A program made the position numbers and the translations under genes. From a virus: a stretch of 24,968 nt of DNA. The DNA is taken from IMG/VR virus record IMGVR_UViG_3300031840_000649, positions 1 through 24,968 of that record; one strand, 5' to 3'. The notes under the pieces are model-generated. The model had not been told where the DNA came from. It did no database searches and saw nothing but the letters and a program-made list of their open reading frames with translations. Below, piece after piece: positions 1 through 24,968 of the stretch. Numbering within the stretch: position 1 is the stretch's first letter; every line of letters starts with the position of its first letter.

Positions 1-12
1 TGTCTTGGCCAT
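1..12 (-). CDS. 5' end of a leftward gene, cut by the window edge
   Basis: An ATG (complement of 10-12) follows the stop of the preceding leftward gene by 17 bp, with an AGGA purine stretch upstream that could act as a ribosome binding site. Only Met-Ala-Lys-Thr can be read before the window ends, so no product can be named. It is listed because it continues the tightly packed leftward operon. In related phages the genes further left in such an operon are often recombination functions or the integrase, but nothing here shows that. Confidence 0.4.
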
Positions 13-29
13 CACTGGGCTGGTCCTTT

Positions 30-305
30 CTATCGTGGGGTTGCGATTTTGCCGGTCCATGCGTCGAATTCGGTGCGCAGGATCTGGAACTTCTGTTGGG
101 CAGCTTCGCTGGTGGTCAGCTGCTTGCGGCTGTCGATCTGGCAGCAGTCGCGTAGGTATTGAGCGGCGGCGCTGCTGCTGAACTGTTCGCCTTGCATGCC
201 GCAGCGGCTGGCTGCGAACCGCTGGAAGCGCGGGTCATTGCACAGGATGCCTGCCTGTTGAGCCGGGTCCATGTCATCAAAGCGTTGTCGAACGGGCGCG
301 TTCAT
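30..305 (-). CDS. small conserved phage protein, 91 aa, unknown function
   Basis: Start chosen at the ATG at 305, whose codon overlaps the TGA of the upstream gene (ATGA); a longer frame to 380 exists but would overrun that gene. The product is soluble and mostly helical, with an N-terminal 'RFDDMDPAQQAG' stretch, the charged segment 'CNDPRFQRF', a Cys pair near residue 55 and a C-terminal Trp-containing helix. There is no signal peptide or membrane segment. From memory, the pattern of a short residue-poor protein with a 'DPRFxRF' core and a helical tail recurs in Rhodobacterales prophages as an unnamed family. It is the last complete gene of the leftward operon, so it is probably made together with the other small proteins. 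No function is assigned. Confidence 0.75.
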   Translation of the reverse strand: MNAPVRQRFDDMDPAQQAGILCNDPRFQRFAASRCGMQGEQFSSSAAAQYLRDCCQIDSRKQLTTSEAAQQKFQILRTEFDAWTGKIATPR

Positions 306-604
306 TTTGCACCTATCCGGGCTTTCAGGCCGGGGCATTCCGGGCGCATGGTGCCGCCGGGGCATCCGCACTGTGGCCACAGGGGGCAGTGAAATGTCGG
401 GGTGTTATCCACCACCAGTTTGGGCGCGCGCTGCTGGTTATCGTGAGTGATGGCAGATGCAGCGCGCGCCCCGGCTGGGGCGGTCCCCTGACGCCCGCGA
501 CGGAACAGGGAAAGAAGGCCGGGCACGTCGAGCAGACCGCGCCCGGCCCAGTGACCGGCAAACAGGCGATTGCCGGTTGTGGTGATGTCGTGGCGCGCGG
601 CCAT
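302..604 (-). CDS. small phage protein, 100 aa, unknown function
   Basis: The ATG at 604 overlaps the TGA of the upstream gene (TGATG) and its own stop overlaps the next start, so it is translationally coupled on both sides. The protein is basic. Its N-terminal half is Gly/Arg-rich. Its C-terminal third carries a Cys cluster (Cys-Pro-Leu-Trp-Pro-Gln-Cys-Gly-Cys, then 'MRPECPGL') that could bind a metal ion. Overlapping frames on both strands are open here because of high GC. The minus frame is preferred because it forms exact start/stop junctions with both neighbours. I do not recognise the family. Confidence 0.65.
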   Translation of the reverse strand: MAARHDITTTGNRLFAGHWAGRGLLDVPGLLSLFRRGRQGTAPAGARAASAITHDNQQRAPKLVVDNTPTFHCPLWPQCGCPGGTMRPECPGLKARIGAK

Positions 605-963
605 CAGCGCGCCCCTTGGCCAGCCGCCGCGCGGGCGTTGGCAATTTCTTCGCCGTGGTTGCGCGGGTTCGGGAAAGGCGGATGAACGGTGATGAAACCG
701 TCATCTTCGACCTGCGGCGCAACCGCCTTGGCGGCTTTGGTCCAGTTGCGCATCGCCTCTTCCTCTGACCCGCCATAGGCGTTCACGCCATGCAGGGCGA
801 TTTCGAATAGGTGACTGGACTGCGCCGCATCGGCGGGCGGCACATAGCTGCCGCCGCATTCCATGACTTCATTCATGAACGCATCTTTCTGGCCTGCGAT
901 GTCGAGGCATTCGAGGTTCAACAGAAAGGCGGTCAGGCGGTCATTCAGCAGATGGGTGGTCAT
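604..963 (-). CDS. small phage protein, 119 aa, unknown function
   Basis: It is the third gene from the left of the leftward operon. Its ATG at 963 overlaps the upstream TGA by four bases and its TGA at 604-606 shares a base with the next ATG. The predicted protein is acidic and helical: an N-terminal helix (residues about 3-35, 'LNDRLTAFLLNLECLDIAG'), a middle segment 'AAQSSHLFEIALHGVNAYGGSEEEAMRNWTKAA' and a C-terminal tail 'HPPFPNPRNHGEEIANARAAA'. The 'EEAMRNWTKAAK' helix resembles segments in other alphaproteobacterial prophage early proteins. No catalytic motif, membrane segment or Cys cluster is visible. Confidence 0.8.
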   Translation of the reverse strand: MTTHLLNDRLTAFLLNLECLDIAGQKDAFMNEVMECGGSYVPPADAAQSSHLFEIALHGVNAYGGSEEEAMRNWTKAAKAVAPQVEDDGFITVHPPFPNPRNHGEEIANARAAAGQGAR

Positions 964-1175
964 AGCAGCGACTCCTGCATGGCATCGCCGGGGCGCGCGG
1001 TGGCCACGGTTTCAAGAACGTGGAACTGCGCGTCGTTTTCCTTGGCGAGTTTCTGGGCTGCGGCCAGCGCTTCATCGAAAGACGAATAGCGGGCGCGCGG
1101 TTCGGTCTTGGACTGCGGGCCGGTCGGTTTGCGGCACACCATCCAGAAGCGGGCGAATTGGGGCAGATCGGCCAT
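960..1175 (-). CDS. small phage protein, 71 aa, unknown function
   Basis: The ATG at 1175 overlaps the upstream TAA as TAATG, and its own stop overlaps the next start. The protein has the pattern 'FARFWMVCR...RYSSFDEALAAAQKLAKEN...FHVLETVATARP'. This is a short beta strand, a Pro/Lys-rich loop, a helix of alternating Ala/Lys/Glu and a closing strand. Such one-domain proteins are common in leftward early operons of Rhodobacterales phages, and from memory they are annotated only as hypothetical. The beta-alpha-beta layout suggests a small compact fold. It has no enzymatic residues that I can point to. Confidence 0.8.
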   Translation of the reverse strand: MADLPQFARFWMVCRKPTGPQSKTEPRARYSSFDEALAAAQKLAKENDAQFHVLETVATARPGDAMQESLL

Positions 1176-1423
1176 TATGCTGCACCGTCATAAAAGGATT
1201 GTGAGCGGCAAGATTTGCACATGCGGTTGTGTGGTCCGTCACTCATGAAGCTGGACGAACAGGTCATGCATTTGCGGGTTTTGCGCTGTGCTTGGCGCTT
1301 TAGGCGCTCTAACGCCTCATGAGCGCGAGCGTGGCAGGCGGGGCCGTGAACCACATCACCATCCTTGCGGACAAAATAGGCGTTCCGGTCTCGCACAATC
1401 TCAAAATTCGGATGAATGCCCAT
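1175..1423 (-). CDS. zinc-ribbon phage protein, 82 aa
   Basis: The start is set at the ATG at 1423, which shares a base with the upstream gene's TGA; the longer open frame to 1567 lies wholly inside that gene. The C-terminal half has two CxxC pairs, Cys52-x2-Cys55 and Cys69-x2-Cys72, joined by a 'SDGPHNRMC' loop. This is a classic zinc-ribbon layout seen in many alphaproteobacterial phage proteins with the 'F(L/M)S(D/E)GPHNR' signature. The N-terminal part (residues 1-48) is a short strand pair followed by an Arg/Lys-rich helix. The basic helix plus zinc ribbon suggests nucleic-acid binding. That role is inferred. Confidence 0.82.
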   Translation of the reverse strand: MGIHPNFEIVRDRNAYFVRKDGDVVHGPACHARAHEALERLKRQAQRKTRKCMTCSSSFMSDGPHNRMCKSCRSQSFYDGAA

Positions 1424-1668
1424 CACGCCACCTGAGCTTGCTGGTTGCGCGTCCGTGCCGGGCAGTCGCGGCCTTGATTGCAATCGTGATTGCAGGGCGG
1501 GCAGGTTTGCACCTGAAGGCGGCGCTGGCAGATGGTCTGCCCGCGTTCGGCTTTCAGTGTGGCCCATGCCAGCAGACGCAGGCTGGGGCGGTGGTGTGGC
1601 TTGGGGTTGCTGACCACTGACAGGGCGTCTGCCTGTCGCTGTGGTGTGCTAAGGTTATGAAAACGCAT
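1423..1668 (-). CDS. Cys-rich small protein, 81 aa, first gene of the leftward operon
   Basis: It is the promoter-proximal gene of the leftward operon. The ATG at 1668 is preceded by a perfect GGAGG (complement of 1674-1678) five bases upstream, the strongest ribosome binding site on this strand. The C-terminal region has five Cys (47, 56, 59, 63, 69) in the pattern C-x2-C-N-H-D-C-N-Q-G-R-D-C-P. A 'DCxQGRDCP' motif recurs in small proteins of many proteobacterial phages and prophages, but I know of no assigned function. It probably binds a metal. It lies directly downstream of the operator-regulated promoter at 1696-1723, so it should be among the first leftward products when repression is lifted. 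Confidence 0.8.
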   Translation of the reverse strand: MRFHNLSTPQRQADALSVVSNPKPHHRPSLRLLAWATLKAERGQTICQRRLQVQTCPPCNHDCNQGRDCPARTRNQQAQVA

Positions 1669-1695
1669 GTTGGCCTCCGACTAGGTGAGGCCGAA

Positions 1696-1723
1696 ACTAG
1701 ATTGGGAATGTTCCCAATGTCAA
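1696..1723 (-). promoter_or_regulatory. predicted leftward promoter with an operator as its spacer
   Basis: On the minus strand a perfect TTGACA (-35, complement of 1718-1723) is followed after 16 bp by TCTAGT (-10, complement of 1696-1701, 4 of 6 to consensus). The 16-bp spacer is the core of the palindrome at 1701-1718, so a bound regulator should block RNA polymerase. The predicted start near 1689 leaves a short leader carrying the GGAGG of the 81-aa gene. It is predicted from sequence only. Confidence 0.65.
1701..1718. promoter_or_regulatory. operator palindrome, leftward promoter, site 1
   Basis: ATTGGGAATGTTCCCAAT is an 18-bp inverted repeat with perfect 8-bp arms around a TG centre. 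It occupies the spacer of the leftward promoter, so it is a likely repressor site. The half-site (TTGGGAA) differs from the TTGGAAA half-site of the immunity region about 1.1 kb away. Confidence 0.65.
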
Positions 1724-1730
1724 TCCTAAA

Positions 1731-1746
1731 TTGGGAATGATCCCAA
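1731..1746. promoter_or_regulatory. operator palindrome, leftward promoter, site 2
   Basis: TTGGGAATGATCCCAA has 6-bp arms (TTGGGA/TCCCAA) around ATGA. It begins 30 bp after the start of site 1, lies just upstream of the -35 hexamer and repeats its first ten bases. Two similar sites about three helical turns apart suggest cooperative binding of one regulator. Confidence 0.55.
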
Positions 1747-1761
1747 AACTAATCGTCTTGG

Positions 1762-2301
1762 CTAGTTGTCTTCTGTGGTTGCGGGATTCGCTCTGTCGCC
1801 TTTTTCCACGTTAACGGCTGTGCCGATGGCAGTGGCCAGAATGGCGTTTCCCCTGCTGCCAAAGTCTGAAAACCGAAGATCCACACCGACAATCATATCT
1901 GCGTTCAAGCGGGCCGCATCATCCCGCAGCCGGTCGAACAGTTCTTCCTTGATGTCGCGCATGGCGTTCTGTTGGGTCTTGCTTCGACCGCCTACTAGGT
2001 CGCGGACTTCCAGCATCATGTCTTTGAGGATGTTCATGCCGACAACAGCTTCGGCGGTGACGATGCCTAACCTTTGCGTGATCGGAATGTCCAAAGCCGC
2101 TTCAGTTGTCATCACCAATTTGGAGCGACGTTCTTGGCGCGTCATCGGCGCGGGACGCTTCGGTTTTGGTTCTTCCTGCGGCATCCCGGCGGTGAGGCGT
2201 TCTTTCATCCGCGCGCGTTCATCCGCGCATGCCTTGCAGTAACCGTTTGAATTTAAGTCAGAAAAGTTAAATTGTTTGTAGCATCCATGGCATGCGGACA
2301 T
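1762..2301 (-). CDS. YbjQ/UPF0145-domain protein with an N-terminal zinc ribbon
   Basis: Start taken at the ATG at 2301, which has AGAGG about eight bases upstream; an open extension to 2448 would overlap the repressor gene. Residues 4-25 form a zinc ribbon (Cys4-x2-Cys7, Cys22-x2-Cys25). A Lys/Pro-rich linker follows (about 40-62). Residues about 63-168 match the YbjQ (UPF0145, 'heavy-metal-binding') family, including 'VMTTEAA', 'LGIVTAEAVVGMNILKD', a helical 'AMRDIKEELFDRLRDDAARLNADMIVGVD' and the closing 'ATAIGTAV'. YbjQ domains form pentameric rings in solved homologues and their biochemical role is unclear. It sits between the repressor and the leftward promoter, a place where accessory lysogen-expressed genes are common. 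The DNA reads AT-richer than the flanks, which hints at separate acquisition. Confidence 0.85.
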   Translation of the reverse strand: MSACHGCYKQFNFSDLNSNGYCKACADERARMKERLTAGMPQEEPKPKRPAPMTRQERRSKLVMTTEAALDIPITQRLGIVTAEAVVGMNILKDMMLEVRDLVGGRSKTQQNAMRDIKEELFDRLRDDAARLNADMIVGVDLRFSDFGSRGNAILATAIGTAVNVEKGDRANPATTEDN

Positions 2302-2340
2302 CTGTTTGCCTCTTGCGGTTGTTCTGGTAATGTTCTTTTT

Positions 2341-2369
2341 ATGGTAGATTCTCGCAAAGGTTTCAGCAA
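2341..2369 (-). promoter_or_regulatory. weak candidate promoter for the YbjQ-like gene
   Basis: On the minus strand TTGCTG (complement of 2364-2369) and TACCAT (complement of 2341-2346) are 17 bp apart in the gap between the repressor stop and the YbjQ-like start. Each hexamer fits consensus only partly. The gene could equally be read through from the repressor. Confidence 0.25.
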
Positions 2370-2380
2370 CAGCGCATTGA

Positions 2381-2755
2381 TTAATCGCCTTTCGGATCGG
2401 CAGGCGGTTTTGTTGTCGTTGCACCTTGCGGCGCTGCCTGACCGTCATCGGCGCGCTGAGAGAGAATTGCAGTTAGGGACGCTTCCAGTATCGCTTGCTC
2501 TTGCGGTGTCAGCCGGGCGATCTGTTCCGCAAGCTGGTCGCGCACCTGCGCCGGGGAAAGCCCCATAAACTCTTCCACGGATAGTCCGAAATAGTTGGCA
2601 ACGCGAATGGCGTCATCGACGATCATGTTCTGCGACTTACCCTGCTTCAGCGCATAGAGGGCGTCACGGTTCACACCTGACCCGCGCGCGATCTGGGTGA
2701 CCGTCGCGCCAGTGCGTTCAATGTGTTCCCGAAGTGCTTCTGCGAATGTTTTCAT
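2381..2755 (-). CDS. XRE-family helix-turn-helix repressor (CI-like), 124 aa
   Basis: A likely lysogeny repressor. Residues 5-66 are a HTH_3/XRE domain: 'ALREHIERTGATVTQIARGSGVNRDALYALKQGKS', with the recognition helix near 28-38, and the usual 'VANYFGLSVEEFMGL' ending. Residues 67-101 form a short helical segment ('LTPQEQAILEASLTAIL') that may dimerise, and the last 23 residues are a disordered Pro/Thr/Lys tail. There is no S24 LexA-like peptidase domain, so RecA-stimulated self-cleavage is unlikely and induction must work another way. Start set at the ATG at 2755; a TTG ten codons upstream would begin inside the 2779-2798 operator. It is divergent from the Cro-like gene across the operator region. 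Confidence 0.88.
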   Translation of the reverse strand: MKTFAEALREHIERTGATVTQIARGSGVNRDALYALKQGKSQNMIVDDAIRVANYFGLSVEEFMGLSPAQVRDQLAEQIARLTPQEQAILEASLTAILSQRADDGQAAPQGATTTKPPADPKGD

Positions 2756-2778
2756 GCTGCTGATACTACTTGGGTAGT

Positions 2779-2798
2779 TTTCCAACGGCTATTGGAAA
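2779..2798. promoter_or_regulatory. immunity operator A
   Basis: A 20-bp palindrome of TTTCCAA (2779-2785), a 6-bp spacer, and TTGGAAA (2792-2798). It lies in the repressor leader and shares its right half-site with the larger dyad centred on 2811. A role in repressor autoregulation is inferred from its position. Confidence 0.6.
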
Positions 2799-2831
2799 GG
2801 AACCCATTGACTAATTGGGTTTGTTTCCAAT
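2791..2831. promoter_or_regulatory. immunity operator B, 41-bp nested dyad
   Basis: Outer arms ATTGGAAA (2791-2798) and TTTCCAAT (2824-2831), and inner arms AACCCA (2801-2806) and TGGGTT (2816-2821), all share the centre 2811; 16 of the 20 symmetric pairs match. It covers the -35 and touches the -10 of the rightward promoter, as expected of an operator that turns off early rightward transcription. Confidence 0.7.
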
Positions 2832-2834
2832 AAA
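2807..2834 (+). promoter_or_regulatory. predicted rightward early promoter (pR-like)
   Basis: TTGACT (2807-2812) and AATAAA (2829-2834) are separated by 16 bp. The -35 lies at the exact centre of the 41-bp dyad and the -10 overlaps its right arm. Transcription would start at about 2841, giving a nearly leaderless mRNA for the Cro-like gene at 2842, so the real start site may differ slightly. Confidence 0.5.
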
Positions 2835-2841
2835 TGGAGTT

Positions 2842-3057
2842 ATGACCCATGAAACTATCCTTGAAGAACTTGAAGACTACTGCCGCGCGACGGGCCTGAA
2901 GCCGTCCACGGTTTGTGTTCGGGCGCTGAATGACAGCCGCTATGTGGCACGACACCAGCGCCGCTTGGATGCGCTGAACCGGGACGCCAACAAAATCCGC
3001 CAATACATGGCCGAAAACCCTGCGCCTGCGGGAACAGATCAGGTGGCGGCGGAATGA
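2842..3057 (+). CDS. small Cro-like regulator candidate, 71 aa
   Basis: First rightward gene, divergent from the repressor. Start set at the ATG at 2842 because the open frame upstream runs through the operator; GGAG lies only two bases before the ATG, which is short, and the message may be nearly leaderless. The sequence 'ETILEELEDYCRATGLKPSTVCVRALNDSRYVARHQRRLDALNRDANKIRQYM' is three or four helices in the order of a minimal helix-turn-helix (turn near 'TGLKPSTVCVRAL'). It resembles the 'CxxxGLSxSTFGxxALNDxxFVxxLRxGR' small proteins next to repressors in alphaproteobacterial phages. The Cro role comes from position and fold pattern and is inferred. Confidence 0.75.
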   Translation: MTHETILEELEDYCRATGLKPSTVCVRALNDSRYVARHQRRLDALNRDANKIRQYMAENPAPAGTDQVAAE

Positions 3058-3088
3058 TGGTTTGGTTTGCTGTCTCATATCCCGATTG

Positions 3089-3105
3089 TCACGCCCAGTG
3101 CGTGA
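3089..3105. repeat. inverted repeat between the Cro-like and CII-like genes
   Basis: TCACGC (3089-3094) and GCGTGA (3100-3105) flank the pentanucleotide CCAGT. It lies in the only gap of the early operon near the regulators. It could be an operator or an RNA stem. No U-tract follows, so it is not an intrinsic terminator. Confidence 0.4.
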
Positions 3106-3113
3106 TCGGCAAA

Positions 3114-3128
3114 GGAAACGAGGTTTCC
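3114..3128 (+). promoter_or_regulatory. hairpin or operator over the ribosome binding site
   Basis: GGAAAC (3114-3119), GAG, GTTTCC (3123-3128) is a perfect inverted repeat ending one base before the ATG at 3130. The ribosome binding site GAGG (3120-3123) lies in its loop and first paired base. In RNA it could modulate translation. In DNA its GGAAA/TTTCC arms resemble the immunity half-sites. Confidence 0.45.
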
Positions 3129-3129
3129 C

Positions 3130-3570
3130 ATGGCTGATCCGGTAACGCGCGGCATTTTCGATGGTCTTGTTCGCCGCGCTGGCGGTGTCGAGGCCGTCGC
3201 GGCGGTGCTGGAAGCCCGCTATGGCGTGGGCTGCAAGGGCACGGTCAGCAAGATGTGTTCCGGCCAGATCGGCGTGACGGTTGATGCTGCTGTCGCAGTC
3301 GAAGACTTTGTCGGGGCCTTCCCGATGACCAATCGCATGTTCGAGCGCACGGGCCGTGAGGGTGTTCGCGCCGGGTGTCTGAAGGAACTGGCGGCGCAAA
3401 GCACGGTGGCCAGTGGACAGGCGCATTCGGCGCTGATCCGAGCGTTTTCGCACCTAAGCCCCGGTGGTGAGGCTTTGACCGCAGAAGAGCGGGCCGAAGT
3501 CATCGCCCATATGCGCGCCGCGCGTCAGGTGCTGACCGACATCATTGATGCAGCGGAGGCGCAGGGATGA
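3130..3570 (+). CDS. putative phage transcription regulator (CII/CP76-like), 146 aa
   Basis: Start at the ATG at 3130, with GAGG six bases upstream inside a hairpin. Residues 17-66 read 'GGVEAVAAVLEARYGVGCKGTVSKMCSGQIGVTVDAAVAVEDFVG'. This is a helix-turn-helix-like pattern in which 'KGTVSKMCSGQ' would be the recognition segment, followed by the 'DAAxAxED..G.FPMT' helix also seen in CII/CP76-like regulators of other phages. Residues 88-146 are helical. The position, second in the rightward early operon after the Cro-like gene, fits a CII-type activator. The family match is from memory and moderate. A DNA-binding protein of another role is possible. Confidence 0.7.
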   Translation: MADPVTRGIFDGLVRRAGGVEAVAAVLEARYGVGCKGTVSKMCSGQIGVTVDAAVAVEDFVGAFPMTNRMFERTGREGVRAGCLKELAAQSTVASGQAHSALIRAFSHLSPGGEALTAEERAEVIAHMRAARQVLTDIIDAAEAQG

Positions 3571-4091
3571 TGTCAGGACTGAGCCGACCATTGCATCTGT
3601 GGGCATCGGGCTTTGCCCGGCGCTGGCATATGAATGCGGCTTTGTCCGGCGCGGATGATTTCAACTGCGCGCATCAGGGCCGGTGCGCCATGTTGGTCAT
3701 CGTTCTGTTTCCTGACCATTCGCTGGCTTTGTTGCGGGCGGCTGTGACGCATGATGCTGCTGAATTCGTGGTCGGTGATCTGTCGCAGCCCTTTAAGGCC
3801 GTGGGCGGCGGTTTGGTTGCTGATCATGCATCCTTAGAAGGCGACGTGCTGACCCGAATGGGATTGGCCTGCGATCTGAGTGAATTCGAACAGCGTTGCC
3901 TGAAGCTGATCGACCGCATTGACGCGGTTTTGTTTGTCCATCTGCGCGCACCGCAAGAGGCGCGGCGCAACGGCTGGCCTGAAGTTCAGGACTGGTGTCT
4001 GGGTGAAGCTGCGCAGTTGGGCTGCGGTGAAGCGGTCGCGGGTCTGTTCTGGGATTCCGAATGCCGGGCGTATGAAGGGGGTACGCTATGA
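3567..4091 (+). CDS. HD-domain hydrolase, YfbR-like 5'-nucleotidase type, 174 aa
   Basis: Overlaps the upstream stop by four bases (ATGATG; either ATG may be used). The metal-binding HD pattern is visible: His36 in 'CAHQGRC', His62-Asp63 in 'VTHDAAEFVVGDLSQPFK' with Glu66 and Asp71, and a distal Asp in 'LIDRIDAVLF' (Asp116 or Asp119). The spacing and the 'HDxxEFVVGDLxxPxK' block match phage and bacterial YfbR-like enzymes, which dephosphorylate deoxynucleoside 5'-monophosphates. Such phage enzymes are thought to adjust nucleotide pools during replication. It has no membrane segment and is probably cytoplasmic. The exact substrate is not shown by the sequence. Confidence 0.82.
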   Translation: MMSGLSRPLHLWASGFARRWHMNAALSGADDFNCAHQGRCAMLVIVLFPDHSLALLRAAVTHDAAEFVVGDLSQPFKAVGGGLVADHASLEGDVLTRMGLACDLSEFEQRCLKLIDRIDAVLFVHLRAPQEARRNGWPEVQDWCLGEAAQLGCGEAVAGLFWDSECRAYEGGTL

Positions 4092-4429
4092 ACGCGATCA
4101 CCGCCAATGCCGAAAGCCAGCGCCGGATCTTCAATCATTTTTCTGAACGGCTGGAAGAGCGGTTCGGGGGGGGGCTGGATGCCCTGACCTTATGGCGCGC
4201 GCTGGCCTATGCGCTGCATGCGCAGGACTGGAAACTGCTGCGCCCCGTCGCCCGTGTGAACCGCAAGGGGCGGCGCGTCTTTGTCTGTCGTTTGGCCGAT
4301 GGCCGGTTTCTGTTTGTCCTGTTCGATTGCCAGATCGGACTGCCGATCACCGTCTTCCGCGAAGGCATGGCTATTCGGCGCGAGGGCAAAGGAACCATGC
4401 AGTTGGGGGTGCCGCATGACCTTCGCTGA
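4088..4429 (+). CDS. early operon protein, 113 aa, unknown; contains a G9 tract
   Basis: The ATG at 4088 overlaps the upstream TGA by four bases. The fold pattern is an N-terminal helix pair ('RIFNHFSERLEERFGGGLDALTLWRALAYAL'), then a beta-rich region 'RPVARVNRKGRRVFVCRLADGRFLFVLFDCQIGLPITVFREGM'. The strand series resembles small RelE/DUF4258-like folds, but I see no toxin catalytic residues and would not call it a toxin. A run of nine G (4166-4174) encodes the Gly-Gly-Gly near residue 28 and is a potential slippage site. It is translationally linked to both neighbours in the early operon. Function is unknown. Confidence 0.78.
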   Translation: MNAITANAESQRRIFNHFSERLEERFGGGLDALTLWRALAYALHAQDWKLLRPVARVNRKGRRVFVCRLADGRFLFVLFDCQIGLPITVFREGMAIRREGKGTMQLGVPHDLR

Positions 4430-4682
4430 TATGGACCGTAATCAGATCGAAGAACACGACATCGACCCGCGCGCATGCCGGGCGCTGTGGTGTGCGGTGG
4501 TCGAAGAGCAATTCCAGTTGGCCGTTTCGCCCAAGATGGCTGATCGGCCTGCAGAAATATCCGCCGCGCGCCGTTGGTTTGGCACCCGTGATTTCTTCAT
4601 GGCCTGCGCCTTGGCTGGCGTCGATGGCGCATGGGTTCTGTGGGGCGTCCGCCATCATCTGGCTTTGCAGGGGGTGGCGTGA
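4416..4682 (+). CDS. early operon protein, 88 aa, unknown
   Basis: Start placed at the ATG at 4416, with a G-rich GGGGGT about five bases upstream; this gives a 14-bp overlap with the preceding gene. A second ATG at 4431 is a possible alternative. The protein has a Cys/Trp-rich helix ('RACRALWCAVVEEQFQLA'), then 'AARRWFGTRDFFMACALAGVDGAWVLWGVRHHLA'. This 'ARRWFGxRDFxxxCALAGxDGxWV' block is typical of small phage proteins from Rhodobacterales, from memory annotated as hypothetical. It lies directly before the repeat DNA-binding protein and shares one base with it. Confidence 0.78.
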   Translation: MTFADMDRNQIEEHDIDPRACRALWCAVVEEQFQLAVSPKMADRPAEISAARRWFGTRDFFMACALAGVDGAWVLWGVRHHLALQGVA

Positions 4683-5314
4683 TGGGCAAGCGGGTCTATC
4701 AGAACATCGAAATTCGCGGGGTGGTTTACCCTGATGCGAATGCTGCGGCGGCGGCGCTTGGCGTGACAGCTGGTCAGGTGCGCATGGCTGTGCGCAAAGA
4801 TCGGCTGGATGGTCTGGGCACCCGCCCGGCGCTGCGCCCCGTCACCATTCGCGGCGTGACCTATCCCAATTTCAGCGCCGCCGGAAAGGCGCTAGGCGTC
4901 AACCCGAACACGGTGCGCGCGGCTTATCGCAATGGCACTTTGCATCGTGTTGGCACCGGGCGTGTCGGGCCTGAGCCGATGCGGGTGCGCATCGCAGGCA
5001 AGGATTTCGATGACGTGAACGCAGCTGCGGCGCACTTTGGGGTGCAGCCCGGCACGGTCTATTCCGCGATCTGTGATGGCGATCCTGACCGGGTTGCCCG
5101 GCCTGCGGTTTATAATCCGTGGAAGTCAAAGCCCTTTACCATCGGCGGGCTGACCTTTCCGTCGATGCGCGCGGCCAGCCGTGCCTTGGGCTTCAAGGAT
5201 GAAGAATACATCGCCAAGGCGGTGAAGCGTGGGTCGCGCCGTGGGCGTGAACGCATTCTGGCTGCGGCGATGACCTATGTCGCGCAGGGCAAGCATGTCG
5301 GGGGTGCGGCATGA
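4682..5314 (+). CDS. four-repeat NUMOD/IENR1-like DNA-binding protein, 210 aa
   Basis: TGATG overlap with the upstream gene fixes the start at 4682. The protein is made almost wholly of four imperfect repeats of about 38 residues, at about 9-46, 54-91, 101-138 and 152-190. Each has the plan 'hxIxGhxYpshxAAxxALGVxxxTVxxAhxxG'. This plan matches NUMOD1/IENR1-type helix-turn-helix modules, which are usually found as one to three copies attached to homing-endonuclease nuclease domains. Here no GIY-YIG, HNH or other nuclease motif is present. The fourth repeat is the most divergent and is followed by a basic 'KRGSRRGRER' stretch. Sequence-specific DNA binding is the likely role, inferred from the module family. 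It precedes the methyltransferase gene with a four-base overlap. Confidence 0.8.
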   Translation: MGKRVYQNIEIRGVVYPDANAAAAALGVTAGQVRMAVRKDRLDGLGTRPALRPVTIRGVTYPNFSAAGKALGVNPNTVRAAYRNGTLHRVGTGRVGPEPMRVRIAGKDFDDVNAAAAHFGVQPGTVYSAICDGDPDRVARPAVYNPWKSKPFTIGGLTFPSMRAASRALGFKDEEYIAKAVKRGSRRGRERILAAAMTYVAQGKHVGGAA

Positions 5315-6117
5315 CTGGCATTCAGCGCGACATCACCATCGGAAGCTGCCGCCTAATCTTGGGCGACATGCGCGATGTGCTGCCTGCGTTGGAGTCGCGC
5401 GCCAAGCTGTGTCTGTCTGACCCGCCCTATCGCATCACGTCTGGCGGCAATAGCACAGGCGAAATGGGTGGTTGTTTCGCCAAGGATGCTTATGACAATT
5501 CCGGCGAGTTGTTCGACATGGTCGAATGGGCTGATATGGCCCCGCTTATCTATGGGGCGTTGGCCGATGACGCGGATGCCATCATCATGGCGTCAGATCG
5601 GGAAGAGGGTGCCGCCCGCGCCGCGTTCGATGCGGCTGGCTTTGGCTTTCACCGCCTGCTGGTCTGGGACAAGATCACGGCCACGCCAAACCGCTGGTAT
5701 ATGCCGAACTGCGAATTCGGGCTGTATCTCTATAAGGGCCGCGCCCGTCGCATCACCGATTGTTCTTCGAAGGCATTGATCCGCTGTCCGCAGCAGGATG
5801 TGTCGCACCTGTATTTGGGTGCAGATGTGCCACCAGATCAGCGCCGTCCGCATGCGACGGAAAAGCCGGTGGCCCTGATGGTGCATTGGATGGGCAATTC
5901 GACCGATCCGGGTGATCTGGTCATTGATCCTTTCATGGGGTCCGGGTCCACCATCGTGGCTGCAGCCCGCACGGGTCGCGCCGCCATTGGGATCGAGAAA
6001 GACCCAAAGTGGTTCGATGTTGCCTGCGCCCGTGTCGCAGAAGCGGCAGAACGCAACCAGATGGAAATGCCCGTCAGCGCGCCTGTGAGCGCCCAGCAGG
6101 AGGCTTTGGCGCTATGA
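5311..6117 (+). CDS. DNA methyltransferase, N6-adenine/N4-cytosine, beta-class, 268 aa
   Basis: Matches the N6_N4_Mtase family (PF01555 type). The catalytic motif IV Ser-Asp-Pro-Pro-Tyr is at residues 36-40 and the AdoMet-binding motif 'DPFMGSGST' at 206-214, preceded by 'HATEKP' (181-186). Motif IV before motif I is the beta-class order. No target-recognition domain of any size lies between them, typical of small phage enzymes. There is no restriction endonuclease gene alongside, so it is an orphan enzyme, probably used to protect phage DNA or regulate phage genes. The target sequence cannot be read from the protein alone. Start is coupled by ATGA to the upstream gene. Confidence 0.93.
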   Translation: MTGIQRDITIGSCRLILGDMRDVLPALESRAKLCLSDPPYRITSGGNSTGEMGGCFAKDAYDNSGELFDMVEWADMAPLIYGALADDADAIIMASDREEGAARAAFDAAGFGFHRLLVWDKITATPNRWYMPNCEFGLYLYKGRARRITDCSSKALIRCPQQDVSHLYLGADVPPDQRRPHATEKPVALMVHWMGNSTDPGDLVIDPFMGSGSTIVAAARTGRAAIGIEKDPKWFDVACARVAEAAERNQMEMPVSAPVSAQQEALAL

Positions 6118-6500
6118 CCCTGCTGCTACCAGCAACCGCAAATGCCGTGGCACGGCATAGTGAGCCGGAAGACTTTCGGTCTTTCGCGCATCAGGAATTG
6201 GCAGCTTTCAGCCCGTGGCAGGGTGGGATCTGCTTTAACCCATCCTGCGGGGCGGCGTTTGAGCCGCGCCGCAGCTGGCAGATTTACTGCTGCACCGCCT
6301 GTGAGCGCGCAGGCACGGCAGAGTTGCGCAAGTGGGGCCATCGCATGGCCCTGTCGGCGCTGATCTGGCGCATGGGCAAATATGAACAACATGACGCGGG
6401 CATACGCGATCTGACCCGCGCAGCACGGCGGCATGTGACGCATGTGCAATCCGCATGGTTGGCAGATCGGCAAGCCCGTGCTGCAGAAAGGGGGCAGTGA
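6114..6500 (+). CDS. zinc-finger-like early protein, 128 aa
   Basis: ATGA overlap with the methyltransferase stop sets the start at 6114. Residues 40-63 carry Cys40-x4-Cys45 and a Cys59/Cys60 and Cys63 pair around 'FEPRRSWQIYCCTAC'. The block 'FxPRRxWQxYCCxxC' is a known small zinc-ribbon pattern in alphaproteobacterial phage early proteins. The C-terminal half is a long basic helix ('TRAARRHVTHVQSAWLADRQARAAERG'). A nucleic-acid-binding role is inferred from Cys pairs plus the basic helix. It shares one base with the next gene. Confidence 0.8.
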   Translation: MTLLLPATANAVARHSEPEDFRSFAHQELAAFSPWQGGICFNPSCGAAFEPRRSWQIYCCTACERAGTAELRKWGHRMALSALIWRMGKYEQHDAGIRDLTRAARRHVTHVQSAWLADRQARAAERGQ

Positions 6501-7117
6501 TGGGTCAGTCATCAGCCGTTCAGTTGGTCGATGCAGATGACATCGACATCTATCCAATTTCATCCAGCGAACGCTTGGACTCGCACTTTTTTGTGCCGTG
6601 GAACCTGAAGCGTTGGCGCGGCAGTGAGTTTCGCCGCTTTGGCTATGCCGACCCGGAAATCGGCTGGTTCGGCATGGAACTGTTCTTTCTGGCGCAGGAT
6701 GAAACACCCATCGGCACGTTGCCCTGCGATGACGATGCGTTGGCCTTTCTGCTGCGTATCCCGCCCGCCCGGTGGCGAGAATTGAACAGTCGGGATGTGT
6801 CGCCCCTGCATGGTTGGCAGCGCGTTCACTGCGACAATGGTCAGGTGCGCTTGGCCCATCCGGTGGTCACTGAAGTGGCCATGGATGCCTTGGGGTCCAA
6901 GAAGCGCAATGACGCCAAGAATGCCGATGAACGGATGCGCAAGCGGCTTGGCACCATCATCAATCACCTGAAGGCCATCCCCGGTGCTGCGCGCATCGCG
7001 GACATGGAAGAGCGGGTGAATGACATCAGCGATTGGATCGAAGCCCAGTATCCGGGCGGCAGTGCCACGCTGAAGCGCGTGAAAGAGGCGTTGAATGACC
7101 TGTCATCGCGCCATTGA
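6500..7117 (+). CDS. DUF1376-like phage replication-type protein, 205 aa
   Basis: Start at the ATG at 6500, sharing a base with the upstream TGA and preceded by AAAGGGGG. The N-terminal two thirds read 'FFVPWNLKRWRGSEFRR...EIGWFGMELFFLAQDETPIGTLPCDDDALAFLLRIPPARWRELNSRDVSPLHGWQRV...VRLAHPVVTEVAMDAL'. This plan (a short strand, a helix with 'AQDxxPxGTLP', a helix with 'LLRI') corresponds to DUF1376-like winged-helix proteins found in the replication regions of many phages. The C-terminal part is a Lys/Arg-rich helical region. The last early gene before the candidate origin, it is a plausible origin-binding or initiation factor. That role is inferred from position and family. Confidence 0.75.
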   Translation: MGQSSAVQLVDADDIDIYPISSSERLDSHFFVPWNLKRWRGSEFRRFGYADPEIGWFGMELFFLAQDETPIGTLPCDDDALAFLLRIPPARWRELNSRDVSPLHGWQRVHCDNGQVRLAHPVVTEVAMDALGSKKRNDAKNADERMRKRLGTIINHLKAIPGAARIADMEERVNDISDWIEAQYPGGSATLKRVKEALNDLSSRH

Positions 7118-7131
7118 TTTCTTCCCCAAAC

Positions 7132-7144
7132 CTTCCGCCGGAAG
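7132..7144. repeat. inverted repeat 1 of the candidate origin
   Basis: CTTCC (7132-7136) and GGAAG (7140-7144) around GCC. Confidence 0.5.
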
Positions 7145-7147
7145 AAA

Positions 7148-7160
7148 CAGGAATTTCCTG
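7148..7160. repeat. inverted repeat 2 of the candidate origin
   Basis: CAGGAA (7148-7153) and TTCCTG (7155-7160) around a single T. It is a near-continuous palindrome and so more likely a protein site than an RNA hairpin. Confidence 0.55.
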
Positions 7161-7163
7161 AAA

Positions 7164-7198
7164 CGGTTTTTGGAAGTTTTCATTTTTTCCGAAAACCG
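7164..7198. repeat. inverted repeat 3 of the candidate origin, 12-bp arms
   Basis: CGGTTTTTGGAA (7164-7175) and TTCCGAAAACCG (7187-7198) pair at 11 of 12 positions across an 11-base T-rich loop. In RNA the single mismatch becomes a U-G pair, so a stable hairpin is possible. It is the strongest structure in this gap. Confidence 0.65.
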
Positions 7199-7251
7199 AG
7201 CGGCTGAAAGGAAACAAGAAGAAATCAAAAGAAAAAGAAACTTCCGGGGCG

Positions 7252-7266
7252 CGTCAATTTTTGACG
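7252..7266. repeat. inverted repeat 4 of the candidate origin
   Basis: CGTCAA (7252-7257) and TTGACG (7261-7266) around TTT, ending eight bases before the DnaA box. Confidence 0.55.
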
Positions 7267-7274
7267 GCTTTGCC

Positions 7275-7283
7275 TGTGGATAA
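7275..7283 (-). promoter_or_regulatory. perfect DnaA box
   Basis: TGTGGATAA is the reverse complement of the consensus DnaA box TTATCCACA. A single 9-mer can occur by chance, but it lies in the only long early-region gap, beside inverted repeats and downstream of a replication-type gene, which supports host DnaA binding at a phage origin. Confidence 0.55.
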
Positions 7284-7352
7284 GTCGGAATTGCTGAGAA
7301 TGGCCATCAAGTAGCGAAGCGGTATGGCAACAAAAAAGAAGGGGGATGGGCA

Positions 7353-7934
7353 GTGGAAGGTCAGGAACTAAGAGACGGCAAGGAACGGGTCAGGATCAAC
7401 CTGATCGAACCACTGGTCAAAGGTGGGATGGTGCGCAAGCGCGGTCAGAAGGTCGAAGAGCATGACAAGTTCTTGGCCGGTCTGGAAGCGCGGCTGGCCT
7501 ATATGGCCGAAGATCGGCTGCAGGCATTGGCGGAAGTGGTCGAGCGATACGCGGGCGGGCCGCAGAAGAACGTCTGGCCTGCCGAAGTGTCGATCATGAA
7601 CTGGGCGCGGCGGCTGCAGGAAGTGCCCGCATCTGAGTCCCGCTTGGTGCGGTCTTATCTGCAATCGGGTGCGGGTGATGCTGCCCAGTCAGGTGGCTAT
7701 CTGGTCGAACTATTCGTCTACCTGAAGCGCATCGGCGCGCCGCCCAATGATTATGCTTTGAAAGGCATACGCGAAGAGGCTGAAGACAATCGGCGCAAGC
7801 GCGCAGGGATTGAGCGTGACCGGGAAGAGGGTCGGGCCAGCCCGCGCGATCTGGCTTGGCTTCAGGGCTACATGGACACGCGGCGGCGCTGTCTGGACAT
7901 CATCAAGGCAAAACAAGAAAGGGCAGCGGCATGA
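7353..7934 (+). CDS. phage protein, 193 aa, unknown function
   Basis: Begins at a GTG (7353) with a purine-rich GAAGGGGG upstream; no in-frame ATG is available upstream, and a 15-codon open frame from the ATG at 7324 is in another frame. The product is highly charged and helical: 'EEHDKFLAGLEARLAYMAEDRLQALAEVVERYAGG' then 'KNVWPAEVSIMNWARRLQEVPASESRLVRSYLQSGAG', then a Lys/Arg/Glu-rich C-terminus. The 'NVWPxxxxIxNWARxLQ' block recurs in Rhodobacterales phage proteins that lie just before the late region. No catalytic motif is visible. It is coupled by a four-base overlap to the 252-aa gene that follows. Confidence 0.8.
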   Translation: MEGQELRDGKERVRINLIEPLVKGGMVRKRGQKVEEHDKFLAGLEARLAYMAEDRLQALAEVVERYAGGPQKNVWPAEVSIMNWARRLQEVPASESRLVRSYLQSGAGDAAQSGGYLVELFVYLKRIGAPPNDYALKGIREEAEDNRRKRAGIERDREEGRASPRDLAWLQGYMDTRRRCLDIIKAKQERAAA

Positions 7935-8689
7935 ACCGAGACAGAATAGCGATGGCGGTCACCCGCATCGAACAGGCAACCAGCATTGATGAACAGGCGC
8001 GGATGGCGGAAGTCCGAGCCATGGGTTTTGTCCCGGCAGAGGTCGGGCCGGAAATCCCGATGGCCCCGGCGCGTGGACCTGTGCGCATGCTGGATATGAT
8101 GGCGTCCTATCCCAAAGGCGATGATGACTTTGAAATGAAGGCGGCTGGCTTTCTGGGACGCAAGACGCTGCAGCGGGCGGATAGCTTTGATGTGATGGCG
8201 GCAAAGGCGGCACGCCACAAGAAGCAGTCGCCCTTCAGCCCGGCGCAGGTGGCCATGGGTCGGTTCTATCGGGATCTGGTAGAAAAGCATGAAAGCGCGG
8301 GGGTGAAGTGCTCATCGTTGGAAAGCCTGTCACAGCGCAGTGCGGGCAGTGGCAGTGACTTTATGGATGCTGTGTTGCGTGATCGGGAACGCATCACTGT
8401 GCTGCGCAAGCGCATCGGCAGCGGGTCGGCTATGGTGGTGCGGCGCATTCGTCCATCGGATCGCGGGTCGCGCGTCACCATCATGGATCGGCGGCTGGTC
8501 GACATCGTCTGTCTGGAAGATGGCACCATCACCGATGTTCTGCGCAAGCATGGTTGGGCTGTGAATGCTGATCTGGTCAAGGCCCTGAATCGTGGATTGG
8601 CTGAGGTCTTGGATCGCATGATGGGTCCGGTGCGTCGTGGTAGCGCGTCGGTCGCGCATTTCGGAACAGGTTGCCTGCCGATATTCTAG
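7931..8689 (+). CDS. phage protein, 252 aa; positional candidate for a late-gene regulator
   Basis: ATGA overlap with the upstream gene sets the start at 7931. There is no Cys cluster. The central region 'FSPAQVAMGRFYRDLVEKHESAGVKCSSLESLSQ...FMDAVLRDRERITVLRKRIGSGSAMVVRRIRPSDRGSRVTIMDRRLVDIVCLEDGTITDVLRKHGW' mixes basic helices with a small beta-rich segment. The 'TITDVLRKHGW' element could be a DNA-contacting helix. The family is known to me only as an unnamed protein of Rhodobacterales phages. It is the last gene before a promoter-terminator pair and the late operon, the place where lambda Q or RinA-type activators sit. The regulatory role is an inference from place only. Confidence 0.8.
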   Translation: MNRDRIAMAVTRIEQATSIDEQARMAEVRAMGFVPAEVGPEIPMAPARGPVRMLDMMASYPKGDDDFEMKAAGFLGRKTLQRADSFDVMAAKAARHKKQSPFSPAQVAMGRFYRDLVEKHESAGVKCSSLESLSQRSAGSGSDFMDAVLRDRERITVLRKRIGSGSAMVVRRIRPSDRGSRVTIMDRRLVDIVCLEDGTITDVLRKHGWAVNADLVKALNRGLAEVLDRMMGPVRRGSASVAHFGTGCLPIF

Positions 8690-8744
8690 GGAATCAGGCG
8701 CGGCGCGGATAACGCAATCAGATCAATGATTTATAAAATAGTTG

Positions 8745-8774
8745 TTGACGGTTAATCCATCAGCCCCTTATGAA
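8745..8774 (+). promoter_or_regulatory. predicted late promoter (pR'-like)
   Basis: TTGACG (8745-8750, 5 of 6) and TATGAA (8769-8774, 4 of 6) with an 18-bp spacer. An AT-rich stretch at 8727-8740 sits directly upstream, like an UP element. Predicted start near 8781 puts the terminator hairpin at about +13, an arrangement used for antitermination control. It is a prediction only. Confidence 0.5.
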
Positions 8775-8792
8775 ATATGCATCATCTACAAG

Positions 8793-8822
8793 AGCGCCCA
8801 CGGGAAACCGGCGGGCGCTTTT
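8793..8822 (+). terminator. intrinsic terminator ahead of the late operon (tR'-like)
   Basis: AGCGCCC (8793-8799) pairs with GGGCGCT (8813-8819), with an inner CGG/CCG stem closed by a GAAA tetraloop (8804-8807), and a four-T run at 8819-8822. The T-run is short, which would suit a terminator that can be overridden. It lies before the HNH gene, and no gene ends close upstream. Confidence 0.7.
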
Positions 8823-8856
8823 GCATTGGTGACTTCCGAACATCGAAAGGGACGCG

Positions 8857-9255
8857 GTGCCGAAGAAACCCTGCGCACATCCGGGCTGTTCCCGGCTGGT
8901 CGATCTTGGGTCGGCATATTGCGAAGCCCATGCGGTAGCGGACAAGCGGGACCGGGATCGGACTGCGGATGCAAAGCGGGCCGATAAGCCAAGCCGCAAA
9001 TGGTATAAGCGCAAAGCGTGGAGCGGCAAAGGTGGGCGGCGTGAACAGCAGTTGGCGAATGAACCGCTGTGCAGGCTCTGCCCTGATCATTCAAAGCAGC
9101 GGGCGACGGTTGCTGACCATGTGATTCCACATCGGGAAGACTACGCTCTGTTCTGGTTTGGGGAACTTCAGTCGCTGTGCAAGTCCTGCCACGACATCAA
9201 GAAACAGCGGGTCGAACGGCGCGCAGGTAGGGGGGGTGAAAAGTCCACAGCCTGA
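8857..9255 (+). CDS. HNH endonuclease, packaging-associated, 132 aa
   Basis: Starts at a GTG (8857) with AAGGGA upstream. It has an N-terminal Cys/His cluster (Cys6, Cys11, Cys22, His25) and an HNH core: Cys72-x2-Cys75, Asp87-His88 in 'VADHVIPH', then 'LQSLCKSCHDIKKQ' with Cys108-x2-Cys111-His112. This is the HNH nuclease that sits directly before the terminase genes in many HK97-type cos phages, where it is required together with the large terminase for DNA cleavage and packaging. First gene of the late operon. The catalytic His and metal ligands are intact. Confidence 0.92.
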   Translation: MPKKPCAHPGCSRLVDLGSAYCEAHAVADKRDRDRTADAKRADKPSRKWYKRKAWSGKGGRREQQLANEPLCRLCPDHSKQRATVADHVIPHREDYALFWFGELQSLCKSCHDIKKQRVERRAGRGGEKSTA

Positions 9256-9316
9256 GCGCAGGGGACCGGCGGCGGTAATCAGATTTTTGCGCGCGAAAGT
9301 TTAAGGGGGGGGTCTC

Positions 9317-9766
9317 ATGACCGCACCAGCATCAGGCATGGAACGGCTGGTCACCCTTCTGGGTGGATGGCCTGAACACTTCGAAGCGGAAGAGCGAAAG
9401 CATGGCGAAAGCCTGCTGGCTGTTCTGCGTCGTGATCGGGTTCTGGATGAAGCGGTCTTCGGTATCGTGGTTCGCTACGCTGCGCACCGCGCGGCCTATG
9501 ATCGGCTGTCGGCTGAAATCTCTGCCGAAGAATTCGAGGCCACGGCCAGCAACTACCTTTCGGGGAAAGAGCAAAGCCGGGCCTTTCACGAAAACAAGCT
9601 GCTGACGCTGGAACGCGAACTGCTGGCCACACCCTATGCGCGGGCCAAAAATGGCATGTCGGCCCAAACATCCTTCATGGATCTGCTGGACGAGCAGCCG
9701 CCGGAAGGTGGTGGCAGTGCCAAGGTGATGCCGTTCAAGCCGATGGCAAAGAAGGGTCGCGCCTGA
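9317..9766 (+). CDS. terminase small subunit, P27-like, 149 aa
   Basis: Starts at the ATG at 9317 after a G8 tract (9305-9312), a strong but unusual ribosome binding stretch. It is helical: 'AERKHGESLLAVLRRDRVLDEAVFGIVVRYAAHRAAYDRLSAEIS', then 'SNYLSGKEQSRAFHENKLLTLERELLATPYARAKNG', then a disordered tail. The order of helices, the 'TPxARxK' block and its location immediately before the large terminase match the P27-family small subunit, which recognises phage DNA and regulates packaging. The 61-bp gap before it is a candidate place for the packaging initiation site, but I cannot recognise a cos sequence. Confidence 0.85.
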   Translation: MTAPASGMERLVTLLGGWPEHFEAEERKHGESLLAVLRRDRVLDEAVFGIVVRYAAHRAAYDRLSAEISAEEFEATASNYLSGKEQSRAFHENKLLTLERELLATPYARAKNGMSAQTSFMDLLDEQPPEGGGSAKVMPFKPMAKKGRA

Positions 9767-9769
9767 TTC

Positions 9770-11551
9770 ATGCTGGACGCATCTGTCGAAACACCGATCA
9801 CGCTGCGGGCGCTGGATTGGGTCGATGACATTCTGTCGAACAAGCTGCCCAGCTGTAAGCGGATCAAGCAAGCCTGCAAACGGTTTCGGGCTGATCTGAA
9901 GCGCGCGGGCACTGACCAGTTTCCATATGTCTTCGACATGGAAGCGTCGGAACATATGTGCGCTTTCATGGAAGCCTTGCCCCATATCGAAGGGGCTTGG
10001 GCGGCGCGGAATGAGACAATCACCCTTCTGGGATGGCAGGCGTTCCTGATCAGCCAGATCGGCGGTTGGCGTCACATGGTCACTGGCATTCGGCGGTTCC
10101 GCACGGCCTATGTCGAGGTTCCGCGCAAGAATGGAAAATCGACGCTTTTGGCGGGCGTCGGTCTTTACTTTCTGGGGCCGGATGGTGAGCCGGGCGCGAA
10201 GGTCTATTCGGCTGCGGCGTCGACCCATCAGGCCCGCATCGTATTCGATGCAGCGCGCGTGATGGCGATGACAGGCCGGGCAGAAGGCATGGGGCTGGAT
10301 GAACTTCTTGGCCTGCAAGTCGAGGAACACAAGATCAAGACGGCGGACCCGGCGGCGGTGTTCCAGCCGATTGCCAGCCAGACCAAGTCGAAGGATGGCA
10401 AAAACCCGCACTGTGCGATTGTCGATGAATTGCATGAACACGAAAAGCGCGACGTGTGGGATTCGATGGCCAGCGCTTTGGGTGCCCGCGAACAGCCGTT
10501 GCTGATTGCGATCACCACGGCGGGCTACAACACTGCAGGGATCTGCTATGAACAGCGGAAATATCTGCAGCGTATTTTGGACGGCACATTCGAGGATGAC
10601 AGCTATTTCGGGCTGATCTTTGAAGCGGATGAAGGTGATGATCCGGGCGACCCGGTCGCATGGGAAAAGGCCAATCCGTCGCTGCATGCAGCCAAGTCGC
10701 TGCAATACATGCAGGACGAATGGAAGAAAGCTGCGGCCAGCCCGGCGGCAATGGGTGAGTTCCTGCGCAAGCACTTGGACATCTGGACCAGTGTCGGGGC
10801 ATCGGCCATCGATATGGAAGGCTGGCGCGCGGGCGAAGATACGTCGCTGAAGATCGAAGATTTTGCCGGGCGTCGGTGCTTTGTCGGGGTCGACCTTGCG
10901 ACACGTCATGACCCGTCAAGCGTCGTGGTTGTGTTCCCGGATGAACGCGATCCGGCCAAAGGTCCGATGACGGCATTCAGTTGGCACTGCCTGCCGCAGA
11001 GGGTCGTGGATGCGCCGGGCAATGAACATCTTTGGGGTTGGGCCAATAAGGGCCTGATCACGACAACACCGGGCGCAGAGCTGGATCTGCGATTGGTCGA
11101 AGCGTTGGTCATGCAGCTGTGTGGCCATGGCGCTGACCATGATCCGCGAAACGAATGGGGCTGGGGCGATCTGCCGGTCTTGGATGTGGAAATGGTCATC
11201 TATGATGCGCAGTTCGCGCAGCAGATGGCCGCGACTTGGGATGCGGCAGGCATTCAGGCTGTGGAACTGCGCAAGCGGGCTGCAAACACGAATGAGCCGT
11301 TCAACAAGTTGATTGCCGCTGTTGATGATCATCGGATGCTGCATGACGGCAACGCGGTTCTGACGTGGATGGCAGGCAATACGCTGCTGAAACAGGTGCC
11401 GGGCGGGGACTACATTTTCCCGACCAAACTGGCACCCGAAGACAAGATCGACGGAATCGATGCGCTGATCAACGGCTTGTGGCCGCTGTGTCAGGTTGTC
11501 GAGGAAGACGAAAGCAAGGGCGTCGTGACGCAAGGATTTGTTGATGTTTGA
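9770..11551 (+). CDS. terminase large subunit, HK97-type, 593 aa
   Basis: The packaging ATPase and nuclease. The N-terminal ATPase has Walker A 'PRKNGKST' (residues 118-125), Walker B 'CAIVDE' (215-220) with the catalytic Glu220, and the coupling motif 'ITTAG' (249-253). The C-terminal RNase H-like nuclease starts with Asp375 in 'FVGVDLATRHD', continues through 'VIYDAQFAQQM' and ends with 'DKIDGIDALI', giving the usual acidic active-site residues. The length is normal for the Terminase_1 family. It starts three bases after the small-subunit stop and overlaps the portal start by eight bases. No frameshift is seen. Confidence 0.96.
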   Translation: MLDASVETPITLRALDWVDDILSNKLPSCKRIKQACKRFRADLKRAGTDQFPYVFDMEASEHMCAFMEALPHIEGAWAARNETITLLGWQAFLISQIGGWRHMVTGIRRFRTAYVEVPRKNGKSTLLAGVGLYFLGPDGEPGAKVYSAAASTHQARIVFDAARVMAMTGRAEGMGLDELLGLQVEEHKIKTADPAAVFQPIASQTKSKDGKNPHCAIVDELHEHEKRDVWDSMASALGAREQPLLIAITTAGYNTAGICYEQRKYLQRILDGTFEDDSYFGLIFEADEGDDPGDPVAWEKANPSLHAAKSLQYMQDEWKKAAASPAAMGEFLRKHLDIWTSVGASAIDMEGWRAGEDTSLKIEDFAGRRCFVGVDLATRHDPSSVVVVFPDERDPAKGPMTAFSWHCLPQRVVDAPGNEHLWGWANKGLITTTPGAELDLRLVEALVMQLCGHGADHDPRNEWGWGDLPVLDVEMVIYDAQFAQQMAATWDAAGIQAVELRKRAANTNEPFNKLIAAVDDHRMLHDGNAVLTWMAGNTLLKQVPGGDYIFPTKLAPEDKIDGIDALINGLWPLCQVVEEDESKGVVTQGFVDV

Positions 11552-12887
11552 ACGGATTTTCGGATCACGGGCCAAGGTTGCGGAAGCGCCGCGCGTCGAG
11601 CCGGTCGTTTCTGTGCCAGCGGTGCAGGACAGCAGGCCGGTCAATCTGCAGTCATCGGCCAGTGTCGAGGAATGGCAAGAGTTCTTCGGTTTTCTGGGTC
11701 ATGACGTGGTGACGCGGGAATCGGCCATGAAGCTGACCGCAGTTTTCGGCTGCGTGTCATTGCTGGCCGGAACCATTGGCACGTTGCCGGTTCGGGTGAC
11801 GCGGAAGGATGCGGAAAAGGGCAGCGAAGTGCTGGCCGATCATCCTGCCCATTATCTGGTGCATGTCGACCCGCATCCGCTGTTTTCGGCTGAAGTGTTC
11901 TTCGAAGGTCTGTTCGCCTTGGCGTTTCTGGAAGGCAACGCCTATGCCGAAATCCAGCGCAATGGCCGTGGAGAGGCGACAGGGCTTCGCCCGCTGTTTG
12001 ACGCCACGGTGAAACCGTTCATGCGCAATGGCCGGGCGGCATATCGGATCACTGAAGATGGTCAGACCTATGGCCGCGATCAGGATGACATTCTGCACTT
12101 CCGGGCATCGGCCACGATGAAGGGTCTGGAAGCGTTGTCACCGCTGAAGTGTTTCGGGCGGTCCATCGGCATCGGTCTGGAAGCTGACGAATATGCGCAG
12201 CGGTTCTACAAGCAGGGCATCAACCCGCCGGGTTACATCAGTTATGACGGCAAGGTCAGTGAACAGGTGGCCGATGAAGTCAGGAACTATTGGCAGCGCA
12301 AGTTCGGTGGCATTCAGAATGCCCACATTCCGGCAGTCTTGGCGGAAGGCGGCAAGTTCACATCGCTGATGACCGACCCGGAAACCGCGCAGCTTTTCCA
12401 GTCGCGGTCGTTTCAGGTGCTGGATGTGGCGCGGGCCTATGGGGTGCCGCCGCATCTGATTGGTGAAACCGAAAAATCGACCAGCTGGGGCACGGGGATC
12501 AACGCCCAGACCACGCAGTTCTACATTTTGGGTTTGCGCAAGCATGTGAAGCGGTTTGAGGCTGAATTGGGCCGGAAACTGCTGACTCGCGAAGAGCGGC
12601 TGCAGGGGGTGGCGATCAAGTTCAATCTGGACACGCTGCTGCGCGCGGATCTAGCGGCGCGGTATGATGCGCATAAGATTGCCGTTGGCGGCACCCAGCA
12701 TCCCGGCTGGATGACCGTCAATGAAACCCGTGAACTGGAAGGTCTGCCCAAGCTGGATGATGAAGAGGCGGACAAGCTGTTTCGGCCAGTTGCCAAGGGC
12801 GCAAAGGACACCACCGATCCGGCGGATGACGGCGGCGCGCAACCGCCCGCGCCATATTTCCCGACAACGCGAGAGGAAGCGCAATGA
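11544..12887 (+). CDS. portal protein, HK97 family, 447 aa
   Basis: Forms the dodecameric ring at the capsid vertex through which DNA passes. Start taken at the ATG at 11544, seven bases after AAGGA; two upstream TTG codons are possible but less likely. Family features: 'AVFGCVSLLAGTIGTLPVRV' (clip/wing strand-helix), 'DDILHFRASATMKGLEALSPL', 'QGINPPGYISYDGKVSEQVADEVRNYWQRKFGG', and 'SFQVLDVARAYGVPPHLIGETEKSTSWGTGINAQTTQFYILGLRKHV', followed by a disordered C-terminus. This matches the HK97 gp3-type portal family. Its overlap with the terminase and the next protease gene suggests coordinated translation. Confidence 0.95.
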   Translation: MFERIFGSRAKVAEAPRVEPVVSVPAVQDSRPVNLQSSASVEEWQEFFGFLGHDVVTRESAMKLTAVFGCVSLLAGTIGTLPVRVTRKDAEKGSEVLADHPAHYLVHVDPHPLFSAEVFFEGLFALAFLEGNAYAEIQRNGRGEATGLRPLFDATVKPFMRNGRAAYRITEDGQTYGRDQDDILHFRASATMKGLEALSPLKCFGRSIGIGLEADEYAQRFYKQGINPPGYISYDGKVSEQVADEVRNYWQRKFGGIQNAHIPAVLAEGGKFTSLMTDPETAQLFQSRSFQVLDVARAYGVPPHLIGETEKSTSWGTGINAQTTQFYILGLRKHVKRFEAELGRKLLTREERLQGVAIKFNLDTLLRADLAARYDAHKIAVGGTQHPGWMTVNETRELEGLPKLDDEEADKLFRPVAKGAKDTTDPADDGGAQPPAPYFPTTREEAQ

Positions 12888-13606
12888 AGTTCAAAGAGAT
12901 TCTGGCCCGCGCGTTGCGCCCGAAGGATGGCAAGCCTGCTGCCCTTCAGGTGCGCGCCATGGAAGGCGAAGGTGAAGTCGAAGTGCTGGTCTATGACCAG
13001 ATCGGCTATTGGGGCATCACTGCCGAAGAGTTTGTCCGAGAGGTCAAGCAGATCGACGCGGAAACCATTCATCTGCGCATCGACAGCCCCGGTGGCGACG
13101 TGTTCATGGCCCGTGCCATGAAAACCGCATTGGAACAGCATTCGGCGCGGGTGATTGCCCATGTCGACGGGTTGGCTGCGTCGGCTGCGTCCTATCTCAT
13201 GCTGGCCGGTGATGAAATCGAGATTGCCAAGGGTGCATTCGTGATGATCCACAATGCGTGGATGATCACGCTTGGCGACACCCGCGATCACACCCAATCG
13301 GCGGGCATGCTGGAAAAAATCGACGGATCGATCCGGGCCGACTATGCGTCGAAGTCCGGTAAGGATGCCGAAGAGTTCCGTCAGTTGATGGATGATGAAA
13401 CGTGGCTGGAAGCCGAAGAGGCGCTGGCCATGGGGCTGGTCGACCGTGTCTATGAAAAAGACGGCGGTGCGGAAAACCGCTTCGATCTGGCCATTTTCGA
13501 GAACACCCCGGACGCGCTGAAACAGCCGGGCGGGGAAAAGACTGCGGCGGCGCATCGCGCTGCCCAGATGCGCAAGCTGGAATACTTCGAGCGGGTTGCG
13601 CCCTAG
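12884..13606 (+). CDS. ClpP-like prohead protease, 240 aa
   Basis: Processes the capsid and scaffold during prohead maturation. ClpP-fold signatures: 'LRIDSPGGDV' (about 64-73), nucleophile Ser100 in 'GLAASAASY' and general base His123 in 'VMIHNAW'. These match ClpP Ser97 and His122, and a further acidic residue would complete the triad downstream in 'LVDRVYE' or its neighbours. It is of the S14-like type used by many phages instead of the S78 protease of HK97 itself. It overlaps the portal stop by four bases. It is followed by an intrinsic terminator before the capsid gene. Confidence 0.95.
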   Translation: MKFKEILARALRPKDGKPAALQVRAMEGEGEVEVLVYDQIGYWGITAEEFVREVKQIDAETIHLRIDSPGGDVFMARAMKTALEQHSARVIAHVDGLAASAASYLMLAGDEIEIAKGAFVMIHNAWMITLGDTRDHTQSAGMLEKIDGSIRADYASKSGKDAEEFRQLMDDETWLEAEEALAMGLVDRVYEKDGGAENRFDLAIFENTPDALKQPGGEKTAAAHRAAQMRKLEYFERVAP

Positions 13607-13636
13607 TTGCGGTGCGTCCGCATAGACTGAAACCGA

Positions 13637-13659
13637 CCCGCCGCTGGCGGGTTTTTTTT
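13637..13659 (+). terminator. strong intrinsic terminator before the capsid gene
   Basis: CCCGCC (13637-13642), loop GCT, GGCGGG (13646-13651), then eight T. It is a textbook intrinsic terminator located between the protease stop and the GGAGG ribosome binding site (13662-13666) of the capsid gene. I see no good promoter between it and the capsid gene, so either read-through must occur or the hairpin acts at the RNA level. Confidence 0.85.
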
Positions 13660-13673
13660 ATGGAGGATTGGGG

Positions 13674-14918
13674 ATGCCCAAGACCATCAAGCAGCTGCGT
13701 GAGCAGCGTGACGCGCTGGCGAAAGAGGCGCGCAACATTCTGGACAAAAACACCGGCGAATATGATGCCAATCGTGTCGATGAAATCTATGCCGAAATCG
13801 ACAAGATCGACGGCAAGATCAAGCGCGAACAGCAGCAGCTGGATTTGGAAGCCCGTCTGCAGTCGGAAGCCGATGACCCGGACACCCCATCGGCGCAGAA
13901 CGGCGGTCGCCAGCGTCAGGAACGTCCAGGCGATGAAGCGCGGTCGCTGGTGTTCGATGCCTATGTTCGCGGCGGCGAAGCTGCGGTCAATCGTCTGCCC
14001 GAAAACGTGCTGACCGAATACAGCCGTCAGGTGCGGAACGCGCAGTCGACCGGCGTTGACAGCGAAGGCGGCTATCTGGTGCCGACCACCTTCAGCGGTG
14101 TGCTGCTGGAAGCGATGGCCGACTATGGCGGCGTTCGTTCGGTCGCTGATGTTCAGTCGACTTCGACTGGTGAGTCCATCCAGTGGCCGACCACCGATGA
14201 AACCGCCGAGGAAGGCGAATGGTTGGCTGAAAACGCATCGGCAACCGATGGCGATGTTTCTTTCGGCACGGTTCTGATCGGTGCGCATCTGGCTTCGTCG
14301 CGCGTTGTGACCATTCCGTTCGCGTTGCTTCAGGATGCTGCTGTAGGTGGCTGGGATCAGATGATGGCGCGACTTCTTTCGGCGCGTCTTGGGCGGACCA
14401 CCAACAAGGGCTATACAGTTGGCGATGGCAACGGTAAACCGACCGGCATCGTTCCGGGCGCTGGTTTGGGCCACACCACTGCAGCGGGTCTGGTCGACAG
14501 CTTCACTTGGGATGACATCACCGATTTGGAACATTCCGTCGATCCGGTCTATCGCCGCGATGCAAGTTGGATGTTCCATGACACGGTCCTGAAGTCGGCC
14601 AAGAAGCTGAAGGATCTGGATGGGCGTCCGATCTGGGTGCCGGGTGTCACCAGCGAAGCCCCTGCGGAAATCAATGGGTATGGCTACACTGTCAATCAGG
14701 ACATGGCTGAACCTGCAGCGGGCGCAGACTCGATCCTGTTCGGTGACATGTCCAAGTATCTGGTTCGCGACGTGATGGACATCACGCTGTTCCGGTTCAC
14801 GGACTCGGCCTACACCAAAAAGGGTCAGGTCGGCTTCCTTGCGATGCTGCGCACCGATGGCAAGACCATCGCTGCCAACAACGCGGCCATCAAGAAGATG
14901 CGCCACGCCGCAGCCTGA
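13674..14918 (+). CDS. major capsid protein, HK97 fold, 414 aa
   Basis: Start at the ATG at 13674, seven bases after GGAGG; a TTG two codons earlier is not used. Residues 1-65 are a coiled-coil scaffold-like delta domain ('IKQLREQRDALAKEARNILDKN...DEIYAEIDKIDGKIKREQQQLDLEARL'), which is normally removed by the protease. The mature shell domain begins near 'STGVDSEGGYLVPTTF' (about residue 122) and contains 'VADVQSTSTGESIQWPTTDETAEEGEWLAENA', 'LIGAHLASSRVVTIPFALLQDAA' and 'GDMSKYLVRDVMDITLFR'. These match the HK97 gp5 family. The GGY-VP block and the late 'VGFLAMLRTDGKTIAANNAAIKK' end are hallmarks. Confidence 0.96.
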   Translation: MPKTIKQLREQRDALAKEARNILDKNTGEYDANRVDEIYAEIDKIDGKIKREQQQLDLEARLQSEADDPDTPSAQNGGRQRQERPGDEARSLVFDAYVRGGEAAVNRLPENVLTEYSRQVRNAQSTGVDSEGGYLVPTTFSGVLLEAMADYGGVRSVADVQSTSTGESIQWPTTDETAEEGEWLAENASATDGDVSFGTVLIGAHLASSRVVTIPFALLQDAAVGGWDQMMARLLSARLGRTTNKGYTVGDGNGKPTGIVPGAGLGHTTAAGLVDSFTWDDITDLEHSVDPVYRRDASWMFHDTVLKSAKKLKDLDGRPIWVPGVTSEAPAEINGYGYTVNQDMAEPAAGADSILFGDMSKYLVRDVMDITLFRFTDSAYTKKGQVGFLAMLRTDGKTIAANNAAIKKMRHAAA

Positions 14919-14937
14919 TCGGCGCAAACCTGAAACA

Positions 14938-14963
14938 CCGCCGCCCGCGTGATCGGGCGGCGG
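14938..14963 (+). terminator. GC hairpin after the capsid gene
   Basis: CCGCCGCCCG (14938-14947) and CGGGCGGCGG (14954-14963) form a perfect 10-bp stem with a 6-base loop. Only TCATCATTT follows, so it lacks a true U-tract. It may act as a partial terminator or as a 3' stabiliser of the capsid mRNA. Confidence 0.5.
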
Positions 14964-14991
14964 TCATCATTTGACAGAAAGGGCGCTGATC

Positions 14992-15606
14992 ATGGCGGCA
15001 AAGAAAAAGGCGGCATCCGCAGAGGATGCGGGCAAGATCATCGTGGCTTTTGCGCTGCGCGATCATGTCGAGGGCGAAGGCGATGACGCGGTGACGTTCA
15101 CCGCAGGCCAGCGTCTGGAACTGGAACAGAAGGAATTCGACGGTCTGGCCAAAGCCGGGATCTGTGCGGAAGGCGTGTTCGTCAAGATGAAGACGGCTGT
15201 CGAGGGCGGGCGCTATAGCCTGAAGCCCCATGACACCACATGGCTTGCGCCGCACGTCTATGAGGCGTGGAAGGCGGCGGGCTACTGTGAGCCGACCGAA
15301 GATGACCCGCAGGTCGGTGCTGTGCTGAAGGCCCGTGAAGACGCCTTGCGCGAAGCTGTGACCGAACGTGATGCCGCGCGCCTGTCGTTGGCGGAATCGC
15401 AGTCGCAGTGCGATGCGCTGTTGCTGGAAATGGCGGCAGCGAAGGCGCAGGCCGAAACCGTGATCGAAGTCGCGTCCGACATTTTGGATGGCGATGATGA
15501 AACCATGGAGCCGGTCAAGGCCGAACTGCAAAAGCTGATCGACATGCTGCCGGATCAGATCGAAGGCGCGGGCGACGGGTCCGAACCTGAACTGAACCTG
15601 AACTGA
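14992..15606 (+). CDS. structural-region protein with a coiled-coil tail, 204 aa, unknown
   Basis: Start set at the ATG at 14992 with AAAGGG upstream; a TTG frame seven codons earlier overlaps the leader. Residues 17-80 form a small mixed domain ('IIVAFALRDHVEGEGDDAVTFTAGQRLELEQKEFDGLAKAGICAEGVF'). Residues about 115-195 are long helices rich in Ala, Glu and Lys ('LREAVTERDAARLSLAESQSQCDALLLEMAAAKAQAETV'), probably a coiled coil, ending in an acidic tail. Its position between capsid and head-tail connector genes fits a decoration, scaffold or head-completion factor. No homologue is recognised with certainty. Confidence 0.85.
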   Translation: MAAKKKAASAEDAGKIIVAFALRDHVEGEGDDAVTFTAGQRLELEQKEFDGLAKAGICAEGVFVKMKTAVEGGRYSLKPHDTTWLAPHVYEAWKAAGYCEPTEDDPQVGAVLKAREDALREAVTERDAARLSLAESQSQCDALLLEMAAAKAQAETVIEVASDILDGDDETMEPVKAELQKLIDMLPDQIEGAGDGSEPELNLN

Positions 15607-15616
15607 GGGCTGGCCC

Positions 15617-16207
15617 ATGTGGTTGGAGCGGATTTCTGGTGGTGGAGTCGATCTGGTCGACCTTGCGACTGCCAAGGCGCATCTGCGCATTCTGAGCGAT
15701 GAAACCGACGCCGAAGTTCAGGCGGCGATTTCGGCGGCGTCCATTCATCTGGATGTCGATGCGGATGGCTTTGGCGGCTTGGGTTTTCCGCTGGTCGCGC
15801 AGCAATGGTCATCGAAGGCCGCTGGCTTTGTGCCATCGGTTCTGCGCTTGCCGTTTGCGCGGGTCACTGCCGTGACAGAAATTCGCTACATCGCGCCGGA
15901 TGGAACGCCCGGTGTTGTGCCTGCTACCGATTATCTGCTGACCCGGCGCGGGCGTGATGCGGTTGTGACGCTGTTGCCCGGCAAGACGTGGCCAAACCTG
16001 ATCGACAGGCCGGATGCGGTCGATCTGCGTTTCACGGCGGGGTTTGCCGATGTCGCATCTGTGCCGGATGACATTGTCGAGGCGGCAAAGCAGATGGTCA
16101 GCTTTTACTTTCACAACCGGGGCGCAGATGCGACCGATGGTGTTAGCGAAGAGGTTGCCCGCTGTGTTGACCGTCTGACGATGCGCTATCGGAGGTTCGC
16201 GGCATGA
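15617..16207 (+). CDS. head-tail connector protein, gp6-like, 196 aa
   Basis: Start at the ATG at 15617, eight bases after GAGGG. The helical N-terminus 'VDLATAKAHLRILSDETDAEVQAAISAASIHLD' is characteristic of the phage gp6 connector (Phage_connect_1) family. It is followed by a beta-rich part ('LRLPFARVTAVTEIRYIAPDGTPGVVPATDYLL...RPDAVDLRFTAGFADVASVPDDIVEAAKQMVSFYFHNRG'), which matches known connector proteins. It builds the ring under the portal after DNA packaging. The next gene overlaps its stop by four bases. Confidence 0.9.
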   Translation: MWLERISGGGVDLVDLATAKAHLRILSDETDAEVQAAISAASIHLDVDADGFGGLGFPLVAQQWSSKAAGFVPSVLRLPFARVTAVTEIRYIAPDGTPGVVPATDYLLTRRGRDAVVTLLPGKTWPNLIDRPDAVDLRFTAGFADVASVPDDIVEAAKQMVSFYFHNRGADATDGVSEEVARCVDRLTMRYRRFAA

Positions 16208-16554
16208 AGCGTGGAATGCGCGTCACCGATCTGGACCGGGTTGTCAGCTTTCAACGCCGTGGCGAGGTTGATGACGGGCACGGCAACAAGGTTGATGGCG
16301 ACTTTGCCGAAGTGTTCCGGGAATGGGCACGAGTGAAACCTATGAAGGGCGGTGAAGGTGTCGTGGAAGCGCGCCTGTCAGCCCGGCAACCGGCCATCCT
16401 GACGGTTCGCGCGACAGCGTCTGCAGAGGCCGTGAATGCCGAATGGATTGCCGTCACTGGTGGCGTGGTCTGGAACATCAAGGAACCGCCGCGCCTGACG
16501 GATGACCGGCAGTTCTTGGAAATGCTTGTCGAGCGTGGGCGCGGCGATGGTTGA
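16204..16554 (+). CDS. head-tail adaptor protein, 116 aa
   Basis: ATGA overlap with the connector gene. The short beta-barrel pattern 'LDRVVSFQRRGEVDDGHGNKVDGDFAEVFREWARVKPMKGGEGVVEARLSARQPAILTVRAT...NAEWIAVTGGVVWNIKEPPRLTDDRQFLEMLVER' matches the phage head-tail joining family (PF05521 type, relatives of SPP1 gp16). It closes the head and forms the stopper between connector and tail. The last eight bases overlap the next gene. Its small size is normal for the family. Confidence 0.92.
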   Translation: MKRGMRVTDLDRVVSFQRRGEVDDGHGNKVDGDFAEVFREWARVKPMKGGEGVVEARLSARQPAILTVRATASAEAVNAEWIAVTGGVVWNIKEPPRLTDDRQFLEMLVERGRGDG

Positions 16555-16954
16555 TGGCGTGGCGGAATTCCGTCGCTTCATGTATCAGACCGTGCCTGAC
16601 GCGGTGAGGACCGCTGCGCGCGATGCGCTGGAAAAAGGGGCGCAGGAACTGGTCGACATGATCCGTTCTCTTGCGCCGGTCGAAGACGGCTTCCTGCTGG
16701 CCAGCATTGGCTGGACATGGGGTGATCCGCCAAAAGGATCGATTGCGCTGGATGACATCGCGCCTGCCGAAGACCCGTCCATGCGGATTGTAGTCTATGC
16801 GGGCAGCGAACTGGCCTTCTATGCGCGATGGGTCGAATTCGGCACATCCAAAGCCCCGGCGCATCCGTTTTTCTGGCCCGCCTATCGGGCAATGCGGTCG
16901 CGTATCAAGTCGCGGATCACCCGCGCCATCAACAAGGCAATAAGGTCGCTCTGA
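16547..16954 (+). CDS. HK97 gp10-like tail completion protein, 135 aa
   Basis: Start taken at the ATG at 16547, which overlaps the adaptor gene; the open frame to 16502 is not needed. The hallmark region is 'VVYAGSELAFYARWVEFGTSKAPAHPFFWPAYRAMRSRIKSRI' (about residues 82-127), matching the HK97 gp10 family. A helical N-terminus ('FRRFMYQTVPDAVRTAARDALEKGAQELVDMIRSLAP') precedes it. The protein helps join head and tail and completes the tail end. No frameshift or missing part is apparent. Confidence 0.92.
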   Translation: MVDGVAEFRRFMYQTVPDAVRTAARDALEKGAQELVDMIRSLAPVEDGFLLASIGWTWGDPPKGSIALDDIAPAEDPSMRIVVYAGSELAFYARWVEFGTSKAPAHPFFWPAYRAMRSRIKSRITRAINKAIRSL

Positions 16955-16955
16955 C

Positions 16956-17393
16956 ATGGCTGAACCGGAAATCGAACTGCAGAAAGCGATCTATGATGCG
17001 CTGAAGGCTTCGGCTGGCGTCATGGCGCTGGTGCATGATGTCTATGACGATACTCGGCTGAGTGATGCGCAGAAGACTGCAGGCGCGCCCTATGGGGCAG
17101 CGGATGGCTATGTTTCATTCGGCCCGGAATCGACCGTGCCGGATGACTATGACTGCATTGCCTTGGATGAAATCACCGTTCAGTTGGACATCTGGTCGCG
17201 CAAGGTGGGGCGGCTGCATTGCAAGCAGATTTGCCGGGCGGTGCGCGATGCTTTGAAGGATGTGGAACTGGATCTGCCCACGCATGGGCATCTGACCACT
17301 GATCTGGTGCTGCAGCGCATTTTGCCGGACCCGGATGAAGCCGTCACCCATGGCGTCATGCAGTTCACCGCGCACATTGAGGAAAGGGAATGA
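16956..17393 (+). CDS. tail terminator protein, DUF3168 type, 145 aa
   Basis: Begins one base after the gp10-like stop. The sequence 'IELQKAIYDALKASAGVMALVHDVYDD...GAADGYVSFGPESTVPDDYDCIALDEITVQLDIWSRKVGRLHCKQICRAVRDALKDVELDLPTHGHLTTDLVLQRILPDPDEAVTHGVMQFTAHIEE' has the helix, strand and 'V.LDIWSR..G...' blocks of DUF3168, a known tail-completion and tube-end family. It caps the tail tube before it joins the head. This fits the usual order connector, adaptor, gp10, DUF3168, tail tube. Confidence 0.92.
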   Translation: MAEPEIELQKAIYDALKASAGVMALVHDVYDDTRLSDAQKTAGAPYGAADGYVSFGPESTVPDDYDCIALDEITVQLDIWSRKVGRLHCKQICRAVRDALKDVELDLPTHGHLTTDLVLQRILPDPDEAVTHGVMQFTAHIEERE

Positions 17394-17394
17394 C

Positions 17395-17595
17395 ATGGCC
17401 AAAGCCGTCTTTCATCAGGACTTCAACTATTCGAGCCGCAAGCGGAATGTGGGCTGGGGGATCAAGGCATCGGAAGTGCCGCAGACCCTGCCCGAAGAAG
17501 TCATTGCGGCGGGCGTGGCGGCTGGTGTCGCCACACGGGTTTCGCCGCGCAAGGCGAAAACGGCCAAGAAGGGCCAAGAAGCGGGCGTGAATTGA
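17395..17595 (+). CDS. small basic protein before the tail tube, 66 aa, unknown
   Basis: Start set at the ATG at 17395, right after the DUF3168 stop, with GGAAAGGG upstream; an upstream ATG frame from 17335 overlaps the previous gene. It begins with 'MAKAVFHQDFNYSSRKRNVGWGIKASEVPQTLPEEVIAAGVAAGVATRVSP' and ends with a Lys-rich tail. 'PQTLPEEVIAAGVAAGVA' is a short motif also found in small proteins of other phages beside tail genes. Its small size and place suggest a minor virion or assembly part, but no role is established. Confidence 0.75.
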   Translation: MAKAVFHQDFNYSSRKRNVGWGIKASEVPQTLPEEVIAAGVAAGVATRVSPRKAKTAKKGQEAGVN

Positions 17596-17626
17596 TCAGC
17601 TGATCGGCCCAAAACCTGCAACCATC

Positions 17627-17648
17627 GCCGCCCTTTGAGGCGGCTTTT
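17627..17648 (+). terminator. intrinsic terminator before the tail tube gene
   Basis: GCCGCC (17627-17632), loop CTTTGA, GGCGGC (17639-17644), then TTTT. It is directly upstream of the GAGGTGATGAC leader of the tail tube gene, echoing the terminator ahead of the capsid gene. A 12-bp palindrome (GATCAGCTGATC, 17594-17605) overlaps the preceding stop. Confidence 0.75.
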
Positions 17649-17663
17649 CTATGAGGTGATGAC

Positions 17664-18119
17664 ATGGCGAAAGCTGTCACAGAAAAATATGAAGAAATGG
17701 TCCTTGAAGTGGACTTCGACGACACCCAGCCCACGCCCGTCTACGCACGGATCTGTGGGATGAAGGGCGTCACCATCAAGCGCACCGCGAACGTCGACAC
17801 CACTGAAGTGCCCGACTGCGATGACGAAAGCCTTCCCAATGAGGTCGAACGCGATGTCCGGTCGCTGGAAGTGACCGTGTCGGCCACGGGTGTCTGGGCG
17901 CAGCAGTCGAATGGCAAGCTGCTGGACTGGTTCTATTCGGGCGCGTCCATCCCGGCCCGTCTGGGCAACCTGAAGGCTGCAACCGGCGACACCGAATATG
18001 AAGTCGGTCGCATGCTGGTTTCGGACATTTCGAATGAACGGTCTGATGGCCGTGGTCGCGTGACCGCATCCATCGAACTTGAATTCGACGGCACCCCGAC
18101 GCGGACGGCGAAAGCCTGA
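17664..18119 (+). CDS. major tail tube protein, TP901-1-like, 151 aa
   Basis: Forms the tail tube by stacking of hexamer rings. The pattern 'YEEMVLEVDFDDTQPTPVYARICGMKGVTIKRTANVDTTEVPDCDDESLPNEVERDVRSLEVTVSATGVWAQQSNGKLLDWFYSGASIPARLGNL' and 'YEVGRMLVSDISNERSDGRGRVTASIELEFDGTPTRT' matches the major tail protein family of TP901-1 and RcGTA-like phages. Start at the ATG at 17664 with GAGGTGATG upstream. The length is normal. It shares one base with the next gene, so downstream tail-assembly chaperones are coupled. Confidence 0.95.
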   Translation: MAKAVTEKYEEMVLEVDFDDTQPTPVYARICGMKGVTIKRTANVDTTEVPDCDDESLPNEVERDVRSLEVTVSATGVWAQQSNGKLLDWFYSGASIPARLGNLKAATGDTEYEVGRMLVSDISNERSDGRGRVTASIELEFDGTPTRTAKA

Positions 18120-18505
18120 TGCACAACAAGGTGACCATCAACTGGGTTCAGGGCGAACATGATTTCGCCCTGAACATTGGTGAACTGCGGGCACTGCAGA
18201 AAAACTGCGATGCCGGGCCTGAACTGATCCTGACGCGGCTGAAGGTCGGGTCGTGGATGGTCGATGACATCTTTGAAACTCTTCGCCTTGGCCTGATCGG
18301 CGCGGGCATGGATGCCAAAGAGGCCGGGCCGATGGTGCGCCGGGCGTTCGATCAACACCCTGCGTTCGCGCTGAAGCTGCCTGCCTATCAGGTTCTGGCG
18401 GCTGCGCTGATCGGTGAGGCTGATGACCCGGTGGGGGAGGAAGCGGGGGTGAAGCCGGAAGCGGACTCTGGCAGTTCTCCAAGCTCTACGGAGCCGGGGC
18501 AGTGA
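18119..18505 (+). CDS. tail assembly chaperone, GTA gp10-like, 128 aa
   Basis: Overlaps the tail tube gene by one base. 'LNIGELRALQKNCDAGPELILTRLKVGSWMVDDIFETLRLGLIGAGMDAKEAGPMVRRAFDQHPAFALKLPAYQVLAAALIG' matches the tail assembly chaperone family (Phage_TAC_11, RcGTA ORFg10 relatives), which coats the tape measure during tail building. The last 30 residues are disordered and acidic. Two five-G runs lie near its 3' end (18432-18436 and 18444-18448), and the next ORF is in the -1 frame, so it may also yield a frameshift product like lambda gpG/gpGT. Confidence 0.92.
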   Translation: MHNKVTINWVQGEHDFALNIGELRALQKNCDAGPELILTRLKVGSWMVDDIFETLRLGLIGAGMDAKEAGPMVRRAFDQHPAFALKLPAYQVLAAALIGEADDPVGEEAGVKPEADSGSSPSSTEPGQ

Positions 18506-18663
18506 TGGGTTTCACCCCGTCAGACATCAACCAAATGAGCCTTTGGGAATTCATGGCATGCCGCGACGGATGGAATGCGGCGCATGGGTCGAAAAAGGAT
18601 CGCGTCGACGCGGATGACTTCAAGGATGAAGACCTGCGCGAACTGGGCATCGAGGGCTTTTGA
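18505..18663 (+). CDS. second tail assembly chaperone ORF, 52 aa
   Basis: A short frame whose ATG shares a base with the chaperone stop (TGATG). The product begins 'MGFTPSDINQMSLWEFMACRDGW' and ends '...KDEDLRELGIEGF'. This 'MSLWEFxACxDGW' block is the small partner of the tail assembly chaperone that lies between GTA gp10-like and tape measure genes in many alphaproteobacterial phages. It has a GGAG upstream. It can be made from its own start, or as a -1 frameshift extension of the first chaperone. Confidence 0.85.
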   Translation: MGFTPSDINQMSLWEFMACRDGWNAAHGSKKDRVDADDFKDEDLRELGIEGF

Positions 18664-18665
18664 CC

Positions 18666-21101
18666 ATGAGTGACACGCCGGGCCTTTCCGTCCCGCTTCA
18701 GATACCACTTTCGAAGTTCGAAAAGCAGCTGGCCAAGGCCGAAGCTGCAGCGGTGAAGCGCGCCCAGAACATCGAACGCAAGTTCAATGAGGCGAACGGG
18801 CGTTCCGGTCAGGCGCTGACGAAATCGGCGGCTGCATCGGCGCAGGTATTCGAACGGGCCATCCAGAAGGAAACCCGCGCGTTCCAGCAGCTGAAGGCGT
18901 CGGTTGATCCGGCCTATGCGGCGCAGCGCCGGTATGAAGCAGCGGTGCGTCAGGTGGAAGCTGCGGTGCGCATGGGGGCGGTCAGTCAGAAAGAAGCGAA
19001 CGCGGTTCTGGCGCAAGCAAAGGCCGCGCATTTGGGGGCGGCGACGGCTGCGACTACTGCGGCTGCGCAGGCGACAGGGTTCTTCAAGGTTTCCGGCGCG
19101 GGCCGGTTCGTGATCCAGAACACGTCGAACCAGATTGGCGATATGGCGGTTCAGCTGCAGATGGGCACCGACCCAATGCGCGTGATGGCGCAGCAGTTGC
19201 CACAGGTGTTCGGTGGATTTGGTGCCCTTGGCGGCGTTCTTGGAACCGTCGCGCCGTTGCTAGGCACCATCGCGGCTATCGGCTTCCCGGTGGCTGCGGT
19301 GCTGTTGGCGCAGGGCAACAATGCCGAAGACAGCGCCGAAAAGATCAAGGATTTCGCGGATGCTTGGGACAAGGCTGAAGCAGCCATCAACCGGGCGAAT
19401 TCTGCGGTCAGCAGGGCGGCGGCTGGTGATCTGGACTCGCTGCGCGAAGCCTATGGCGAAGTGAATGCGGAAATCCAAAACCTGATCGAAACGCTTGCAC
19501 GGCTGGAACTGGAAAAAGCACTGGTCGCCACGAATGCGGCTGTCGACCAGTTCTTCACAGAGAATACGCAGGTCGAACAGCTGTTTCAGGCGCTGGAAGA
19601 TCGGCAGGCATCCATGGCCGATTTGAGCCGTGAAATCGCTGCAATGGAAGATCAGCAGCAGTGGGCGACATATGTCCCGCCTGAAAACGCCCGAATTCTG
19701 GAAGAGATGCGCGCCGATCTGGAAGCTATGGAGCGCATGGAAGGGATTTCGGAAGACTTTTCTGTCGATCCATCTGCGCTGAACAGCATCCGCGATGCGC
19801 GTGACGCGCTGCAACAGGCCAGTGAAAGCGGCAACATGGAAGCCATGGTCGATGCCATCGCCAACATGCGGGCGGTGCTTGCGACCATCCCTGACGGGCC
19901 GCTGGCGGAAATGGGGGATGAATTGGCGCTGGCCGAAGACCTGCTGCGCCGTGCGCTGGCGCAATCTGAGCGGCTGGAAACATCGGCAGGTGGTATCAGT
20001 TTCGACGGCGCTGCAGCATCGGCATCGCGCATGGCCGATGAAATCAATCGGGCTGTAGATGCGATGTATGACCTGCGGGCACAAGGCATCGCCAGCCTTG
20101 AGGCTGCGCGCATCCGCTATGAATACCGCGATGACCCGGTCGGGCGAGCCGGTGCCCTTGCGGGTGCAGAGTTCGACCGGGAAACGGCGGCATTGCGCGA
20201 AGCCGGGTTCGATCATGCGGGCGAAGAGCTTTTCTATAATCAACAGCGGCAAGCGCGGATCGATGAAGCCCGCGAAATTGCCCGCCTGACGGAAGCCAGT
20301 AGGCCGTCGCGCCGTTCTTCCGGGGGTGGTCGCAGGTCCGGCGGTTCGCGTTCTTCGCGCGAGGAATTCGACCTGTTTGCGAATTCGGAACAGGAAATCA
20401 CCGCGCTGGAACGGCAGATCGAAATGGTTGGCAAGTCGCGCCGGGAAATCGTCGCCCTGACAGCGAAGTATGAATTGTTAGATGAAGCCCGTGAGCGCGG
20501 GATCGATCTGAATCAGCGGTCAACCGAAACAGGCCGGACGTTGCGCGAAGAAATCGACGCGCAGGCCGAAGCCATCGCTAATCTGACGATTGAGGCGGAA
20601 CAATACGCGGCGCAGGCCGACTTCATGGCTGATCTGAATCAGGATCTGAAAGACGGCCTGATCGACGCCATCATCGAAGGCAAGAATTTCGGTGAAGTGC
20701 TGGAAAACGTCGCCAAGCAGCTGGCCAAAGCGGCATTGCAGGCTGCGCTGTTCGGTGACGGGCCGTTGGCCGGATTGTTCGGCGGCGGCGGTCTTCTGGG
20801 TGGTCTCTTTGGCGGTGGTGGTCTTGGGTTCTTTGCCCGTGGCACCGACTACGCGCCGGGCGGTGCGGCTATTGTCGGGGAAGAGGGGCCGGAACTGGTG
20901 CATCTGCCGCGCGGGTCCAAGGTCATTCCGAACCACAAGCTTGGTCAGGGTGGTGGCCGGTCGCAGGTCGATGTCTTTGTCCATCCAAGCGGCGAATTCG
21001 ACACGCGGGTTCAGCAGATCAGTGGCGACGTGGCGGTGAATGTGTCCGGCCAGATGATTTCGGAAAACAACCGCCAAGTTTCACAAATGCAGCGCAGGTG
21101 A
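18666..21101 (+). CDS. tape measure protein, 811 aa
   Basis: Determines tail length and fills the tail tube. Start at the ATG at 18666; a TTG two codons upstream is not used. The N-terminal region (about 20-130) is Ala/Lys/Glu-rich coiled coil. At about 145-220 it has 'NQIGDMAVQLQMGTDPMRVMAQQLPQVFGGFG' and a hydrophobic stretch 'VLGTVAPLLGTIAAIGFPVAAVLLA', a potential membrane-piercing part. Long coiled coils follow (about 230-500). An Arg/Ser/Gly-rich linker at about 545-565 is followed by more helices. The C-terminus has a Gly-rich run and the 'FFARGTDYAPGGAAIVGEEGPELVHLPRGSKVIPN' block, typical of short tape measures. Confidence 0.93.
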   Translation: MSDTPGLSVPLQIPLSKFEKQLAKAEAAAVKRAQNIERKFNEANGRSGQALTKSAAASAQVFERAIQKETRAFQQLKASVDPAYAAQRRYEAAVRQVEAAVRMGAVSQKEANAVLAQAKAAHLGAATAATTAAAQATGFFKVSGAGRFVIQNTSNQIGDMAVQLQMGTDPMRVMAQQLPQVFGGFGALGGVLGTVAPLLGTIAAIGFPVAAVLLAQGNNAEDSAEKIKDFADAWDKAEAAINRANSAVSRAAAGDLDSLREAYGEVNAEIQNLIETLARLELEKALVATNAAVDQFFTENTQVEQLFQALEDRQASMADLSREIAAMEDQQQWATYVPPENARILEEMRADLEAMERMEGISEDFSVDPSALNSIRDARDALQQASESGNMEAMVDAIANMRAVLATIPDGPLAEMGDELALAEDLLRRALAQSERLETSAGGISFDGAAASASRMADEINRAVDAMYDLRAQGIASLEAARIRYEYRDDPVGRAGALAGAEFDRETAALREAGFDHAGEELFYNQQRQARIDEAREIARLTEASRPSRRSSGGGRRSGGSRSSREEFDLFANSEQEITALERQIEMVGKSRREIVALTAKYELLDEARERGIDLNQRSTETGRTLREEIDAQAEAIANLTIEAEQYAAQADFMADLNQDLKDGLIDAIIEGKNFGEVLENVAKQLAKAALQAALFGDGPLAGLFGGGGLLGGLFGGGGLGFFARGTDYAPGGAAIVGEEGPELVHLPRGSKVIPNHKLGQGGGRSQVDVFVHPSGEFDTRVQQISGDVAVNVSGQMISENNRQVSQMQRR

Positions 21102-21104
21102 CCC

Positions 21105-21815
21105 ATGGCCACAGTGATTGACATCGACGCAAACTTGCTGCGCCGCGCCCATGAAAATTTCTGGCTGGATCTGGATGACGTGTCTCCCGGACCCGGTCTT
21201 GATGGTCGGGAACAGGTGCTGTTCACCGAAAACCGCCGCTGGATTGGTCGGTTGGATTTCGTGCGCATGCGCCCGGCAGCACTTAGTCAAGCTGTGGTGA
21301 TCGGTGACCGTCTGCGAGGTCGCGCGAACATCTTGCGCATCACGCTCTGCAACCACCGCACTGCGCGCTATCTGGGTGATGAAACAGCCTTTTATGAATC
21401 GGTTGGTGTGCCTGCCGATGACATCGCGCGGGGGCACATCTTGTTCAGCGATGGTGCGTCCTTTGATGATGGTGCGGGCTTCGCCTTGCCGGACCACGAT
21501 GAACCAACTGTCGTGGCGGATGTGGCTGCAGGTGTGTCAGCCATTCAGATGGACGGCTATCTGGGTAGAAACATTGCCGTTGGGGCGTTCTTTTCGATCA
21601 ATGACTTCCTGTATCGGGTCGAGGCAAACACCGATGGCGCGGTCACCTTCAACCCGCCGTTGCGGCAGGCTGTGACGGCTGGCGCGCAGGTGGATGTCAC
21701 CTATCCCAAGGTTCAGGTGCGGCTGCAGGACAAGGCCGACTGGCGTCCCTTCTGTGAGTATTTCCGCAACGGTCAGCCGATGACCGTCAACGTGATTGAG
21801 GCGTTCGACCGATGA
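21105..21815 (+). CDS. distal tail protein, 236 aa, function not established
   Basis: Begins three bases after the tape measure stop, a position usually occupied by distal tail or baseplate genes. It appears beta-rich, with repeating 'ADVAAGVSAIQMDGYLGRNIAVGAFFSINDFLYRVEANTDGAVTFNPPLRQAVTAGAQVDVTYPKVQVRLQDK' near the C-terminus. The 'VTFNPPLRxAVxxGAxV' strand block occurs in other phage tail proteins that cover tail-tip rings. It may be the distal tail protein (Dit-like), but I see no decisive motif. Four bases overlap the next gene. Confidence 0.82.
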   Translation: MATVIDIDANLLRRAHENFWLDLDDVSPGPGLDGREQVLFTENRRWIGRLDFVRMRPAALSQAVVIGDRLRGRANILRITLCNHRTARYLGDETAFYESVGVPADDIARGHILFSDGASFDDGAGFALPDHDEPTVVADVAAGVSAIQMDGYLGRNIAVGAFFSINDFLYRVEANTDGAVTFNPPLRQAVTAGAQVDVTYPKVQVRLQDKADWRPFCEYFRNGQPMTVNVIEAFDR

Positions 21816-22432
21816 TCGAATTTCTGCAGGCGCAGCCGGAAGAATACCGCGATCAGGTGATGGAACTGTTGGGGCGTGGCGCGGTGCAGATGGCGGTTAT
21901 GCTGCATCTGGATTTTGCAACTGACCCGGTCTGGCTGAGTAACCGGAACATTCCGTTCACCGATCTGAAATGGGGGCACACTTGGGGTGCTGGCGGCGGA
22001 TTGCTGGTCGGCCTACCGGAAGTGAGCGGTGGCGACAACCAGCTGGCCCCGTTCCATGAATATCGACTTGGCATGCCGAACGAATGGATCGATGCGGAAA
22101 ACTGGGCCGCTGATCTGGTCGAAATGGTTGGCAATGTCGCGGAATACCGGGGCCGTGATTCCGGCCTATATGGTCAGCTGTTCGACCCTGACAGCAATCA
22201 GCCCGTGGGGCATCCTTTTGCCTTCGACATTGGCATCATGGACCGCATGACCGTTTCCTTTCCGCGCGGCGGTGCCATCGTTAGCCTGACCACGGAAAGC
22301 TTCATGGCCCGCAAGGGTGTGCCGGTCTACGGCATGCAAACCTATTTCGACCAGAAGCGCCGCTATCCGACTGATGAAGGTCTGCAATTTGTCACCGAAG
22401 CGGGCAAGCTGATCACTTGGACGGATTGGTAA
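21812..22432 (+). CDS. tail tip protein, 206 aa, function not established
   Basis: Overlaps the preceding gene by four bases (ATGA). It starts with a helix 'EFLQAQPEEYRDQVMELLGRGAVQMAVMLHLDFATDPVWLSNRNIPF', continues through mixed strands, and ends with 'MQTYFDQKRRYPTDEGLQFVTEAGKLITWTDW'. The ending 'RRxPTDxGLxFV' is seen in distal tail proteins of other Rhodobacterales siphophages. The position between the 236-aa tail protein and the NlpC-like gene suggests a hub or baseplate part. No enzyme motif is present. Confidence 0.85.
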   Translation: MIEFLQAQPEEYRDQVMELLGRGAVQMAVMLHLDFATDPVWLSNRNIPFTDLKWGHTWGAGGGLLVGLPEVSGGDNQLAPFHEYRLGMPNEWIDAENWAADLVEMVGNVAEYRGRDSGLYGQLFDPDSNQPVGHPFAFDIGIMDRMTVSFPRGGAIVSLTTESFMARKGVPVYGMQTYFDQKRRYPTDEGLQFVTEAGKLITWTDW

Positions 22433-22433
22433 C

Positions 22434-22814
22434 ATGCTGGCCGATTTCATCGAAAAGACCCGCTCTGAACCGTTCGAGTGGGGCCAGAACGATTGTGCGC
22501 TTTGGTGCGCATCTGCTGTGGCGCATGAAACCGGGTTCGACCCGGCGGAAGACCTGCGCGGCACCTATGCAAGCCGGTTCGAGTGCCGCCAGATCATCAT
22601 GGCTGCAGGTGGACTTGTGCCGCTGATAGCGCCCCGCATGGCGTGGCGCGGTATGTCGGATTTGGATGGCGACGGGGTTGCAATCCTGACGCTGGACAAG
22701 CGCCAGCTGTGCGGCCTGATCTTGGATGGTCGCGCGGTGGTCAAGATGGAAAGCGGCCTTCGGGTCGCGGATGATTTCAAGGTTCTTCGGGGGTGGTCAT
22801 GGCGCAGGCTCTAG
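22434..22814 (+). CDS. NlpC/P60-like tail protein, DUF6950 type, 126 aa
   Basis: Begins two bases after the previous stop. 'FEWGQNDCALWCASAVAHETGFDPAEDLRGTYASRFECRQIIMAAGGLVPL' holds the 'NDC' motif of NlpC/P60-like proteins with Cys21 as the nucleophile position, followed by 'DGDGVAILTL'. A catalytic His expected after the Cys helix is not obvious, so peptidase activity is doubtful and a structural role in the tail tip is possible. This family lies next to the J-like protein in many siphophages. Its stop overlaps the start of the next gene by 16 bases. Confidence 0.82.
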   Translation: MLADFIEKTRSEPFEWGQNDCALWCASAVAHETGFDPAEDLRGTYASRFECRQIIMAAGGLVPLIAPRMAWRGMSDLDGDGVAILTLDKRQLCGLILDGRAVVKMESGLRVADDFKVLRGWSWRRL

Positions 22815-24838
22815 CATTTGTCCTGCCCGGCGTGTTCGCTACAGGCGGCACTGTCGCACTGTTTTCAGCGGCGGGCACCCTGACGCTGGCCGGGATCGCC
22901 GTGAACATTGGTGGCGCGCTGCTGCTGTCTTCGCTGACCCGCCCTGATGTTCCAGAAGCGGCAACGCCTGACAACATTCAGACCAACAGCAAAAACGCTG
23001 CAGGGCCGCGCATCCGGCACTATGGTCTGGTGAAGGTTGGTGGCAATGTCGTTTTCCACCGGGCGCGCGAAGGGAAGTCCTATCGCGTCATCGTGCATGG
23101 GCATGGTGAAATTTCGAACATCCTGAACCGCTATTTGAACAATGATTCTGTGGCCATAGACGGCAGCGGATTTGTGACCGATGCCCAGTATCAGTATGGC
23201 GGTCGGTCGCGGGTCCAGCTGTTCGAGCGCACGGGCTTGGTGCCGGAAACCCATTATTCGCAGATCACAGCGGTCTGGGATGAATGGACATCGGCGCATC
23301 GTCTGGATGGACTTTGGTCCAGTCTGATCATCAGCGAAAGCGTTCCGCCAGAAGAATATCGCGCAATGTATCCGAAAAATGAACCGGATCTGGCCGTTCT
23401 GGCGGAAACCACAAAATGCCTTGATCCGCGCACCGGGTTGACGGTGTTTACCGAAAACATGGCGCTTGCGATCCGGGATTATGTGGCGTCTGCTGACGGC
23501 TTCAATCGGCCCAATGCCTTCGACAGGCAGGATATTGCCGATCAGGCCGACATCTGTGACCGCGATGTGGCCTTGGCTGCAGGCGGAACCGAAAAGTTGT
23601 ATCGCATCAGCGGGTCTTATCTGTTGAACGAAAAGCCGCAGAACGTGCTGGGGCGGATGTTGCAGGCTTGTGCCGGTCGCATTCGGTTGAAGCCATCCGG
23701 CAAGGTGGGACTGAAGGTCGGCGCTTGGCTTGACCCGGAATTCACGCTGACCTATGGCGATATTCTGGAAGTGCAGGAAGTCAACAGCGGGCCGGATTTG
23801 CTGGACCGCTACAATGAACTGCCCGCGCGCTTCAACAGCCATGATCTGGGTCATATAGAAGTCGATGCCGAACCATGGCAGGACACGACTCGCGTTGCGG
23901 AAGATGGCGAGGTTCTGACCGGGCCGGACAAAAGCTTGCTGATGTGCCCGTCGCACCGTCAGGCGCGGCAGGTCATGAAAATCCACATGGAGCGTGACAA
24001 CCCGAAACAGGAAGTCACGCTGCTGTGCAAGCCCAAGGCGCTGCCAGCGATCTATGAAGACACCATCGCGCTGAACGCGCCGCAGCTGGCATTGGTCGGG
24101 AACTATGAGGTTGCGCGGCATGCCCTGAGTTTTGAAAAGGGGCTGCTGAAGGCGGTCGGACTGACGCTTCGAAAGGTCGATTCCGCAGCCTTCACCTTGG
24201 CGCTGGCCGAACAGGGATCTGTGCAGCAACTGCCCGAACCGGACACGCCCGCCGGGGTGCCGCTGCCGCAGAACGTCACGGCTGCTGCTGCTGGCATCCA
24301 GACCGCCACAAACACCTTTGTCGCGGGCATTGCTGTTGGCTGGCAAGCGCCGCCCAGTGATGCGCTGTCACCGCTGCTGAAGGTCACCAAAACGGGCGAA
24401 GGCAACTGGCAGGATGTGTCGGTGGGCACCGGGGCGACATCGGTGACCATTCCGGGCCTGATCGACGGTCAGGGTTATGATGTGTCGCTGGCCTTCGTCA
24501 CGCCGGGTGGTGTGGTGGGGGATGCCGTCACCATCACGAATGTGGTTGCGGCGGCAGTGACCGATCCACCTGCTGCGCCGACCAATCTGGTGGTGTCTGA
24601 TGCAGGCGGTAGCACGGCGCTGGTCGAGATGACCGCGTCGATCAGCAATAGCCTGTGGAAGACGGAAATCTACCGCGATGCGGTTCTGGTTGGCGTGGTC
24701 TACGCCGGGCCGGGATCTGAAATCGCGTTTATCGACAACAGCGGTGCAGGCACCTTCGACTGGACTGCCCGGTCAGTGAACGTGTCGAACATCAATTCAA
24801 CCAGCGATGCCGGGCCAGTGACCGAAACCATCGCGTGA
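22799..24838 (+). CDS. tail tip (J-like) protein with fibronectin III domains, 679 aa
   Basis: Start set at the ATG at 22799; a GTG two codons earlier is possible. The N-terminus (about 1-45) is strongly hydrophobic and could insert in a membrane. The middle region has 'LYRISGSYLLNEKPQNVLGRMLQACAGRIRLKPSGKVGLKVGAWLDPEFTLTYGDILEVQEV', as in lambda J-type central tail proteins. The C-terminus has two fibronectin III-like modules at about 495-590 and 591-679, with 'PxxVTAAA...' and 'PAAPTNLVVS' starts. It is shorter than lambda J. It forms the tail tip that contacts the receptor and carries the fibre. Confidence 0.9.
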   Translation: MAQALAFVLPGVFATGGTVALFSAAGTLTLAGIAVNIGGALLLSSLTRPDVPEAATPDNIQTNSKNAAGPRIRHYGLVKVGGNVVFHRAREGKSYRVIVHGHGEISNILNRYLNNDSVAIDGSGFVTDAQYQYGGRSRVQLFERTGLVPETHYSQITAVWDEWTSAHRLDGLWSSLIISESVPPEEYRAMYPKNEPDLAVLAETTKCLDPRTGLTVFTENMALAIRDYVASADGFNRPNAFDRQDIADQADICDRDVALAAGGTEKLYRISGSYLLNEKPQNVLGRMLQACAGRIRLKPSGKVGLKVGAWLDPEFTLTYGDILEVQEVNSGPDLLDRYNELPARFNSHDLGHIEVDAEPWQDTTRVAEDGEVLTGPDKSLLMCPSHRQARQVMKIHMERDNPKQEVTLLCKPKALPAIYEDTIALNAPQLALVGNYEVARHALSFEKGLLKAVGLTLRKVDSAAFTLALAEQGSVQQLPEPDTPAGVPLPQNVTAAAAGIQTATNTFVAGIAVGWQAPPSDALSPLLKVTKTGEGNWQDVSVGTGATSVTIPGLIDGQGYDVSLAFVTPGGVVGDAVTITNVVAAAVTDPPAAPTNLVVSDAGGSTALVEMTASISNSLWKTEIYRDAVLVGVVYAGPGSEIAFIDNSGAGTFDWTARSVNVSNINSTSDAGPVTETIA

Positions 24839-24864
24839 TCATCTGAAAATCGAGAGGTAAGAGA

Positions 24865-24968
24865 ATGACCTATCCACATGATGGGGCTGGCCAGATTTGG
24901 CGTGATGGCGTTGGCGGGGCGCACAACCCCGTGAAGCAGGAAATTCGAGATTGGGGCGAAAGGGTCGA
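24865..24968 (+). CDS. start of a tail fibre or receptor-binding protein, partial
   Basis: Begins at the ATG at 24865 with GAGAGG upstream and runs off the window after 34 codons. The N-terminus 'TYPHDGAGQIWRDGVGGAHNPVKQEIRDWGERV' includes 'NPVKQEIRDWG', a short adaptor-type motif often found at the start of fibre or tailspike proteins in alphaproteobacterial phages. It sits directly after the tip protein, where receptor-binding proteins normally are. The enzymatic or sugar-binding part, if any, lies outside the window. Confidence 0.7.
   Translation, partial: MTYPHDGAGQIWRDGVGGAHNPVKQEIRDWGERV

Follow-up and report, generated by a model that had tools for sequence, protein, structure and literature searches.

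A conserved promoter–hairpin unit before the late genes of alphaproteobacterial phages and a candidate antiterminator encoded upstream of it

To our knowledge, the control of late genes is understood for few non-lambdoid phages. The DNA analysed here raises the question of why a phage promoter should run almost directly into a terminator-like hairpin in front of the late genes. The window, by which we mean the whole stretch analysed, comprises the whole IMG/VR record IMGVR_UViG_3300031840_000649 (24,968 bases). It is possibly a piece of a larger phage genome, and it belongs to a phage of alphaproteobacteria. An earlier note on this sequence had described a promoter followed at once by an intrinsic terminator at 8745–8822 and had compared the pair with the lambda pR'/tR' switch, naming the 252-aa protein encoded just upstream as the candidate antiterminator of a new Q-like family.

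The gene order is as first described. The gene of the 252-aa protein (7931–8689) ends 55 nt before the promoter. The first gene after the hairpin encodes an HNH endonuclease (8857–9255; Pfam HNH, PHROG 144), followed by the probable small terminase gene (9317–9766), assigned by a weak Terminase_4 match together with its position, and by the large terminase gene (9770–11551; TerL_nuclease/TerL_ATPase, PHROG 9) at the start of the late operon. All four genes and the cassette lie on the plus strand. Only 34 nt separate the T-run of the hairpin from the HNH start, which leaves scant space for another promoter. Further upstream, the early region encodes a helix-turn-helix/NUMOD1-like protein (4631–5314) and a DNA methyltransferase (5311–6117, PHROG 67).

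The promoter–hairpin cassette and its conservation

The cassette opens with a -35 element, TTGACG (8745–8750). The 18-nt spacer that follows (8751–8768) has conserved columns at TTA 8752–8754, C8758, C8761 and G8763, with an information content of 1.0–1.3 bits. By analogy with QBE, ABE and ZBE, which likewise lie between -35 and -10 (PMC6606751, PMC9371919, PMC11150451), this spacer is where the 252-aa protein may bind. The -10 element TATGAA (8769–8774) is weak. An A at its position 2 is found in 69% of 42 sequences, and the best -10 hexamer in these sequences lies slightly above that of shuffled spacers. The -10 spacing predicts a start site at 8781, which puts the -10-like element CATCAT (8780–8785) at -1 to +5 as a candidate sigma-dependent pause element; its A, A and T are invariant in 53 of 53 aligned cassettes.

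The terminator-like hairpin occupies 8789–8823, with core arms AGCGCCC (8793–8799) and GGGCGCT (8813–8819) and TTTT at 8819–8822. Its centre reads CGG-GAAA-CCG at 8801–8810, so the GAAA-capped stem of the earlier note is present. The RNA fold of 8781–8830 has an energy of -26 kcal/mol (z = -5.1), none of 200 shuffles being equally stable, and CAAG/TTTG pairing prolongs the folded stem. A plain consensus scan for promoters and terminators reported neither element in the cassette because position 6 of the -10 is not a T and the stem is asymmetrically bulged; such a scan is uninformative for DNA of this composition. As one sequence alone gives weak evidence, the case was built on comparison.

While blastn against the phage collection gave no match, a protein search of viral contigs followed by a profile search found the 252-aa family at 80 loci. 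Homologues are also encoded by Paracoccus phages Pthi1 and Psul1, Rhodobacter phage RcapNL and a phage recorded from Microcystis, where they are annotated as hypothetical and where a similar cassette follows each of them. A covariance model was built from 42 non-redundant cassettes, in which the unit after the 252-aa gene takes the form TTGAC – N30/31 – [C/T]ATnATC – hairpin. The model found one cassette each in 77 of the 80 related viral loci, always on the strand of the gene. The cassette of the window scored 79.9 bits (E = 4.8e-16); by chance, no more than 23.7 bits was reached in 158 control loci (80 viral and 78 genomic), which were taken from among the matches listed by two loose DNA pattern scans and are mostly chance matches. 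The promoter and the hairpin are thus present where they had been placed. Many of the 77 loci had fed the model, and independent tests therefore matter. Loci absent from the initial pattern search scored 37–78 bits. Among the matches listed from the DNA pattern alone, at least nine further genomic loci have true cassettes (48–80 bits), with the 252-aa gene upstream in six of the nine; two have different genes upstream (L180, L210), and the sequence of the last (L249) ends too early. The promoter–hairpin unit is widespread in related phages and bears no annotation in the records examined.

The spacing within the unit is nearly constant. TTGAC opens all 77 model matches, and 49 or 50 nt separate TTGAC from the hairpin arm in 72 of the 73 matches with a readable arm motif. 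The distance from the stop codon of the gene to TTGAC is between -34 and +67 in most loci, mostly right at the stop codon, and 315 to 3,315 nt in sixteen loci; three values below -100 arise where the reading frame has internal stops and really ends earlier. Inserted DNA always lies between gene and promoter and never between promoter and hairpin. No variation is seen in the 53-sequence alignment at TTGAC, at the A, A, T and C of [C/T]ATnATC or in the middle of the hairpin arms.

Covariation is evident in the stem. Of the cells in the same alignment, 87% form pairs; both sides differ in 43 cells, whereas shuffled versions give 21.5 and none of 500 attains the observed count. This alignment had been fitted to the covariance model; a MAFFT alignment agrees (29 against 15.9). 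In divergent loci such as L341 and L379 both hairpin arms are altered together. The short T-run of the earlier note is found in the window, but four relatives (L355, L357, L373, L374) keep the hairpin with no T-run after the stem, so intrinsic termination is doubtful there. Their hairpins may terminate inefficiently or have another role, such as loading. Taken at the level of sequence, a gene followed by a conserved unit of fixed spacing with a covarying hairpin is established.

The 252-aa protein and other occupants of its position

The 252-aa family matched no Pfam, PHROG or NCBIfam model, including the Q and AlpA family models, and it has no NusG domain. An hhalign comparison with GafA-type proteins encoded in alphaproteobacterial genomes showed a remote similarity of residues 100–232 to their DUF6456 region (P = 4.4e-6, score 48.9). 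The best of 100 column shuffles reached a score of 18 (P = 0.12) and unrelated families from the same loci at most 16.5; the result is that of one pairwise profile–profile test. The Pfam DUF6456 model (PF20057) gave no match at E <= 10 among 16 family members, and in two phage genomes with homologues it matched nothing. No DUF6456 gene was found to share a contig with terminase in the cellular genomes searched. We consider the 252-aa protein to be probably a distant relative of the DUF6456/GafA–GafZ group, to which its C-terminal half is remotely similar. The new family proposed earlier stands to the extent that no existing model recognises it, but it is probably not wholly new. Since the family models did not match, the cassette and its protein are not placed in the Q, AlpA or DUF6456 families.

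Structure prediction is suggestive only as regards the fold. An AlphaFold (AF2) model from 53 sequences has a pLDDT of 83. A DUF6456 phage protein ranks third in a search of BFVD (probability 0.98, E = 0.0075, TM about 0.3), sigma factors appear among the weak rows of VIA-align (Z about 5, a value that noise also reaches), and Foldseek gave no significant match in the PDB. The top BFVD match is RCRHEA_44 of phage RcRhea (L394, 34728–35246; 172 aa), encoded near the linear genome end that adjoins the late genes on circularisation. It was considered as a DUF6456 protein and rejected, being recognised neither by Pfam nor by hhalign. The DNA after it (35250–35375) has a promoter-like sequence with TTGACT and may form a hairpin, with no covariance model match.

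The position before the HNH gene is occupied by other proteins in phages with a related HNH gene. Two loci (L030 3097–3771, L037 3186–3788) encode NusG/RfaH-type proteins there, assigned to PHROG 6386 "transcription antiterminator". These share the place before HNH and terminase with the 252-aa protein, but their family is unrelated to it. Antiterminators of this type are exemplified by the phiLM21 group, and in phage phiLM21 an antiterminator and HNH likewise precede terminase (PMC12429752). A second, unrelated occupant is the phrog_9306 family (L031, L038, L395–L419), whose stop codon is directly followed by a conserved promoter–hairpin of its own with a different signature, CCCCCCCTAGACA. 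A C-tract and CTAGACA mark that signature (L395–L419, L031, L038, L034). A slot for late antitermination would be expected to hold proteins of unrelated families before similar promoter–hairpin units, and this is the pattern here, with a known type of antiterminator among the occupants.

The gap between the 252-aa gene and the cassette also takes up cargo. Lower-GC DNA of 0.3–3.3 kb lies there in L311, L314, L321, L323, L325, L327, L330–L333, L336, L337, L339 and L368. The genes carried include Septu PtuA/PtuB (L325), a C5 methylase with an NgoMIV-type restriction enzyme (L327), a dCTP-deaminase-type defence protein (L339) and an SLFN/NB-ARC protein (L331), and the gap looks like a prophage defence hotspot. 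In three loci a large gene stands directly upstream of the cassette in place of the 252-aa gene (L210 7–2232, L027 2534–3742, L026 1812–3695); these genes are probably further cargo.

A candidate late-gene switch and its alternatives

The arrangement resembles lambda Q with pR'/tR' (and 21Q) in having the regulator gene directly upstream, TTGAC as the -35 and a terminator before the late genes, as well as a region between -35 and -10 that binds the regulator in lambda and is the candidate for it here. The distance from TTGACT to the AACGAT pause element of lambda pR' (J02459) is 35 nt, and TTGAC stands 35 nt from the -10-like element in 31 of 42 cassettes and 36 nt in nine. Two differences are that the 252-aa protein has no sequence similarity to Q families and that the hairpin begins about 12 nt after the predicted start. 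The lambda tR' terminator is far more distant from its start than that, and we counted the short leader before the stem against a switch. In the AlpA promoter of Pseudomonas aeruginosa, a -10-like CACGAT lies at -1 to +5 and requires A(+1) and T(+5) (PMC9371919); with a start at 8781, CATCAT falls at the same place and its A(+1) and T(+5) are invariant. AlpA also has an element between -10 and -35, a candidate one here, and a terminator downstream (PMC9371919), but its protein sequence is unrelated and its binding sequence is another.

GafZ of Caulobacter, a protein of the DUF6456 group, is homologous to the C-terminal part of GafA and spreads with RNA polymerase and NusA/E/G over the gene transfer agent (GTA) cluster; terminators are bypassed with GafZ, and an element between -10 and -35 is needed (PMC11150451). 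Besides the remote profile similarity over the DUF6456 region, the two systems have in common alphaproteobacterial hosts and terminase and capsid gene clusters as targets, known for the antiterminating GafZ and candidate here. The differences are that the Pfam model misses the 252-aa protein, that its N-terminal half differs and that the promoter here has a strong -35. The palindrome of GafZ lies between -10 and -35, whereas here a GCGCCC..GGGCGC palindrome lies after the start and forms the hairpin. The Caulobacter GTA terminator follows the first cluster gene, unlike the hairpin here. A paper on BaGTA (Korotaev, Niggli and Dehio, eLife 2025, RP105142; cited in PMC13236601) deals, to judge from its title, with antitermination in a phage-derived gene transfer agent of alphaproteobacteria, and a relative may already have been described there.

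A Q-like late-gene switch with the 252-aa protein as antiterminator is the best reading of these features, and we regard it as likely. It is supported by the conserved unit, the fixed spacing and the covarying hairpin, by the element in the lambda and AlpA position, by the remote similarity to GafZ and by the NusG-type protein in the same slot. The comparison with pR'/tR' drawn from the single sequence therefore holds as a candidate.

Because GafA is described as an activator acting via the omega subunit (PMC9638019), a model of activation only was retained as a rival. The 252-aa protein would recruit polymerase to the poor -10 in the manner of GafA, and the hairpin, never overridden, would be a stabilising 5' stem or an insulator. 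The weak -10 and the relatives with no T-run agree with this, but a stabilising stem accounts neither for the constant spacing nor for a -10-like element fixed at -1 to +5, GafZ, a DUF6456 protein assayed for antitermination, does antiterminate (PMC11150451), and a NusG-type protein occupies the same slot. We consider activation alone unlikely.

A good deal less probable is that the hairpin merely ends the early operon and that the promoter is unrelated to it and constitutive. Its position where early genes give way to late ones would suit such a role, yet it always lies at a fixed distance downstream of the promoter, cargo enters between gene and promoter and never between promoter and hairpin, and a terminator of the early operon placed there would block its own promoter.

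It is also conceivable, at still longer odds, that CATCAT is the true -10 and TTGAC an activator site, so that transcription would begin at the hairpin as a mere 5'-terminal stem. CATCAT is indeed closer to TATAAT than the proposed -10 is (a mean of 3.2 against 2.1 matches). The spacing of 29–30 nt between TTGAC and CATCAT suits no sigma-70 promoter, however, and equals the distance from the -35 to the pause element in lambda. The variant cassette of L031, moreover, has no CATCAT but has CATAAT at the 18-nt position, that of the -10, which supports the proposed -10 placement. Hardly credible is a packaging (cos/pac) site read as DNA, for although the cassette adjoins the HNH and terminase genes, the annotated cohesive end of RcapNL (1–26) precedes the gene of the 252-aa homologue and is well removed from the cassette, which is at 915, and promoter-type motifs and stem covariation with a variable loop length fit RNA.

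For the Q-like switch we infer the following course. RNA polymerase would start at about 8781 from the strong -35/weak -10 promoter, and sigma region 2 would rebind CATCAT at -1 to +5, causing the polymerase to pause. Without the 252-aa protein, the polymerase would proceed and mostly halt at the hairpin, giving an RNA of about 42 nt. Production of the 252-aa protein from the end of the early operon would change this: its C-terminal half, probably sigma-4-like, would bind the spacer between -35 and -10 and load on the paused polymerase. The loaded polymerase would then ignore the hairpin and transcribe HNH, terminase and the virion genes. The 252-aa system most likely works like those of Q, AlpA and GafZ.

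We also propose, tentatively and as rather improbable, that one element, the hairpin, could both terminate transcription and contribute to the site at which the 252-aa protein is loaded. This is suggested because the 5' arm, about 12 nt after the predicted start, would be synthesised during the sigma-dependent pause, and because some relatives keep the hairpin despite losing the T-run. Such a cis arrangement is not described in the literature cited here on Q, AlpA and GafZ.

If the proposed switch is true, a single compact unit would explain late regulation across many alphaproteobacterial temperate phages. An unannotated protein family would gain a function, the GafA/GafZ regulators of gene transfer agents would be tied to working phage switches, and easily cloned promoter–terminator cassettes would become available. 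In the slot itself, proteins of unrelated families replace each other, a known kind of antiterminator among them, and a cargo site beside it is used by anti-phage defence genes.
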